DNA of 64,000 nucleotides from Bdellovibrio sp. (GTDB lineage: Bacteria > Bdellovibrionota > Bdellovibrionia > Bdellovibrionales > Bdellovibrionaceae), in assembly GCA_014376435.1 (NCBI GenBank), contig JACMRL010000013.1, forward strand, positions 62,001 through 126,000, read 5' to 3'. How positions within the stretch are numbered: the stretch's first letter is position 1; every line of letters starts with the position of its first letter. The position numbers and the translations under genes were made by a program. Positions 1 through 64,000 of the stretch are shown here, in pieces. The notes beneath the pieces are model-generated. The model was not told the DNA's origin, did not search any database, and saw nothing but the letters and a program-made list of their open reading frames with translations.

Positions 1-236
1 GAACCATTGCCGGTGTCGATTAAAATATTTCGGTCTTTTGATTTTAATAATAAACCGCGTGCTTCCATTTGAATGCGGTTTTGCTCATCTGCGGGATTTG
101 TTTTTTGCCAAAGTACTTTTGGAACTGTACCAAACATCGCGCCGCCGTCTAAACCAAATAACCCCGTAGGCACGGGGCAAACTTCATAGCCCGCAATTTC
201 TAAATGAATTTTTTTTAAAGAACTATTTTGTGTCAT
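1..236 (-). CDS. MBL-fold metallo-hydrolase, N-terminal part (runs off window)
   Basis: About 78 codons are present, starting at the ATG on the complement of 234-236; the rest lies left of the window. The visible part reads into a phrase GGAMFGTVPK, then a PADEQNRI stretch and ILIDTGNG, an order typical of metallo-beta-lactamase-fold hydrolases. The HxHxDH zinc motif would come just beyond the edge, so catalysis cannot be confirmed. Its start overlaps the end of the upstream acyltransferase gene by 14 bases, so it is the last visible gene of the response regulator-cdsA-plsC operon. Substrate is unknown; many members hydrolyse thioesters, lactones or phosphodiesters. Confidence 0.8.
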   Translation of the reverse strand, partial: MTQNSSLKKIHLEIAGYEVCPVPTGLFGLDGGAMFGTVPKVLWQKTNPADEQNRIQMEARGLLLKSKDRNILIDTGNG

Positions 237-1035
237 TAAAGTCCTCATCATTTTCAAACTCTTCTAATGAAGTTAACTCTTCGGGTGCCACATCATTTTC
301 TTCGGTCATATCGTCTGGTAAAACGGAAGGATCAATGGTTTTCACCCAAGCCAAATAATTTTTTTGCACTTCTCCGATTGAGGTAGGTTGCTGAATGGGA
401 CCGATGTGAATTGTTAACTTGCCGGGCTTCGCAAAAATCGCACCTTTGGGCCATAATCTAGAATTACCATCGATATACAAAAATAAAATCGGGGTTTTAG
501 TTTTTTCTGCAAAAATACTGATACCGCGTTTGAAGTCATGAATCTTGCCATCTTTAGAGCGAGTACCTTCGGGAAAAATAATCAACCAGATGCGGTCTAA
601 TTGCGTGAGCAGAGTGATAATTAGTTGCACCGCTTCACCTTTACGATCTTTGCGATCAATAGGGATAGCGCCCAAGCAGTGCTGCGAGAAAAAAGTAAAT
701 AATGGATTTGTGAAAAAATAATCTTTGGCCGCCGCCATATAAAGATCCATCCAGTGCGAACGGGGAATGGCCCCCGCAATCGATACCGCATCTAAGTGCG
801 AGGCATGATTTGAAATAATGATCAGTTTTTTATGGTCACGATAAAGATCATTAAAACTTCCACCTTTAACTTCTAGGCGGATGTAAAACGTATAAAACCA
901 ATTTTTTAAAATCAATGACCATAAAAAACGAGTGATGCGACTAAATAAATCGTAGTGCTGGGTAAAAAGCGGTAAATGCTTTAAATAGCCCGGAAGTTTC
1001 GTCCACTGTTCGTTTTCATAATTCCATTCTCGCAT
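223..1035 (-). CDS. plsC: 1-acyl-sn-glycerol-3-phosphate acyltransferase (PlsC family)
   Basis: 270 aa. The LPLAT signature NHASHLD (HX4D) lies near residue 76 and the glycerol-phosphate-binding FPEGTRS near 155, with hydrophobic N-terminal segments fitting a membrane-bound enzyme. The family transfers a second acyl chain to lysophosphatidic acid to give phosphatidic acid. The C-terminus is an acidic tail rich in E and D (about residues 240-270). The start codon overlaps the stop of the upstream cdsA by one base (TAATG), implying translational coupling. Phosphatidic acid made here would be the direct substrate of that CdsA. Confidence 0.9.
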   Translation of the reverse strand: MREWNYENEQWTKLPGYLKHLPLFTQHYDLFSRITRFLWSLILKNWFYTFYIRLEVKGGSFNDLYRDHKKLIIISNHASHLDAVSIAGAIPRSHWMDLYMAAAKDYFFTNPLFTFFSQHCLGAIPIDRKDRKGEAVQLIITLLTQLDRIWLIIFPEGTRSKDGKIHDFKRGISIFAEKTKTPILFLYIDGNSRLWPKGAIFAKPGKLTIHIGPIQQPTSIGEVQKNYLAWVKTIDPSVLPDDMTEENDVAPEELTSLEEFENDEDFNDTK

Positions 1036-1964
1036 TAATTAAGCCCTAACATCACAAAGTAATAAATCGGGGCAACAAAAATTAATCGATCCATGCGCTG
1101 TAAAAAATCTCCGCGGCCTAAAATAAATGAACCCGCAATTTTTACGCCCGCATCCCGACGAATGACTGACATCACTAGGTCACCGATTACGCCACCGAAC
1201 GAGGCAATGAGACCCGCGGCCAGCCAGTACTTTTCACTGCGGTCGGGCAGCAAGTGTCGCATTCCGTAAGCGAGCATGACGGTTAATGTGATCGAAAATA
1301 CAGTGCTGAGGTAAGTACGTTTATTATTGATCTCGCTTAAAATCTTTGGACCACGGAAGTAACGACTGACCGCTAAATTGGTATTATCGCAAAACTCAGT
1401 TAAAATAATTAAGTACATCACTTGGTAAATTCCGCTTTCAGAATTTAAAATTAAACCCAAGTGCATGAATGACCAACCGATAAAGATAAAGCCTAAAAGT
1501 GTTAACGAGATATACTGAATCATATTTTTGTAATCGCGCTGAATCAGTGGAATTAAACACGATAAACCAAGTACCATCATCGGCATTTCGTTATAAACTA
1601 CTAAGTTATTCATTTGACTAAATATTCCCAGACCGATAATTCCTAGGTAGCAAATGTAGACGAACCACGACTTATGAAACATTCCTAAAATTTGAAAGTA
1701 AACTTTAGCTCCATACAAAGCTAACAAAGTTAACATCAAAATCGGGAAAGGTGCTCGTAAGCCCATGAAGCCAAACATCAACGGAGCTAAAACCAACCAA
1801 CTTTTAATTGAAGCCCAAGCCACCATCGAGTAATGATTCTTACGACGAAAAAAGAAATTAATCGCGCCGCCCAAAAAGATCACCAGTAATACAATCAAAG
1901 CCGTTTGCTGGTAAACAGGGCTATCCCACGCGGCGGTCATATTAAAAAAATGTTCGCTATTCAT
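1035..1964 (-). CDS. cdsA: Phosphatidate cytidylyltransferase
   Basis: 309 aa integral membrane protein with about eight hydrophobic segments. The C-terminal block (about residues 255-300: GDLVMSVIRRDAGVK, then GRGDFLQRMDR) matches the CdsA signature of a basic-acidic cluster followed by a MDR motif. It would make CDP-diacylglycerol from phosphatidic acid and CTP at the inner membrane. Its start overlaps the 3' end of the upstream response regulator by 8 bases, and its stop overlaps the plsC start. CdsA and PlsC catalyse consecutive steps, which supports both calls. Confidence 0.88.
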   Translation of the reverse strand: MNSEHFFNMTAAWDSPVYQQTALIVLLVIFLGGAINFFFRRKNHYSMVAWASIKSWLVLAPLMFGFMGLRAPFPILMLTLLALYGAKVYFQILGMFHKSWFVYICYLGIIGLGIFSQMNNLVVYNEMPMMVLGLSCLIPLIQRDYKNMIQYISLTLLGFIFIGWSFMHLGLILNSESGIYQVMYLIILTEFCDNTNLAVSRYFRGPKILSEINNKRTYLSTVFSITLTVMLAYGMRHLLPDRSEKYWLAAGLIASFGGVIGDLVMSVIRRDAGVKIAGSFILGRGDFLQRMDRLIFVAPIYYFVMLGLN

Positions 1965-3303
1965 AAGTGATTCCTAAATCTTTTATTTTTTTATAAAGGT
2001 TCGATTTTGAAACTTTAAGAATCTCGCAAGACTTTTCGATATCTTTCGTTTGTTGTAAGCAAAATTCAATGAAACGCTTTTCTTGTTTAGTTAAATAGTC
2101 TTCTAAAGTTTGATTTAATTTAAGCTCTTCGGCCGATCCACTAGCTTGGCTGTAGGATAAAAGTTTCCGCACGTCATGTTCACGGATCATCGGTAGCGGA
2201 GAAGTTAAAACCAGCTGTTCACAGACGCGTTTCAATTCCCGCACATTTCCAGGCCAGGCATAATCTTGTAAAGCTAGGAACGCATCCGCTTCAAATGTTT
2301 TATTACGCTTTGGTTTTTCAAGCTGCAAAAAGTGTTCAGCAATTTCTTTAATGTCATCCTTACGTTCACGCAAAGGCGGAATTTCAATGCGTTGGGAGCT
2401 TAAGCGGAAATAAAGATCTTCACGGAATTTTTTTTCTCCAATTAATTTTTTTAATGGAATGTTGCTGGCGGCAATTACGCGTGTTTCGATGTGCATCGAT
2501 TCTTTAGCGCCAACTTTGCGAATCTCGCCGGATTCTAAAAAACGTAAAAGTTTAGCCTGCTGTGAAAGTGGTAAAGCTTCAATTTCATCCAAAAATAAAT
2601 CGCCACCGTGAGCCGCTTCGGCGAATCCGATTTTATTTGAATCCGCGCCAGTGAACGAACCTTTAAGGTGACCGAAGAATTCGCTTTCAAATAAAGTTTC
2701 TGTCAGCGCCGAACAGTTCACGGCCACAAACGGACGACTACCTTCTTGTTGGTTTAGTAGGTTGGCGATAATTTCTTTACCGACACCCGTTTCACCTTCG
2801 ATCAGAATTGGAGTGGTTTCCATTTTTAACTGCGCGATTTGTTTTCGCATAGTTTCAACCTGTACAGATGAACCAATTAATTTTGATTTTAATTTTGAGC
2901 CTTCGTAGGCTGTTAAGCGCAGTGCCCAGTAGGCTTCAATTTTTTCTAAAGTTGATTTAACTTCTTCGGCCAACAGCGGTTTCGCCAGAAACCTTTGGGC
3001 TCCAGCGTGAATGGCTTTTTCCATCAATGCGCGATCCAGGTGACCCGACATTGCCACAACTTCAATTTGCGGATTCTTTTTTGTCAGCTTTTGAATAACA
3101 CCTGGTCCGTCGGCCATTTCGCCGGGTTCAACTTCTAAATGCATATCGACCATCGCCGCATGAAAAAAAACGTGATCCGGTAATAAACTTGGTTTTTGCA
3201 CCAAATAAACTTTAAAAGCATCCGGCGCCATTAGCTTCAGCGAGTTGGCTAGTAAATGATCATCTTCAACAATGAGTAAATTAAGTAAAGTTTTATTCGA
3301 CAT
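1957..3303 (-). CDS. Sigma54-dependent response regulator (receiver-AAA+-Fis HTH)
   Basis: 448 aa in NtrC-like order. Receiver at residues 7-120 with acidic pair D14/D15, likely phospho-acceptor D53 and conserved K108. AAA+ domain about 142-375 with Walker A GETGVGKE (170-177) and Walker B GGDLFLDE (233-240). The sigma54-contact loop reads GSFTGA (215-220) rather than the usual GAFTGA. A Fis-type helix-turn-helix ends the protein (about 415-445). No histidine kinase is adjacent. It heads the cdsA-plsC-MBL gene run, overlapping cdsA by 8 bases, and is divergent from serA with only 15 bases between start codons. Targets are unknown. Confidence 0.93.
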   Translation of the reverse strand: MSNKTLLNLLIVEDDHLLANSLKLMAPDAFKVYLVQKPSLLPDHVFFHAAMVDMHLEVEPGEMADGPGVIQKLTKKNPQIEVVAMSGHLDRALMEKAIHAGAQRFLAKPLLAEEVKSTLEKIEAYWALRLTAYEGSKLKSKLIGSSVQVETMRKQIAQLKMETTPILIEGETGVGKEIIANLLNQQEGSRPFVAVNCSALTETLFESEFFGHLKGSFTGADSNKIGFAEAAHGGDLFLDEIEALPLSQQAKLLRFLESGEIRKVGAKESMHIETRVIAASNIPLKKLIGEKKFREDLYFRLSSQRIEIPPLRERKDDIKEIAEHFLQLEKPKRNKTFEADAFLALQDYAWPGNVRELKRVCEQLVLTSPLPMIREHDVRKLLSYSQASGSAEELKLNQTLEDYLTKQEKRFIEFCLQQTKDIEKSCEILKVSKSNLYKKIKDLGITYE

Positions 3304-3318
3304 CTACGATTATCTTGA

Positions 3319-4560
3319 ATGAATCAGGCAAAGCTTGTTACCATTAGTGCAATGCGCATTTTATTAACTGAAAATATTCATTCCGTGGCTCAAGAAAAAC
3401 TAATCGATGAAGGTTTTAAAGTTGACCTACTGTCGCATGCGCCTTCGGAAGATGAGTATATTCAATTACTAAAAAAATATGATGTCTTAGGAATTCGTTC
3501 AAAATCTGAAATTACTCAAAAAATTCTTGAGCAAAATAAACATTTGATGGCGATCGGGGCATTTTGCATCGGTACAAATCAAATTAATTTATTAGAAGCA
3601 AATCGTGCCGGAATTCCTGTTTTTAATGCTCCCCACAGCAATACGCGTTCGGTGGCGGAGTTAGTGATCGCGGAAATGATCGCATTATCTCGTCAGCTGG
3701 GGGATCGAAATATTTTAGCCCATCAGGGCGAGTGGATGAAATCGGCCGAAGGTTCAAAAGAAGTGCGCGGAAAAACTTTAGGTTTAGTTGGCTACGGACA
3801 CATCGGTAGTCAAGTCAGCGTTTTGTCTGAAGCCATGGGTATGAAAGTCGTTTTCTACGATATTATAAAAAAATTACCGCTGGGTAATGCACAGTCAAAA
3901 ACACATTTGGGTGATTTATTACAAGAGGCTGACTTTGTCAGCTTACATGTACCGGAAACGCCTGAAACTAAAAACATGATTTCGGGAAAAGAAATTTCCA
4001 GAATGAAAAAAGGAAGTTTTTTAATCAATGCTTCCCGCGGTACGGTTATTGTGATTGATGATTTAGTTAAAGCTTTAAAAGAAAATCATTTAGCAGGCTG
4101 TGCCGTAGATGTTTTTCCGGAAGAGCCCGCTTCAAATAAAGAAAAATTTAAATCTCCATTGCAGGGCTTGAAAAATGTTATTTTAACCCCGCATATTGGC
4201 GGCAGCACCGAAGAAGCTCAATACGCGATCGGTTTAGAAGTCGCCGAAAGCTTTCGTAAATTTTTAAGATTTGGAACCACGGCCGGGGCCGTTAATTTCC
4301 CTAATGTGGAATTAGCCGCCAAGACGGATGTGACCCGAATTATGAATGTGCACCGTAACGAGCCCGGAGTATTGGGAGAGCTGAACGGATTTATTTCGGC
4401 CGCTCAGGCCAACATTCAAGGACAATATTTATCTACGGATCGTCACATTGGCTATTTGGTTACCGATCTTGAATTAAGCCCGTCGCACACAACAGCCCCG
4501 GCTTTAGTTGATCAATTTCAGCGCTCATCTCGCAGTATTAAAACTAGAGTTATTTTTTAG
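3319..4560 (+). CDS. serA: D-3-phosphoglycerate dehydrogenase
   Basis: 413 aa, close to E. coli SerA (410) and alignable throughout by eye. The N-terminal substrate domain has IGAFCIGTNQ and FNAPHSNTRSVAELV; the NAD-binding motif is GYGHIGSQ (about residues 154-161); catalytic surroundings ASRGT and LTPHIGG follow. The C-terminal ACT domain begins near residue 340 with VHRNEPGVLGELN, keeping the His and Asn used for serine feedback in E. coli. It performs the first committed step of serine synthesis and, in this class, can reduce 2-oxoglutarate to D-2-hydroxyglutarate. An alternative start at 3352 is possible; the longer form matches the E. coli N-terminal length. Confidence 0.95.
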   Translation: MNQAKLVTISAMRILLTENIHSVAQEKLIDEGFKVDLLSHAPSEDEYIQLLKKYDVLGIRSKSEITQKILEQNKHLMAIGAFCIGTNQINLLEANRAGIPVFNAPHSNTRSVAELVIAEMIALSRQLGDRNILAHQGEWMKSAEGSKEVRGKTLGLVGYGHIGSQVSVLSEAMGMKVVFYDIIKKLPLGNAQSKTHLGDLLQEADFVSLHVPETPETKNMISGKEISRMKKGSFLINASRGTVIVIDDLVKALKENHLAGCAVDVFPEEPASNKEKFKSPLQGLKNVILTPHIGGSTEEAQYAIGLEVAESFRKFLRFGTTAGAVNFPNVELAAKTDVTRIMNVHRNEPGVLGELNGFISAAQANIQGQYLSTDRHIGYLVTDLELSPSHTTAPALVDQFQRSSRSIKTRVIF

Positions 4561-4665
4561 TAAAATACTGTCTCATACTGAGATCATATAAAGAAACTGT
4601 TAAACATTTCTTCACTTTATTCCGAAAAGCATTAAAACAGGTTATCAATGGTGGAGGTCTTTTTT

Positions 4666-5751
4666 ATGAAATGGATTCTAATTTTAGCAGCCGCATTTAC
4701 TTTAGCAGCCTGTTCAAAAGGCGGGGGCGCAGCTCCATCAACCACAATCGCAATCTCAATTATGCCCAATAGCTTAATTGTACCAAAAAGTATTTCAACC
4801 AGTATTCAGGTCATTAATACAGATCCGATGACTGGTACGAAAGATGTAACCACGCAAGCTGTGTGTACTTCAAATAATCCGTTAGCGACCGTTATCAACG
4901 GGCAAGTATCCAACAACTACACGGGGAGTACCGTTCAACTAGCGCAGATCACTTGTACTTACCAAGGCCAAAGCGTGACAATACCAATGACGATTGTTCC
5001 GGCCATTTTGCAAAGTTTAGTGTTAACAAAAACATCTCTGACAATGGCTCCGGGCCAATCGCAAGCGATTCAAGTTTACGGAAACTTCGTTGATAATTTA
5101 ACTTATGTATTTGCACTAGATATGACGAACTATGTGACGTGGTCTTCTAGCGCATCGGGCGTTTCTTCGGGTAACAAGGGTAGTATCTCTGCAAGCAGTG
5201 TTGGTTCAGCTAATTTAACCGCAAGCTTTGCCTCGCAATCAGTCGCGACCGGCGTAACGGTTACAAATGGAGCCGCGACAAGTTCAACCCCACGTGGAGT
5301 TGGTCTGACGGGAACGTACTATGATTTCGTTGGGCCAATTGTGCAAAATGGTGTGATGACTGATCCGTTTGCCACTTTATTTGGTTCGCGAATTGATTCA
5401 CAGGTTTATTTTAATTGGAGTACGGGCACTAATAATTTAGGTCAGCCTTTGTATTTTGGTATTTGTTGGACGGGACGTATATTTATTCCGACGACAGGTA
5501 CGTACACTTTCTTCACGCAAACGGATGATGGAGTTCGTCTGTGGATTAATGATGTGCAAGTCATTGATAATTGGACGCTACATTCTTCTGTAGAGGACTC
5601 TTCCGGTGGCATTGCGCTAACGGGTGGACAATTTTATAATATTCGTATGGATTACTTTGAAAATGCGGGATATTCACAAGCGGAACTTCGTTGGCAGGGA
5701 CCGAGTATTTTAAAAGCCTTGATTCCGCAAATTAATTTATTTCCACAGTAG
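4666..5751 (+). CDS. Lipoprotein with Ig-like region and C-terminal PA14 domain
   Basis: 361 aa from the ATG at 4666, chosen because GGAGG (4653-4657) sits 8 bases upstream; the ATG at 4648 lies before that site. The signal peptide ends in a lipobox LAAC (Cys at about 17), followed by SKGGG. The middle (about 25-205) is Ser/Thr-rich beta-type sequence resembling bacterial Ig-like (BIG) repeats. Residues about 212-358 form a PA14-type domain: GTYYDF, FTQTDDGVRLWINDVQVI and a final AELRWQGPS. PA14 domains often bind carbohydrate, so a surface binding role is plausible. It converges with the FAD dehydrogenase gene, 15 bases away. Confidence 0.85.
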   Translation: MKWILILAAAFTLAACSKGGGAAPSTTIAISIMPNSLIVPKSISTSIQVINTDPMTGTKDVTTQAVCTSNNPLATVINGQVSNNYTGSTVQLAQITCTYQGQSVTIPMTIVPAILQSLVLTKTSLTMAPGQSQAIQVYGNFVDNLTYVFALDMTNYVTWSSSASGVSSGNKGSISASSVGSANLTASFASQSVATGVTVTNGAATSSTPRGVGLTGTYYDFVGPIVQNGVMTDPFATLFGSRIDSQVYFNWSTGTNNLGQPLYFGICWTGRIFIPTTGTYTFFTQTDDGVRLWINDVQVIDNWTLHSSVEDSSGGIALTGGQFYNIRMDYFENAGYSQAELRWQGPSILKALIPQINLFPQ

Positions 5752-5766
5752 CCGTCAGATTAAAAT

Positions 5767-7140
5767 CTAAATTACTTTTCCAGGATTCATAATCAAATCG
5801 GGGTCAAAAACTTTTTTGATCCCTTTCATCAGCTCGATCTCTTCCTGCGAGCGCGTGTAAGTTAAAAAAGATTTCTTCGTTAAACCCACGCCATGTTCCG
5901 CCGAAATACTGCCTTGCTGTTTTTGTACGGCTTTAAAAACTAATTGATCGACGCCACGGCATTCTTTGACAAAATCTTCTTTATTCATTCCGGCCGGGCG
6001 TAAAATATTAATATGTAAATTACCATCACCGATGTGGCCAAACCAAACCACTTCCCAAGTTGGGTAAGCGGTCGTTAACACTTGATCTAGATCATTCATA
6101 AAATCGGGAACTTTAGAAATCGAAACGGCCACATCGTTCTTGTAAGGTGAATGCACCGCTAAAGATTCGCTGATATCTTCGCGGTAGCGCCAAAAAATTT
6201 TCGCTTGAACGTCCGACTGCGAGATAACTCCGTCCGTGATCCAACCTTTTTCCAAACAGTTTTCGAATACGGACATTACTTTTTCTTCAGCGGAATCAGT
6301 GGCGCACTCTACTTCGCAGACGACATAAAAATCCGTCACCGTTTCAAACGGGCGGGCTAAACCTGTTGAATGAAGAACATGCTTTAAGGCTTTTTCAGAA
6401 AACATTTCGTAAGCTTGTAAATGCGCATTATTTTTAAATTCAGAGAAAACTTTCATTACACTTGATAACTGATCAACGGCAAAAACTAAAACTTTTAAAG
6501 GCGGTGGAGCCGGTGCTAATTTAATCGTCGCTTTCGTGACAAATCCTAAAATACCTTCGCTTCCGATAAATAAATGTCTAAAATCTAAACCCGTCGCATT
6601 TTTTACTAAGCCATTATTTAAATGTAAAACTTCACCTGCGCCAGTAACCACTTCTAAACCGATGACCCAGTCGCGCGTTAAACCATAACGTACAACTTTG
6701 ATTCCGCCGGCGTTGGTTGCGATATTGCCACCCATTTGCGATGAACCTCGGGCCGCGAAATCAACCGGGTAATAAAGATTTTTTGTTTTAGCAAATTCTT
6801 GTAAGCTTTCGGTAATAACACCAGGTTCAATATCAACGCTTGATTCGGTCTCGTTGAATTTTAAAATTTTATTCATCTTTTCGAACGACACGACAACTTC
6901 GCCGTTTAAGGCGCAGGCCGCTCCACTTAAGCCCGTTCGTCCACCGGATGGAATTAGGCTAACTTTATTTTTGCGTGCCCAGTGAACGATGGCAACCACG
7001 TCTGCGGTTGATTCAGGAAATAGAATAGCGGACGCTTTAATGTCAAAATAAGTCGTCCAATCGCGCCCGTAATATTTTAGCGAGTCTGGATCAGTTTTTA
7101 TTTGGGAAGATTTTAATGGAAGAGTCGAGATTTCTTGCAT
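5767..7140 (-). CDS. FAD-linked D-2-hydroxyacid dehydrogenase (GlcD / D-2-hydroxyglutarate dehydrogenase-like)
   Basis: 457 aa. The PCMH-type FAD-binding region includes PSGGRTGLSGAA (about 62-73) and GGNIATNAGG; the C-terminal cap carries FGHIGDGNLHINI and the AEHGVG motif typical of glycolate, D-lactate and D-2-hydroxyglutarate dehydrogenases. No separate GlcE or GlcF gene is adjacent, which favours a single-subunit enzyme. SerA lies 1.2 kb away. In bacteria studied before, D-2-hydroxyglutarate dehydrogenase removes the by-product of SerA, so that substrate is a reasonable but unproven guess. It is the last gene after DUF2892, 12 bases downstream. Confidence 0.88.
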   Translation of the reverse strand: MQEISTLPLKSSQIKTDPDSLKYYGRDWTTYFDIKASAILFPESTADVVAIVHWARKNKVSLIPSGGRTGLSGAACALNGEVVVSFEKMNKILKFNETESSVDIEPGVITESLQEFAKTKNLYYPVDFAARGSSQMGGNIATNAGGIKVVRYGLTRDWVIGLEVVTGAGEVLHLNNGLVKNATGLDFRHLFIGSEGILGFVTKATIKLAPAPPPLKVLVFAVDQLSSVMKVFSEFKNNAHLQAYEMFSEKALKHVLHSTGLARPFETVTDFYVVCEVECATDSAEEKVMSVFENCLEKGWITDGVISQSDVQAKIFWRYREDISESLAVHSPYKNDVAVSISKVPDFMNDLDQVLTTAYPTWEVVWFGHIGDGNLHINILRPAGMNKEDFVKECRGVDQLVFKAVQKQQGSISAEHGVGLTKKSFLTYTRSQEEIELMKGIKKVFDPDLIMNPGKVI

Positions 7141-7152
7141 AAGTACGTACGA

Positions 7153-7335
7153 CTATCGCAAGGTTCTGATCCGAAAGAAAGAATAAATTGGGCATAAGCC
7201 CCATCCTGCCGTGATGAGTCCATAGACGCCAAGGCCCCAAAACCATAGGGGGCCTCCGGCCGTGGCATAAGCCAGAACAAGAATCGAAATTAAAAAACGC
7301 AAAGCGCGGTCCCAAGAGGCTAAATTACAAAGCAT
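7153..7335 (-). CDS. DUF2892 (YgaP-like) small inner-membrane protein
   Basis: 60 aa. It reads N-L-A-S-W-D-R-A-L-R near the start, then two hydrophobic helices, with LITAGWGLCPIYS near the end. This fits the DUF2892 family: a DR motif, a two-helix hairpin and a GxCPxY motif. Its start lies one base after the stop of the upstream glutaredoxin gene. Some family members are fused to rhodanese domains in sulfur metabolism, but the function of stand-alone copies is unknown. A longer ORF in another frame (7091-7315) was not chosen because it lacks family features. Confidence 0.8.
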   Translation of the reverse strand: MLCNLASWDRALRFLISILVLAYATAGGPLWFWGLGVYGLITAGWGLCPIYSFFRIRTLR

Positions 7336-7336
7336 T

Positions 7337-7645
7337 TTAGTTTTGGATCAAAGTTTGTAATTCGCCCGCTTGATACATTTCCATCATAATATCGCTTCCG
7401 CCCACTAATTTTTTATTGATGTAAAGTTGCGGGATCGTTGGCCAGTTACCGAATTCTTTAATACCGTTACGAATTTCTTCGTCTTCAAGTACGTTGATGT
7501 CTTTAAAAGTAACACCAAGATCTTGTAAGATCGCCGTAGCGCGTGCCGAGAAGCCGCACATTGGAAATTGCTGGGTGCCTTTCATAAAAAGCACAACTTT
7601 GTTTTCGTTTAATAAACCTTCAATACGCGTTTTAACATCAGACAT
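7337..7645 (-). CDS. grxD: Monothiol glutaredoxin, CGFS type (Grx4/GrxD)
   Basis: 102 aa, normal length for the family. The active site is CGFS with Cys30, preceded by MKGTQQFP. Glutathione-binding elements WPTIPQLYI and GGSDI follow. CGFS glutaredoxins bind a 2Fe-2S cluster at a dimer interface with glutathione and work with BolA proteins in iron-sulfur trafficking. The upstream bolA gene, 37 bases away on the same strand, supports this. A clear GAGGAG ribosome site precedes the ATG. Confidence 0.95.
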   Translation of the reverse strand: MSDVKTRIEGLLNENKVVLFMKGTQQFPMCGFSARATAILQDLGVTFKDINVLEDEEIRNGIKEFGNWPTIPQLYINKKLVGGSDIMMEMYQAGELQTLIQN

Positions 7646-7682
7646 AAATTCTCCTCATTCATTATTGATTACTTTAGCTTAA

Positions 7683-7922
7683 TTACTTTAAAAAGGTTTT
7701 AATCGAAAGCGCATGCACTTCACCGGTTTTTAATTCCGGCGAAAAAGCCTTCATCACGTGTTGATGTTGCTCAATACGTGATAGACCTTGAAATACTGAA
7801 CTCTTGACCGTAACTTCCCAGTGATCGGCTGTGCCAGTCAGATCAAGCACCTGAATATCGGTTTCGGATGTTGAGTCAGGGTAAGCTTCAATAAGGCGTT
7901 GTTTCATTTCTTCAATTTTCAT
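7683..7922 (-). CDS. BolA/IbaG family protein
   Basis: 79 aa. The BolA fold is indicated by the LTGTADHWEVTVKSS strand region and the conserved R-I-E-Q-H-Q-H helix motif (about 51-57), followed by HALSIKTF. It resembles the IbaG/BolA2 subgroup more than stress-morphogen BolA. The family forms heterodimers with CGFS glutaredoxins; the grxD-like gene follows directly. It is the first gene of the run and is divergent from the LtaS-like gene, 53 bases away. Confidence 0.92.
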   Translation of the reverse strand: MKIEEMKQRLIEAYPDSTSETDIQVLDLTGTADHWEVTVKSSVFQGLSRIEQHQHVMKAFSPELKTGEVHALSIKTFLK

Positions 7923-7975
7923 ATCTCTTTACTAGCAAAATTTAAGTTTTTGGGCAACTCTTGTCGTAACAAACT

Positions 7976-9715
7976 ATGTGGATTTTAGCTTATTTTTCCC
8001 TTCATTTTGTGATCTACGTGATTTTAAGGATGCAGTTTCTATTTTGGAACTGGGCATCGCTTAAAAGCCTTTCATTATCCGACACGCTTACCGCTTTTAT
8101 CTATGGAGCCCGTTTTGACTTGTCGGCCTTGGCGGCCAGCATTGGCCTTGGTATTTTAGGGGCCGTTTGGATCGAAAGAAAATGGTTGCGTAGAGGTTGG
8201 TTTTTTATTTTCTTTTTAATCAACTCAAGTCTGATCGTATTGAACTTAGGCGATAGCGAGCTAATTAATTTCACAGCCAGACGTTTTACCAAGTCTTCCT
8301 TTTTTCTTTTAAGCGATGGTAGCGCAAATAACTTAATTTTGCCTTACTTAGGTATGACGGTATTTACGCTGCTACTTTTAAGTGCTTACGCGGTTTACAC
8401 GATAAAAATCGCACGTATTAAATTACTGAAACGAACGCCGACTAAAAAAGCCTTTATCAGCTTAGCCGTTGTTATAATTGCGGTATTATGTTCGCGCGGT
8501 GGTTTTCAAGTGAAGCCTTTGACCTACGTGGATGCAAAAATTTTCGAAAGTTCTTTTGCAAACAATTTGATTTTAAACTCATCATTCACGCTGATTAAAA
8601 GTTTAGACCGAAGTCCTTTTGAAAGAATTCATTATTTTGAAAATACCAAAATGCTTTCGCTGCTGAATGAGCAAAACCTGCCATCACAAATTGTTTCTAC
8701 TCAGCAAAAAAAAATGAATGTGGTATTAGTGATCGTCGAAAGTCTTTCGAAAGAATACACCGAAGTGAAGAATCCTGAAGCGACACCATTTTTTAATAAA
8801 ATGAAGGCCCGCGGAATTTCTTTTGATCAAGCATACGCGAACAGCCGCCGTTCCATCGAAGGAATCGCCGCTTTGCTCTCGGGAATCCCGGCTTTAATGG
8901 AAGAACCTTTTATTAATTCGGAATTTTCAGCAAACCAAGTCATCGGTTTAGGTGCAATTCTTGAGGCGAATAGTTATCATACCAGTTTTTTTCACGGTGC
9001 TAAAAATGGTAGTATGCACTTTGATCAATTTATGAAAAGTATTGGCGTCAGCCATTATTATGGAAAAACTGAATACGGAGCCACCACGGAAGATGATGGC
9101 ACTTGGGGTATCTATGATGAGCCTTTCCTACAGTGGATGTGCCAAAAGTTAAATACTTTTAAAGCGCCATTTTTCTCTTCGGTGTTTACTTTATCTTCGC
9201 ATCACCCCTACCGAATTCCTGATCAGTACAAGGTTAAATTTAGCCAGCATCAGAAGCCACTACTCAACTCGGTTGAATACACAGATTACGCGATTGAACA
9301 GTTTATGGCTTGCGCAGAAAAGCAAGCCTGGTACCACGACACTTTATTTATTTTTACCGCTGATCACACGGGGGTCGAGCTTAATATAAATTCAGATTTT
9401 GAAAGTCTATTTAAAATTCCGTTGCTATTTTTTCATCCTAATTCCGAAGTGTTGAAACCAATGAAGAATGATCAATACGCGCAGCACATTGATGTGTTAC
9501 CAACCTTGCTTGAGACGTTGGGCATTCCACAAAAAAATGTAAATTACTTAGCACGCTCTCTTTGGAAAAGCGGCCCCAAAGTAGTTGCTTTGTACTCAGA
9601 TCGTAAATATCAACTGGTGGGCGAAGTAACAAAACAAGAAGACCAATTAAAAGCGATTCAACAATATTTTAGCGAAGGTCTTTACGACAATCGTCTTTAC
9701 TATCCCGCAAAATAG
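7976..9715 (+). CDS. LtaS-type sulfatase / phosphoglycerol transferase family membrane protein
   Basis: 579 aa. About five transmembrane segments occupy residues 1-185, followed by an extracytoplasmic sulfatase-like domain. That domain has VVLVIVESLSKEY (metal-binding Glu), NSRRSIEGIAALLSGIP (the position of the catalytic Thr in LtaS is occupied by the S-R-R-S region), FFHGAKNGS, SSHHPY and TADHTG. Family members transfer phosphoglycerol or related groups onto envelope glycans or lipids, or cleave sulfate or phosphate esters. The real acceptor in a Gram-negative cell is unknown. No strong ribosome site precedes the chosen ATG, so an alternative start remains possible. Confidence 0.85.
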   Translation: MWILAYFSLHFVIYVILRMQFLFWNWASLKSLSLSDTLTAFIYGARFDLSALAASIGLGILGAVWIERKWLRRGWFFIFFLINSSLIVLNLGDSELINFTARRFTKSSFFLLSDGSANNLILPYLGMTVFTLLLLSAYAVYTIKIARIKLLKRTPTKKAFISLAVVIIAVLCSRGGFQVKPLTYVDAKIFESSFANNLILNSSFTLIKSLDRSPFERIHYFENTKMLSLLNEQNLPSQIVSTQQKKMNVVLVIVESLSKEYTEVKNPEATPFFNKMKARGISFDQAYANSRRSIEGIAALLSGIPALMEEPFINSEFSANQVIGLGAILEANSYHTSFFHGAKNGSMHFDQFMKSIGVSHYYGKTEYGATTEDDGTWGIYDEPFLQWMCQKLNTFKAPFFSSVFTLSSHHPYRIPDQYKVKFSQHQKPLLNSVEYTDYAIEQFMACAEKQAWYHDTLFIFTADHTGVELNINSDFESLFKIPLLFFHPNSEVLKPMKNDQYAQHIDVLPTLLETLGIPQKNVNYLARSLWKSGPKVVALYSDRKYQLVGEVTKQEDQLKAIQQYFSEGLYDNRLYYPAK

Positions 9716-9729
9716 GATTAAAACGCGCT

Positions 9730-10053
9730 ATGTCAGATATCTATTTCACGCCCGCTAGTGAGGCCCACAAGAAAAAAGAAAAAGAGAAAGCCCGCGAACT
9801 TCGTAATGGTACGTGGTGGAAACAAGTTTTAGGTAAAAGTATTTGCTATCACTGCGAACACAAATTTAAATCAACTGAACTGACGATGGATCATTTGATT
9901 CCAATTGCCCGCGGTGGTAAGTCAGATAAAAAAAATTGTGTACCTAGTTGTAAAGATTGTAATAATAAAAAAAGTTACAAAACTCGCGCTGAAATGGCGA
10001 TGGATGAATTAGACCAACAACCAAATAAACGCACAAATACAGATGAAGAATAA
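9730..10053 (+). CDS. HNH endonuclease family protein
   Basis: 107 aa. The zinc-binding CYHC (about 41-44) and later CKDC pair flank MDHLIPIARGG, the HNH core with the DH pair, followed by NCVPSCKDCNNKKS. The N-terminus is highly charged (K/E-rich). It follows the LtaS-like gene by 14 bases on the same strand. HNH proteins of this size may be nicking enzymes, DNA-repair or restriction-related nucleases; nothing here decides which. Confidence 0.88.
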   Translation: MSDIYFTPASEAHKKKEKEKARELRNGTWWKQVLGKSICYHCEHKFKSTELTMDHLIPIARGGKSDKKNCVPSCKDCNNKKSYKTRAEMAMDELDQQPNKRTNTDEE

Positions 10054-10070
10054 TGGACAAATTGCACTTG

Positions 10071-10116
10071 AAGGAATGTATTGAAGAAATGCATTGAAGA
10101 AATGCATTGAAGGATG
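10071..10116 (+). repeat. 13-bp tandem repeat, about 3.5 units
   Basis: The unit AAGAAATGCATTG occurs exactly at 10084-10096 and 10097-10109. A diverged copy precedes it (10071-10083) and a partial copy follows (10110-10116). It lies between the HNH gene and the interrupted exported-protein gene. Repeats of this size can change copy number by slippage. Confidence 0.8.
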
Positions 10117-10200
10117 AGCGGTAATGGACGGTCAACTCAACTTTTGAAAGCCATAGTTAATACCAAATTTAGTTAAAACTTTTAAATTAATTCATGGTCG

Positions 10201-10212
10201 AGCCTAAAATCT
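10201..10212 (+). promoter_or_regulatory. Motif AGCCTAAAATCT shared with the top6B upstream region
   Basis: The 12-mer AGCCTAAAATCT lies 23 bases before the 10235 start and recurs exactly at 12364-12375, before top6B. In both places TCGA stands a few bases upstream. It could be a shared binding site or promoter element; only the identity is seen. Confidence 0.35.
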
Positions 10213-10234
10213 AAAAAAATATTTACAATAGACT

Positions 10235-11626
10235 ATGATTCTCAATTTGAGACGCTTTTCTGATTTGTATAAGTCCGATAAGACCGAAGTGACGAAATCA
10301 TTTTTGACTCTTCTTATTTTTGCTTTTCAATTACGCGCGGCCGCGTCGTCGGCCATTTTTGCTGCCGTTGATTTCAGCGCCGAGAAATTAGCGGCCCTTG
10401 TAAATAAATCTGACTGCAACAATAGCCAGCGTCTTTTTCAAAATCGAACTTGTCTAAAAAATTATTCTATTAGCTCATTAGGTTCATTAGAGCAAGTGGG
10501 TGACCGGGTTATTTACTCGAAGTTAGCAAAATATAAAATTGATCAATTAACTTGTTCCGTGCAGCGCTGGAGTGATTTATCCGAACCGTCCTTCAAAGAT
10601 TCACAGGCCGTGATTGTGGAGGCAATGAATACACAATTACCAATTTTAGAAAAGATCAAAAAAGAAATCGGTTCGTTTGCGATGAACAACCGTAACCCAG
10701 GTCTTAAATATCAGAACGATAAAAGCTTAAACCCAGAAAAACGCAGCGAATTAATTAAAGCGGCCAACAATGCCGTGGAACAAGAGCTTGAGTTAATGCG
10801 TAATCAGTACGAATTTGAAATGACTAAGGTGCCCTTCGGAAATTCTGAAGCTATCAAACTTTTTATAGAGCGAAAATTAAGCGGGCCTTTTTCGCAGTTA
10901 GGAAATATTAAGCTAGAAGAGTTTCAAAAGTTTGCCAGCAAGGTAAAAGAAAATCTTGAATCTGAAAAAGCAGAATTAGTTAATAATCTAAAAGTAGGTA
11001 ATTTCTCGTCTAAGCAGGAAGAAAAATTAATCACTGATGAAGGGGGCTTGTCAGCTTTAATTGAAAGCCAACCCGGCTTAACCGATGGTGCGTTAACATT
11101 GCAATGCAAAGTTGAAAAGCGCTTAGAAGGAAAGCGTGCCGCCTCGGCTGGAGTTACGGTCGCATCAACCCTGTTAACGGGCGGTGGTTTAGCGTTGGTC
11201 AAGGGCGTGCACTTGGCGGTCGCGATAAATAATATTGAGCGGGCCGCTACTTTAGCTAAATTTGCGAACTTTACGACAATCGCAGGGTTGACGATTGCGG
11301 TACCAGACTTAATATTTAATACCTACAGTAAATGTCTGACTCAGAACTATAAACAAACTAAGTCGTCTTGTAACGTAGACCTAGAAAAAATTGCCGAAGA
11401 TCGCCGAGTTGCCGTTTGTTTACAGGCGATCGCTTTGGCGTCTTTACCGGCGGGTGGTGCTTTAGCCAAAAAACTTTTTGGTTCGAACTCGATGGTCGTA
11501 CAAAAAGTGAATGAAGCCACAAATTTAAAAAATGTTCGTAAGCCTGGAACTGACTCTGATAGCTTGGTAAATTCACCAACCGTCAAAGTAAAGCCAGCGT
11601 TACCAAAAACTTTAATCTCCGACTAA
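10235..11626 (+). CDS. Exported hypothetical protein, N-terminal part of a gene interrupted by an in-frame stop
   Basis: 463 aa, family not recognised. Residues about 21-40 (KSFLTLLIFAF then Ala-rich) look like a signal or membrane segment. Cysteines at 61 and 73 flank a CNNSQ stretch. A long charged helical region (about 150-280) follows, then two Gly/Ala-rich hydrophobic stretches (about 300-325 and 338-355) that could be membrane helices. The TAA at 11624-11626 ends it, but the same frame stays open to 12118 (see next entry), so this is probably the front of a 627-residue protein. No clear ribosome site precedes the ATG. Confidence 0.7.
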   Translation: MILNLRRFSDLYKSDKTEVTKSFLTLLIFAFQLRAAASSAIFAAVDFSAEKLAALVNKSDCNNSQRLFQNRTCLKNYSISSLGSLEQVGDRVIYSKLAKYKIDQLTCSVQRWSDLSEPSFKDSQAVIVEAMNTQLPILEKIKKEIGSFAMNNRNPGLKYQNDKSLNPEKRSELIKAANNAVEQELELMRNQYEFEMTKVPFGNSEAIKLFIERKLSGPFSQLGNIKLEEFQKFASKVKENLESEKAELVNNLKVGNFSSKQEEKLITDEGGLSALIESQPGLTDGALTLQCKVEKRLEGKRAASAGVTVASTLLTGGGLALVKGVHLAVAINNIERAATLAKFANFTTIAGLTIAVPDLIFNTYSKCLTQNYKQTKSSCNVDLEKIAEDRRVAVCLQAIALASLPAGGALAKKLFGSNSMVVQKVNEATNLKNVRKPGTDSDSLVNSPTVKVKPALPKTLISD

Positions 11627-11782
11627 CCTACTTTATCTGTTGGCCCCATCACGATCGGCAAGCCATCAGAGAACATCAGTTTACGAATTATCCAAGTCGA
11701 TAAGATTACTAAATTTAGTGAAAAGACGTTAAAAAATCTAAAAGCAAAAAATCGCGAAGTAGCATTAATTGAAAAAGAAACT

Positions 11783-12118
11783 ATGAGCGATTCGAGTTTT
11801 GCGTTATTTTTTCCTCAGCGCCCGCTGGTGCCAGGCACTATACAGCCCGATGCCCCGACGATTCTTGGTCCACCGGATCAAGTTTACATTCCCGAAATCG
11901 GCGCCAATACTTTGCGTATTCCGAAATTAAATAATCGCGGTTCTTTAGAACATCCCAAGTTTGAAGTGATTGAAAAAGTGGTGATTGACGGAGTGACAAA
12001 ATATAAAGTTAAAACTCACCTTAGTAACAATGTTGAACCTACAGAAGAAATGTTAACGAAAGCAGAGATTCTGCAAAGAGTTCCAGCGCAATTTCGCGCG
12101 CGTTCGCCCGCTCGCTAG
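11783..12118 (+). pseudogene. C-terminal fragment of the interrupted exported-protein gene
   Basis: This 111-codon ORF is in the same frame as 10235-11626, and no other stop lies between: 11627-11782 translates as a plausible 52-residue linker (for example SVGPITIGKPSENISLRII). It therefore looks like the tail of the same gene beyond one TAA. No ribosome site precedes the ATG at 11783. The tail is Pro-rich near its start (PQRPLVPGTIQPDAPT) and basic at its end (ARSPAR). It may be a dead remnant, a separately translated piece, or reached by readthrough; a sequencing error is also possible. Confidence 0.6.
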
Positions 12119-12340
12119 GCAAGCGTGCATGATTCAGTCACACAAACATCGTAAAAATAAACAAACAGCTAGTTTTTCAATCAATGGTACGGTGCGCATT
12201 GGATCAGGGCTTGATTTTAAAAGCCCCATGCCCCCTCAATATTATGATTATTAACGGTTTTTGACCGTCGAAAGCTAGCTGTTTTTCATCCAAATCCGGG
12301 TAAAAAATAGCAAAATTCGACGTGTTTTTGGACTTAGGCG
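12119..12340. other. Gap between the interrupted gene and the top6B repeats
   Basis: It holds an unconvincing 41-codon ORF (12129-12254, plus), a short hairpin (ACGGT/ACCGT around 12255-12270) and partly complementary AACAGCTAG / CTAGCTGTT stretches. No gene can be supported. Confidence 0.4.
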
Positions 12341-12378
12341 AAGCATAAAATGTTATCGAGGCAAGCCTAAAATCTTAT
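12341..12378 (+). promoter_or_regulatory. Direct repeat upstream of topoisomerase VI operon
   Basis: AAGCATAAAATGTTAT (12341-12356) and AAGCCTAAAATCTTAT (12363-12378) match at 14 of 16 bases with a 22-base period, about two helical turns. The second copy ends 17 bases before the GTG start. This spacing suits a dimeric regulator or overlapping promoter elements. Binding protein unknown. Confidence 0.45.
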
Positions 12379-12395
12379 AGTGAAGGGACTTTATT

Positions 12396-14099
12396 GTGAG
12401 CAAAATCACCAAAAGTAGTACCGCAGAATATTTCGCGAAAAATCTCCAGCAGGTGGGTTTTTCGTCTCCATTAAAAGCTGTATTAACGACGCTGAAAGAG
12501 GCGGTCGATAATTCATTGGATGCGTGCGAACAAACTAATATTCTACCTGAGCTTGATATCGAAGTTATCAAAATCGGTAATGGTTCAACTAAGAATACAG
12601 ATCTAGTTAAAGTTGTCGTGGAAGATAACGGGCCGGGTATTGATGTCGATGATATCGCTAAAGTATTCGGAGAGTATTTAGCTTCATCAAAATTCGGTAA
12701 AGGCCAGTGCTCACGCGGCCAACAAGGTATTGGTATTTCTGCAGCCACGACTTGGGCGCAGATGACGAACGCTAAAGGCGTACAGATTATTTCTAAAACA
12801 AAAAACATGCGTAAAGCAATTTCTGCGCAAGTAGACGTCGATATTAAAACCAATACGGGTATCGTTAAAAATAAAGAGATGATTGATTGGAAAAATAAAT
12901 CTCACGGTTTACGCGTTGAGTTTTTAATGGATGGTCGAATTCAGCTAAACGGCGATGGTGGTTTACAAACTTACATCGACGGCACAGCCTTGTTAAATCC
13001 CCATGCTTCAATGAAATTTAAATTGGGCGATATGGATTGGCAGAAAACCGACCGCGTTAGTAATGACATGCCAATCATTCCCGAAGCAACGCTTCCGCAT
13101 CCGCACACTTTCAAGCTCGGCGAGTTTATCACGCACGCGACTTTGTACGGAAAAATCAGTTTAGCTAAGTTTTTAAAAACGGGTTTCTCTCGCATCTCTG
13201 ATCAATCGATCAAAGATTTTGTTAAAGCCGGTATGCCAAAAGGTTTAATTGAAAAATCAGTAACGTCGTTAACTGATGAAGAATTTAAAAAAGTATTTCA
13301 AGCGGTGCAAGCGACGCAGTTGATGTCACCATCAACAAAGTCAGTTTTAACCGTGGGCGAAGAATCACTTTCAAAATCAATCAACCGCTTAGGCCAAGTT
13401 GATTTCTTTTCGGTGGTGACTCGTACCCCAACAATTTGTGATTTCAAACCGGTGGTAGTTGAAGTTGCTTTGGCGCGCTTTATCAGCCGTGGTGACGAAC
13501 AAAGCCCGGTGCAACTATTACGTTTTGCCAATCGTGTGCCGCTACAATTTGATAAATCAGGTTGTGCAATTACTTGGGCGATTGAAAGTGTTAACTGGAA
13601 ATCATACGGTTTAGCGCAGCCGAAAGAATCTTTACCAATGGGGCCTTATGTCTTTGCGGTATCGGTGGTTTCGCCGTTCATTAAATTTAAAAATGCGTCG
13701 AAAGAAACGATTGATGCATCGGACGAGCTGGTGGAAGAAATTCGCCGTGCGTTGATGCAAGCGGGGCAAAAGCTTTCTCGTCATATCAAGAGCGAATTAA
13801 AAGAAGCGGATCTAGAGCGTAAACTTGCGCACATTGAACAGTTCGGTCCCATACTCGTTGAAAAACTAGTATTGCTAGCTGGTGCCAATGATGCTCGTAA
13901 GAAAAAAGCCGAAGAAGGTTTAAAAAAGATTTTAGGACGTGATTCGCAAGAAGCTGTCAGTCAACTTGAAGAAGCGCAGTCAAAACTAGCGGTGCAAAAG
14001 AAAAAAGAAGCTAAAAAAATGGGTGTCGAAGACAGTTCTGAAACTGATGCCCAGGCAGAAGCCAAGTTTGATAAAAAAGCGGCAAAGAAAAAGAAGTAG
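12396..14099 (+). CDS. top6B: DNA topoisomerase VI subunit B
   Basis: 567 aa, starting at a GTG with GAAGGG 8 bases upstream. The GHKL ATPase has EAVDNSLDA (35-43), EDNGPGI (76-82) and RGQQGIGIS (107-115). An H2TH-like region spans about 230-325 (FSRISDQSIKDF to LTVGEE), and a transducer domain follows with FANRVPLQFDKSGCAI. A Lys/Glu-rich tail (about 500-567) ends in KKAAKKKK. Subunit B binds ATP and closes around the transported DNA. The subunit A gene follows 5 bases downstream. This type IIB topoisomerase is standard in archaea and plants and only sporadic in bacteria. Confidence 0.95.
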   Translation: MSKITKSSTAEYFAKNLQQVGFSSPLKAVLTTLKEAVDNSLDACEQTNILPELDIEVIKIGNGSTKNTDLVKVVVEDNGPGIDVDDIAKVFGEYLASSKFGKGQCSRGQQGIGISAATTWAQMTNAKGVQIISKTKNMRKAISAQVDVDIKTNTGIVKNKEMIDWKNKSHGLRVEFLMDGRIQLNGDGGLQTYIDGTALLNPHASMKFKLGDMDWQKTDRVSNDMPIIPEATLPHPHTFKLGEFITHATLYGKISLAKFLKTGFSRISDQSIKDFVKAGMPKGLIEKSVTSLTDEEFKKVFQAVQATQLMSPSTKSVLTVGEESLSKSINRLGQVDFFSVVTRTPTICDFKPVVVEVALARFISRGDEQSPVQLLRFANRVPLQFDKSGCAITWAIESVNWKSYGLAQPKESLPMGPYVFAVSVVSPFIKFKNASKETIDASDELVEEIRRALMQAGQKLSRHIKSELKEADLERKLAHIEQFGPILVEKLVLLAGANDARKKKAEEGLKKILGRDSQEAVSQLEEAQSKLAVQKKKEAKKMGVEDSSETDAQAEAKFDKKAAKKKK

Positions 14100-14104
14100 G
14101 TTAT

Positions 14105-15268
14105 ATGGCAGGTTTAACAAAAATTCGTGAATTAAAATTAGATATTCCCAAAGAAGCAAAAAATTTAGCTGAGCGTATGCTTAAAGATCTTGAGAATTCA
14201 AAACGCCCTTACTTAGAGGCCGTAAAAACTTCTTTAGATAATTCTGAGTATAACTCAAAGGTTGGTTACTTAACTCCGGGCGATAAAATGGTCCGAACGG
14301 AACTGAACGTTTCTTCGGTACAAAAATTAGCGCGCGTGGTTTTTATGTTAGAGATTTTATTACGTAACTTAGATATTGGTGCCGTTAATACAAAGCGTGA
14401 ACTTTATTATATCTGTAAAGGCCTTATTAAAGGAAACATGCGCTATAAGCCTTTAGATTTCGACGGACAGGATGAATCTGATTCAATCATTGATTTTATC
14501 GGAGATATGTTAGAAGTTTACCGTGAAGAATTAAATTGTTTTGCCAATGATCGCGGTGGTCAAACTTACTCTCAGCAATTAGTGGTCACTGAAACTTTAG
14601 CTGACGGAACAAAAGCCAATATAGATTTATCAACTTTAGGTACGTCTCCGTATCAACCCAAAAATAAACCTCAGGCTTTAAAACTCAAAGCTAAAAAGAA
14701 AATTGATTTTTGCTTAGTGGTTGAGTCAGAAGGTACTGCGGGTACTTTGCAAGCCATGGGTTTCACGAAACGTAACAACTGTATTTTAATGGGTGCCCAA
14801 GGCGTTCCGTCGAATGGTGTGCGCGGTTGGTGTAAACTGATCGAAGATCAATTAGATGTGCCAATGTACTTCTTCGGCGATCTGGATGCGTACACGATGC
14901 AAAATATCTTTCGTACTTTAAAAGCCGGCTCGGCCGCTTCGTTAATTCGTAACAGCGATTTCTCGGCGCCGAATGTTCGTTTCTTGGGGGTGTTACCGGG
15001 CGACGTTAAAAAATACGATCTTCCGCATTACAATGTAAAAGAATCTGATCCACAAGAGGCGCGCGCTTTAAAAAAAGCTAAAGATGCTTTAGAGAACGAT
15101 CCGTTTTTCCGAGATAAAAAAAACCGAGATCTTTCTGATATCTTACGCTGGTTAATTAAAGAAAAGATTCGTTGTGAGCAGCAAAGTTACTTCTCAGTTG
15201 ATCCGCGTGATCCAATCAAAACCGAGAAAATCATCTTAGAAAAAATCAGAAAAGGCGATTACGTTTAA
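14105..15268 (+). CDS. top6A: DNA topoisomerase VI subunit A (Spo11-like)
   Basis: 387 aa, the usual length for Top6A. The winged-helix domain carries TKRELYY; Tyr102 matches the second tyrosine, which is catalytic in Spo11/Top6A. The Toprim domain supplies VVESEGT (Glu207 or Glu209) and GDLDAYTM (Asp259/Asp261) for magnesium. With subunit B it would make ATP-dependent double-strand passage, leaving 5' overhangs. It is tightly linked to top6B and no Topo VIII-type fusion is seen. In archaea the second acidic motif usually reads DxDPxG; here it is DLDAYT. Confidence 0.95.
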   Translation: MAGLTKIRELKLDIPKEAKNLAERMLKDLENSKRPYLEAVKTSLDNSEYNSKVGYLTPGDKMVRTELNVSSVQKLARVVFMLEILLRNLDIGAVNTKRELYYICKGLIKGNMRYKPLDFDGQDESDSIIDFIGDMLEVYREELNCFANDRGGQTYSQQLVVTETLADGTKANIDLSTLGTSPYQPKNKPQALKLKAKKKIDFCLVVESEGTAGTLQAMGFTKRNNCILMGAQGVPSNGVRGWCKLIEDQLDVPMYFFGDLDAYTMQNIFRTLKAGSAASLIRNSDFSAPNVRFLGVLPGDVKKYDLPHYNVKESDPQEARALKKAKDALENDPFFRDKKNRDLSDILRWLIKEKIRCEQQSYFSVDPRDPIKTEKIILEKIRKGDYV

Positions 15269-15271
15269 CTA

Positions 15272-15451
15272 ATGATTCTGCTCTGCCAAAATGACCCGCC
15301 GTACATCTCGCCCGATCGCGCAAGCGGGCGGGTTACTTTATTACAGCCCATCAAGAATTTGCCGGCACAATTTTTGATTGCTCTGATGAAGCAAAATATC
15401 AAATACAGAAAAATTAATTTGAGCTTTACCAAGGCTCGCTTTAAAAATTAA
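15272..15451 (+). CDS. Possible small protein after top6A (59 aa)
   Basis: ATG at 15272 stands three bases after the top6A stop and the frame stays open for 59 codons, ending 11 bases inside the 3' end of the opposite porin gene. It is basic at the C-terminus (KYRKINLSFTKARFKN) and has no recognised domain. Against it, the ORF contains the GC-rich hairpin at 15309-15330, which may be the operon terminator instead. No good ribosome site was found beyond the top6A coding end. Confidence 0.35.
   Translation: MILLCQNDPPYISPDRASGRVTLLQPIKNLPAQFLIALMKQNIKYRKINLSFTKARFKN
15309..15330 (+). terminator. GC-rich hairpin after topoisomerase VI operon
   Basis: CGCCCG (15309-15314) pairs with CGGGCG (15325-15330) across a 10-base loop, followed by GGTTACTTTATT. 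The T-tract is poor, so termination efficiency is uncertain. Confidence 0.4.
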
Positions 15452-16622
15452 ATGTAAAATCGATATGTGACCTGGTGTAATAAATTGGAATTAAATCAAT
15501 CGCTTGCTGATTTTTGTAATAAGTAAAGCTGACTAAAGCAGCCTTATTGATCCTGTAGCCCACGGCTGCAATGTAACCACGACTTGAAGTTTGATTGTCC
15601 GCAAAGTCACTGTCGCTGTAGAGTGCTAAAACAGCGTCTTTCTCAATCTTCTGTTGCATAAACGAAAAACTCCAGTTGCTGTAGGAAAGAGTTAACCCGT
15701 AAACCGCGGCTTTATTTAAAGAAGATGGTGCGGCCGTATTTTGATCAAGTTCTGCAAAGATTGAAATATCAAAAGGCTTTTGAATCCACTTAATTTCTAG
15801 GTAGTTTTGCGTAATTTCGTATTGGTACTGGTAATTTCCCAGTAAATCGAGAGTGTTGCCGCGTGGTGAGGTTGCGCCCACCGCAAAACTTGCAGGAACA
15901 TCATCTTTAATCGAGGTGTAGCTGAATATTCCGTAGCCGATCAGAAATTGAAAGTCAGATAATTTATAAGTTAGATTCAGCTGCGCCGTATTTAAAAATG
16001 CATCCGTTAAATCTTGTCCCAGGGTATCGTCGTACTTTTCCCGTAACCATGCCGAACCTAAATTAAAGGTAGCTAAAAGACGATCATCTAGAAATTTTGT
16101 TTTATACTGAAGTCCGGCTCCTTCCGGACTGATGTCTCGGTCTAAAATTAATTGATTCTTGCCCGGAGAATAAGTTAGCTGCGGATATTTACCAATATAG
16201 ATTTGGGCTTCATCATTGAGCGGAAAAGTTGCGTAAGCTAAATCAAGTCCGATCGGCTGACGAGGCGACCCGGGTGCTTTACTGTCGCCAAGGGTGACAC
16301 TACCGCTATTAGCGGCCGTTCCAGTTAGTAACCGGTAAGTGATTTTTAAATCTTGAATTGGTTGAATCGTTTGGCCCACGCGAAACATCAGGCGATGTAC
16401 GCGACGTTCTTCTTTGGTACCGGCAGTGATGGCTTGCATTCGGTAGCGAAGATCGCCGTTCAAGTCGATTTTTTTTTCAAATTCGGGCGTAGGTGGTTTT
16501 GCTAAAGTGACGGGTAGAATTTCGGGGGCCGATGCAACAGCAATCGGCGCGGTTTCGGGTTTTACTTCTTGCGCCTGCGCGACTAACGTAAAAGAAAAAA
16601 CGAGTCCTAATAAATAATTCAT
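15441..16622 (-). CDS. Porin-like outer-membrane beta-barrel protein
   Basis: 393 aa from the ATG at 16620-16622, preferred because AAGGAAT precedes it and because it gives a clean signal peptide (MNYLLGLVFSFTLVAQAQ). An upstream ATG at 16658 would overlap the previous gene. A Pro/Ala-rich linker is followed by LNGDLRYRMQ and alternating beta-strand sequence ending in FTFNF, with a terminal Phe typical of barrel proteins. It resembles 'putative porin' families. It is the last gene of the cytochrome operon and could form its outer-membrane channel (inference). Confidence 0.8.
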   Translation of the reverse strand: MNYLLGLVFSFTLVAQAQEVKPETAPIAVASAPEILPVTLAKPPTPEFEKKIDLNGDLRYRMQAITAGTKEERRVHRLMFRVGQTIQPIQDLKITYRLLTGTAANSGSVTLGDSKAPGSPRQPIGLDLAYATFPLNDEAQIYIGKYPQLTYSPGKNQLILDRDISPEGAGLQYKTKFLDDRLLATFNLGSAWLREKYDDTLGQDLTDAFLNTAQLNLTYKLSDFQFLIGYGIFSYTSIKDDVPASFAVGATSPRGNTLDLLGNYQYQYEITQNYLEIKWIQKPFDISIFAELDQNTAAPSSLNKAAVYGLTLSYSNWSFSFMQQKIEKDAVLALYSDSDFADNQTSSRGYIAAVGYRINKAALVSFTYYKNQQAIDLIPIYYTRSHIDFTFNF

Positions 16623-16630
16623 AGAATTCC

Positions 16631-17692
16631 TTACATTGATAGTTGCACTGATAGCCAAAGACTTTGCGAATCTGGGCTTATCACATTTGTATTGTTGGTG
16701 TTTTTATAAACAGCCGTCAAGTCGACTTGCGCGTACGGAAAGTACTGAAGACCCGCGGAGATTTGCTGGTCGTGCGGGTTTGAAGTTTCAATCTGGCGAT
16801 TACGATACTCAAGCGCCGAAAAAAATTTAAGCCCCTGTTGGATGATGTATTCTGGTCGGATAAAGAATGCCACGCCTTTTTTATCATCAAAATGATGCTG
16901 ATCAATTTGTAGTAAAGTCGATAGTTCATCGCTGCTTTGAATAACGGCAAACACACCTTCAAAGGATTGCATATTTGATTTGTAGCTATTGATTCCGATG
17001 AGCAAATTTTTTTTAACGACGCGGCTTAAGCGAAGTAGATCGCCGGATTCTGAACTGGTTAGATTGTAATCTCGACGATTAAATAACCGCGAGTAAAGAA
17101 ATTCATACTCAGCGCCCTGTAAAGAAAGCTGCCCTTGGGTGCGCTCTTGGCCAAAGTTCATTTCATTGATAATTTGGTAATCGCGAATTGCAATGCCGTA
17201 GTTCGGTTTGTAGCGGCCAATCTTAACATTAAGTAAAAGGTCAGATTCATTTTCAACAATTTGGTAATTAAAATAAAATTCGGGTAGGTAAGCGTAGTCG
17301 CGAAAAGTAATATCTTTCGCGATCGGTTCGTATCTTCCGAATGTCGCTAGGGCCGTGAACTCATGGCTGTCCACTTGCTGTTTTAGTAGCGCGCCAACTT
17401 CAGCACGTTTTATTGAGAAAGCAGCCTGGCTATTTTGGCTTGATTCGGTAAAAGTTTGTAAAAAAACCGAGCGCGCGCCCACTTGCAACCAGCTAGGCGT
17501 TTGAATATCGAGGTATTCAGAATTCGATTGCGATAAAATATTTCGCGAGTAATTTTTTCCGTAGCTATTTAATAAACCATTTTGGTCTGAGCTGTGGCAC
17601 TGAAAGCAGTGGGTCGATTGATTAGAAATAAATTGCGGAAAGGCCCAAGCCTTTATATGCGCAAAGAAAAAAATAAAAACAAAAAACTTCAC
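16631..17692 (-). CDS. Outer-membrane protein with an N-terminal CXXCH haem motif
   Basis: 353 aa from a GTG at 17690-17692 that overlaps the upstream TGA (GTGA), with AGGGA upstream. A longer ATG form starts at 17716. The signal peptide (VKFFVFIFFFAHIKAWA) is followed by THCFQCHSS, a single CXXCH haem-attachment site. The rest is barrel-like alternating sequence ending in VQLSM. A haem-bearing plug or periplasmic stub on a barrel is unusual and fits the surrounding cytochrome genes. Function not known; electron transfer through the outer membrane is a hypothesis. Confidence 0.75.
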   Translation of the reverse strand: MKFFVFIFFFAHIKAWAFPQFISNQSTHCFQCHSSDQNGLLNSYGKNYSRNILSQSNSEYLDIQTPSWLQVGARSVFLQTFTESSQNSQAAFSIKRAEVGALLKQQVDSHEFTALATFGRYEPIAKDITFRDYAYLPEFYFNYQIVENESDLLLNVKIGRYKPNYGIAIRDYQIINEMNFGQERTQGQLSLQGAEYEFLYSRLFNRRDYNLTSSESGDLLRLSRVVKKNLLIGINSYKSNMQSFEGVFAVIQSSDELSTLLQIDQHHFDDKKGVAFFIRPEYIIQQGLKFFSALEYRNRQIETSNPHDQQISAGLQYFPYAQVDLTAVYKNTNNTNVISPDSQSLWLSVQLSM

Positions 17693-18351
17693 TGCTGAAA
17701 TCCCTGCGAAATCCATTTCATCAAAGCTTGTTTTTCATTAATCGTTAGTGCGCTGTAGGGTTCTGGTGGCATATCTTGTTTTACAAATACGCGGTCGAAA
17801 AAAATCGCGTATTTTTCTTTCACCGTACTTAAATTTGATAAGTCTAAATTCGCGTCTGGGTTAGGCCCTTGGTGGCAGTCTAAACAGTTCTTCGCTAAAA
17901 TTTGATTTTTAATTTTGCTCCAATTAAGTGGACCCGTAAAAACTTGTCCCGCACCATCCGAAATATTTTGCTCAGGTGCGCCGCTCTCTAGCCACAGCTT
18001 CATCAACTGAAACGAATAACCCGTTAAGCCTGCCGGCGGCATATCTTTTGTTTCAAGTACGCGATACATCATTTGGTTCAGATTGGTTTTCACTTTTGAA
18101 TAGGTTTCTAAATTAAGCCCACCCTTATTGCCCGTCGAATCTGCGTGGCAGGTTAGGCACTGATTCGAAATCACTAGCTTTTGTACGCTTGCATAATTAT
18201 TTTCGATAGCCATTTGACTCACTTCGGCCTCGCTCAGAATGGTTGCACGAGGGTCACCGACGCCTTTATTGTAATTGCAGCTGGCGAATATAAAAGTAAC
18301 CGCTACGTAGTGGGCGGCATAGATTATTTTTTTGGATAAGCAATTTCGCAT
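17689..18351 (-). CDS. Dihaem c-type cytochrome lipoprotein (planctomycete-cytochrome-like)
   Basis: 220 aa. The signal peptide ends in lipobox FASC (Cys about 25). Two repeated units each carry a CXXCH (CLTCH about 66, CLDCH about 155), and each is followed some 35 residues later by a D-M-P-P motif with Met as the probable sixth haem ligand. This duplicated arrangement is seen in 'planctomycete cytochrome C' domains. Its start lies 28 bases inside the upstream multihaem gene, so translation is likely coupled. Confidence 0.85.
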   Translation of the reverse strand: MRNCLSKKIIYAAHYVAVTFIFASCNYNKGVGDPRATILSEAEVSQMAIENNYASVQKLVISNQCLTCHADSTGNKGGLNLETYSKVKTNLNQMMYRVLETKDMPPAGLTGYSFQLMKLWLESGAPEQNISDGAGQVFTGPLNWSKIKNQILAKNCLDCHQGPNPDANLDLSNLSTVKEKYAIFFDRVFVKQDMPPEPYSALTINEKQALMKWISQGFQQ

Positions 18352-20975
18352 TGATCATTTCCTGGTTGAATTTGTCCGGCACTCATCTCTTTTAAAAAAT
18401 CAAAGATTGAAAAACCGATATTGTAAGCGGCCCGGTCGGCCCAATCTTCAAAGGCTTTCGGATTCACCGGGCTACCGGCGCGATTGAAAGCTAATTCGGG
18501 ATCACTTTTCGAACGATTATTAACGAAGCAAACCTTTTCAAAGATTTCGTGATCCATAAACTGCGTTGATGAGGGTTTCGCTGGTGAAACTTGATTTATA
18601 CATTTGTCGCGCATTTGATTCAGCATCTGACCACCGTGTTTACCTAAAAAGCTAGAAAGTTCAGGCGGAAATTGCACGCGTGTGCCTTCCATGGCCATCC
18701 ACACCAGATAGTTAGGCGCATAATTTTTTTCACCATCAAGAAAGCGATCAAAGTTTGCATTCTGTTGACCGAATAATCCTGACTTGAAATTAGCAACGCG
18801 GATATTTCCGCCCGACCACATTAAAATTCCGCGAGCCAAACTTGAATCTCCATCGCCTTTAGCGCCGTGGCACTTCAGGCACGAAGTACGATAATACCAC
18901 GAACCCGGGGTCGTATAATAAACTTCACCAAATGGGCGTTTCGGTTGATCACCGCGCATCATCCAAGGTTTACGTTCGTCAACGGGAATTGTTTTTTCTG
19001 GAAAACTACATTCCGCTTTTTTACTCCAGTAGCCAACGGCGTAAGTTTTTTTAAAGGCCTGTTCAAGTTCGGGAGTAATTACAAGGTCGCGAAATTTTTG
19101 TGGCATCCCAGCTTTAGGGTCTTTCCAATCATTACGTCGTGGAACATAATTTTTCGGGTCATCCGACACGGTAAAGTCTTGATCAATCCATTTAAATTCA
19201 TTTTCTTTTTTGCAAGCGGGCTCCCAAGCTTCAGCCGCGGCTTCACTTTCAAAACTGCGAATCCATTTGCCAATTAATCTCAAAGCTTTGCAATCAGGCG
19301 AACCCGGCGTATTCATCGGCATTTGGCTGGTCATTCCTAATTGTGCAGTCGTATCAGAAATTTTTCGGTAAATATGGCTTTGATCTAAATCACCATTTTG
19401 GTGCACGAGCAAACGAGTTGGAATTTGGGTCGAACGTTGTTTCGAATTAAACTGAAAAATTGATCCCGCGGTCAATGCAAGCGTAATTCCATTTTCTTTT
19501 GTAAACGCTAAGCCATTTGGGTTATGACAGTGGGCGCAGTTACCGACCATGTAACCTTGTGCACGTAGTTCATAAATATTTTTCGGGACTAAATTTTCAA
19601 AAGTTTCTAGCTTGGGCCATTCAGCTGCGGACGGAGCATTTTCAATAATACCATAATCGATAAAGCGTGCGATCTGCGTACGCTCGGCGATTGATAACGG
19701 AATTTCATCGTGACCGCCTTCCCCCACTTCACGACGATTTAATTGTAAGGCCGTAAAACCGAGTACGGTATTTTTACCGGGCGCTCCCATGTGGCAATCG
19801 AGGCAGCGCTGCAAACCCGGAATAGCGTAATCACGCTGGGCGCCAGTAACATCATCGACGGTTACTTTTAGAACGATGTCTTTAAAGCCTGAACCATCAC
19901 GATACGGAGTTTCAACTAAGCTTGCGGTTTGTTCGGTCTCGTCCCATTTGTATGTGCCGAATAAAGATTTTTCCCAAGGTGTTCGCACTAAAATCAGACG
20001 AGTCTCGACCCGGCGGTAGCGAATTTTACCATTGCCTTGTTTTACTTTTTTATAAAACGTCTTGTAAAAGCGAGTGTTATCCGGAATTTCTAATTGTTGC
20101 GTCGTTGGATTAAAATTAATTTTTTGTTTTGAATATTTAAATAAAATGTTTTGCTTTACGGGTAAATGAATCCAGCGGCCTTTGTTGTTATTGTCGGCCC
20201 ATAGTGGGTATTCAACGTTGTATGCCAACGTTCCTTTTTTTGCTAACTCGTAAGCATCTAGTGAAGTTAAGTCGGTTTCAGAAAGATCTTTTGGTAAAGT
20301 AGTGGCTGATTCAAAGAAGCGATCCAATTTGTAATCGAAGCCAATGATCGAAGAGTTCGGGGCACAATCGCCGGTTTCGCTGTTGCGTTTTTGCGGAGGT
20401 CGTAAAGGTTCAGCCGAAGTATTGCCGTCTAAATTAAAAGAGCCATTGGGTTTACCCGCAGCAATCCAAGCTTGAGTTTGATTTGCAATCGCAAAAAATA
20501 ACGCCGGGTTTTTATCGCGTCGTTCTTTGGGCGGCATTCTTTTATCTTCGTCGACATGGGTTAAGTACTGATTCACTTTTTCGGCAATCTCGAAGTAGCC
20601 CGGGTAATAGTCGGTTTTACCGGCGATGGTTCTGATTTCGCCGTGGTAAGAATCAATGAAAGTAAATTGTCCGCTATTTGCAGGCGCCATGTGACAGTGC
20701 ATACAAGCCGAGGAAATTTGGTCGCGAATGTCGTTATAACTTAAGCGTCCACTGCCTTTTTGGCCTTGGTAAACGATTTCGTCGTAACTAAAAACTTTTT
20801 CCGAAGATTTACACATCAGGTTTTTCAAAGTTTTTTCTTCTTCGGGGGTGTAGCGGTTGCCACACGATAAAATAAAAACGCTGGTCAGTATAAGTAGAAA
20901 GGCAGAACTCTTTTTCAAGAGATCCGCCTTTGATATTTGGACAAAGTTAAGAAAAATATTTCTTAAGCTGGTCAT
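18324..20975 (-). CDS. Tetrahaem c-type cytochrome lipoprotein
   Basis: 883 aa. A lipobox ILSC follows KKSSAFLLILTSVF; the TTG at 20918 would give a standard lipoprotein signal and may be the true start. Four CXXCH sites occur: CMHCH, CLDCH, CAHCH and CLKCH. The middle (about 225-560), with PLWADNNNKGRWIHLP and RYRRVETRLILVR, resembles the SO2930/HNE_0200-type cytochrome family as recalled. The fourth haem lies in a separate C-terminal cytochrome domain (CLKCHGAKGDG). It follows the PstS-like gene by 7 bases. Confidence 0.85.
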   Translation of the reverse strand: MTSLRNIFLNFVQISKADLLKKSSAFLLILTSVFILSCGNRYTPEEEKTLKNLMCKSSEKVFSYDEIVYQGQKGSGRLSYNDIRDQISSACMHCHMAPANSGQFTFIDSYHGEIRTIAGKTDYYPGYFEIAEKVNQYLTHVDEDKRMPPKERRDKNPALFFAIANQTQAWIAAGKPNGSFNLDGNTSAEPLRPPQKRNSETGDCAPNSSIIGFDYKLDRFFESATTLPKDLSETDLTSLDAYELAKKGTLAYNVEYPLWADNNNKGRWIHLPVKQNILFKYSKQKINFNPTTQQLEIPDNTRFYKTFYKKVKQGNGKIRYRRVETRLILVRTPWEKSLFGTYKWDETEQTASLVETPYRDGSGFKDIVLKVTVDDVTGAQRDYAIPGLQRCLDCHMGAPGKNTVLGFTALQLNRREVGEGGHDEIPLSIAERTQIARFIDYGIIENAPSAAEWPKLETFENLVPKNIYELRAQGYMVGNCAHCHNPNGLAFTKENGITLALTAGSIFQFNSKQRSTQIPTRLLVHQNGDLDQSHIYRKISDTTAQLGMTSQMPMNTPGSPDCKALRLIGKWIRSFESEAAAEAWEPACKKENEFKWIDQDFTVSDDPKNYVPRRNDWKDPKAGMPQKFRDLVITPELEQAFKKTYAVGYWSKKAECSFPEKTIPVDERKPWMMRGDQPKRPFGEVYYTTPGSWYYRTSCLKCHGAKGDGDSSLARGILMWSGGNIRVANFKSGLFGQQNANFDRFLDGEKNYAPNYLVWMAMEGTRVQFPPELSSFLGKHGGQMLNQMRDKCINQVSPAKPSSTQFMDHEIFEKVCFVNNRSKSDPELAFNRAGSPVNPKAFEDWADRAAYNIGFSIFDFLKEMSAGQIQPGNDQCEIAYPKK

Positions 20976-20982
20976 CAGCGTC

Positions 20983-21813
20983 TTAGTCTAAAGTAACAAA
21001 GTCGTGATCTTGAACGATTGGATCCAAGAATGAACGATCTAAAAGATACTCAAGTAACTCTTGCTCCGCACCGGCTGGAGCGCGAACGCCTGAAGCACTG
21101 TAAATATATAGTTTACGCGAAAGCGGGTAAGAACCATCACGGATTGTAGCCGTGTTCGGTGTGATCGCAGCAGAAGCGGCCGTTGCAGAAATTGCAACAT
21201 CACGGTTGCCGGCTTTGATGCCGCTTAAGCCTGCGTATCCGATTGCGTCTGCATCAGTTGCGGTACGATCAGCAATGTCAGCGGTTTCGTTAACAACAGT
21301 TACGCAAGCGCCGAATGTTTTAACGCCGACTAAGGCTTTAAAAGTGTCAGTCGTACCCGACTGGTCATTACGACGGTAGGCTTTGATCGCACCCGATTTT
21401 CCTGAATTTGGAACTTGATTCCAAGCCGTGTACTCACAAGTGAAGATTTTAGCTAAAGTAGGCAGATCAAAAGATGCAACCAGGTTTGATGCGTTCACAA
21501 AAAGACCGATACCATCTAATGCAACAACGTGAGCAACTGGTTCAACACCTGCTGCGCGCGCTTGAGCAAGTACTTCTGGCTTCATTTCACGAGACATAGC
21601 GGTGATGCTGATTTCACCGTTTACAAAAGCTTTTTCGCCAACGCTGCTGCCGCCACCCGTGTAAGAAATTTTTTGGTTCATACCAGCTGCAATAATTGCA
21701 TCTGTCATGACTCCACCTAAAGTATCTGATCCTGAAAGCGAAACTTTATTTTGTGCGTAGGCACTTGTGCTTACTAAAAGCATTGCTACGAAAGCCTTTT
21801 TAAACATATTCAT
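20983..21813 (-). CDS. PstS-like substrate-binding protein
   Basis: 276 aa with a signal peptide ending in AYA and no lipobox. The mature start SGSDTLGG, the GGGSSVGEKAF loop, the SREM motif and RRNDQSGTTDTF match PstS-type (COG0226) phosphate-binding proteins. AGGAG precedes the ATG. No PstC, PstA or PstB gene is nearby; instead it is the first gene of a cytochrome-porin operon. It may deliver or sense an oxyanion (phosphate, or a redox-active relative such as arsenate or phosphite), but the ligand cannot be read from the sequence. Confidence 0.88.
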   Translation of the reverse strand: MNMFKKAFVAMLLVSTSAYAQNKVSLSGSDTLGGVMTDAIIAAGMNQKISYTGGGSSVGEKAFVNGEISITAMSREMKPEVLAQARAAGVEPVAHVVALDGIGLFVNASNLVASFDLPTLAKIFTCEYTAWNQVPNSGKSGAIKAYRRNDQSGTTDTFKALVGVKTFGACVTVVNETADIADRTATDADAIGYAGLSGIKAGNRDVAISATAASAAITPNTATIRDGSYPLSRKLYIYSASGVRAPAGAEQELLEYLLDRSFLDPIVQDHDFVTLD

Positions 21814-22195
21814 CGTTTTCTCCTAAAGGGATTTCCTTTTTTTATAAAGTAGACAGCGCGGCCTTAATAATCACGTCAGGGTTTGTTTAAGATAGCTTGC
21901 GGCAAAAGCTAATCTTCACCAAATCTTGAAATTGCTGTTCATTTTTTGCCTTCAATATTTTTATAAAGTTTCGGTACTTAAAAATCGTGGCTGATAAGAG
22001 CCAAAGTGCCCGCAATAATGATTAATTTGTAGGATGAATTATTTTCCAAAAGTGGTCCAGCATTTGTACCTACGAGATTGGCGATAGTTTTTTGGTAGCA
22101 AAGTGGCTTTTCTTTCGACCTTTGGGTGAATATGGCCTAGAACTAGGCAGTTTTAACTAAGTAGTTTGAAAAAGTAAAAATCCGGGGGGATTTAG
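21814..22195. other. Intergenic region between divergent PstS-like and S8 protease genes
   Basis: This 382-base AT-rich region must hold promoters for both directions. It contains the perfect palindrome GCCTAGAACTAGGC at 22135-22148 and the protease ribosome site GGGGGGA just before 22196. No ORF of credible length or RNA gene was found. Confidence 0.6.
22135..22148. promoter_or_regulatory. 14-bp perfect palindrome upstream of S8 protease
   Basis: GCCTAGAACTAGGC reads the same on both strands and lies 47 bases before the protease start. It may be an operator; binding protein unknown. Confidence 0.3.
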
Positions 22196-25100
22196 ATGAA
22201 CGTAAAAACAATTAAACACATTATCTTTTTTGTATCGATGTTTGGCTTAGCCGCTTGCACAAAGGATTCAAAAAACCAGTTGAATCCGTTGCTTAAAGAT
22301 TCACAAAATATAATTAGCACGCGACCGCAAAATTCTTCGCAACTGATTGCGATTTTAAAATTAAAAAATCCGGCATTATTAGAAAATGCAACCATGACAA
22401 ACGGTAAACCCGTAGTGGACGCAAAATTATTAGCGGCCATTTTAAAAGAGCAAGATGAATTCATTAAGGCATTAAAAGAATTATCGACTGAGATTCAAGT
22501 TATCTACCGCTACAAAATGGTTTTAAACGGCTTGGCGATTTTAGCGCCGATTGAATTAGCCGAAAAATTAAAAACTTTAGGTGAGATCACTTCCGTTGAA
22601 ACGGCGGGTAATTTTCTACCACCGAAGACGATGGAATTATCAAATTCAGTTTTAGCTCCCATTTTTAAAGACAGAAATTCTGCAAAATTTGTAGGCGCCG
22701 AAAAATTAAATCAAATGGGAATCACGGGTAAGGGAATTTCTGTCGGTATTATCGATACTGGTATTGATTACACGCACGCGATGTTTCATGGAATCGGCAC
22801 GGAAGAAGCTTATAAGGCCGTTAATCCATCTGGCCCCGCGGTTGGTTTTCCAAATGACCGTGTAGTGGGTGGTATCGATTTAGTTGGTACGGCTTATGAT
22901 TCAGCGTCTCCCGATTTCTCGTTACACATTCCAAAACCAGATATGAACCCACTTGATGAGGCCGGCCATGGATCACACGTTGCGGGCACGGTTGCAGGCC
23001 TAGGTGATGGCGTTAATACATATAATGGGATGGCGCCGGAAGCAGTTCTGCACGCGATCAAAGTATTCGGTGCGAATGGTTCAACAAGCGATACCGTCGT
23101 GATTGCGGCTTTAGAATACGCAGCCGATCCGAATGCGGATGGCGATGCAAAAGATTCTTTAGATATCGTAAATATGTCTTTAGGTAGTGGTTACGGTAAT
23201 CCCCACATTATGTACACTGAGGCGATTAAAAATTTAGTCGCTGGTGGAACAATGGTTATCGCCTCGGCGGGTAACTCTGGTCACAAAGATTATATTACGG
23301 GTGCACCGGGCACTTCGGATGATGCTTTCTCAGTTGCGGCCTCTGTGGATGACGGTAATCAAAACTGGAAATTCGATTCTTCAAAAATTCATTTAGGTGC
23401 AGATAATTTATTAGTTGAAGCGGTTGAGGCAGCAACTTCGAAACCAATCGCGGAAGCAGGTAATGTAACAGGTAAGCTAGTATTTATCGGTTTAGCCGAT
23501 AAAGAATTAACGGCTGACCAAATTGCAGCAGTTAGCGGAAACGTAGCTTTAATTGATCGAGGCATTGTTGAATTCAATATGAAAGTAAAGCGCGCCCAAG
23601 ATGCGGGTGCGATTGGTGTTGTGGTTGCAGACCACAGCCCAGGTTCTCCAACAAAAATGGGAACACGCGATGAGTTTAAAATTCCGGCGATCATGATCAC
23701 TTTAGAAAACGGTAAAAAAATCAAAGCGGCGATGGCATTAGGTGTTGAGGCGACGATTGAATTTCAAGCTGCCGAAAAAATTGAAAAACCAGAATTAATT
23801 GACACTTTAACTAGTTTTACGTCTAAAGGACCGCGCTCGACAGATGGTTTTATCAAACCAGAAATTTCGGCTCCAGGAAGTAATGTGATTTCGGCAAAAA
23901 TGGGCGGCGGAGCTAAAGCCGTGCAGATGTCAGGAACATCGATGGCTGCTCCGCACATGTCGGGCATTATGGCTTTAGTTAAACAAGCGCACCCAACTTT
24001 ATCAGCGTACGAATTAAAGTCTGTGGCGATGGGGACGGCAAAAACGATTGGTGAAAAGGGCGAACGTTATGCCATTTCATTACAAGGATCAGGTCGTGTT
24101 CAAGCCGATCAAGCGGCATTAAGCCCGATGGTCGCGGCGGAAGCTTCAATTTCCATCGGTGAAACGGCCGTTGAATCAAAAAAATCAGTGCGTCGTGTTT
24201 TACATCTAAAGAATTTATCAAAAGCAGATTTGCAATTAACGGCGGTCTTTGAGGGTAATGGCTTTATCACGATGACGAGCGATAGCAGCGTGACTGTTAA
24301 GGCCGGAGCAGCTTCAGAGTTCGGCGTAGTTCTAACTTTAGATGCCAGTGCGATGAAAGATGAATCAATCCGCGAGATGGACGGCTGGATTAAATTCATG
24401 AACGGCCAAGAAGAAGTTTACCGTATTCCTGTTTTAGCGATTGCCCATAAGCTTTCGGCTATTCAAGCGATGGACTTAGTTGTGCAAGCCACTTCGGCGC
24501 GCGATGCAGATGGTGCTTTAGCGAAATTAACTTTAAATAATGCAAATCAAAATGTGGGCGAAGCGTTACTGTTCAACTTAATCGGTCAAGATGATCGTAA
24601 ACCTGCGGCTAGCAATTATATGTCTGCAGATTGTGATTTACAGTCAGCTGGCTACAGAATCGTAACCCGTAAAGATGAAAAGAATGTTGACCAAGATATT
24701 TTACAAGTTGCGATTAAAACTTTTAAACCAATGACCACATGGAACTCATGCGACATCAGTATCCTAATCGATGCCAATGGCGACGGTATTGCTGATCAAG
24801 AATTATTAGGCTCTAGCTTAGCTAGCCTTCCGGGGCAAAAAACAGAAGCTTTTGCTTCAACTTTATTAGACGCAGCGAAGGCTCGTGAAATTCGTAAAGA
24901 ATACGAAGCAAAAGTGGTAGCTGCGAAAAATGATCCGGTAAAATTAGCGGCGCTTAAGGGTACAGAGAATTACGATGCCGCGGTCATCGATCAGCAGGGT
25001 TTCACAATTTACAATAATTCTAGCGTCGTCATTGTTGAAGCACTAGTAAGTTCGTTAGCGCACAATGCGGAGGGTAATTTAGCGTTTAAAGTTTTAACTT

Positions 25101-25372
25101 CTCACAACGAGCAAAGCTCAGTGCAGATGGATGATTACTTAGCGGATACTTTAACGACAGATCGCCAAATCTCATTGAAAAAAGCAGACCAAGCATTTGT
25201 TAATTTGCCAGAAACCGTATCGCTTACGGCATCTGAAACGAAGGTTTTAGATTTAACTAAAGGTTTCGGTAATGAGTCGTTATTAGTATTAATGCCGCAA
25301 AATAAATTTTCAGCTTCTGACTTATACACAGATGCGCAAGCGCAAGTGGTTAAGGCGACTTACAAGCCGTAA
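22196..25372 (+). CDS. [14 protein letters not shown] (S8) serine protease lipoprotein with PA domain
   Basis: 1058 aa. The lipobox LAAC gives Cys21. An inhibitor-like prodomain spans about 45-145. Catalytic residues are Asp187 (IIDTG), His258 (GHGSH) and Ser582 (GTSMAAPH). A protease-associated domain is inserted between His and Ser (about 400-525). The C-terminal 400 residues are beta-rich, with an EF-hand-like DANGDGIADQE near 860. The strong site GGGGGGA precedes the ATG. It is probably a surface or periplasmic protease for prey or environmental protein. Confidence 0.93.
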   Translation: MNVKTIKHIIFFVSMFGLAACTKDSKNQLNPLLKDSQNIISTRPQNSSQLIAILKLKNPALLENATMTNGKPVVDAKLLAAILKEQDEFIKALKELSTEIQVIYRYKMVLNGLAILAPIELAEKLKTLGEITSVETAGNFLPPKTMELSNSVLAPIFKDRNSAKFVGAEKLNQMGITGKGISVGIIDTGIDYTHAMFHGIGTEEAYKAVNPSGPAVGFPNDRVVGGIDLVGTAYDSASPDFSLHIPKPDMNPLDEAGHGSHVAGTVAGLGDGVNTYNGMAPEAVLHAIKVFGANGSTSDTVVIAALEYAADPNADGDAKDSLDIVNMSLGSGYGNPHIMYTEAIKNLVAGGTMVIASAGNSGHKDYITGAPGTSDDAFSVAASVDDGNQNWKFDSSKIHLGADNLLVEAVEAATSKPIAEAGNVTGKLVFIGLADKELTADQIAAVSGNVALIDRGIVEFNMKVKRAQDAGAIGVVVADHSPGSPTKMGTRDEFKIPAIMITLENGKKIKAAMALGVEATIEFQAAEKIEKPELIDTLTSFTSKGPRSTDGFIKPEISAPGSNVISAKMGGGAKAVQMSGTSMAAPHMSGIMALVKQAHPTLSAYELKSVAMGTAKTIGEKGERYAISLQGSGRVQADQAALSPMVAAEASISIGETAVESKKSVRRVLHLKNLSKADLQLTAVFEGNGFITMTSDSSVTVKAGAASEFGVVLTLDASAMKDESIREMDGWIKFMNGQEEVYRIPVLAIAHKLSAIQAMDLVVQATSARDADGALAKLTLNNANQNVGEALLFNLIGQDDRKPAASNYMSADCDLQSAGYRIVTRKDEKNVDQDILQVAIKTFKPMTTWNSCDISILIDANGDGIADQELLGSSLASLPGQKTEAFASTLLDAAKAREIRKEYEAKVVAAKNDPVKLAALKGTENYDAAVIDQQGFTIYNNSSVVIVEALVSSLAHNAEGNLAFKVLTSHNEQSSVQMDDYLADTLTTDRQISLKKADQAFVNLPETVSLTASETKVLDLTKGFGNESLLVLMPQNKFSASDLYTDAQAQVVKATYKP

Positions 25373-25373
25373 T

Positions 25374-26222
25374 TTAGAAAAGCTCTTTCGAAGTTTGTTT
25401 TAGCGCTTTTACGAAAGAATTTACGACCGGTAACAATGAAATATTTTTTCGGGAGATCAACTTGATCTCCCTTTTTATATTTGGGATTAGTAAGTGAATC
25501 GATTTTTTTGGCGCGCCCATCGTCAGCGCCACTCCTAGTGGCACCAATCCATGTCCAAAACCCGCTTGCACCATTTGTACAATCGCTGCAAAAGATTCTA
25601 CGTGGGTTAATTTGTAATTCTTTAATTTTGGATGGCGCATGATATCGGCGCCGACCACTTTCCAAGTTGCGGAGTTTTGCTCGATGGTAATTAAAGTGTC
25701 GCTTTCGCTGTCGGAATCGAAGCGGCTAGATAAAAGCACCATGGGTTCCTGAGAAATGACCTCGTAAGCAAGTTGATTTTCCACATAGGGACTTACGCAT
25801 AGCCCCAAGTGGTAGCGGCCTAGTTTAATATTTTCTTCCACCAGGGTGCTGCGGTGAACGTGAATATCGAGCAAGATGTTCTTCTCTTTTTTTGCTGCTA
25901 AACGAATCAATCGCGGACCCCATGAAGAGGCGATCGAATCAGAAATTCCGATCGAGAAATGATTCATCTCTCCTTCAACCTGCATATCTTTTAGATTTTT
26001 CAGCTCTGAGATCAGCGGACGGGCTTTGTCGAGCAGTGCAAGGCCCCTAGAGGTTAAGCGTACTCGTCTTCCGTCTGGTTCAATGACGGCAAAGTTCACT
26101 TCATTCTGTAAGCTTTGAATGCGTTTACTGACGGCTGATTGAGTAAGACGAAGTTGGACCGCGGCCTCACTGATTGTGCCGGTACGTTCGAGTGCGAGTA
26201 ATGCTTCTAGACCTTCGACCAT
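25374..26222 (-). CDS. LysR-type transcriptional regulator
   Basis: 282 aa from the ATG at 26220-26222, preferred because GTAGGA precedes it and because the family HTH (ISEAAVQLRLTQSAVSKRIQSLQ) then starts at the usual place; an ORF start at 26264 adds 14 residues. The C-terminal co-inducer domain follows. It is divergent from the aconitase gene across about 135 bases, the classic layout for a LysR regulator and its target. It ends one base from the S8 protease stop on the opposite strand, and that gene's terminator lies within its coding sequence. Confidence 0.92.
   Translation of the reverse strand: MVEGLEALLALERTGTISEAAVQLRLTQSAVSKRIQSLQNEVNFAVIEPDGRRVRLTSRGLALLDKARPLISELKNLKDMQVEGEMNHFSIGISDSIASSWGPRLIRLAAKKEKNILLDIHVHRSTLVEENIKLGRYHLGLCVSPYVENQLAYEVISQEPMVLLSSRFDSDSESDTLITIEQNSATWKVVGADIMRHPKLKNYKLTHVESFAAIVQMVQAGFGHGLVPLGVALTMGAPKKSIHLLIPNIKREIKLISRKNISLLPVVNSFVKALKQTSKELF
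25451..25477 (+). terminator. Intrinsic terminator of the S8 protease gene, inside the LysR gene
   Basis: GGGAGATCAA (25451-25460) and TTGATCTCCC (25462-25471) are perfect inverted repeats followed by TTTTTAT. It lies 79 bases past the protease stop, antisense within the LysR coding region. No T-tract follows on the minus strand, so it should act only for plus-strand transcripts. Confidence 0.85.
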
Positions 26223-26306
26223 GGATTTTCCTACTATTCTTAATACTACTACATTATATTCCAATTATTCAATTTTTTCTTTAATAGAAATAGATAATTA
26301 TAATAA

Positions 26307-26322
26307 TCAAATAGTTGATTTG
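26307..26322. promoter_or_regulatory. Candidate LysR operator between lysR and aconitase genes
   Basis: TCAAATAGTTGATTTG contains overlapping dyads TCAA-N4-TTGA and CAAAT-N5-ATTTG, in the AT-rich 26223-26357 region shared by the divergent genes. LysR regulators commonly bind such imperfect dyads. It is 35 bases before the aconitase start. Confidence 0.45.
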
Positions 26323-26357
26323 TTGAAACAAGCTTAAAAGCGAGAAGGAAATCCTAA

Positions 26358-28616
26358 ATGGCACAGATTGAAACCAATCCGGGAATGGTCAAAAAAGTTT
26401 ATGAAACAATCCGTACAAAAACGGCGGTTATTCGTAAAAGATTAAACCGTGATTTAACTTTAGCGGAAAAAATTATTTACGGACATTTAGCCGACCCTGA
26501 ACATCAAGAAATCACCCGCGGACAAAGTTTTTTACTACTTCACCCTGACCGCGTAGCGATGCAAGATGCGACGGCGCAAATGGCGATTCTTCAATTTATG
26601 TTGGCGGGTAAAACTGAGGCCGCAGTTCCTTCGACTGTTCACTGTGACCACTTGATTCAAGCTCACTTGGGTAAAGAAAAAGATATGGCTTCTTCAAATA
26701 TGTCGAATAAAGAAGTTTTTGATTTCTTGGCGACGGCTTCTTCAAAATATAATATCGGTTTTTGGAAACCAGGCGCGGGTATTATTCATCAAGTGATCTT
26801 AGAGAACTACGCTTTTCCAGGTGGTTTGATGATTGGTACCGATTCTCATACTCCGAATGCGGGTGGTTTAGGAATGTGTGCGGTTGGGGTCGGTGGATCT
26901 GACGCCAGTGACGTGATGGTTGGTCTTCCTTGGGAAGTTAAAAATCCAAAGTTAATTGGTATTCACTTAAAGGGTAAAATGAGCGGTTGGACTTCGGCCA
27001 AAGACGTTATTTTAAAACTTTGCGGAATGTTAACTGTAAAAGGTGGAACAGATAAGATCGTTGAATACTTTGGTGATGGAGCTGCTACGATATCTTGCAC
27101 GGGTAAAGCAACGATCACAAATATGGGTGCAGAGCTTGGCGCAACTTGTTCGGTATTTCCTTACGATGCTAAAATGGCGGCTTACTTATCGGCGACGGGT
27201 CGTAAAGAATTAGCGGCCATTGCGGATCAAAATAAAGATATCTTAACGGCAGATGCAGACGTTTCAGTTAATCCAACGAAATACTTCGACGAAGTTTACG
27301 AAATCGATTTATCAACTTTGGAGCCACACATCGTCGGCCCACACACTCCAGATTTAGCTCGGCCCATTTCTAAAATTGCGGAAGAAGCATTAGCTAATAA
27401 CTGGCCAACTAGACTTTCTTCGGCGCTGATTGGCTCTTGCACAAATTCTTCTTACGAAGATATCGGTCGTTCCGCAATGATTGCCGAACAAGCGATGAGC
27501 ATCGGTCTTAAGATGCATCAACCATTCTTGGTTTCACCGGGCTCCGCACAAGTTTACAATACAGTGGCCCGTGACGGACAAATGAAAATATTTGAAGCCG
27601 TTGGTGCCGTGGTATTAGCAAATGCGTGTGGACCTTGTATCGGTCAATGGAAACGTGACGATATTAAATCGGGCGACAAAAATACAATCTTAACTTCATT
27701 TAATCGTAATTTTCGCGGACGTAACGATGCGAATATAGAAACTTTATCTTTCATCGGTTCTCCAGAAATCGTGATGGCGATGGGCTTAGCGGGTCGCATC
27801 GATTTCAACCCAATGACCGATGAGTTAGTTGGTCCAAAGGGTAAAATTAAATTAAAACCACCCGTCGCCCCCGAGCTTCCTGAAAAAGGTTATGTAGCAG
27901 CACCGGAAGGTTATCAAAAGCCTGAAGGTGAATCGGCAGTCGTGGCGGTTAGTGCGGTCTCTGACCGATTGCAGTTATTAAAACCATTTTCTAAATGGGA
28001 TGGCCAAGATTTTAACGATCATTTAGTTTTAGCCAAAGCAAAAGGTAAATGTACAACGGATCATATTTCTCCGGGTGGTAAATGGCTTAATTACCGTGGT
28101 CACTTAGATAATATTTCTAACAATATGCTATTAGGTGCGGATAATGCTTTTATTTCCGGTGAAATCGGAAAAGGGATCAACCAATTAACCGGCGAGAAAA
28201 AAGAATTCGCACAAGTTGCGCGTGATTATCAAAAAGCGAGTAAGTCTTGGATGATCGTGGGCGACGAAAACTATGGGGAAGGTTCTTCGCGTGAGCACGC
28301 AGCGATGTCGCCACGTTACTTAGGTTGTACCGCGGTGATTGTTAAATCATTCGCGCGAATCCATGAAACAAATTTAAAAAAACAGGGTGTATTAGCTTTG
28401 CATTTTGTGCAGCCCGCTGATTATGAAAAAATTCAAGAAAAAGATTTATTATCAATTCACGGGTTAAAAGACATTGCTCCTGCTAAAAATTTATTCTTGA
28501 TTGCAAAACATGCAGATGGAACAGTCGATATGATCGAAGTGAAACATACGTACAATGCAGAACAGATTAAATGGTTTAAAGCTGGTTCAGCTTTAAATTT
28601 GATTCGCGGAGTTTAA
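26358..28616 (+). CDS. acn: Aconitate hydratase (mitochondrial type)
   Basis: 752 aa, length and motifs as in the mitochondrial aconitase group, not bacterial AcnB. GTDSHTPNAGGLG and the 4Fe-4S ligands Cys361 (GSCTNSS), Cys424 and Cys427 (ACGPCIGQW) are present. GEGSSREHAA in the C-terminal swivel domain completes the active site. It interconverts citrate and isocitrate in the TCA cycle. AAGGAAA precedes the ATG. The divergent LysR regulator is a likely controller. The sucA-sucB-lpd operon in this window supplies later TCA steps. Confidence 0.96.
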   Translation: MAQIETNPGMVKKVYETIRTKTAVIRKRLNRDLTLAEKIIYGHLADPEHQEITRGQSFLLLHPDRVAMQDATAQMAILQFMLAGKTEAAVPSTVHCDHLIQAHLGKEKDMASSNMSNKEVFDFLATASSKYNIGFWKPGAGIIHQVILENYAFPGGLMIGTDSHTPNAGGLGMCAVGVGGSDASDVMVGLPWEVKNPKLIGIHLKGKMSGWTSAKDVILKLCGMLTVKGGTDKIVEYFGDGAATISCTGKATITNMGAELGATCSVFPYDAKMAAYLSATGRKELAAIADQNKDILTADADVSVNPTKYFDEVYEIDLSTLEPHIVGPHTPDLARPISKIAEEALANNWPTRLSSALIGSCTNSSYEDIGRSAMIAEQAMSIGLKMHQPFLVSPGSAQVYNTVARDGQMKIFEAVGAVVLANACGPCIGQWKRDDIKSGDKNTILTSFNRNFRGRNDANIETLSFIGSPEIVMAMGLAGRIDFNPMTDELVGPKGKIKLKPPVAPELPEKGYVAAPEGYQKPEGESAVVAVSAVSDRLQLLKPFSKWDGQDFNDHLVLAKAKGKCTTDHISPGGKWLNYRGHLDNISNNMLLGADNAFISGEIGKGINQLTGEKKEFAQVARDYQKASKSWMIVGDENYGEGSSREHAAMSPRYLGCTAVIVKSFARIHETNLKKQGVLALHFVQPADYEKIQEKDLLSIHGLKDIAPAKNLFLIAKHADGTVDMIEVKHTYNAEQIKWFKAGSALNLIRGV

Positions 28617-28626
28617 TTTTTTACAT

Positions 28627-28659
28627 AAGCAGTAGGTGCAATGCCTACTGCTTGTTTTT
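28627..28659. terminator. Terminator hairpin between aconitase and minus-strand gene
   Basis: AAGCAGTAGG (28627-28636) and CCTACTGCTT (28644-28653) pair perfectly over a 7-base loop, followed by GTTTTT on the plus strand; A-rich sequence before it (TTTTTTA on the plus strand) gives a weaker tail for the minus strand. It overlaps the last codons of the opposite gene. Confidence 0.85.
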
Positions 28660-29745
28660 AGTTTTAGGTTTTTGATTTTTCATTTCAGCGGGTTTCGAGT
28701 AATCTCCATACATCACGTACGAGTAATTAAATCGAGTCGTGGCATCGATCGGTTTATTTTCTTTTAAACTTTTACCAACATTACGACAAATTGGATTAAT
28801 TGTTTTTTTACCAACTGATTTGTATTTTTCTAAAATTTCAACGCATTTTTGCGGTTCGGCCGGGCACGGCTGTAGCGGATTACCTTTATAGGTAAAAGCC
28901 GTTTTATTCATTTTATTAAAAATGCCTTCGGCATTATCTGGATCGAATGAACTACAATTAATGGCTTCATCCCAAGCGCTTGTAACATAATCTTTCAAGG
29001 TAAATTTTTGCTTTAGATTTAATCCCCATTTGCCATCGGTATTACACTGTAAGTATGCGTCAGGTTCGCAGCGGGTTGAATCTTTTGTTTTCGGAAAACC
29101 ACAAAGCTTTTCCCAAAAACGTTGCCCATCGTAATTTGCCGACATGTCCGCATAGGATTTTACGCCCGTGGTTTGTAAACCGTAAAGCGAAGTTTCTGAT
29201 TCTAAACTATCTAGAAAACCGATGCTTGCGCGGTCATCATAGCTGGGGCGTTTAGCATTATTTAAATAAATTGAATAACCTTGGTTAAAAAAGTGACCTA
29301 GCTTATCCGTTCCAATTTGCACACGGTTCACATTGATGACGGGTGCTACTCCAAAACGTTTTAAAATTGGAAATTTTTTAACTGAGCTGTAAATTGATTC
29401 ATCGAAAGAAATTTTTCTTTTTGCCACTTGCGCATTATCTTTTGCAAACTCTTCGAGTTCACCATTAGCAATTGAATCATTTACTAAAAATTCTTTAAGT
29501 TCAGTGAACAACTTTAAACGTGATTCGCTACGCTTTACTTTGTCTTCTGAATTACAATTATCTCGAAAAAATCCAGCGTTCGCTTTTTTTAAAGCCTTAT
29601 CGATGCGTGAATTAATTTCTTTATCTAAAATTTCAATGGAGTCTTTAGGTACTTCGTCACGTCGGGTAAAATTATCGACTTCATAGGCCTCAGCAAAGCT
29701 AGTAAGCCCCATCAAAATAAGAATATGAATTTTTATATTAAGCAT
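28645..29745 (-). CDS. Exported hypothetical protein
   Basis: 366 aa with a signal peptide (MLNIKIHILILMGLTSFAEA). No family was recognised with certainty. The motif GTDKLGHFFNQGYSIY (about 148-163) recalls the DKxxH pattern of some small membrane-associated families. Several cysteines in the second half (LCGFPK, RCEPDAYLQC, PCPAEPQKC) suggest disulfides in the periplasm. The C-terminus is lysine-rich (KPKTKNKQ), and its last codons lie in the aconitase terminator hairpin. A possible GTG/ATG choice does not change the call. Confidence 0.75.
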   Translation of the reverse strand: MLNIKIHILILMGLTSFAEAYEVDNFTRRDEVPKDSIEILDKEINSRIDKALKKANAGFFRDNCNSEDKVKRSESRLKLFTELKEFLVNDSIANGELEEFAKDNAQVAKRKISFDESIYSSVKKFPILKRFGVAPVINVNRVQIGTDKLGHFFNQGYSIYLNNAKRPSYDDRASIGFLDSLESETSLYGLQTTGVKSYADMSANYDGQRFWEKLCGFPKTKDSTRCEPDAYLQCNTDGKWGLNLKQKFTLKDYVTSAWDEAINCSSFDPDNAEGIFNKMNKTAFTYKGNPLQPCPAEPQKCVEILEKYKSVGKKTINPICRNVGKSLKENKPIDATTRFNYSYVMYGDYSKPAEMKNQKPKTKNKQ

Positions 29746-29852
29746 AGCTATTCATCGGATTTTTTACGCAGGTTCTGTTTTGACTTAGGTCCAGTTTGTT
29801 GCCTAAACTAAAGCCGTAGCTAAGCTTTAATTTCACTTGAGGAGACTAAATC

Positions 29853-30560
29853 ATGAAATCACTTTTAATTGCGTTATGTGTTCTTTTATCGACGGCGGCA
29901 CAGGCGGCAGATAGCCCCAATCTAATCGTCGTTAATGGCGTCGCGGAAAAGTCAGTTGAGCCGAATATGACGTTATTACAAATTGAATCTTGGGGTAAAG
30001 CGAACTCGGCGAAGTCGGCTCAAGAAATTCAAGCGGCGCAGTATTTAAAAATAAAAAGCGTCGTTGAAAAATACAAAATTAAAAAAGATGATTTTCAAAC
30101 GGAAAATTTTACGGTTTCACCAGAATATATTTACGATCAAAAAACTCAAAGTAATAAAATTAATGGCTACCGTGTCACTCATCAAATTGGAATGATCTAT
30201 CGTAAAACGGCTGATGTCGGTGCCTTGGTAGATGCATTAACTTCCGTTGCAAAAACGGAAGGAGGTGGCGTCACCATTCAAAATATTTCTTGGGACAATG
30301 ATAAAAAAATCGTCGTCGAAAATGCCGCGTTAGCTGACGCGGTGAAATCAGCGCGCGCAAAAGCCGAAGACTTAGCAAAAGCTGCGGGTGTTAAAATTAA
30401 ATCAGTCCACCGTATTCAGCATTCGAGTGTGGCTGATAATCCAGGCCGTCCGATGATGATGAAAATGCGCGCAAGCGACACGGGCGGCTCAGCAAATACC
30501 GAGCTTTCTTCGGGGCAAGTGAAGGTGCGCGTAGAAGTGCAGATGGAATTTGAAATCTAA
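29853..30560 (+). CDS. SIMPL-domain (DUF541, YggE-like) periplasmic protein
   Basis: 235 aa with a signal peptide ending at AQAA. NGVAEKSVEPNMT, the FTVSPEY region and the late DLAKAAGVKIKSV stretch match the SIMPL/DUF541 family, whose E. coli member YggE is linked to oxidative stress defence. The biochemical role is not established. The GAGGAG site precedes the ATG well. It stands alone, divergent from the exported hypothetical. Confidence 0.9.
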   Translation: MKSLLIALCVLLSTAAQAADSPNLIVVNGVAEKSVEPNMTLLQIESWGKANSAKSAQEIQAAQYLKIKSVVEKYKIKKDDFQTENFTVSPEYIYDQKTQSNKINGYRVTHQIGMIYRKTADVGALVDALTSVAKTEGGGVTIQNISWDNDKKIVVENAALADAVKSARAKAEDLAKAAGVKIKSVHRIQHSSVADNPGRPMMMKMRASDTGGSANTELSSGQVKVRVEVQMEFEI

Positions 30561-30658
30561 TTTTAGTTCAAAGTGATACCAAAATAATTGGCCCTTTAAT
30601 TGTATTATCGTTTTTAAGGCTATTTTAAAAAGAGCAAACCACTTTTAAAGGGGACACA

Positions 30659-31228
30659 ATGAGACTACTTCAAGGATTAACTCTCAGTTTACTATCAACC
30701 GTGGTCGTGACTTCAGTTTTTGCAGCTGAAATAGGCGGTTTGCAAATCGCCGGCAATGGTTGCACGGTTCCCGTGGGTGGCCACGAATTAATTTCGGTGG
30801 TGGGTCAGAATGATCGTTTTGGAATTCCGATGCAGGTTGCCATTTCTAAAAATATCGCTCCGTTACTAGAGCGTAAAGTATGTACTTTTGCTTTACCGGT
30901 CGCTTTAGCAAAAAATGAAAAATTACAAATTTTAGATGTTTCTCAGTACACACGTTTATCGGCGGGTAAGGGTGCGAACGTAACTTCAAGCTTAACCGTA
31001 AACCTAGTCGGTCAAGCTGGCCAAGCTTTAGTTTCTAGCGCGACAGGCACGGTAAAAACAGTGAAAGTTTCAAATTATGTTCGCGCGGACGGAATCATTT
31101 CTGAATCGGAATGCGGTAAAGACGTAATTATTCGCGGTAATGTAAATGCGCTTGCGCAAGGGAATGCTCGCGGAACGGCATTTACTTATCCGTTATTTTT
31201 AACATTACAAGTTATAGCTTGCCCGTAA
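30659..31228 (+). CDS. Exported hypothetical protein
   Basis: 189 aa with a signal peptide ending in VFAA. Four cysteines occur in the mature part (NGCTVP, KVCTF, ECGKD, IACP), consistent with two disulfides. The rest is beta-rich and no domain was recognised. AAAGGGG precedes the ATG. It follows the SIMPL gene by 98 bases and converges with the GyrI-like gene, ending 6 bases from it. Confidence 0.75.
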   Translation: MRLLQGLTLSLLSTVVVTSVFAAEIGGLQIAGNGCTVPVGGHELISVVGQNDRFGIPMQVAISKNIAPLLERKVCTFALPVALAKNEKLQILDVSQYTRLSAGKGANVTSSLTVNLVGQAGQALVSSATGTVKTVKVSNYVRADGIISESECGKDVIIRGNVNALAQGNARGTAFTYPLFLTLQVIACP

Positions 31229-31234
31229 GATTTA

Positions 31235-31801
31235 CTAATTAGTAACGGGCCACAGATAAGTGGTCTGCATCGATTTTGAATCAAACACTTCGTAAATCTC
31301 GATGACGGACCCTTTCTTAGTTAATTTATTTTTGACAATAAAGTCATTTGCCTTTGGATAAACTTTTAAAGGCCCAATGCCGGGAGCTCCGCTAAATAGC
31401 GCGACCACGGCTTTCGTTTCTGCAATGACATCAATTTTAAAATCAGCTGGTAAGCTAGCCTTCACTTTTTCTAGAACAGTATTTTCTTCTTTTACTAACG
31501 GGTCGATCAAGCATCCACCACGAGATTTTAGACGACCTTCTTCGATAGCAGACGGGTCATCAAAATATTCGCCGAAGCTTAAGCGGCATTTTAATCCTTG
31601 CTCACGTGACCACTTTTCTACTTCTTCGATGCTTGATACAATTCTATGATAAGCACCCGTGTGTTCTTTGTACACGATGGTGTAAGGCCCACGTTGGTCG
31701 ATGGCGATGTTTACGCTTTTGAAAGCTCCCGTATATTGAAATAAATAAAGAAAAAAAATCAGCATACCAACTGCGATTGCGTAGATCGTGTGTTTAATCA
31801 T
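31235..31801 (-). CDS. Membrane-anchored GyrI-like (TEX264-like) protein
   Basis: 188 aa: one N-terminal transmembrane helix (about 5-23), then a GyrI/SOUL-type effector domain. GPYTIVYKEHTGAYHRI opens the domain; FGEYFDDPS and GGCLID form its middle, and EIYEVFDSKSMQTTYLWPV its end. The helix-plus-GyrI layout is that of eukaryotic TEX264, by recall. Its start overlaps the stop of the upstream thioredoxin-like gene (ATGA). Ligand unknown. Confidence 0.75.
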   Translation of the reverse strand: MIKHTIYAIAVGMLIFFLYLFQYTGAFKSVNIAIDQRGPYTIVYKEHTGAYHRIVSSIEEVEKWSREQGLKCRLSFGEYFDDPSAIEEGRLKSRGGCLIDPLVKEENTVLEKVKASLPADFKIDVIAETKAVVALFSGAPGIGPLKVYPKANDFIVKNKLTKKGSVIEIYEVFDSKSMQTTYLWPVTN

Positions 31802-32352
31802 GATTTAATCCATTTTATTGAACAGCCCATTGAAGGGGTTTGAGTTGCAGAAATTGTTTCACCTTTTGCTAATTCAACTACGGCATTAAATAATTCACGC
31901 TGTTTTACTAAAGCAGGATCTTGCCAAGAATCATCCAAACGCGCGCGGTAAGCAAGTTTTACATTTTCATCGTAAACAAAATAATCAGGCGTGCAAATCG
32001 CACCAAATTTTTTAGCCACTTCTTGCGATTCATCATGCAAATACACGAAAGGATAATTTTTTTCTTCTGCACGTTTTTTTAGATGGATAAAGCTATCTTC
32101 CGGATAAGAAATTTCATCGTTAGAGCAAATCGCCACCAAATGAATATCCATTTTTTTTAAATCATTTCCTAAGGTAATTAAACGATCTTCGATCGCCTTT
32201 ACATAAGGACAGTGGTTACAAATAAACATAATAGCGAAAGGTTTTTGATTCAAAAAATCCTTCAGCGAATAAGTTTTTTCGTTCGTAGCCGGCAAAGTAA
32301 AATCCGGGCAGGCACGGCCATACTCAATTTTTTCAGGGGTGTAGACGGGCAT
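31798..32352 (-). CDS. Thioredoxin-like (AhpC/TSA-type) protein
   Basis: 184 aa. Opens with RACPDFTLPATN, as in redoxin proteins, and carries a CNHC motif (Cys45/Cys48) in ICNHCPYVKA, characteristic of a cytoplasmic thioredoxin-like subgroup. No signal peptide is seen. AGGAG precedes the ATG. It follows birA by 8 bases and overlaps the GyrI-like gene by 4. Confidence 0.9.
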   Translation of the reverse strand: MPVYTPEKIEYGRACPDFTLPATNEKTYSLKDFLNQKPFAIMFICNHCPYVKAIEDRLITLGNDLKKMDIHLVAICSNDEISYPEDSFIHLKKRAEEKNYPFVYLHDESQEVAKKFGAICTPDYFVYDENVKLAYRARLDDSWQDPALVKQRELFNAVVELAKGETISATQTPSMGCSIKWIKS

Positions 32353-32360
32353 AGCTTCTC

Positions 32361-33113
32361 CTAAAGTTCAGACCAAAGTATTTTTTTCTTAGCAGTTGCT
32401 AAGGTGCCCGAAGCATCGAGTGAAATATATTTTTCTTTTAAATGCGGATGTAAATTAAGCGAGTGAATCAAAGCCGTCGTCGTCGTTGAATTTAAAGGCT
32501 CGGCCGCCCGTTGTAACGCAAAAGAAAGTTCAAATAAAATTCTTTCTAAAAAAGAAATCCAATCTTCCGCCAGTAGCGGCGTCTTTTCCGGAAGTTCATG
32601 CGCTAAAGAAGTTGCCGTCGTGACAGTTTCAGGAAAAGAAAAAACATTAAAACCAAAACCAACGAGTAAGCGCAGATCCGCGCCCTGCGAAACAGTTTCG
32701 ATCAGTAATCCAGCAACTTTTTTAGTACTTATGTAAAGATCATTCGGAGCTTTTAAATTCCAATCTATAAATGGCCAGGTAGCAACCGCCGCGCGGTAAA
32801 TCGCTAAGCCAATTTGCGGAGATAAAGTAGGCTTCGGCATTTCTTCCATCAGAAATGACCAGGTTGAAAGAAGCTGTGAACCAATCGCCGCCGAAGACCA
32901 AGTATTTGACCCGCGTCCGCGTCCGGCGGTTTGTTGATCGGCTAAATAAAGAATAATATTTTCATCAAAAGATGAGTCTAGAAAAGCTTCTTTTTTTGCT
33001 TTTAAATTTGTACTATCGGTTTGTGCGCTGTAATCGCTTTTAATTTTTTGTACTTTAGCCCACTGTTGGGTAATTTGGCCGATGCGAATATCGGCGGTCG
33101 GTGAATCAATCAT
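32361..33113 (-). CDS. birA: Biotin-[acetyl-CoA-carboxylase] ligase
   Basis: 250 aa, a catalytic-only form without the N-terminal DNA-binding domain of E. coli BirA. TAGRGRGSNTW forms the biotinyl-AMP loop; APNDLYIS replaces the common KWPNDL motif, and KVAGLLIE follows. It would attach biotin to acetyl-CoA carboxylase or other carriers. It lies 2 bases after nadC, so the operon joins biotin and NAD cofactor functions. Confidence 0.9.
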   Translation of the reverse strand: MIDSPTADIRIGQITQQWAKVQKIKSDYSAQTDSTNLKAKKEAFLDSSFDENIILYLADQQTAGRGRGSNTWSSAAIGSQLLSTWSFLMEEMPKPTLSPQIGLAIYRAAVATWPFIDWNLKAPNDLYISTKKVAGLLIETVSQGADLRLLVGFGFNVFSFPETVTTATSLAHELPEKTPLLAEDWISFLERILFELSFALQRAAEPLNSTTTTALIHSLNLHPHLKEKYISLDASGTLATAKKKILWSEL

Positions 33114-33115
33114 TG

Positions 33116-33937
33116 TTAGCTCCAGTCGAACAGAAGACTTACATCGGCCGTAGCGGCCGAGTGGGTTAATGCACCCACCGAGATATAATCAACGCCTAAT
33201 TCAGCCACTGATTTAATACGTGCTAAATTCATATTACCGCTAGCTTCTGTTTTAATTTCTACGGGAATAATTTGTAATGCGGCGGCCATCATTTCGTTTG
33301 TCATATTATCTAATAAAATGCGGTGAATTTTTAGTGATACGCATTCTTTAACTTGCTCTAAATTACTAGCTTCAACTTCAATCGGTAAATCGCAATTTTG
33401 TCTTAAACGATTGACCGCCGTCGTGATTCCGCCCATGAGAGAAATATGATTATCTTTAATCATCACCGCTTCAGATAAATTAAATCGGTGATTAAAGCCG
33501 CCACCATGTTGAACGGCGCGCTTTTCTAAGCCACGCAGTAGTGGCGTCGTTTTACGAGTATCTAGAATTTTTGCCTTCGTGCCTTCAACTTCTTTAACGA
33601 AACGGCGGGTAAAGCTAGCGATACCGGATAAGCGACCTAAAAAGTTAAGTGCTACGCGCTCGGCTTTTAAAATTTGTAAAAGATCACCTTCGATTGAACA
33701 AATATTTTGACCCTTGTAAATTAAATCGCCTTCATTAAATTGCCATTTAACTTTGGCCTGGGGTTCTAAAAATAAAATTGTTTCTTCAAAAGCGTTCGCG
33801 CCCGATAGAACTAAATCTTCTTTAGCTTTTAGTGAAGCTTCACCTTGTTTAGGCTTTAAGGCTAAAGATTCAGTCGTGATATCACCCAAAGGCATATCTT
33901 CTTTTAGCGCCGCTTTAATTAATTCAATCGTTGTCAT
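33116..33937 (-). CDS. nadC: Nicotinate-nucleotide pyrophosphorylase (carboxylating)
   Basis: 273 aa, normal length. DTRKTTPLLRGLEKRAVQHGG and NHRFNLSEAVMIKDNH form the quinolinate and PRPP-binding core, with EVEASNLEQ and YISVGALTHS after. It makes nicotinate mononucleotide from quinolinate in NAD synthesis. NadA and NadB are not in the window. Its start overlaps the upstream receiver gene stop by 4 bases. Confidence 0.95.
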   Translation of the reverse strand: MTTIELIKAALKEDMPLGDITTESLALKPKQGEASLKAKEDLVLSGANAFEETILFLEPQAKVKWQFNEGDLIYKGQNICSIEGDLLQILKAERVALNFLGRLSGIASFTRRFVKEVEGTKAKILDTRKTTPLLRGLEKRAVQHGGGFNHRFNLSEAVMIKDNHISLMGGITTAVNRLRQNCDLPIEVEASNLEQVKECVSLKIHRILLDNMTNEMMAAALQIIPVEIKTEASGNMNLARIKSVAELGVDYISVGALTHSAATADVSLLFDWS

Positions 33938-34854
33938 ACTGATTTTTCGATGTCTTTAAGTAATTTGCCAAGTTCTTCACGAACTATTTTTTCAGTGATT
34001 TCAGGAATAACCTGCCAACAAATTTTTTCAGCCATCTGACGAACTTCTTCACGTAAAAGTTGTTCATCTAAGTTTGAAAGTGCGCTGCCCTGATTTACTC
34101 GGCCCGCTAAAGTCTGCTGTTGTTTACTTTGGGCAACCGGTGAATTTTCAAGGTAAGTGCTAACTTGTTCTTGAATTCTTTTTTGTAAATCCGGTGAAGA
34201 CGTTCCGCGCGCATTGACTACGGTGACTTCTTCGAAATCTCCCATGGATTCTGTTTCGACGATGAACTGGCCGTTGCTATTGGTGCTCCAGTCATCGGCT
34301 TCCGGAATTTTAGCGCTGTGATTGCCGATTGAAAATTCATCTTCGATTTCTTCGATCAACGGAGTATTTTTATCTTTATGCGGAGCTTGGCTAGAAACTT
34401 CAGATCTTTGGCGAACAAAAGTATTAGACTCTTCAAAGTCAGGCAGATCTGGGTGATTTAAAAAACCTTTTAACGGAAATGTATTAACTTTATCGACAAA
34501 TTTTTCGATCAATGAGCGCAAAGCTTCTGAATCAAAAGGTTTTTCTAAAGAACCATCCGCTTTTACTTTTTGAAATTGGTTTCGATCAAGTTGCATGAAG
34601 CTACTCCACATCAAAACCACAGGAATATTTTTCGTCTGGAGATCTGTCTTTAGCTCGTTACAAACTTCGTAACCATTTTTTTTAGTTAAAAGAATGTCAG
34701 CAAATACGATATCCGGTTTAAAAGTATGCGATACCGATAGAACATCAAGTCCCGAAGGAACACTTTTTACCTCAACGCCAAAGTCAGACAATGCCATTTG
34801 CATCGCTTTTTTAATCGTTGAGCTTTCATCAGCCAGTAAGACGCGTAAAGCCAT
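33934..34854 (-). CDS. Receiver-domain protein with C-terminal helical segment
   Basis: 306 aa from ATG 34852-34854, which gives MALRVLLADESS; an upstream ATG at 34872 adds six residues. The receiver (about 1-120) has the acidic pair near D9, a probable phospho-acceptor Asp in the IVFADILL stretch and a late Lys in LEKPF. No DNA-binding domain follows: a disordered linker with acidic patches leads to a conserved-looking end helix (REEVRQMAEKICWQVIPEI). It probably signals by protein contact. Divergent from lptF/G. Confidence 0.85.
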   Translation of the reverse strand: MALRVLLADESSTIKKAMQMALSDFGVEVKSVPSGLDVLSVSHTFKPDIVFADILLTKKNGYEVCNELKTDLQTKNIPVVLMWSSFMQLDRNQFQKVKADGSLEKPFDSEALRSLIEKFVDKVNTFPLKGFLNHPDLPDFEESNTFVRQRSEVSSQAPHKDKNTPLIEEIEDEFSIGNHSAKIPEADDWSTNSNGQFIVETESMGDFEEVTVVNARGTSSPDLQKRIQEQVSTYLENSPVAQSKQQQTLAGRVNQGSALSNLDEQLLREEVRQMAEKICWQVIPEITEKIVREELGKLLKDIEKSV

Positions 34855-34910
34855 GACTAAAGTACATATCACAATAGCAAACGAGTCAAGTTCAGGGCAT
34901 ATTATTAATC

Positions 34911-35993
34911 ATGTTCAATCGTATTGATCGTTATTTAATGGGCTTGTTTTGGGTTTCGTTTGCGGCGGGCCTACTTATTTTCATCACGCTATTTGTGGCG
35001 ACTGATGCAATGTCTAGCTTGGTTCGCTATAAAGATGTGGCCGCCACGGTCTTCATTCGCTACTACATTTTTTACGTTCCCGAAATTATCTATAAAATGT
35101 TACCGGTTGCTTGCGTCGTAGGCACCGTTATGACGATCTCATCTTTGAACAAAGGAAGCGAGCTTGTTGCGCTATTTGCATCGGGCATGAGCCTATTTAG
35201 AATCTCGCGCATGTTATTTATTTCGATTCTTTTTATCAGTGGTTTTTCCTATTTATTAAGTGATCAGCTGATGCCGATTTTTGCCAAGCAAAAAAACTTT
35301 ATTTATTATAACGAAATTGAAAAAACGCCTTCGCGATTTCAAACCATCAAAACAAATAAAATCTGGTATCGATCTAAAAATTCAATTTTTAATATCAAAA
35401 CTTTAAATGCCGAAGGTAATAAAGCGCAGGGTTTAACACTTTACTTTTTTAACGACGCTTGGGATCTAATCCAGATGTTAACCGCTGATTCGGTGATGAT
35501 GAATGGTTCGCAGTGGGTTTTACGTAGCGGAACGGTTACGGCATTTTCGAAAGATTCTAGTTTTCCGATGAATGATAAGTTTTTTGAAAAGACCATCGTG
35601 ATGTCAGAGGAAGCGCAAGATTTACGAAGCACGGGGCAAACTTCGGATCTATTAACTCAGGCCGAACTTTCGCGTTTTATTAATAAAAATAAAGAATCAG
35701 GTCTTGATACCATCAAATACGAAGTAGATTTTCACTCAAAATTTAGTTTTGCTTTAGCGGGCTTAGTAATGAGCCTTTTAGCTTTACCATTTTGTGTCAG
35801 TAAAACGCGCGGTGGCGGAATGGCTAAAAATATCGGAATTTGCTTAGGTTTAGTGGTTATTTACTGGATTTTTTATAGCTCGGCGCAAACTTTGGGTCAG
35901 CATAACCAATTAAACCCAATTGTAGCGGCTTGGATGCCTAATGTAGTCATGATGGCTTTAGGAACGACCTTATTGTTGCGCGCGAAACGCTAA
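34911..35993 (+). CDS. LptF/LptG family lipopolysaccharide export permease
   Basis: 360 aa with three N-terminal and three C-terminal transmembrane helices around a periplasmic beta-jellyroll region (about 125-270). RYLMGLFWVSF at the start, KMLPVACVVGTVMT and NKGSELVALFASGMS are typical of the YjgP/YjgQ family. LptF and LptG pair with LptB2 to extract LPS from the inner membrane; which of the two this is cannot be settled and no partner is adjacent. Confidence 0.9.
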   Translation: MFNRIDRYLMGLFWVSFAAGLLIFITLFVATDAMSSLVRYKDVAATVFIRYYIFYVPEIIYKMLPVACVVGTVMTISSLNKGSELVALFASGMSLFRISRMLFISILFISGFSYLLSDQLMPIFAKQKNFIYYNEIEKTPSRFQTIKTNKIWYRSKNSIFNIKTLNAEGNKAQGLTLYFFNDAWDLIQMLTADSVMMNGSQWVLRSGTVTAFSKDSSFPMNDKFFEKTIVMSEEAQDLRSTGQTSDLLTQAELSRFINKNKESGLDTIKYEVDFHSKFSFALAGLVMSLLALPFCVSKTRGGGMAKNIGICLGLVVIYWIFYSSAQTLGQHNQLNPIVAAWMPNVVMMALGTTLLLRAKR

Positions 35994-36010
35994 TCGTTTA
36001 AACATATGCT

Positions 36011-36622
36011 ATGGCAAAATTAGAAATCCTGACTTACCCAAATCCGCTCTTAAGAGAAGTTTCTCAAATAGTGAAAACTTTTACTCCCGATTTGCAAAAA
36101 TTGGCCACCGATATGCTTGAGACAATGTACGATGCAAATGGAATTGGTTTAGCGGCTCCGCAAGTGGGGCAACTGATTCAAATGTTAGTCATCGATACGC
36201 GATCGAATGATCCAGAGAATTCTCGTTATGAAAATGAAGACATCACAGCGCTTGAGGCGAAATTAAAACAACCACTGGTACTGATTAATCCTGAAATTAT
36301 TAAAGGTGAAGGTAATACTACTTTTGATGAAGGATGTTTATCCGTGCCGAGTTTTTTTGAAACCGTAGAGCGCTTTGAAAAAGTGGAAGTAAAAGCCTTT
36401 GATGTTCACGGCAAAGAAATGCGCTTCACCGTTGATGGATTACTAGCAATCGTGATCCAGCATGAGATGGATCATTTAAAAGGTACACTTTTTATTGATC
36501 ACATCAGTTTTACCAAATCGAATAAAATTAAAAATCAAATTAAAAAAGGCGGTTATCCCACAAAGGAAGAAATCGCCGAAAAAAGAAAAGCGGATAAGCT
36601 GAAAGATTTAAGTAAGGCATGA
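36011..36622 (+). CDS. def: Peptide deformylase
   Basis: 203 aa. The three family motifs are present: GIGLAAPQVG (44-53), EGCLSVP (107-113, Cys109) and QHEMDH (150-155; His151, Glu152, His155), binding the metal ion. It removes the N-formyl group from new proteins. A charged Lys-rich tail (about 168-203) is longer than in E. coli Def. It overlaps fmt by 4 bases, the common def-fmt pairing. Confidence 0.96.
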   Translation: MAKLEILTYPNPLLREVSQIVKTFTPDLQKLATDMLETMYDANGIGLAAPQVGQLIQMLVIDTRSNDPENSRYENEDITALEAKLKQPLVLINPEIIKGEGNTTFDEGCLSVPSFFETVERFEKVEVKAFDVHGKEMRFTVDGLLAIVIQHEMDHLKGTLFIDHISFTKSNKIKNQIKKGGYPTKEEIAEKRKADKLKDLSKA

Positions 36623-37563
36623 GCGTTATCAGAGTCTGTTTCTTGGGAACACCTGACTTCGCCGCGACTCACTTAAAAATGTTGTTGGCGGATGATCACT
36701 ATGAAGTTGTTGGGGTCGTGACTCAACCGAATCGCCCGGCGGGTCGTAAAATGCAACTAATTCCGTCGCCCGTTAAAATTTTAGCTTCAGAAAACAATCT
36801 ACCCACAATCACTCCCGAAAATTTACGTAAAGAACCCGAAGCTTTTGAAATCATTAAGTCATGGAAAGCCGAAGTGGCCGTGGTCGTGGCCTTTGGACAA
36901 ATTCTTTCACAAGAATTTTTAGATAGTTTTGAATTCGGCGCCGTGAATATTCACGGCAGTCTTTTGCCTAAGTGGCGCGGCGCTGCGCCGATTCAAAGAT
37001 CGATTGAAGCCGGTGATAAAATTACGGGCGTATCATTACAAAAAATGGTTAAAAAGTTAGATGCGGGTGCCGTGATTGGTGACCGGAAAGTTGAATTAAA
37101 TGACCAGATCACCGCGACGGAACTTTACGCTCAGTTGGCGGTTTTTGGTTGTGATTTATTACATATCGAATTGATGGATTATATCCGTGGAAATCTAGCG
37201 CCGCGCCCCCAAGATGAAGCAGAAGTGACGACTGCAAAAAAAATTGAAAAAGAAGAAAGCGTTTTAGACTGGAATCAATCTGCGGTTTCAATTCACAATA
37301 AAATTCGTGCTTTTACGATGGGGCCGGGAACTTACGTGATGTTTCAAGGCAAGCGTTTGAAAATTCATCGAACTACAGTTAGCGATGCCGATACGATGGG
37401 AATACCGGGGAAAATTTTTGAGATTTCAGCCTTCGAATTAGTTATTCAAACTGGCAAAGGTCAAATCTCTTTATTAGAAGTTCAGCCCGAATCAAAATCA
37501 AAAATTTCCGTGAGCGACTTAATAAAATCAGTTTCGTTAAAAAAAGGAGACTTGTTTGTCTAA
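36619..37563 (+). CDS. fmt: Methionyl-tRNA formyltransferase
   Basis: 314 aa. NIHGSLLPKWRGAAPIQRSI carries the catalytic Asn-His region and the SLLP loop; the C-terminal domain (about 205-314) fits the tRNA-contacting OB fold. It formylates initiator Met-tRNA with 10-formyl-THF, the counterpart of the upstream Def. It overlaps def by 4 bases and rpe by 8. Confidence 0.96.
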   Translation: MSVIRVCFLGTPDFAATHLKMLLADDHYEVVGVVTQPNRPAGRKMQLIPSPVKILASENNLPTITPENLRKEPEAFEIIKSWKAEVAVVVAFGQILSQEFLDSFEFGAVNIHGSLLPKWRGAAPIQRSIEAGDKITGVSLQKMVKKLDAGAVIGDRKVELNDQITATELYAQLAVFGCDLLHIELMDYIRGNLAPRPQDEAEVTTAKKIEKEESVLDWNQSAVSIHNKIRAFTMGPGTYVMFQGKRLKIHRTTVSDADTMGIPGKIFEISAFELVIQTGKGQISLLEVQPESKSKISVSDLIKSVSLKKGDLFV

Positions 37564-38221
37564 AGTTTTAATTGCACCAAGTTTACTTTCGGCCGATTTT
37601 TCTGAGCTAGCGATCGAAATGAAAAAAGTAACAGAGGCAGGTGCTGATTGGTTACACGTCGACGTGATGGACGGAAATTTTGTTCCGAATTTGACTTTAG
37701 GTATGCCGATTATTAAATCTTTAAAACCTCACGCGACGATTCCTTTAGATGTTCACTTAATGATTGAAAAACCAGAGCGCTATATCGAAAGTTTTATCGA
37801 TGCGGGAGCAAGTTATTTAACTTTACACGTGGAAGCGACGACAGTATTAAAAGAATCATTAATAAAAATTCGTTCATTAGGTGCTAAAGCAGGTGTGACT
37901 TTACGTCCCGGAACTTCTTTAGATTTGATAAAACCATTTTTATCTTTAGTTGATTTAGTTTTAGTGATGACCGTTGAACCTGGTTTCGGCGGGCAACGTT
38001 TTATGATTGAACAAGTTGAAAAAATTCGCCAACTTAAAAAATGGCGCGATGAAGGCGCTGGGAACTATTTCATCGAAGTCGACGGTGGCGTGACAGTGCT
38101 TACGGCTAAAACTTGTATCGATGCCGGGGCAGATGTGCTGGTGGCGGGTAGTGCAGTTTTTAACGGCGAGAAGTCGGTCGCAAATTACCAAAAAAACATT
38201 CAAGCTTTAAAAGAGATCTAA
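37556..38221 (+). CDS. rpe: Ribulose-phosphate 3-epimerase
   Basis: 221 aa TIM barrel. APSLLSADF, DWLHVDVMDGNFVPN, HLMIEKPE and MTVEPGFGGQ are the hallmark motifs, with the metal-binding His and Asp residues intact. Starts with TTG at 37556, supported by AAAAGGAGA 6-7 bases upstream and an 8-base overlap with fmt. It interconverts ribulose-5-phosphate and xylulose-5-phosphate. Confidence 0.95.
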   Translation: MSKVLIAPSLLSADFSELAIEMKKVTEAGADWLHVDVMDGNFVPNLTLGMPIIKSLKPHATIPLDVHLMIEKPERYIESFIDAGASYLTLHVEATTVLKESLIKIRSLGAKAGVTLRPGTSLDLIKPFLSLVDLVLVMTVEPGFGGQRFMIEQVEKIRQLKKWRDEGAGNYFIEVDGGVTVLTAKTCIDAGADVLVAGSAVFNGEKSVANYQKNIQALKEI

Positions 38222-38277
38222 GAACGCTCGAATAACTTTAAGTATTATAAAAATAATTCCTAAAACCATTCGAGTTC

Positions 38278-38394
38278 TGCGTACTAACTTCCGATAACCT
38301 ACCTGTTGAGGGTAAATATCCGACATGCGTACATCCTTTCTGAGAGGATGGGCCCATGTCTAAATAAAGGCGATATGGCGTGAGTTACTTCGCA
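38278..38394 (+). ncRNA. Candidate structured RNA upstream of hutH, class unknown
   Basis: A long-range stem pairs TGCGTACTAACTTCC (38278-38292) with GTGAGTTACTTCGCA (38380-38394), with two symmetric mismatches, one further mismatch and one wobble. Inside, GACATG (38322-38327) pairs with CATGTC (38355-38360) and CATCCT (38332-38337) with AGGATG (38345-38350), separated by a 4x4 internal loop. T-rich sequence (TTTTGCATTTTT) follows. It could be a small RNA with a terminator or a cis-regulatory leader for hutHU. No match to a known riboswitch class was recognised by eye. Confidence 0.35.
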
Positions 38395-38432
38395 TTTTGC
38401 ATTTTTAGTGCTCAGTTAGGGCTCAAATTCCC

Positions 38433-38466
38433 CTTTCACCCTGCGTAAAAGCCAAGCTTTCACCCT
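38433..38466. promoter_or_regulatory. Direct repeat CTTTCACCCT upstream of hutH
   Basis: CTTTCACCCT occurs at 38433-38442 and 38457-38466, 24 bases apart and 44-77 bases before the hutH start. This is a candidate operator for the hut genes. It does not resemble the usual HutC palindrome. Confidence 0.4.
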
Positions 38467-38509
38467 AGAAACTCTCGACGCCCACTGCGGGTTTTAGTAT
38501 GTTTTTCCC

Positions 38510-40033
38510 ATGACAAACAAAGTTTTCAAAATCGATGGAAATTCAGTCCGCTTAGAAAATTTTTACCAGGCCGTGCAAGATCCGGAAATGAAATTCGTTT
38601 TGGATGAATCGGCAAAAAAAGAAATTAAAAAATCACGCGACTATATTGAAGGCCGTATTAAAACGGGCGAAGTGATGTATGGCGTGAACACGGGCTTTGG
38701 CGCTTTTTCATCGGTTAGAATTTCTGATTCAGAAATTGAACAACTACAAAGAAATTTAATTCGTTCACACTGTGTTGGTATCGGTGATCCGTTTACGAAA
38801 GAGCAATCAAAAGGAATGATGATCTTGCGTGCGAATACTTTAGCGCGCGGTCATAGCGGCATACGCGTTGATGTGGTCGAAAAAATTATTGAATTTTTAA
38901 ATGCGGACGTTATTCCACTGATTCCAAGTCAGGGTAGCGTGGGCGCCAGCGGAGATTTAGCTCCACTAGCGCATTTAGCATTAGCCTTAATTGGTGAAGG
39001 CGAGGTTTGGGGTGGAAGCTTAAATGGCGTAAAACCTTTAGAACTTAAAGCGAAAGAAGGTTTGTCGCTGATCAATGGTTGCCAAGTGATGACGGCCGTT
39101 GGTTTGTTAGCATTGTACGAAGCTCAAGATTTAATTAAATTAATCGATATCAGTGGAGCTATGTCGATTGAAGGTTTGCGCGGATCAAGAAAACCTTTCG
39201 ATCCATTAATAGCCGCCACTCGTCCGCATGCGGGCGAAGCGCCCACCGCGCGCAATTTAATGCGCGTGATGGGAGAGACCAGTCCAATCGGTGATAGTCA
39301 TCTAGCTGACACCGTTGATCATCGCGTTCAAGATGCTTATTCACTTCGCTGTATGCCGGCCGTTCATGGTGCGGTAAAAATGGGAATTAAATATGCGAAA
39401 CAAGTTTTAGAAACGGAAGCCAATTCAAGTACGGATAACCCGCTGGTATTCGCCGATGCGGGTAAAATTTTATCTTGTGGTAATTTTCATGGAATGCCCG
39501 TCGCACACGCGATGGATTTTGCGGGCATTGTGATTTCATCTTTGGCTAGCATTTCTCATGAGCGTATTTCAAAATTTATTTCGACTCAGATGAGTGATCT
39601 TCCGCCTTTCTTAGCGCCCAATGGTGGTTTAAATTCAGGTCATATGATCGTGCAAGTCGCTAGCGCCAGCTTAGTCAGTGAAAATAAAGTACTAGCTCAC
39701 CCGGCCAGCGTTGATTCAATGCCGACTTCCGCGGAAAAAGAAGATCATGTTTCAATGGGAACGATTGCCGCTAGAAAATTTGCACAGATTCTAAAAAATG
39801 CGCAAAATGTTATCGCGATGGAATTTTTGGCGGGCACGCAAGCCTTAGATATGGTTGCGCCGTTGAAGCCTACGGCAGGCGTATTAACTGCTTTTGAAAC
39901 AATTCGTAAAGTTGTTCCATTTGCTAAAGAAGATCGTATTTTTTCAAAAGATGTAGAACAAATCAGAAAACTTATTTTATCGGGCGAACTTTTACGGAAC
40001 GTCGAAAAATCAGTCGGCGTATTGGAGACTTAA
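38510..40033 (+). CDS. hutH: Histidine ammonia-lyase
   Basis: 507 aa, normal length. The MIO-forming triad is Ala146-Ser147-Gly148 in [21 protein letters not shown] near the N-terminus and TQALDM in the C-terminal part also fit. It converts histidine to urocanate and ammonia, the first step of histidine breakdown. No clear ribosome site precedes the ATG, unusual for this window. The stop overlaps the hutU start by one base (TAATG). Confidence 0.96.
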
Positions 40034-41700
40034 TGCAAGAATTTACTAGATACTCAGACCGCGTTGTTAAAGCGCCCACGGGCACCAAACTTTCGTGTAA
40101 AGGTTGGTTGCAAGAAGCCGCTTATCGCATGATTCAAAATAATTTAGATCCAGATGTTGCTGAAAATCCAAAAGAGTTAGTGGTTTATGGTGGTATCGGA
40201 AAAGCAGCCCGTAATTGGGAATGTTATGACAAAATTTTAGAAGCTCTCAGAAATTTAGAAAATGATGAAACTTTATTAATTCAATCTGGAAAACCGATTG
40301 GAGTTTTAAAAACTCACGAAGATGCACCGCGAGTTTTAATCGCGAATTCGAACTTAGTTCCTAAATGGGCAAGCTGGGAAAAATTTCATGAGCTCGATCA
40401 GATGGGCCTGATGATGTACGGTCAAATGACGGCGGGGTCATGGATCTACATCGGCACGCAAGGAATTGTACAAGGTACCTACGAAACTTTTGCCGAAGTG
40501 GGTCGTCAACATTTTGGTGGAAGCTTAGAAGGTAAAATCATTTTAACGGCGGGCTTGGGCGGAATGGGCGGAGCTCAGCCACTGGCGGGTGTTTTTGCGG
40601 GCGCAACTGTTTTAGCGGTAGAAATAGATCCGGTTAGTATTCATCGACGTTTAGAAACGAAGTATGTTGATGAAAGTACGGTTGATATAGACGATGCGAT
40701 TGCGCGCGTAAAAAAATACGCGGCTAATAAAGAAGCGAAGTCAGTTGCTTTGCAAGGTAATATGGCGACGATCATTCACGAATTAATCAAGCGTGGTTTC
40801 AAACCAGATATTTTAACCGATCAAACTTCAGCGCATGACCCGCTAGTTGGATATATCCCGGAAGGTTACAGTGTTGAAACCGCGGCGGTATTCAGAAAAG
40901 AAAATCAAAAAGCATACTTAGCAGCGGCTTACAGATCAATGGCCAAACACGTTGAAGGGATGCTCGAAATGAAAAAACGTGGCGCGGTTACTTTAGATTA
41001 TGGAAATAATTTACGTGCTCGGGCGCAAGAGGCAGGGGTCGAAAACGCATTTGATTACCCAGGATTTGTGCCGGCTTACATTCGCCCGTTATTTTGTAAA
41101 GGAAGCGGGCCATTCCGTTGGGTCGCCTTATCAGGTGATCCAAATGATATTAAAGTGACGGACGATGCGATGAGAAAACTATTTCCGCACAAAAAAGAAT
41201 TACTACGTTGGTTAGATATGGCTTCAGAAAGAATTAAATTTCAAGGTTTGCCGGCGCGAATATGCTGGCTTGAATATGGCGAACGTGCTTTGGCCGGGGC
41301 CATGCTAAATCAGTTAGTTAAAGAAGGAAAAGTAAAAGCACCCATCGTCATCGGGCGTGATCATTTAGATTGCGGATCGGTCGCTAGCCCCAATCGCGAA
41401 ACCGAAGCGATGAAGGATGGTTCTGATGCGGTCAGTGATTGGCCGATGTTATCAGCGATGGCCTTAGTAGCCAGCGGATCAACTTGGGTTGCGCTTCATC
41501 ATGGTGGTGGTGTGGGCATGGGTTATTCTCAGCATTCGGGCCAAGTGATCGTGGCCGATGGAACAGAAGCCGCAGGTAAGCGTATTCAGCGTGCTTTAAC
41601 CACCGATCCGGCGATGGGTATTTTTAGACATTTAGATGCGGGATATGAATTAGCGCATGAAACCGCGGTGGAGCGCGGCGTGAAAAGCTGTTGGCTGTAA
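40033..41700 (+). CDS. hutU: Urocanate hydratase
   Basis: 555 aa, normal length. [11 protein letters not shown] at about 50, the NAD-binding [18 protein letters not shown] (about 175-192), TDQTSAHDP and the C-terminal [15 protein letters not shown] are characteristic. It converts urocanate to imidazolonepropionate, which HutI then opens; hutI is 9.7 kb away at 51418. It ends 1 base from the minus-strand membrane protein gene. Confidence 0.96.
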
Positions 41701-41701
41701 A

Positions 41702-43123
41702 TTATTTTTTTAAAAAAATCAGACTGCTCTCATCTTTATAGGCTAGTTGCCAATGAGGGTGAGAGACTAAAGTATTTATCAAAGGTTCGTTTCCGCGGAA
41801 GCGGTCTAGCAAAAAAGCTTCAATTTTATATTTTTCTACTTGCCGATTGAATCGCTCTGTCCCTAAAGAAAACGCAGCGTATTCATTTAAAAATAAATTC
41901 GTATCGGTTACAAAGCCATGGTAGAAAATTTTTCGCTCTGATCTCCATGTCCAAGCCAAGTAGCTGCCAAACATATGCGAATTAAAAACATTTCCAATTT
42001 GCGGATTCTTTAAAAGAATATTGGCAGCTTTTTGTGGTACGACCGTAGAATCTAAGCCCAAACCAAAATCACGGTGACCCGAGATGACGTCGTAGCCAAC
42101 CGAAATATTTTTAACCGCTAAAACAAGTGCGATGAAAGCTAAGGCATAATTAAATTTTTTCGCGATCTTAAGATCAGCCAAGCGCAAACTTAAAGAAAAA
42201 TTAAGAAAAACCAGTGCAAAACAAAGTGTGGGCACGAAACGTATCGCGTAAAGCCCATAAGCAATAAAAAATAGGGAAGCTAAAAATTCAAATCGTGGTT
42301 TCGTTTTACGAGTTTTAAAAATTAAAAATAGGTTAAATAAAATAAGTAAACCTAAAAATAAAGTCTGGGGCTGATACAAAAACATCGAATTTAAAGTGGG
42401 CATCCATTCAAAATAGTATTGACGAAAAACGGCTCCTTCATTCGTAGCAAACTGAAACGGGTACAATAAGCCATCAAGTCCTTTGGGATTCAATAAACAA
42501 ACCAGAATTGAAGCAGCCGTTACAGCCGCAAAACGTGTGTAATCAGCGTTACGTATTTTTTTGAAATTACAAAGTAAGAACAAAAAGCATAAAGCCCAAC
42601 CAATCGGAAATGCGGGGTGTAAATTAACCCAAAATAAAAATAAAATTGGGAGAATGTATTTTATGCGACTCGGCTTTTCATTTTCTTTAACTAAGATGTA
42701 CAAAACACTCACAATTAAAAAGTCCGAAAAAAGCGAGGTTCTTTCCATCAAACGAAAACTCATCGCGTACATGGCTAGCGCTACAGAAGTACCCCAAATA
42801 AATAAACTAAACTGTGAGGATTTTTTAGTTAAAACATAAAAAGTTAAGAAAAAACCGATCAACGAGGTTTTCGCAATAATAATCAGATTGTAGCCACCAA
42901 GTTCATAAAGTCCGTAAAAACTTAGATAGCCCAACCATTGGTGCATGATCGTCCACGAGTAATCATTCAAGGTGTACAGAAATAAATCATGGGTGGCGAA
43001 GGATCCGGTCATGAAAAAATTTTTGGCTAAGGCCAAATACATAAATAAATCGTCAGACTGCACGGCATAACAACTTAAACTAGCGACTAAAAATAAAACA
43101 CAAGTGACCGAAACAGCTTTCAT
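41702..43123 (-). CDS. Polytopic membrane protein, possible glycosyltransferase-type
   Basis: 473 aa with about ten hydrophobic helices. An Asp pair in the first periplasmic loop (QSDDLFMYLALAKN, about 22-35), followed by HDLFLYTLND and a C-terminal soluble part (FNSHMFGSYLAWTW), resembles polyprenyl-phosphate-sugar-dependent (GT39/PMT-like, GT-C) transferases and related hypothetical proteins. No sugar or acceptor can be named. It converges with hutU. Confidence 0.6.
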   Translation of the reverse strand: MKAVSVTCVLFLVASLSCYAVQSDDLFMYLALAKNFFMTGSFATHDLFLYTLNDYSWTIMHQWLGYLSFYGLYELGGYNLIIIAKTSLIGFFLTFYVLTKKSSQFSLFIWGTSVALAMYAMSFRLMERTSLFSDFLIVSVLYILVKENEKPSRIKYILPILFLFWVNLHPAFPIGWALCFLFLLCNFKKIRNADYTRFAAVTAASILVCLLNPKGLDGLLYPFQFATNEGAVFRQYYFEWMPTLNSMFLYQPQTLFLGLLILFNLFLIFKTRKTKPRFEFLASLFFIAYGLYAIRFVPTLCFALVFLNFSLSLRLADLKIAKKFNYALAFIALVLAVKNISVGYDVISGHRDFGLGLDSTVVPQKAANILLKNPQIGNVFNSHMFGSYLAWTWRSERKIFYHGFVTDTNLFLNEYAAFSLGTERFNRQVEKYKIEAFLLDRFRGNEPLINTLVSHPHWQLAYKDESSLIFLKK

Positions 43124-43287
43124 TTTTTCATTGTTTCAGCTCTGAGGTAGAAAACAAGCTAGAAGGTCTAGCTAATGCATGGATGCGTCGTAAACAAATC
43201 ATCTATTTTCATACCAAGGTCGAGTATTTATTTTCGCCAAGATGACGATAAGTTCATGTAATTCTTTGTTTACTTAAGGAGACGAAT

Positions 43288-45060
43288 TTGAAAAAATCGG
43301 CGTTTGGAAAATGGTTATCTCATCCTACCTATTTTATGTTTTGGATTGCACTTGGTTTTTATGCTTGGAGTTTTAGTTTTAATTCGAAGGATGTGCCGGT
43401 GCAAGGTGACGTGCAAATGTCGTCGTTGGCGGAAACAGATGTTAGCGCAGATTTCAGTGAAGATGTGATGCAAACTGAGTACAAAGATTTGGAAGCCAAA
43501 TCAGATGAACAAATCATCGCGGAGTTAGAAGCGTCGTCGGAAAAATATGATTTTTCAAAAGATGAAAATCCTTACGCCGTTGATCCGCAAGCATTAGACG
43601 AATTTGATGAAAAAATGGCATCAGCTCCGTACAAGGTAAAAGATAATTATTTTGTATACGAAAATATCTTGGATGGCGATATCAAAGTTGATTTTGAAGA
43701 GGCTAAGGCTTGTGGCGCGCCCAGATTAATTTATGAAAAAATGATCACTTCAAATCCAAAGTTAAAATCTTGGATTCAATTGCCAGAAAAAGAAGATGCA
43801 GATCTTCCCATGAAATGTATCACGCATATTATGAATAGCGTTACTTTACCTAAAGCAAACTATGCGCTTTGTGCGAAAGCTTCGGGCGGGGGGCGTCGCG
43901 GGATCGCTAAATCTTGCGTAACTCAAAATATGGTATCATTAACGTATAATGCTTACACGGATGTAACCGACTGTTTGAATTTAAACCCGAAAGATTTATT
44001 GCCAAAAATTTCGAATGAAAGTGGTTTTGCGTTAAACGCTTACGGTACCAAGGGTGATGGCGGTATCGGTCAGCTGACCGGAATTGCGATTGCAGAAGTA
44101 AATAAAGTTTATGATAACTATTTAACACAAATTCAAAAAGCCGCGGCGACGAAACCGTCTTGTGCACGTATCATGCAAGACAAATCGGTTCTAACGAAAG
44201 CGTCGGCAGAGCCTTCGCAGCGTTGTTCATTGATGGCGGTTCCAGAAAATCCTTTAAAAAACGTTTTATACATGGCGATTTTAAACCGTATGAATATGGA
44301 TCGTATGTCGGGCATCAGCTTTTTAGCGGGTAAAGATTATTTGTCTAAAGATGGCGAATGGAAGTTAATTAAAAATAATTCTTCTGACTCGTTTGAAGGT
44401 GTTTTTAAAAAATATCAGTTTAAGGCGAAGCTCGAAAAATTAGGAATTAAAAACGCGAACTTACATTTCTACAAAGATGTATTAACTTTCGCGGGTTATA
44501 ATATGGGTACGCCCACTTCAATCCGTCTATTTGACGAATACTTAAGTAAGCGTTTAGGTTTGCGTAAAATTACTAAAAGCGAAAAAGCTGAAAAGGTAAA
44601 AGCCGAAGAAGACAACGCCAGCCCTTATCTTTTTAATGAACAAGAGGTTTTGGCAAAACCGATTAAAACTTCTTTAAAAGATTTTGACTTTAATAATACG
44701 GCCGTCGCTTATGATGTAGACGAGAAAGAAAAAAGTGTGGTGACGATTGCACGCTTACAGGTTAACTCAGGCTCGATCAGCAAAAAAGATGCTCCCGTCG
44801 TGAAAGCGCAAAAAGTAAAACGTAGGAAAGAATTACCCAAGCAGTGGGCGTTAGCGCACTTAAAAACTTTTCCAGAGTATTTAGCTTACCGCGCAAATAA
44901 TTACGATGGTAAATCAACGTCACATTTTACAATGTACGGAACCCCGGGTTACTTAAATTTAGTGGCGGATAAAAATAAGTCGATGCGTGATTTATTCAAC
45001 GCATCTGGTAGCAGCCCCGATTATTGTTCGAATCCGAATTTCTTAAAAGCGAACAAGTAA
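43288..45060 (+). CDS. Membrane-anchored SLT-like (lytic transglycosylase-type) protein
   Basis: 590 aa, TTG start with AAGGAGA upstream. An N-terminal signal anchor (about 10-30) is followed by an acidic region. The SLT-like core has SNESGFALNAYGTKGDGGIGQL, where Glu244 would be the catalytic acid, GGIGQL replaces the usual G(L/M)MQ(L/M), and FAGYNMGTP later corresponds to the AYNxG motif. Two Cys near CARIMQDKS and RCSLM may pair. Substrate peptidoglycan is an inference; the core is diverged from E. coli Slt/MltC. Confidence 0.75.
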   Translation: MKKSAFGKWLSHPTYFMFWIALGFYAWSFSFNSKDVPVQGDVQMSSLAETDVSADFSEDVMQTEYKDLEAKSDEQIIAELEASSEKYDFSKDENPYAVDPQALDEFDEKMASAPYKVKDNYFVYENILDGDIKVDFEEAKACGAPRLIYEKMITSNPKLKSWIQLPEKEDADLPMKCITHIMNSVTLPKANYALCAKASGGGRRGIAKSCVTQNMVSLTYNAYTDVTDCLNLNPKDLLPKISNESGFALNAYGTKGDGGIGQLTGIAIAEVNKVYDNYLTQIQKAAATKPSCARIMQDKSVLTKASAEPSQRCSLMAVPENPLKNVLYMAILNRMNMDRMSGISFLAGKDYLSKDGEWKLIKNNSSDSFEGVFKKYQFKAKLEKLGIKNANLHFYKDVLTFAGYNMGTPTSIRLFDEYLSKRLGLRKITKSEKAEKVKAEEDNASPYLFNEQEVLAKPIKTSLKDFDFNNTAVAYDVDEKEKSVVTIARLQVNSGSISKKDAPVVKAQKVKRRKELPKQWALAHLKTFPEYLAYRANNYDGKSTSHFTMYGTPGYLNLVADKNKSMRDLFNASGSSPDYCSNPNFLKANK

Positions 45061-45070
45061 AAGTATGAAA

Positions 45071-46474
45071 TTAACCTTGGCGTTGTCGTTTATCGACCGC
45101 TAAGGCTGCTTCACGAATCGCTTCACTCATGGTGGGATGAGAGTGAAAACTACGCGCCAGATCTTCGCTTGAGCCACCAAATTCCATCGCGACCACGATT
45201 TCACCCAGCATCTCAGACGAACCTGCACACACAATGTGGCCACCAATGATACGATCGGTTGCTTTATCGGTAATGATTTTTACGAAACCTTCGGTATTGC
45301 CTTTTGCTTTGGCTCGCCCATTTGCGGCGAACGGAAATTTACCTACAGCGATTTCAATTCCGGCGGCTTTTGCTTCGGCTTCAGTCATTCCCACTGAAGA
45401 AACTTCTGGATGAGTATAAATAACCGAAGGAACCGTCGCATAATTAACGTGACAAAAACCCGTGGCTAAGAATTCTCCAACGGCAACGCCTTCTTCTTCG
45501 GCTTTGTGCGCTAACATGGGTCCAACGATCACATCACCAATCGCGAAGATATTTGGAACATTTGTTTGGTAGTGAGCATTTGTTTGAATACGACCGCGTT
45601 CATCTTTTTTAATTTGTACGTTTTCTAAACCAAGACCGTCGGTAAATGGTTTACGACCCGTAGCAACTAAAACGACATCACCTTGGATCGAAGCTTTTTT
45701 ACCGTCGGTTAATGATTCGTAATCAAGCTCTACGCGTCCGCCAACGGATCTAGAAGCCGTTACTTTAGTTGAAGTCATGAAAGATACGCCAGTTTTTTTC
45801 ATCGAGCGTTGTAGAACGCTCACGGCATCTTGGTCCATCATTGCGCAAATTTTATCGGCGAATTCAACAACGGTTACTTTTGAACCCAAGCGAGCCCACA
45901 CCGAAGCCATCTCTAAACCGATGATTCCACCGCCCACGACTAACATTTCTTTTGGAACGAAATCTAAAGCCAAGGCACCCGTTGAAGAAAGAATTTTTTT
46001 CTCATCAAATTTTAAAAACGGAAGCTCAACCGGAGTTGAACCCGTTGCGATCACGATATTTTTAGCTTGAATATTTACTTTGATGCCGTTCGCATCCGTG
46101 ATTTCGATGGTATTCGCATCAACAATGCGAGCCATACCTTTAATACCGGTGATTTTATTTTTCTTAAATAAAAATTCTATCCCGCCAGTTAGTTCACCCA
46201 CGATTTTTGTTTTACGCGCCATCATTTTTTCTAAATCAAGTTTAACAGATTCAATCTTAATTCCGTGATCAGCAAAGTCGTGCGAAGCTTCATAATAAAG
46301 TTCTGAGCTTTGCAGTAAAGCCTTAGAGGGAATGCAGCCGACGTTTAAGCATGTGCCACCAAAAGTTTTATCTTTTTCAATCACGGCCGTTTTAAAACCC
46401 AACTGAGCCATGCGAATGGCCCCCGTGTAACCGCCGGGACCTGCACCAATAATTACGATATCATAAGCATCCAT
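45071..46474 (-). CDS. lpdA: Dihydrolipoyl dehydrogenase (E3)
   Basis: 467 aa. FAD-binding GAGPGGYTGA, redox disulfide Cys42/Cys47 (GGTCLNVGCIPSKAL), NAD-binding GGGIIGLEMASVWARLG, and the C-terminal HSHPTMSEA with the active-site His. It reoxidises lipoamide on the 2-oxoglutarate dehydrogenase E2. It follows sucB by 33 bases as the third gene of the operon. Confidence 0.96.
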   Translation of the reverse strand: MDAYDIVIIGAGPGGYTGAIRMAQLGFKTAVIEKDKTFGGTCLNVGCIPSKALLQSSELYYEASHDFADHGIKIESVKLDLEKMMARKTKIVGELTGGIEFLFKKNKITGIKGMARIVDANTIEITDANGIKVNIQAKNIVIATGSTPVELPFLKFDEKKILSSTGALALDFVPKEMLVVGGGIIGLEMASVWARLGSKVTVVEFADKICAMMDQDAVSVLQRSMKKTGVSFMTSTKVTASRSVGGRVELDYESLTDGKKASIQGDVVLVATGRKPFTDGLGLENVQIKKDERGRIQTNAHYQTNVPNIFAIGDVIVGPMLAHKAEEEGVAVGEFLATGFCHVNYATVPSVIYTHPEVSSVGMTEAEAKAAGIEIAVGKFPFAANGRAKAKGNTEGFVKIITDKATDRIIGGHIVCAGSSEMLGEIVVAMEFGGSSEDLARSFHSHPTMSEAIREAALAVDKRQRQG

Positions 46475-46507
46475 AAAAACTCCGTCTGACTAACTAGCTT
46501 TATTAAA

Positions 46508-47770
46508 TTAAACTTCTAACAATAATCTTTCAGGATCTTCGACGCCTTCTTTGATCTTCACCAAAAAGCTAACGGCTTCTTTGCCATCGATCATACGGTG
46601 ATCATAAGAAAGGGCTACGTACATCATCGAACGAATTTCCATTTTACCGTTAATTACAACCACGCGCTCTTCGATTTTATGTAAACCTAAGATCGCACTT
46701 TGTGGGGCATTTAAAATCGGAGTCGATAATAACGAACCGAATACGCCACCGTTCGTAATCGAGAACGTTCCACCCATTAAATCGCCCGGAGTAATTTTTC
46801 CGTCGCGGCCCTTCAGAGCTAAGTCACGAATGGCTAATTCAATACCCGCAACCGTGTAAAGATCGGCATCTTTAATCACGGGAACCATCAAACCACGGTC
46901 GGTTGAAACTGCCATGCCGATATTGAAGTAATTATGATATTCGATTTCATTGCCATCGACCCAAGCATTCACCGCTGGAAATGCTTTCAATGCTTCAATC
47001 GCCGCTTTCACAAAAAATCCGTTGAATCCTAAGCTTACGCCGTATTTTTCTTTGAACTTATCTTTATATTTCGCGCGTAGTTCAATGATTTTTGTCATAT
47101 CAACTTCATTAAACGTCGTTAAAATCGCCGCATTATGCTGAGCTTGTACTAAACGCTCGGCGATTTTTTTACGGATACTAGTCATCGGTACGCGTTTGAT
47201 ATCGCCCTGTTTAGTCGGACCCGAAATAACGGGAGTTACGGTCGTAACTTTTGCGGCCGCGGCCGAAGAAGTGACCGGAGCCGGTGCAGAAGACTTTTCG
47301 CTAGCGGGAACTAATGCAACATCAGATTTTGTTAAGCGTCCGCCTAAGCCAGTTCCAGTAACGGTAGAAGGATCAACGCCGCGTTCATTCACAACACGTT
47401 GAACTGCCGGAGACATATGAGCTTGTAAATCAGGGTGCGTCGCACGGCCGGCAGGAGTTGCGGGAGCCGGAGCTAATTCGGTCTTCGCAGCGGCGGGTAC
47501 TGCAGAAGTAGTTGCGCCAGCGGCCGGAGCTTTTCCATCCGTGTCGATTGCGCCAACACTTGCGCCGATTTTTACGGTTTCACCGGCCTGCGCAGTGATT
47601 GTTAGTACGCCGTCTTTTTCTGCGACGACTTCGACGGAAGCTTTATCCGTTTCAAGAAGCATGATCACGTCATTCATTTTAACGAATTCGCCAGATTTTT
47701 TTGTCCAGCTACCGATAACTGCTTCCGTGATTGATTCGCCGACTGCAGGAACTTTAACTTCTAACTTCAT
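46508..47770 (-). CDS. sucB: Dihydrolipoyllysine succinyltransferase (E2 of 2-oxoglutarate dehydrogenase)
   Basis: 420 aa. A lipoyl domain (about 1-78) has [14 protein letters not shown] with the lipoyl Lys; an Ala/Pro-rich linker follows; a peripheral subunit-binding domain (about 115-150, [18 protein letters not shown]) and the catalytic domain with [13 protein letters not shown] (His-Asp active site) complete it. Sits between sucA and lpdA; the upstream gap to sucA is 37 bases. Confidence 0.95.
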
Positions 47771-47807
47771 GATGTAAAACCTTTCGCTTAGAGATCTTTA
47801 ATAAAAA

Positions 47808-50543
47808 TTATATTTTGAATACGTCCGTGATCACTTGTTGTTGTTCAATGCGATGTTTGTAGATTGAACCCGTTGCGGGAGCGGCTTTTTCGCTGCGGCC
47901 CGCGTAGTTTAAATTCAATTTAGAATTCATCGCGATCAACATTTCCATTATTTTGAAGAATACGTATTGGTACGAACCCATGTTTTTTGGTTCTTCTTGC
48001 GCCCATACTAATTTCTTCGCATTTGGATAAAGTGCTAAGGTTTCTTTTAATTTCCAATCAGGAAAAGGAGAAACTTGTTCCACACGAACTAAGACCGTAG
48101 TTAGATCACGCGTTTTTTCACGCTCTTCTAAAAGTTCGTAGTAGAATTTGCCTGAAACTAAAACGATCTTCTCCACTTTTTTAGCATCGGTGACAAATGG
48201 ATCATTGATCACTTCCTGGAATGAACCGTTCGCTAATTCTTCTAAAGTGCTAGTCGCCCGGGGATGTCTTAATAAAGATTTCGGTGACATAATAATTAAT
48301 GGTTTTCTGAAATCGCGTTTTACTTGTCGACGTAACGCATGAAAAATCTGCGCCGGAGTCGTCAAGTTCGTAACCTGAATATTATTTTGCGCCGACATTT
48401 GTAAAAAGCGCTCCATCCGCGCCGATGAATGCTCGGGGCCTTGGCCTTCGTAACCGTGCGGTAATAGAAGAACTAAACCGCTCATCTGTTGCCACTTTGA
48501 TTCGCCCGCAACTAAGAATTGATCAATCATAATCTGTGCGCCGTTACCAAAGTCTCCGAATTGAGCTTCCCACATGGTTAGAAAACTTGGGTCAGTGATT
48601 GAATTACCATATTCAAAACCCATCACGGCGTATTCGGATAGAATTGAATCATAAACGCAGAAATATAAACTTTCTTTGTCATTTTCACGGTCTAAAGTTT
48701 TTAAAGGAAAATAAGCCTCGCTCGTTTTAGTATCAAAGAAAGCTGAATGACGGTGCGTGAAGGTACCACGCACGCAATCTTGGCCCGTTAAACGAACCGA
48801 AGTATTTTCTTTCATTAAACTTCCGTAGGCTAAAAGTTCGCCCATACCCCAGTCGATCGGCTCGCGACCTTCGGACATGGCTTTACGGGTTTCAACTAAT
48901 TTAACTAATTTTGGATGAAGATTAAAGTTAGCCGGAACGGTAGAAAGTAAAGTTCCCACATCTTTTAAAATTTTAATATCAACTGAAGTTTTTGCCGGTT
49001 TTTCAATGTCAGCGGCGGTGGCTTTTTTTAAACCCTTCCACGCGCCTTCAAATTTAAAAGTTTTTACTTTTGGCGGATTCGCCTTTGCTGAATCGTAAAT
49101 TTTTTGTAAATCGCTCATGCGATTTGTTAGTAAGCCATCCGTGAAGGCTTGATCAACCACATTCACCTGCACTAATTGCTTCGCGTAGATTTCACGTAAT
49201 GTCGCGTGTTTACGGATAATATCGTACATTAATGGTTGCGTATAAGCGGGTTCATCGCCTTCATTGTGACCGTAGCGACGGTAACAAAGCATATTAATCA
49301 CAATATCGCGGCGGTATTCTTGGCGGTAACGGACGGCGATGTCCATCGCGCGTACGCAAGCTTCAACGTCATCACCGTTACAGTGAATAACTGGAATCGC
49401 TAAAGCTTTTGCAACGTCGGAAGAATAATGTGCCGAGCGCCCGTTTTCCGGCGAGGTTGTAAAACCAACTTGGTTATCAACCACGATGTGCACTGTGCCA
49501 CCAACCGTGTAACCCGGAACATGCGCCATCTGTAAAACTTCAAAAACTACACCTTGACCCGCAAATGCGGCATCACCATGAATTAAAACGGGGATGACGC
49601 TATTACGAACTTCCATATCATTTCGGCGGCGTTGTGCCGCGCGCGCCATACCAATCACCACGGGATCAACCGCTTCAAGATGGGAAGGATTAAATGCTAA
49701 GTGCGCCGTCACTGATCCTGACGTTGTCTTTTTTTCTTTTGAATAACCTAAGTGATATTTTACATCGCCCGAGAAATCATCTAACGGAGCTTCTAATTCA
49801 GTGGGCCCGTTAAAATCGGCAAACATTTGCGCGATATCTTTTTCCATAAAGTTCGCAAGCACGTTGATACGTCCGCGATGGGCCATACCAATCATTACTT
49901 CTTGCACTTTAAGTTCAGAACCTTTTGATACTAAGCGATCCAGCATGGGAAGTAAGGCGTCTCCACCTTCAACGGAAAATCTTTTTGTACCAACATAGCG
50001 AGTATTAATAAATTTTTCTAAAGATTCAGCGTTTGTTACAGAAGATAAAATATTTTTTTTCTCTTCTGCAGATAATTTTAAATTTGTTGGGTTCTGTTCA
50101 AACTCTTTAATAAACCAATTTCTGATTTCGGGAAGGGCTTCCGCGCATTGCACGGTTAACTTTCCACAGTAAACAGATTTCAGGAAAGAAATAATTTCGG
50201 CTAAACTTGCATTCGGTTTTCCGATTAAAGATCCGATTTGAAATTTTGCAATTAAGTCTTTGTCGGTTAATTTAAATTTGCTTAAGTGTAATTGATCACT
50301 TGGCGCCACGGTATTAGCTAATGGATCAAGATCTGCTTCGTAGTGACCGTAGTTGCGATACGCAGTGATTAATTCGTAAACGTTTAACTCTTTTTCTGAA
50401 AGTCCAAAAGCGCCGTCTTGGCCAAATTCAAATCCTTCAAAAAAACGTTTCCATTCCATGCCAACCGCATCCGGAGATTGTTTGTACTGGTTGTAAAGTG
50501 ACTCTAAGTATTCCAAGTTTGCTGCGGGATTCATTTGGCTCAT
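47808..50543 (-). CDS. sucA: 2-oxoglutarate dehydrogenase E1 component
   Basis: 911 aa, near the usual 930. GMAHRGRINVLAN, IHGDAAFAGQGVV (thiamine diphosphate region), VDNQVGFTT, CYRRYGHNEGDEP and FEYGNS in the transketolase-like half are hallmarks. It decarboxylates 2-oxoglutarate. First gene of sucA-sucB-lpdA. It is divergent from gpmA across 110 bases. The N-terminal region opens with NLEYLESLYNQY, the E2-binding segment of the family. Confidence 0.96.
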   Translation of the reverse strand: MSQMNPAANLEYLESLYNQYKQSPDAVGMEWKRFFEGFEFGQDGAFGLSEKELNVYELITAYRNYGHYEADLDPLANTVAPSDQLHLSKFKLTDKDLIAKFQIGSLIGKPNASLAEIISFLKSVYCGKLTVQCAEALPEIRNWFIKEFEQNPTNLKLSAEEKKNILSSVTNAESLEKFINTRYVGTKRFSVEGGDALLPMLDRLVSKGSELKVQEVMIGMAHRGRINVLANFMEKDIAQMFADFNGPTELEAPLDDFSGDVKYHLGYSKEKKTTSGSVTAHLAFNPSHLEAVDPVVIGMARAAQRRRNDMEVRNSVIPVLIHGDAAFAGQGVVFEVLQMAHVPGYTVGGTVHIVVDNQVGFTTSPENGRSAHYSSDVAKALAIPVIHCNGDDVEACVRAMDIAVRYRQEYRRDIVINMLCYRRYGHNEGDEPAYTQPLMYDIIRKHATLREIYAKQLVQVNVVDQAFTDGLLTNRMSDLQKIYDSAKANPPKVKTFKFEGAWKGLKKATAADIEKPAKTSVDIKILKDVGTLLSTVPANFNLHPKLVKLVETRKAMSEGREPIDWGMGELLAYGSLMKENTSVRLTGQDCVRGTFTHRHSAFFDTKTSEAYFPLKTLDRENDKESLYFCVYDSILSEYAVMGFEYGNSITDPSFLTMWEAQFGDFGNGAQIMIDQFLVAGESKWQQMSGLVLLLPHGYEGQGPEHSSARMERFLQMSAQNNIQVTNLTTPAQIFHALRRQVKRDFRKPLIIMSPKSLLRHPRATSTLEELANGSFQEVINDPFVTDAKKVEKIVLVSGKFYYELLEEREKTRDLTTVLVRVEQVSPFPDWKLKETLALYPNAKKLVWAQEEPKNMGSYQYVFFKIMEMLIAMNSKLNLNYAGRSEKAAPATGSIYKHRIEQQQVITDVFKI

Positions 50544-50653
50544 AGTAAATTGACCTCTAATGTATTTCGAAGCATGATCGTCTCATAAAAAAGTCGTAAG
50601 ATGTACCAAAAATATAGGTCGTTTTCGCAGTCATTTTGACGGGAGAATTTAGA

Positions 50654-51418
50654 TTGTACACACTAGTCGTTATTCGCCACGGGGAATCGCTTTGGAATAA
50701 AGAAAATCGCTTTACTGGATGGAAAGATGTAGATCTGTCAGAAAAAGGCATCGCTGAAGCGCAAAAAGCGGGCAAGCTATTGGCAGACAAAAACTTAACT
50801 TTCGAAATTGCATACACCAGTCGCCTGACTCGGGCCATCAAAACTTTGAACTTTATCTTAGATGCTCTAAAACTTCAGTGGGTGCCCGTTACAAAAGAGT
50901 GGCGCTTGAATGAACGTCACTACGGAGATCTGCAAGGTTTAAACAAAGCCGAAACTGCGGAAAAGCACGGCGAAGACCAAGTCAAAATTTGGCGCCGTAG
51001 TTTTGATACGCCTCCACCGATGATGGCAAAAACAAATCCTGAGCATCCGATCAACGATCCACGCTACAAAGATGTGAATCCGAACGATATTCCAAGTGGC
51101 GAATCTTTAAAAGACACCATCAATCGATTTTTACCTTTGTGGGACCAGAAAATTTCTAAAGACATTTTAGCCGGCAAAAAAGTTTTAATTGCTGCGCATG
51201 GAAATTCATTACGCGCTTTGATCAAACATTTAGAAGGTCAAACAGCAGCTGAAATTATGGCAGTAAATGTACCAACGGGTGTTCCATTAATTTACCAACT
51301 AGAAAAAGATTCAAGCACCCCATCTGGTTTTAAAGTGGTAGGCAAAGAATTTTTAGGTGACGAGGCCGCGATTGCCGAAGCGATGGCTCACGTGGCTTCC
51401 CACGGAAATAAAAAATAA
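50654..51418 (+). CDS. gpmA: 2,3-bisphosphoglycerate-dependent phosphoglycerate mutase
   Basis: 254 aa from TTG 50654, chosen because GGGAGAA (50641-50647) precedes it and because it matches the E. coli N-terminus; an earlier TTG (50636) lies before that site. VVIRHGESLWNKENRFTGW has the phospho-acceptor His; NERHYGDLQGLNK and AAHGNSLRAL are conserved. It interconverts 3- and 2-phosphoglycerate. Its stop overlaps the hutI start (TAATG), coupling a glycolytic and a histidine-catabolic gene. Confidence 0.95.
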   Translation: MYTLVVIRHGESLWNKENRFTGWKDVDLSEKGIAEAQKAGKLLADKNLTFEIAYTSRLTRAIKTLNFILDALKLQWVPVTKEWRLNERHYGDLQGLNKAETAEKHGEDQVKIWRRSFDTPPPMMAKTNPEHPINDPRYKDVNPNDIPSGESLKDTINRFLPLWDQKISKDILAGKKVLIAAHGNSLRALIKHLEGQTAAEIMAVNVPTGVPLIYQLEKDSSTPSGFKVVGKEFLGDEAAIAEAMAHVASHGNKK

Positions 51419-52602
51419 TGTCCGCTATTCTTTTTACAAACTTTCAGATGGTTTCAGCCGACTTCAAAAGTCAGCAAGCCAAAACATCGATGGTCGTTAA
51501 AAATGGCTTGATTGTTTGGATCGGAAACAAAATTCCGAAAGCTTTAAAAGTTTCTAAAGAGATCAATTTAAAAAATAAATTAGTTTTTCCCTCATTCGTT
51601 GAATGCCACACCCACAGCGTGTTTGCGGGTTCGCGCGCCGAAGAATTTGAAATGCGTAATAACGGAGTTAGTTATTTAGAGATCGCAGAAAAAGGCGGCG
51701 GAATTTTATCAACAATGAAAGCCACGCGCGCTATTTCTGCAAACGAACTTTTAAAATTATCGCAAAAAAGAGTAGATTTATTTGTTCAGCAAGGTGTTTC
51801 GACTTTAGAGATTAAATCTGGCTACGCGCTGGATTTAAAAAATGAAGTAAAGATGCTTGAAGTAACAAAAAAGCTAAAAGGCCCGCGCATTATCCGCACT
51901 TTTTTAGGGGCGCACGCTCGGCCGCCAGAATTTTCTAGCAACGCTGATTATTTAGATTACTTGATTAAAAAAGTATTACCCGAAATTAAAAAGAAAAAAT
52001 TGGCGCAGCGGGTGGATATCTTTATTGAGAATAAGTTTTTCGAAAAAGAAGAGTCTGAAAAATATTTAAAAGCGGCTAGTGATTTAGGATTCAGAGTGAC
52101 TATACACGCGAATCAACTTTCATTATCAAGCGGTGCTGATTTAGCGGTGCAGTTTGATGCTCATTCGGCAGATCATGTGATTCATTTGAATGATCAACAG
52201 ATCAAAAATTTTTCTAAGTCTTCAACTGTGGCGGTATTATTACCGACGGCTGATCTTTATATGAAGTGTGCGTACCCCCCGGCGCGTAAGCTAATCGATG
52301 CGGGTGCGAAAGTTGCTTTAGCAACTGATTTTAATCCGGGAAGTTGCCCTTCGCAGGATTTATCATTAGTGGGGCTACTTGCGCGTTTAGAAATGAAGAT
52401 GACATTGCCAGAAGTTTTTAAAGCTTACACATCTCATGCGGCTCAAGCTTTGGGGATTGATGCCGAGGAAGGTGATTTTTCTTTAGGAAAAGCAGCTAAC
52501 TTTATATGCACTGACGCCGCGCTAACTGATTTCTTTTACTCGGCAGGTAGGACTCCAGAGCACTTGCTTTTCATTCGAGGAAAGCAAGTTAAAGTAAGTT
52601 AA
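51418..52602 (+). CDS. hutI: Imidazolonepropionase
   Basis: 394 aa, typical length for this amidohydrolase. Metal and substrate motifs: VECHTHSVFAGSRAEEFEMR, LEIKSGYAL, LGAHARPPE, IHANQLS and ATDFNPGSCPSQD. It opens imidazolonepropionate to formiminoglutamate. Separated from hutHU; neither HutG nor HutF is visible here, so the last step must be encoded elsewhere. Overlaps gpmA by one base. Confidence 0.95.
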   Translation: MSAILFTNFQMVSADFKSQQAKTSMVVKNGLIVWIGNKIPKALKVSKEINLKNKLVFPSFVECHTHSVFAGSRAEEFEMRNNGVSYLEIAEKGGGILSTMKATRAISANELLKLSQKRVDLFVQQGVSTLEIKSGYALDLKNEVKMLEVTKKLKGPRIIRTFLGAHARPPEFSSNADYLDYLIKKVLPEIKKKKLAQRVDIFIENKFFEKEESEKYLKAASDLGFRVTIHANQLSLSSGADLAVQFDAHSADHVIHLNDQQIKNFSKSSTVAVLLPTADLYMKCAYPPARKLIDAGAKVALATDFNPGSCPSQDLSLVGLLARLEMKMTLPEVFKAYTSHAAQALGIDAEEGDFSLGKAANFICTDAALTDFFYSAGRTPEHLLFIRGKQVKVS

Positions 52603-52691
52603 AAAAGCGAAAAATAACGCGATCTGATATAAATTTAAGAATCTTAAATTTTAACTTGTATGAAGTGGCAAAGTTTTTCTAGGCTACGTTT

Positions 52692-53117
52692 ATGGCAGCA
52701 ACGTATTCATCATTTATGACAACTAAGTATTATAGCCCGGTATTCAACACAGCGCTTTTTGATGGGCCGTTCAGAATATACTTTTCTCAGAACTATGAAT
52801 CTTCAACTTTGAAAATTTATCATTTGCTGCAGACTCAGTATAAAGATTTATGGGGGCAGCTGAAGGCTTGGACTCAAAACTCTCGCGAGCATGTTTTTTT
52901 GTTGATGTATCCTGAAGACAAAGATCTGCAAATCGTTTTTGCAGAGACAACGAAGAACGCAAAAGCCACCGTCCAGTTGCAATCTTGGGATGAAGGAATT
53001 GTTTTAGGTATTTCACAACCAGTTACTGATTTAGATTTAGCATTGCAAGTCGAGCAAATCGGATCCATGTTACAAAATTGGATGGAAAAACAAAAAAACT
53101 ATGAAGCTTCCCTTTAA
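52692..53117 (+). CDS. Hypothetical protein
   Basis: 141 aa, no signal peptide, not recognised. Contains short acidic and aromatic stretches (SSFMTTKYYSPVF, LLMYPEDKDLQIVF) and a helical C-terminus. Its last 17 bases overlap the pilin-like gene, so the two are probably co-expressed. A role with that protein is only an inference. Confidence 0.65.
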   Translation: MAATYSSFMTTKYYSPVFNTALFDGPFRIYFSQNYESSTLKIYHLLQTQYKDLWGQLKAWTQNSREHVFLLMYPEDKDLQIVFAETTKNAKATVQLQSWDEGIVLGISQPVTDLDLALQVEQIGSMLQNWMEKQKNYEASL

Positions 53118-53355
53118 GCCTCGATTTTTAAATAATCAAACCGGACAAATTTTAGTCGAATATCTTTTATTGATGGTAATCGCTATCGCTTGCGCGACAA
53201 TTCTTACTAAATCATTAGTGGGTCGTGGTTCTGAGGGCTCTAAATCGGGTCAGGGAATGATCATAAAGCAGTGGGACCGAATTTTACATGTGATTGGAAA
53301 TGATATTCCAGATTGCGCGAAGCAAACTAGCTTTGGTACTCCAAATTGTCCGTAA
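53101..53355 (+). CDS. Small pilin-like / TadE-Flp-like membrane protein
   Basis: 84 aa. NNQTGQILVEYLLLMVIAIA (about 11-30) has a Gln-rich pre-helix, an internal Glu (E20) in the hydrophobic helix and a C-terminal soluble part with two Cys (DCAKQTSF, NCP). This resembles Flp-type pilins or pilin-like pseudopilins, whose conserved Glu helps assembly. No pilus assembly genes are next to it. The start overlaps the previous gene by 17 bases. Confidence 0.7.
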   Translation: MKLPFKPRFLNNQTGQILVEYLLLMVIAIACATILTKSLVGRGSEGSKSGQGMIIKQWDRILHVIGNDIPDCAKQTSFGTPNCP

Positions 53356-53359
53356 TATT

Positions 53360-54130
53360 CTAAAGATATCCCGAGCCGCGTTTTTTAACTTCTTTATTTA
53401 ATTTTTTTTGCATCGATTCTTGAATCTCATTTGCCAGATCAATACATAATTCACGATCATCAATTTTTTCAGGTCCAAAAGGTAAATCGATGGGTTTCTC
53501 AAAAATAATTTTCCATTTCGCGGGTAGCGGTAAAATATTCAGTGGCAACGGTAAAACCAACCCACGTAAAAATTTAGAAAATTTAAGTTGTTGCAAATTA
53601 ATATGAGTTTCTTCGGCACCTAAAATTAAAGTTGGAACAATTACGGCATCCGTTTCTAAAGCCATGCGAATAAAACCGCGCTTGAATTCTTGAAGCTGGT
53701 ATTTTTTAGTTGAGGGTTTAAAGTTCCCTTGTTCGCCCTCCGGAAACAATACCACTAAATTATTTTTTTTAAGTAGAGTAATTCCATTTTCGTAACTGGC
53801 CTCAATAAAACCCATCTTCTGTGCTGGTAAAGCCGTCTTCTCTGTTAAAAACCAAAGATGGTGTGTCATCACGCGGGGAATACGCTTTGTGTTTTGTTGA
53901 AGTACGTAGGCCAATATCAACGCATCAAATCCAGAAAAGCCCGAATGATTTGGGGCAATGATAACGGGACCTTTTAGGGGTAAATTTTCAATACCTTCAA
54001 TTTCTAAACGAAAATACTTTTTCATTAGCTCCATGAAAAATCTGGGGAATACTTTATACAGCAGGGTATCTGCATCAAGTTTGCTTACGTTAAAGATTTT
54101 TTCATTGGGTTTTTTAAAAAAATTGATCAT
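53360..54130 (-). CDS. PlsC-type acyltransferase with variant HX6D-like motif
   Basis: 256 aa from the ATG at 54128-54130; an ORF start at 54169 would overlap glpK. The acyltransferase block reads APNHSGFSGFD, where six residues separate His and Asp, unlike HX4D of standard PlsC, and FPEGEQGN replaces FPEGTR. This fits distant LPLAT groups. The acceptor is unknown. The divergent start to glpK (54140) leaves 9 bases between the starts, so promoters must overlap the opposite genes. Confidence 0.8.
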   Translation of the reverse strand: MINFFKKPNEKIFNVSKLDADTLLYKVFPRFFMELMKKYFRLEIEGIENLPLKGPVIIAPNHSGFSGFDALILAYVLQQNTKRIPRVMTHHLWFLTEKTALPAQKMGFIEASYENGITLLKKNNLVVLFPEGEQGNFKPSTKKYQLQEFKRGFIRMALETDAVIVPTLILGAEETHINLQQLKFSKFLRGLVLPLPLNILPLPAKWKIIFEKPIDLPFGPEKIDDRELCIDLANEIQESMQKKLNKEVKKRGSGYL

Positions 54131-54139
54131 GATGGTTCT

Positions 54140-55630
54140 ATGAAAAAATATATCATGTCTATTGATCAAGGAACAACCAGTTCACGGGTCGTATTGATGA
54201 ACCAAGCCGGAAGTCTCGTTTCACTAGAGACGACAAATCTCAAACAAATTTTTCCGCAACCAGGCTGGGTCGAGCATGATCCAAATGATATTTGGAATTC
54301 GGTACAAGTGGCGGCGGCGGCGGCTTTAAAAAAAATAAATGCCGAACCAACTGATATTTTAACGATCGGAATTACAAACCAACGTGAAACGGTTGTCGCA
54401 TTCAGAAAGTCGACGGGCGAAATTTTGCACAATGCGATTGTTTGGCAGTGCCGTCGTACCACAAAGATGTGTGATCAACTTAAAAAAAAGTGGGCCGTTA
54501 AGATTAAAAATAAAACAGGCTTAGTACTAGATCCTTATTTTTCGGCCAGCAAAATGCGTTGGCTGATAGAAAATGTTCCGGCGGTAAAAAAAGCTTTAGA
54601 TGAAAAAGATCTATCGTTCGGGAATATCGATACTTTTTTAATGTCAAAATTATCGGGTGGAAAAATTTTCGCCACCGATGTTAGTAATGCATCGCGAACG
54701 ATGTTAATGAATTTAAAGACCGGCCAGTGGGATGAGGAACTACTAAAATTATTTAAAGTTCCATTAGAGGCTTTGCCGGAAATTAAATCTTCAGCGGGCT
54801 TGTTTGGTACAACTCAGGGTTTTAAATCGGCGGCGAACGAGACACCAATTACCGGTGTGGCGGGAGATCAGCAAGCGGCTTTGTTCGGGCAAACTTGTTT
54901 TAATGTGGGCGACAGTAAATGTACTTTCGGTACCGGCAGCTTCATTCTAATGAATACGGGTTCTCAAATTCTAAAATCAAAATACGGTTGTTTGACTACG
55001 GTGGCCTGGAAAATCGGAAATCAAAAAATACAATATGCTTTAGAGGGCGGAGCTTTTATTTGCGGGGCCGCAGTCAGCTGGCTGCGTGATGGTTTAGAAT
55101 TATTTGAAAAAAGTTCTGAGGTGGAAGAGCTAGCGCACCAGGTTTCTGATAGTGGCGGAGTTGAGTTTGTTCCGGCTCTGACTGGTTTAGGTGCCCCTTA
55201 CTGGAATCCACACGCCCGTGGTGAAATAACGGGGCTAACGCGTGGTTCAACGAAGGCACATTTGGCGCGTGCGACTTTAGAATCAATGGCTTTGCAAAAT
55301 GCCGATATTCTTTTAGCAATGCAAAAAGATTTAAAAAAGAAAATAAAACGCCTGCGCGTTGATGGCGGAGCTTCCGCAAATAATTTGCTGATGCAAATGC
55401 AAGCCGATTACTTAGGTTCGGGGGTTGATCGACCTCAGCAAATTGAAACGACCGTGATTGGTGCGGCTTACTTAGCTGGACTTGGGGTGGGGCTTTGGAA
55501 AAACTTAAATGAGATTCGTTCTATCTGGAAAATCGACCAAGAATTTAAAGCACAAATATCGGCAAAGGCTTTACTAAAGCGAAGAAAGAGCTGGTTGCAC
55601 GCAATTAAAAAAGCTTCATTAAAAATTTAA
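54140..55630 (+). CDS. glpK: Glycerol kinase
   Basis: 496 aa, normal length. SIDQGTTSSRVVL, WQCRRTTKMC, GDQQAALFGQ, GTGSFILMNTG and RVDGGASANN are family markers. It makes glycerol-3-phosphate, the backbone for PlsC/CdsA lipid synthesis. No GlpF or GlpD gene is adjacent. No strong ribosome site precedes the ATG. Confidence 0.96.
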   Translation: MKKYIMSIDQGTTSSRVVLMNQAGSLVSLETTNLKQIFPQPGWVEHDPNDIWNSVQVAAAAALKKINAEPTDILTIGITNQRETVVAFRKSTGEILHNAIVWQCRRTTKMCDQLKKKWAVKIKNKTGLVLDPYFSASKMRWLIENVPAVKKALDEKDLSFGNIDTFLMSKLSGGKIFATDVSNASRTMLMNLKTGQWDEELLKLFKVPLEALPEIKSSAGLFGTTQGFKSAANETPITGVAGDQQAALFGQTCFNVGDSKCTFGTGSFILMNTGSQILKSKYGCLTTVAWKIGNQKIQYALEGGAFICGAAVSWLRDGLELFEKSSEVEELAHQVSDSGGVEFVPALTGLGAPYWNPHARGEITGLTRGSTKAHLARATLESMALQNADILLAMQKDLKKKIKRLRVDGGASANNLLMQMQADYLGSGVDRPQQIETTVIGAAYLAGLGVGLWKNLNEIRSIWKIDQEFKAQISAKALLKRRKSWLHAIKKASLKI

Positions 55631-55650
55631 AGTCTAGCAATGGTGAACTA

Positions 55651-55673
55651 AGGTAGGTAAAACTTGCCTACCT
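55651..55673. other. Hairpin after glpK
   Basis: AGGTAGG (55651-55657) and CCTACCT (55667-55673) are perfect complements around a 9-base loop. No T-tract follows on the plus strand, so it may be an mRNA-stability or weak termination structure. Confidence 0.4.
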
Positions 55674-55768
55674 CCTACGACTAGAATTCGGTTGCATTTT
55701 GAAACTGGCCTCCAAAGATAACCTTGTTAAAGTAAACAATAAGTTATCTTCATGGAGGAAGATAAAAA

Positions 55769-56962
55769 ATGAAAACCACCCAAAATATTTTTCTAGCCCT
55801 TGTGCTCACCATCTTTTCTTGTATTTTGCACGCGACCCCGCAAACACAAAAAGAATGGACGATGTTAGTTTTTATCAACGGTCACAATAATTTAAGCCCG
55901 TTTGCAACCATGAATTTAAAAGACATGGAAAAAACGGGTTCTTCCGACCAAGTTAATATCGTGGTCGAGTGGGGTTCCGAAGAATCAAATTTGACTAAGC
56001 GTATGCTTGTCAAAAAATCCACAGATCCTAAAAAAGTAACAAGCCCGGTGTTACTGAGTTTTGAAGATCATGACATGGGAGATTACAACAACTTAGTCGA
56101 TTTCGTTAAATGGGGAAGTGAAAATTTTCCAGCCAGACATTATTTTGTAGCGGTTTGGAATCATGGATCAGGTTGGCATTTTCAGAATAGGAACGCCGGC
56201 AGCATTAGTACAAATGATATTTCTTTCGATGATCATACGGGAAATAAAATCACCACCGAACAGTTAGGTGTGGCGATGGGGCAGATCAAACAAATCATCG
56301 GCCGTAATATTGATATCTACGGATCGGATGCTTGCTTAATGGCGATGGTCGAAGTCGCTGCCGAAATGAAAGACTCGGTTGATTATTTCGTCGGCTCTGA
56401 AGATACCGAACCTGAACAAGGTTGGCCCTACGCTCCGTTTCTGCAAAAATGGTTAACAAAACCCACAATGACTCCCGCCGAAGTTTCAATATTGTTAAGC
56501 AAAGAATATAAAAAGGCTTACAGCGGCGGAGTTTATGGCGCAAAAGAAGTTACGTTCTCAGCCATGGATTTATCGAAGCTAGATGCTTTGTTAGCCTCTA
56601 CAAAAGCTTTGGCTGCTTCATTTAAAAATTACAGTAAAGACGCACTAAAGGAAATGGGCCAGCTGATGAATTCGGTTAGCGCATTTTATTATTCAGACTA
56701 TAAAGACTTCGGTAATTTTTTAACGGTGATGAGCACGGCCAAGGGTGTGACAGATAAAAAACTTTTTAATAACGTGGCCGCCGATATTAAAAACGTAGTG
56801 ATTTCAGTCGAAAGCACACAAACTTTTCAGTTTGCGACGGGAATTTCAATTTGGTTTCCTGATTATGAATCAAAAGATGAAATGACACGTTACACGGGCT
56901 TAGAGTTCGATAAACAAACTTCTTGGTCCGGCGTAATTGATTCTATTCTTGCAAACAAGTAA
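55769..56962 (+). CDS. Clostripain-family (C11) cysteine peptidase, exported
   Basis: 397 aa with a signal peptide ending near LHATP. The probable catalytic pair is His132 (WNHGSGW) and Cys189 (GSDACLM), spaced as in C11 peptidases; EWTMLVFINGHNNL precedes them. GGAGGAAG precedes the ATG well. Members often cleave after Arg. Predicted role is extracytoplasmic proteolysis. It stands alone and converges with a beta-barrel gene. Confidence 0.9.
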   Translation: MKTTQNIFLALVLTIFSCILHATPQTQKEWTMLVFINGHNNLSPFATMNLKDMEKTGSSDQVNIVVEWGSEESNLTKRMLVKKSTDPKKVTSPVLLSFEDHDMGDYNNLVDFVKWGSENFPARHYFVAVWNHGSGWHFQNRNAGSISTNDISFDDHTGNKITTEQLGVAMGQIKQIIGRNIDIYGSDACLMAMVEVAAEMKDSVDYFVGSEDTEPEQGWPYAPFLQKWLTKPTMTPAEVSILLSKEYKKAYSGGVYGAKEVTFSAMDLSKLDALLASTKALAASFKNYSKDALKEMGQLMNSVSAFYYSDYKDFGNFLTVMSTAKGVTDKKLFNNVAADIKNVVISVESTQTFQFATGISIWFPDYESKDEMTRYTGLEFDKQTSWSGVIDSILANK

Positions 56963-57955
56963 TTAGTAGTTTTTAAAGCTTAAACCGAAACCGATATAGT
57001 ATTCTGAAGTATTGCTGTCGAACAGCTTCAGATTATTTTGATAGGTTTCGGGATTAAATAATCCGTTCGAATTTGTATGACCGATGAAAACTTGAAGATA
57101 ATCATTAATGCTATAATCAAGTTGTTCGTAATGTAGAAAAGCATTCGTCACAAAATCATCTTTAGCAAATAAAGAATCAAATTGAAAACGTGTTTTAAAA
57201 GAAAATTTTTCGGTAATTGAATAGCCAAAATTAAGACGCTGTCTTAAGCGGTAATTTGAAGTTGGTTCGTTTTTAGAATTGAAATCAGAATCGGTAAAAA
57301 TTTTCGTATAATTTAAACTGTAATTTAAAATAACCTGAGGAACACCCAGGTTCGCCATATTTAAACCCAAAACTAAGCTTGCACCCGCGGTACTTTTAAT
57401 TTTTGCGAATTCACGTGATTTTGTAGAAAGTGGAAACCCGTAAATTAAAACCGGCATAAGTGTGAAGTAATTTCCGGTATTCCAAGCTTTGTGACTGATA
57501 GCTACGGTGGAGTCATCCCACTCGTTATCTCCAGCCTTGTCAGTATTTTGATAAAAATATAATGAGCCCGCAATGGTATATTCACTGAACTGGATTTTTG
57601 GATTTGCTTCGTAATAAAGATAGCGATACTGGCTTCCGTCAAGCTGTTTTTCAGATTGCAGATTATAACTTGCCGAAATATCAAAACCTAATTTAACTGA
57701 TTTTTCAGCCTGTTTTTCTGCAGATTGAAGTGATGGTTTTAAAATAGAATTAACTTTTTTAATTTCAACAGGTTTTGCCGTCGCAGCTTTAGTTTCAATT
57801 TCTTTAGGTTCGTTTGTAATCTGAACTTTTTTAAATTTTGTATTTGGTAAGCCAAAACCATTATATTTTTCAGGTAATGATGTTGTATCAGTTTGAGCCA
57901 AGCTGAAAGCCGAACAGAGAAAAGCCAATATGCAGATAACTGATGGTTTAAACAT
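56963..57955 (-). CDS. Putative outer-membrane beta-barrel protein
   Basis: 330 aa with a signal peptide ending in SLAQ. A Lys/Glu-rich linker (about 20-90) precedes alternating polar and hydrophobic strands with aromatic girdles (YRYLYYEANPKIQF), ending in FGLSFKNY. No family was identified with confidence. Function unknown. Confidence 0.7.
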   Translation of the reverse strand: MFKPSVICILAFLCSAFSLAQTDTTSLPEKYNGFGLPNTKFKKVQITNEPKEIETKAATAKPVEIKKVNSILKPSLQSAEKQAEKSVKLGFDISASYNLQSEKQLDGSQYRYLYYEANPKIQFSEYTIAGSLYFYQNTDKAGDNEWDDSTVAISHKAWNTGNYFTLMPVLIYGFPLSTKSREFAKIKSTAGASLVLGLNMANLGVPQVILNYSLNYTKIFTDSDFNSKNEPTSNYRLRQRLNFGYSITEKFSFKTRFQFDSLFAKDDFVTNAFLHYEQLDYSINDYLQVFIGHTNSNGLFNPETYQNNLKLFDSNTSEYYIGFGLSFKNY

Positions 57956-58081
57956 AATGATTTCCGTTTCAAAGTCTATGCCTAAAAAATTTACTCGAAA
58001 AGTTCTGAATTTGATCTGAAGCGTTTTCTATCTGCTCAAGACAATTTTTGCTACACGTTTGCGGTATACGAAAAAAATCGC

Positions 58082-58453
58082 TTATTTCTCGGCGCTGATT
58101 TCTTTTAACGCCGTATTCATTTGCTTCAATCGCGTCGAAAATGACTTCAGCATCGAGGCCGCCCACAGCGGCAAATCATTTAGCATAAGCTCATAACCTT
58201 CGGCAGAAATTTTCATCGCTTTAACATCAGAAACTGCTTGCGCAGAAGCCGAGCGAGCTCCCTTATCGATAAGGGCAAATTCGCCAAAAGTTTCGCCGGG
58301 ACTTAATTTTGCCACTTCAATTTTTGCGCCTTTTTTATCTTTCATAAAAATAGAAACTTCACCTGATTCAATGATAAAAAAATGTGCTTCTATATCGCCT
58401 TCAAAGAAAATAAAATCGCCGGCTTTAAAAGTTTCTTTAGTGATCGAGCTCAC
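58082..58453 (-). CDS. Cyclic nucleotide-binding domain protein
   Basis: 123 aa from GTG 58451-58453, chosen because AGGAGG lies 5 bases upstream; an ATG at 58519 gives a longer form with no such site. FKAGDFIFFEGD, IIESGEVSIF and the phosphate-binding cassette FGEFALIDKGARSASAQA form a complete cNMP-binding fold. There is no DNA-binding domain, so it may be a regulatory subunit or a stand-alone sensor. The Arg in the cassette suggests cAMP or cGMP binding. Confidence 0.85.
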   Translation of the reverse strand: MSSITKETFKAGDFIFFEGDIEAHFFIIESGEVSIFMKDKKGAKIEVAKLSPGETFGEFALIDKGARSASAQAVSDVKAMKISAEGYELMLNDLPLWAASMLKSFSTRLKQMNTALKEISAEK

Positions 58454-58657
58454 GTGGCCTCCTGCGGAAAAATTAGAATAAAACCTACCTGAATCATGCA
58501 CAAATTTTAAAAAAATCACAAGGTCTCGAAAAAAAACATAATCACTAAGACTTTGGTCGAGCCACGTTGTATTCGAAGTAAAATAATCCGCCCGTTTTGT
58601 TCTTCGCTTTTAGATTCAAAAAAGGTTAACCTATTCAACATCTAAAGTAAGGGTATT

Positions 58658-61045
58658 ATGTCGACAAAAATGCGCCGGAAAAACTTATTCTTTTACTCCG
58701 CTCTAACGCTAACGTTCTGGTTAAGCGTGGCGATACCGTCAAAGACTTTTGCCAAAAAGTTAAAAAAGTCTGCGTTGATAGTTGAAATTAAACCTTCCGG
58801 ATCCAAAAACTCATCGCAGCTAGATTCCGAGCAATTATTAAATGAATTTTTTAAACAAAAAGCCGCCGGTGAAAAGGATCAGTCTTTTAAAACTTTGACG
58901 GGTTGGAAAACAGTCACTCCGGAAGAAGGCTTTTACAAAAAATTCTTTGAAGCCCAGTTGCAACAGTCTCCAGAATTATTTTGGAAATTATATCTTGATC
59001 TGAAAAAAAATAAAAAATTAATGCGCGTTCAGCTCGAATCCTTAAAGCAGGTTTTAGATTTAAGTTTGGCAAGTGATAAAAAATTTGCTTTTTCTGTGGA
59101 AGACTTCAAAAAAGAAGCGCGCATTATTTTAAAAAAAATGCGAGGACTGCCCGAAGGTTTACAGTTTGAATTGCAGTATTTAACTTGGATTCAGAAAAAC
59201 GGCGTCACGGAGGAGCTATGCCGTACCGAGCGTCAGCGATGGCTATCACAAACCTCAGTGCCACTAAAGCAAATCATGACCTCATTAAAAAGCTGTCCGA
59301 TGGAATTTAAAGATTTTACGTACCGAACACGACTTCTCATTTTTTCCGGAGAAGAGAAAAAAGCGCAAGCCGAAGTGAATGAGTTTATCGCCTCGCAAAG
59401 CCTGAAAGAATGGGAAAAAGCATATCTGCAAGCCGTGTTCTTTTCAAATGTTGGTGATCCCACATCCGCATTTGAAATCGTAAAAAAATACGAAGCCGAC
59501 CTGCTGCAATCTAAAGAGTATCACGATAATTTTTTCTATATTGCTCAGCGGGCGGGAGAGTTAGAGAAAGCTGAAGAAATTATTAATAAAATTATTACCC
59601 ATGCACCTAACGGGAAAGAAAAGCATGAATTCATTTTTCAAAAAGCTTTTCTTTTTTACCAAACAAAAAAGTATAAAGATGCGATCGTTATACTTGATTC
59701 ATTAATAAAAAATCATCCCTCAAAAACTCGGCGTATCAAACGAAGCGACTACGATGATTTAACGTGGCTACGCGCGTGGTGCTATTACTTAGATAAAAAC
59801 TATGCGGCGGCCCAACACGCTTTTATTGAAAACAAACAATGGACGCGCGACAAAACACGTAACATCTACTGGTTAGCGCAAACGGAGTGGGCCTTACAAA
59901 ATCAAATGAAGGCACTTGATTATTTCAAGCAGTTAGCTCAGCCATTAATTGAAGGCAAATTCTATAATTATTATAATTTCTTAGCCTGGATACGTTTTGA
60001 AAGTTTAAAAAGCGAAGTCAACACAGAGTTCTTTCGAAATCAATTAGCAAAAATGAAATCGGGCCGTGGCCAATACGTTTTACCCGATGACTCAGTAAAT
60101 CCACTTAGAATTGTCCAAGAATATAAAACATATTTTGATGAAATTAGCACCACAGATGAAGGTGATATCCAAATCGCTAATCAAGATGCGGTCGTAGCGG
60201 AACAGTCCGACGTTAAAGCAATCGAAGTTGATTCAACGGCCGAGCTAAAAAAAGAAATTAATTGGGCCGAACACTTGATGATGTGGGGTTATCCAGATTT
60301 TGCAAAGTGGCATTTATTCGAAGTAGAAAAAGCTTTAAACACGCGCGCCAAAGCCGATCCACTTATTCAGTACTATCTAGACAAAAAATTTTACTACCGG
60401 GCTTTATCGCTCGCGCAAAAAGTAACCTCGCCGCAGCAAAAAAAATTAAGTCTAAAAGACGACGAGCTTTTATGGAAATCACTTTACCCGAAAGCTTACG
60501 ATTTAAATGTACAATCTGAAGCAGGCTTAAGAAAAATAAATCCATACTTAATCTGGTCAATTATGAAAGCCGAAACCCAATTCAAAGCCGATGCAATTTC
60601 TCCAGTCGGGGCGGTGGGTTTGATGCAATTCATGCCGTACACGTCAATTAAGGTGGCTCAACTTTTAAAAGAAGATCACGAAGTAAAAGAATTATTCGAC
60701 CCACCACAGGCCGTGAAGTACGGCGCCATGTACTTAAAAAAATTATCGCTAGAGTTCGATAACCAGTTGCCATTGATTGCCTCAGCCTACAACGGCGGAC
60801 CGCACCGAGTGAAGCTATGGTTACGTAATTTAGGTGATATCGATTTTGACGTATTCATCGAACACATTCCGTTTTCAGAGACCAGAACCTACGTCAAACG
60901 TGTTCTAAGTTTTCATACAACCTACCAAAAAATCTACGACGAAAAAATGGATTATAAAAAATTTCAGTGGCTGATCGAAAAAAATCCGTACAAATTAGTC
61001 CAACCCATCTCACTAAAAGAAGAATGGGACTTTCCCGTACGCTAA
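58658..61045 (+). CDS. Slt-type soluble lytic murein transglycosylase with helical repeats
   Basis: 795 aa with an N-terminal signal-type segment (about 5-30). A long alpha-helical superhelix (about 50-600) resembles the U-shaped region of Slt70, followed by the catalytic SLT domain with Glu639 (KAETQF), GAVGLMQFMP and ASAYNGGPHRV. It would cleave peptidoglycan with formation of 1,6-anhydromuramic ends. AAGGG precedes the ATG. It could remodel the cell's own or prey walls. Confidence 0.93.
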   Translation: MSTKMRRKNLFFYSALTLTFWLSVAIPSKTFAKKLKKSALIVEIKPSGSKNSSQLDSEQLLNEFFKQKAAGEKDQSFKTLTGWKTVTPEEGFYKKFFEAQLQQSPELFWKLYLDLKKNKKLMRVQLESLKQVLDLSLASDKKFAFSVEDFKKEARIILKKMRGLPEGLQFELQYLTWIQKNGVTEELCRTERQRWLSQTSVPLKQIMTSLKSCPMEFKDFTYRTRLLIFSGEEKKAQAEVNEFIASQSLKEWEKAYLQAVFFSNVGDPTSAFEIVKKYEADLLQSKEYHDNFFYIAQRAGELEKAEEIINKIITHAPNGKEKHEFIFQKAFLFYQTKKYKDAIVILDSLIKNHPSKTRRIKRSDYDDLTWLRAWCYYLDKNYAAAQHAFIENKQWTRDKTRNIYWLAQTEWALQNQMKALDYFKQLAQPLIEGKFYNYYNFLAWIRFESLKSEVNTEFFRNQLAKMKSGRGQYVLPDDSVNPLRIVQEYKTYFDEISTTDEGDIQIANQDAVVAEQSDVKAIEVDSTAELKKEINWAEHLMMWGYPDFAKWHLFEVEKALNTRAKADPLIQYYLDKKFYYRALSLAQKVTSPQQKKLSLKDDELLWKSLYPKAYDLNVQSEAGLRKINPYLIWSIMKAETQFKADAISPVGAVGLMQFMPYTSIKVAQLLKEDHEVKELFDPPQAVKYGAMYLKKLSLEFDNQLPLIASAYNGGPHRVKLWLRNLGDIDFDVFIEHIPFSETRTYVKRVLSFHTTYQKIYDEKMDYKKFQWLIEKNPYKLVQPISLKEEWDFPVR

Positions 61046-61426
61046 AAGTAAGCCTACCAAAGTCGCACTGACTGAAGCTCGGGGATTTTAAGTCCCAAAT
61101 GTATTCAAAGTAAAGTAGAGCGCTGATTTTGGAACCAGAATGTTTGGCCCTGGCGTTATAGCTGTTCATACGTCAGAGATTCTCAAAAAACGCGTACGCT
61201 ACAAAAAACACTTTGCGACTTTTCTTTTTTTTTATGAAAAAGCAGCCTTGCGTCTAGAAATAGAACAGCTAGATCTTCGTCCGTTCGTGGAAAGCTGGCA
61301 GCATCTTATGAAAACTAATGATTCGCCACTTGGTGGCTTGCCTTAGGCTGGTAAACTTGACCTATAGCGAGACACTTTTTGTAAATGATGGTTAAAGAGA
61401 AATCGTTTATAAGCCGATAAATAGTT
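61046..61426. other. Intergenic region between Slt gene and tail-fibre-like gene
   Basis: 381 bases. It has a 68-codon plus ORF (61140-61346) with no ribosome site or family likeness, thought spurious. A weak GGGA/TCCC hairpin lies near 61085-61100. It should contain the promoter for the following gene; no clear -10/-35 pair was identified. Confidence 0.5.
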
Positions 61427-64000
61427 GTGTTTAGTGAAGAAAAGTTAGCCACTCATTTTAAGAAAATTTTCTTTTTAGCTATATTTATTTTTGTAAATAT
61501 ACTTTCTGTTTCTTTTGCTAAAGCCACGCCTAAAAATATTTCATTTCAAACAAAGATATATAAACCAGATGGAAGCCCGCTTGAAGCCAGTGGTGTGCAA
61601 TTTAAATTTTCGTTGATGAATCCCTTAAGTACTTGCGTGATTTATTCTGAAACTTTTCCTTCGGTTGATTTATCGTCTTCGAGCGGTAGTGTAGTCTTAG
61701 CACTAGGCGCTGGTACACGTAGTTATCCGCTAGCGGGTGGTATGCAGTGGTACGATGCTTTTAATAACGCGACAGCGTCTTATACGTGTCAAGTAGCCAG
61801 TGGTCCTCCGCCAACATATTCTCCGGGGTTAACTTCAAATCGCAGATTAGTGATGCAGTTCAATGATGGTAGTGTGAACGGGTGGCAGACTTTGCCTCCG
61901 ATGGATATCAATAGCGTACCCTACGCGATGTTTTCTGAAGTTGCAGAAAAGCTTGGAACAAATACAGCCGCAGATTTTATTTTAGGAACAAATGTGCCGT
62001 CGTGTACGGGTTCAGATGTTTTAACTCGAACTTTCGGAACTTTTAGTTGTGTGTCGGCAGCGGCCGCTACGACGATGGCGCCGTCTGGCTTAACTGCGGG
62101 CGGAGCAAGTACGGGGCAAGTTTTAAAATTCGATGGAGCGAACTGGGTTCCCTCAGCTGATCTTACCGGCGCAGCGGCCGGAGTAACGGCCGTTACCTCA
62201 ACCAACGCTTATCTTTCTGTTGCGACCGGAACTTCTACGCCAGCGCTTACGTTAAATGTTGGCACAGGCGCGGGAACCGTGGCTGCGGGTAACGATGCAC
62301 GCATTAGTGGTGCATTTCAAGCAGCAACGGCATTAAGCGGAGACTTAACGGGTACATTACCAAATGCAGTCATTGGCGCAGGTGCGGTGACGAATTCAAA
62401 AATCACTTCAATGGCTTTTAGTAAATTAACTTCAGTTCCAACTACATTAGCGGGTCATAGCATTACGATGGTATCGACAGATGTGACGAATGCATTAGGT
62501 TACACGCCAGGATCAGGCGGAGGAACCGTTGGTTCCGTCACTGCAGCTTCTACTTCGGGAAATCCAATCACGGTGAGTGCGTCGAGTACTTCGCCTTCGA
62601 TTGATATTTCAAAAGCGACAGCGTCAGTGAACGGATATCTAGCGTCTTCAGATTTTACAATCTTCGCAGCTAAAGGCTCTGGATCAGTAACAAGTGCAAC
62701 GGCAGCGTGTACTTCAGGAAATCCGATCACGGTGAGTGCATCGAGCACTTCGCCATCGATTGATATTACAAAAGCGACAGCATCAGTAAATGGATACTTA
62801 GCATCTTCAGATTTTTCAATCTTCGCAGCTAAAGGCTCTGGATCAGTAACAAGTGCGACGGCAGCGTCTACTTCAGGAAATCCGATCACGGTGAGTGCAT
62901 CGAGCACTTCACCATCAATCGATATCTCACGTGCGACAGCTTCGGTGAATGGTTATCTAGCTTCGTCAGATTTTTCGACTTTTAATAATAAATTAGGCAC
63001 AAATCTTTTATCCGCAAAAATCTTTGTCGGTAATTCAGCTAATATCGCTGAAGCCATGGATCTGTCGGGTGACGCTTCAATTTCAAATACAGGATTTTTA
63101 ACTTTAAATAATACTGTCTCAGCAGGTTCAGGAACAAAAGTTTCATTCGATGCAAAAGGTCGCGTGACCGGTACCTCCGCTTTAGCTTCGGGAGATATTC
63201 CAGTTTTAGATGTAGCAAAAATTACCACCGGAGTTTTTTCAACAGCGAGACTCGGAACAGGTTCTGCGGACGCGAGTAAATTTTTACGGGGCGATGGGTC
63301 TTGGCAAGTCGTGGGTGGTGGAACGGTTAGCTCCGTGACTTCAGCGGCAACTTCGGGAAATCCGATCACCGTTAGTTCTTCTTCAACTTCGCCATCGATC
63401 GATATTTCTCGTGCGACAGCTTTAATAAATGGCTACTTGGCTTCATCAGATTTTACAACTTTTAATAATAAGATGTCGTCGGCATTGGCTTCCGGGGATA
63501 TCTTTGTTGGTAACGGATCTAGCTTGGCCGAAAGCCGCACTCTATCAGGTGATGCGACGATTTCAAATTCTGGAATTTTAAGTTTATCTAACTCGGGCGT
63601 TAGTGCCGGCACATTTTCTAAAGTAAACGTTGATGCAAAAGGTCGCGTGACTGCCGGCAGTTTAATTAACTCAACCGACGTAACGAATGCACTGGGTTTT
63701 ACGCCAGCCATGGGTGGTGGCGGTGGGGTTGGTAATGCGATTGGCGTTATTGCACGTGTGCAAAGAGCGGATGCGGGTTCGGTTACTTTTTCAGGAAATA
63801 TGCCACCGGATACAACTCCGCAAATAACCGATGGGGCCGAAATTTTTATTATTCCGGTTACAGTTCCCGCGGGTGTTAGCTTTTTATATTTTAATGTAAA
63901 TCATCTGCAGTGGGGTGAAACTTCAAATCATTCCGATGCCTTTACGATTGCACTTTTTCGCGACGGACAAGCGGGCACAAATGCTTTAGCTGCACATGCC
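61427..64000 (+). CDS. Exported tail-fibre-like repeat protein (runs off window)
   Basis: At least 858 codons, open to the right edge, so the C-terminus is missing. It starts at a GTG (61427) in a frame bounded by a TAA at 61418-61420; no good ribosome site was seen. A signal peptide (KKIFFLAIFIFVNILSVSFA) is followed by a domain about 35-200 (ISFQTKIYKPDGSPLEASG), and then Gly/Ser/Thr-rich repeats typical of phage tail fibres: ITVSASSTSPSIDI repeated four times and VDAKGRVTAG/FDAKGRVTGT twice. Such fibres usually end in a chaperone domain, not visible. Probable surface adhesin or cell-surface fibre. Confidence 0.85.
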   Translation, partial: MFSEEKLATHFKKIFFLAIFIFVNILSVSFAKATPKNISFQTKIYKPDGSPLEASGVQFKFSLMNPLSTCVIYSETFPSVDLSSSSGSVVLALGAGTRSYPLAGGMQWYDAFNNATASYTCQVASGPPPTYSPGLTSNRRLVMQFNDGSVNGWQTLPPMDINSVPYAMFSEVAEKLGTNTAADFILGTNVPSCTGSDVLTRTFGTFSCVSAAAATTMAPSGLTAGGASTGQVLKFDGANWVPSADLTGAAAGVTAVTSTNAYLSVATGTSTPALTLNVGTGAGTVAAGNDARISGAFQAATALSGDLTGTLPNAVIGAGAVTNSKITSMAFSKLTSVPTTLAGHSITMVSTDVTNALGYTPGSGGGTVGSVTAASTSGNPITVSASSTSPSIDISKATASVNGYLASSDFTIFAAKGSGSVTSATAACTSGNPITVSASSTSPSIDITKATASVNGYLASSDFSIFAAKGSGSVTSATAASTSGNPITVSASSTSPSIDISRATASVNGYLASSDFSTFNNKLGTNLLSAKIFVGNSANIAEAMDLSGDASISNTGFLTLNNTVSAGSGTKVSFDAKGRVTGTSALASGDIPVLDVAKITTGVFSTARLGTGSADASKFLRGDGSWQVVGGGTVSSVTSAATSGNPITVSSSSTSPSIDISRATALINGYLASSDFTTFNNKMSSALASGDIFVGNGSSLAESRTLSGDATISNSGILSLSNSGVSAGTFSKVNVDAKGRVTAGSLINSTDVTNALGFTPAMGGGGGVGNAIGVIARVQRADAGSVTFSGNMPPDTTPQITDGAEIFIIPVTVPAGVSFLYFNVNHLQWGETSNHSDAFTIALFRDGQAGTNALAAHA
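62531..62992 (+). repeat. In-gene tandem repeats of about 150-159 bp
   Basis: Copies start at 62531, 62681 and 62840, each encoding GSVT..TSGNPITVSASSTSPSID and a VNGYLASSDF end. Copy 1 is 150 bp and copy 2 is 159 bp. Copies 2 and 3 are nearly identical in DNA, pointing to recent duplication. A diverged fourth copy starts near 63329. Confidence 0.85.
63329..63480 (+). repeat. Distal diverged copy of the tail-fibre repeat
   Basis: Encodes SSVTSAATSGNPITVSSSS and SPSIDISRATA, then NGYLASSDF. It resembles the 62531-62992 units but is separated by about 340 bases that contain a second repeat type. Confidence 0.75.

Follow-up and report, generated by a model that had tools for sequence, protein, structure and literature searches.

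Topoisomerase VI (topo VI), an enzyme that untangles DNA, is typical of archaea and plants. Two adjacent genes at positions 12396-15268 of a 64,000-nucleotide stretch of the genome of Bdellovibrio sp. (contig JACMRL010000013.1; hereafter, the window) were initially annotated, from the sequence alone, as its two subunits, raising the question of whether this bacterium possesses a genuine topo VI and, if so, which task the enzyme performs. The role of bacterial topo VI was described as an open question in a 2024 survey, which already listed B. bacteriovorus as a species with topo VI and gyrase and without topo IV, so that the presence of topo VI in Bdellovibrio and its missing topo IV are known, and which proposed that topo VI compensates for the loss of topo IV (Allen and Maxwell, 2024; PMC11302465).

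Identity of the gene pair

12396-14099, + strand: top6B, coding for the B subunit of topoisomerase VI, with GHKL ATPase, H2TH and transducer domains, helices at the C-terminus and a short Lys-rich tail
14105-15268, + strand: top6A, coding for the A subunit of topoisomerase VI, with Tyr102 in the winged helix and E207, D259 and D261 in the Toprim domain

The first gene starts with GTG and encodes a protein of 567 amino acids, and the second, beginning after a spacing of 5 nt, a protein of 387 amino acids. Both are intact, full length and chromosomal, and the adjacency of the two unfused subunit genes is kept in all 41 loci read, which agrees with the initial description as an intact pair rather than a fused Topo VIII. 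Top6B scores 516.9 bits against the NCBIfam model NF003218 (cut-off 274), exceeds the cut-off of TIGR01052, matches the Pfam domain Topo-VIb_trans at 1e-45 and finds topo VI-B chains as its top sequence matches in the PDB, with that of M. mazei leading. Top6A reaches 450.9 bits against NF003335 (cut-off 424), matches the Pfam domains TP6A_N and TOP6A-Spo11_Toprim and retrieves the topo VI-A structure 1d3y at 1e-35 in a PDB sequence search. Its Tyr102 aligns with the catalytic tyrosine of 1d3y, which we take to be Y103 in M. jannaschii numbering. The hallmark residues noted at the outset proved to be invariant in phylum-wide alignments, both in Top6A (Y102, E207, D259, D261) and in Top6B (E35, N39, D77, G79, G81 and the RGQQGIG loop).

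The superfamily folds that topo VI has in common with other GHKL/Toprim families, such as MutL, Hsp90 or the MksG/Wadjet nuclease, are the sole reason to consider one of these as the identity of the pair, and this reading can be regarded as practically negligible. Both subunits pass NCBIfam equivalog cut-offs and, as mentioned, lie side by side at every locus read. Moreover, the first 16 PDB matches of a Foldseek search with the AlphaFold model of Top6B (mean pLDDT 80.8) are all topo VI-B structures (E < 1e-33), followed by gyrase B at ~1e-11, and neither the family-model nor the structure searches gave better matches to the MutL, Hsp90 or MksG/Wadjet families. Since NCBIfam, Pfam, PDB and fold comparisons all return topo VI, a placement in MutL, Hsp90 or gyrase is excluded. 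At the level of sequence and predicted structure, the segment 12396-15268 is thus confirmed to encode a complete, presumably active topo VI.

In several families of the order, the C-terminal tails of Top6B consist of histone H1-like Lys/Ala/Thr repeats (loci L044, 7062-8969; L045, 7065-8939; L050, 7065-8984) with a net charge of up to +38; the tail of the window's protein is short (KKAAKKKK).

Core status and genomic surroundings

The distribution of topo VI was determined in 241 Bdellovibrionota genomes, comprising 74 from the window's order and 167 from outside it. Top6B is present in all 74 genomes of the order and, in a second sample, in 58 of 60 (50 of the 51 good ones), and even order genomes of 1.2-1.3 Mb retain it. 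With the operon near-universal in these neighbouring genomes, top6BA is a core chromosomal pair of the order, a status newly established here. The initial statement that type IIB enzymes are only scattered in bacteria therefore holds for bacteria at large and fails for the Bdellovibrionota. In one genome of the window's own family (G034, 97% complete), neither Top6 subunit is present alongside its single GyrA; the missing operon may be an assembly gap or a real loss.

The region upstream of the operon contains three features:

9730-10053, + strand: small HNH endonuclease gene, found in conserved synteny within the order and discounted as a functional partner
10235-12118, + strand: interrupted gene, function unassigned, broken by an in-frame stop codon (TAA, 11624; ORFs at 10235-11626 and 11783-12118)
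12206-12245, + strand: promoter-like block upstream of top6B (AGGGCTTGATTTTA ... CTCAATATTAT / TTCAAT-like), conserved in the genus

In the initial annotation, the HNH gene, the interrupted gene and a shared upstream motif were taken as a hint that the operon is part of an independently controlled accessory locus, a proposal that found no support. In 21 of 22 order loci, top6B is preceded by the HNH gene at a distance of at most 2.6 kb, and of 50-220 bp in about half of them. Orthologues of the HNH gene are unlinked to topo VI in the families f16, f20, f22, f24 and f27 and also occur in f11, a family without topo VI. It thus appears to be an old neighbour, and its candidacy as a functional partner was rejected. 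The interrupted gene was correctly recognized as a single broken frame, but its tie to topo VI did not hold: it sits in a slot between HNH and top6B whose content varies among genomes, has no homologue among the neighbourhoods compared and does not belong to the topo VI system. Similarly, the motif GCCTAAAATCT is indeed present in exactly two copies (10202 and 12365), but it is absent from the corresponding place in relatives, so that its role as a shared control element was rejected. The block at 12206-12245, whose conservation is limited to the genus according to a comparison of the relatives' upstream regions, is promoter-like in sequence and may serve as the promoter of the operon.

These observations bear on the possibility that top6BA is a horizontally mobile or defence-associated accessory locus. 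The HNH gene and the variable slot with a broken gene just upstream would fit such a locus, as would the topo VI genes of f24 and f27, which were apparently acquired from within the order (see below). However, topo VI is missing from hardly any genome of the order, which leaves the accessory reading unsupported, the HNH gene occurs independently of topo VI, and the families of the order share, in part, the arrangement of genes for a GlcD-like oxidase, a glutaredoxin, a sulfatase-like protein, HNH and top6BA. In addition, phage records yielded no topo VI match, and a plasmid search returned nothing beyond the topo VI of haloarchaea and a single weak, partial match. Based on this distribution and the phage and plasmid searches, we rejected a mobile or accessory origin as very improbable. 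The evidence from the compared neighbourhoods instead indicates surroundings that are probably ancestral rather than accessory, a point that the present analysis adds.

Complementary distribution of topo VI and topo IV

The genome containing the window (91% complete) has a single GyrB-type gene and a single GyrA-family gene; the latter adjoins gyrB and encodes the GyrA box QKRGGKG. A search for ParC and ParE found neither in this genome, and the same is true of the complete genomes of the order. Gyrase is thus the only type IIA enzyme of the window's genome. A 2023 review assigned Bd2864 to topo VI, Bd2865 to Top II and Bd0005 to Top IV (PMC11318664). The order-wide gene counts, with exactly one GyrB-type gene in 74 of 74 genomes, suggest that Bd2865 is Top6B and Bd0005 is GyrB instead.

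Across the phylum, 144 of the 150 genomes with topo VI have a single GyrB-type gene. Outside the order, this group includes 76 genomes, with one GyrB-type gene in 70 cases, none found in five and two in one (G078). Among the 91 genomes without topo VI, 67 carry two GyrB-type genes (gyrase and a ParE-like protein), belonging to f17 (64 of 71 genomes), presumably the Bacteriovoracaceae, and f11 (three of four). ParC lacks a GyrA box, and so do the second GyrA-like proteins tested from f17 and f11. In G078 (90% completeness, 5% contamination), the extra GyrA-like protein bears a GyrA-box-like motif and therefore looks like part of a second gyrase, not topo IV. Hence, no clear co-occurrence of topo VI and topo IV was detected among the 241 Bdellovibrionota genomes. 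The two enzymes are complementary across the phylum, and this phylum-wide split is newly added here. The situation can differ in other phyla, in which topo VI and topo IV can coexist (PMC11302465); 8 of 40 topo VI genomes from there have two GyrB-type matches.

The second GyrA-family (ParC-like) protein of f17 has a length of ~470-480 amino acids and is missing the usual C-terminal domain (L089-L092; G073, G087, G066, G102).

In two families, f13 and f21, gyrase is the sole type II topoisomerase found; Top6A, too, was searched for in three f13 genomes (G062, G070, G096) and two f21 genomes (G077, G084) and not detected, and topo IV is likewise missing. A second type II enzyme is thus not strictly required in this phylum.

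Evolutionary history

In a combined Top6B and Top6A tree with archaeal and bacterial homologues, the Bdellovibrionota fall into two separate groups: 33 main-type sequences make up one side of a fully supported branch, and the sequences of f14 and f18 (the latter including UBA2394) lie among planctomycete, myxococcal, gemmatimonadete and DPANN sequences. Given this separation, the phylum gained topo VI at least twice, and both lineages occur in genomes without topo IV. The second lineage and the gyrase-only families described above are new additions of this work.

For f24 (L066/G120, L195/G150) and f27 (L068/G166), topo VI is nested inside the window's order and GyrA is placed outside it, with the two f24 genomes being mutually consistent. 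This pattern suggests that their topo VI genes were transferred within the phylum. An AU test of whether GyrA excludes f24 and f27 from the clade of the window's order was not decisive (not rejected, p 0.38), so that we leave the transfer as a suggestion.

The GyrA tree, which does not resolve the deep nodes, implies three state changes for topo VI and two for topo IV. With so few independent switches and pairs, a sign test for complementarity would not be meaningful. The complementarity is thus striking in its counts, yet it rests on few evolutionary events.

A probable role in chromosome decatenation

In E. coli, the unlinking of daughter chromosomes is the task of topo IV. Given that gyrase is the sole other type II enzyme, this task is also the likely job of topo VI in the window's organism, and the restriction of topo VI to genomes in which topo IV is missing suggests that it does the job of the latter. 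We therefore consider it probable that topo VI is the main chromosome decatenase, taking the place of topo IV. In this scheme, the protein would be a type IIB topoisomerase of the standard A2B2 form: on binding ATP, Top6B would shut its GHKL clamp around a second duplex, Top6A would cleave the first duplex via Tyr102 with a Toprim-bound metal, and the second duplex would then pass through the cut. Gyrase would provide negative supercoiling, and topo VI would act as a housekeeping decatenase that parts the daughter chromosomes instead of topo IV. We infer that the enzyme is active, that decatenation is its chief role and that it is essential; a literature search on the essentiality of these genes in Bdellovibrio returned nothing. 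The A2B2 topo VI from M. mazei acts preferentially as a decatenase (PMC8837201) and is reported to rescue an E. coli parE-ts mutant (Allen and Maxwell, unpublished; PMC11302465).

Several observations count against a replacement of topo IV, including the small number of switches, the gyrase-only families f13 and f21, the lack of topo VI in G034 and the coexistence of both enzymes elsewhere. Mycobacteria decatenate their DNA with gyrase alone, which can also suffice in this phylum, as is evident from f13 and f21. Topo VI might then be an accessory or specialized enzyme, involved in Spo11-like recombination or breaks or in nucleoid compaction during the life cycle, a role that would match the unusual nucleoid biology of the order, histones included (PMC11318664). 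We regard this alternative as unlikely, as it conflicts with the near-universal retention of topo VI in the order, including the genomes of 1.2-1.3 Mb mentioned above, and with its complementarity with topo IV. Furthermore, the intact ATPase subunit, with its complete predicted fold and invariant motifs, fits strand passage and not a Spo11-like activity. Returning to decatenation as the preferred role, we lean towards a scenario in which archaeal-type topo VI was acquired at least twice in one phylum and replaced topo IV as the decatenase each time.

Because the phylum divides almost perfectly into topo IV and topo VI lineages and has cultured members that are amenable to genetics, the replacement hypothesis can be put directly to the test. 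If it is true, these predators depend on an enzyme that does not belong to the type IIA family targeted by quinolones, and the Bdellovibrionota provide a natural series in which lineages have topo IV, topo VI or gyrase alone.

Comparison with known systems

The closest known counterpart is the topo VI of B. bacteriovorus (Bd2864 and its neighbour), which is encoded by the same operon in the same family as the window. The M. mazei enzyme (2q2e, 9o0g) has the same subunits, domains and catalytic residues, with 33% identity between the B subunits over 491 alignment columns. However, the window's Top6B differs in its helical extension and its variable Lys-rich tail, and its model shows no archaeal Ig-like C-terminal domain. 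The fused or mobile-element-associated Topo VIII and Mini-A proteins have the type IIB superfamily in common with the window's genes, which, unlike them, are unfused, full length and chromosomal. The topo VI type found in UBA2394, planctomycetes, Myxococcota and Woesearchaeota, mostly bacterial, is likewise encoded by unfused B-A pairs, but it forms a separate clade with ~35% (B) and ~30% (A) identity to the type represented by the window.
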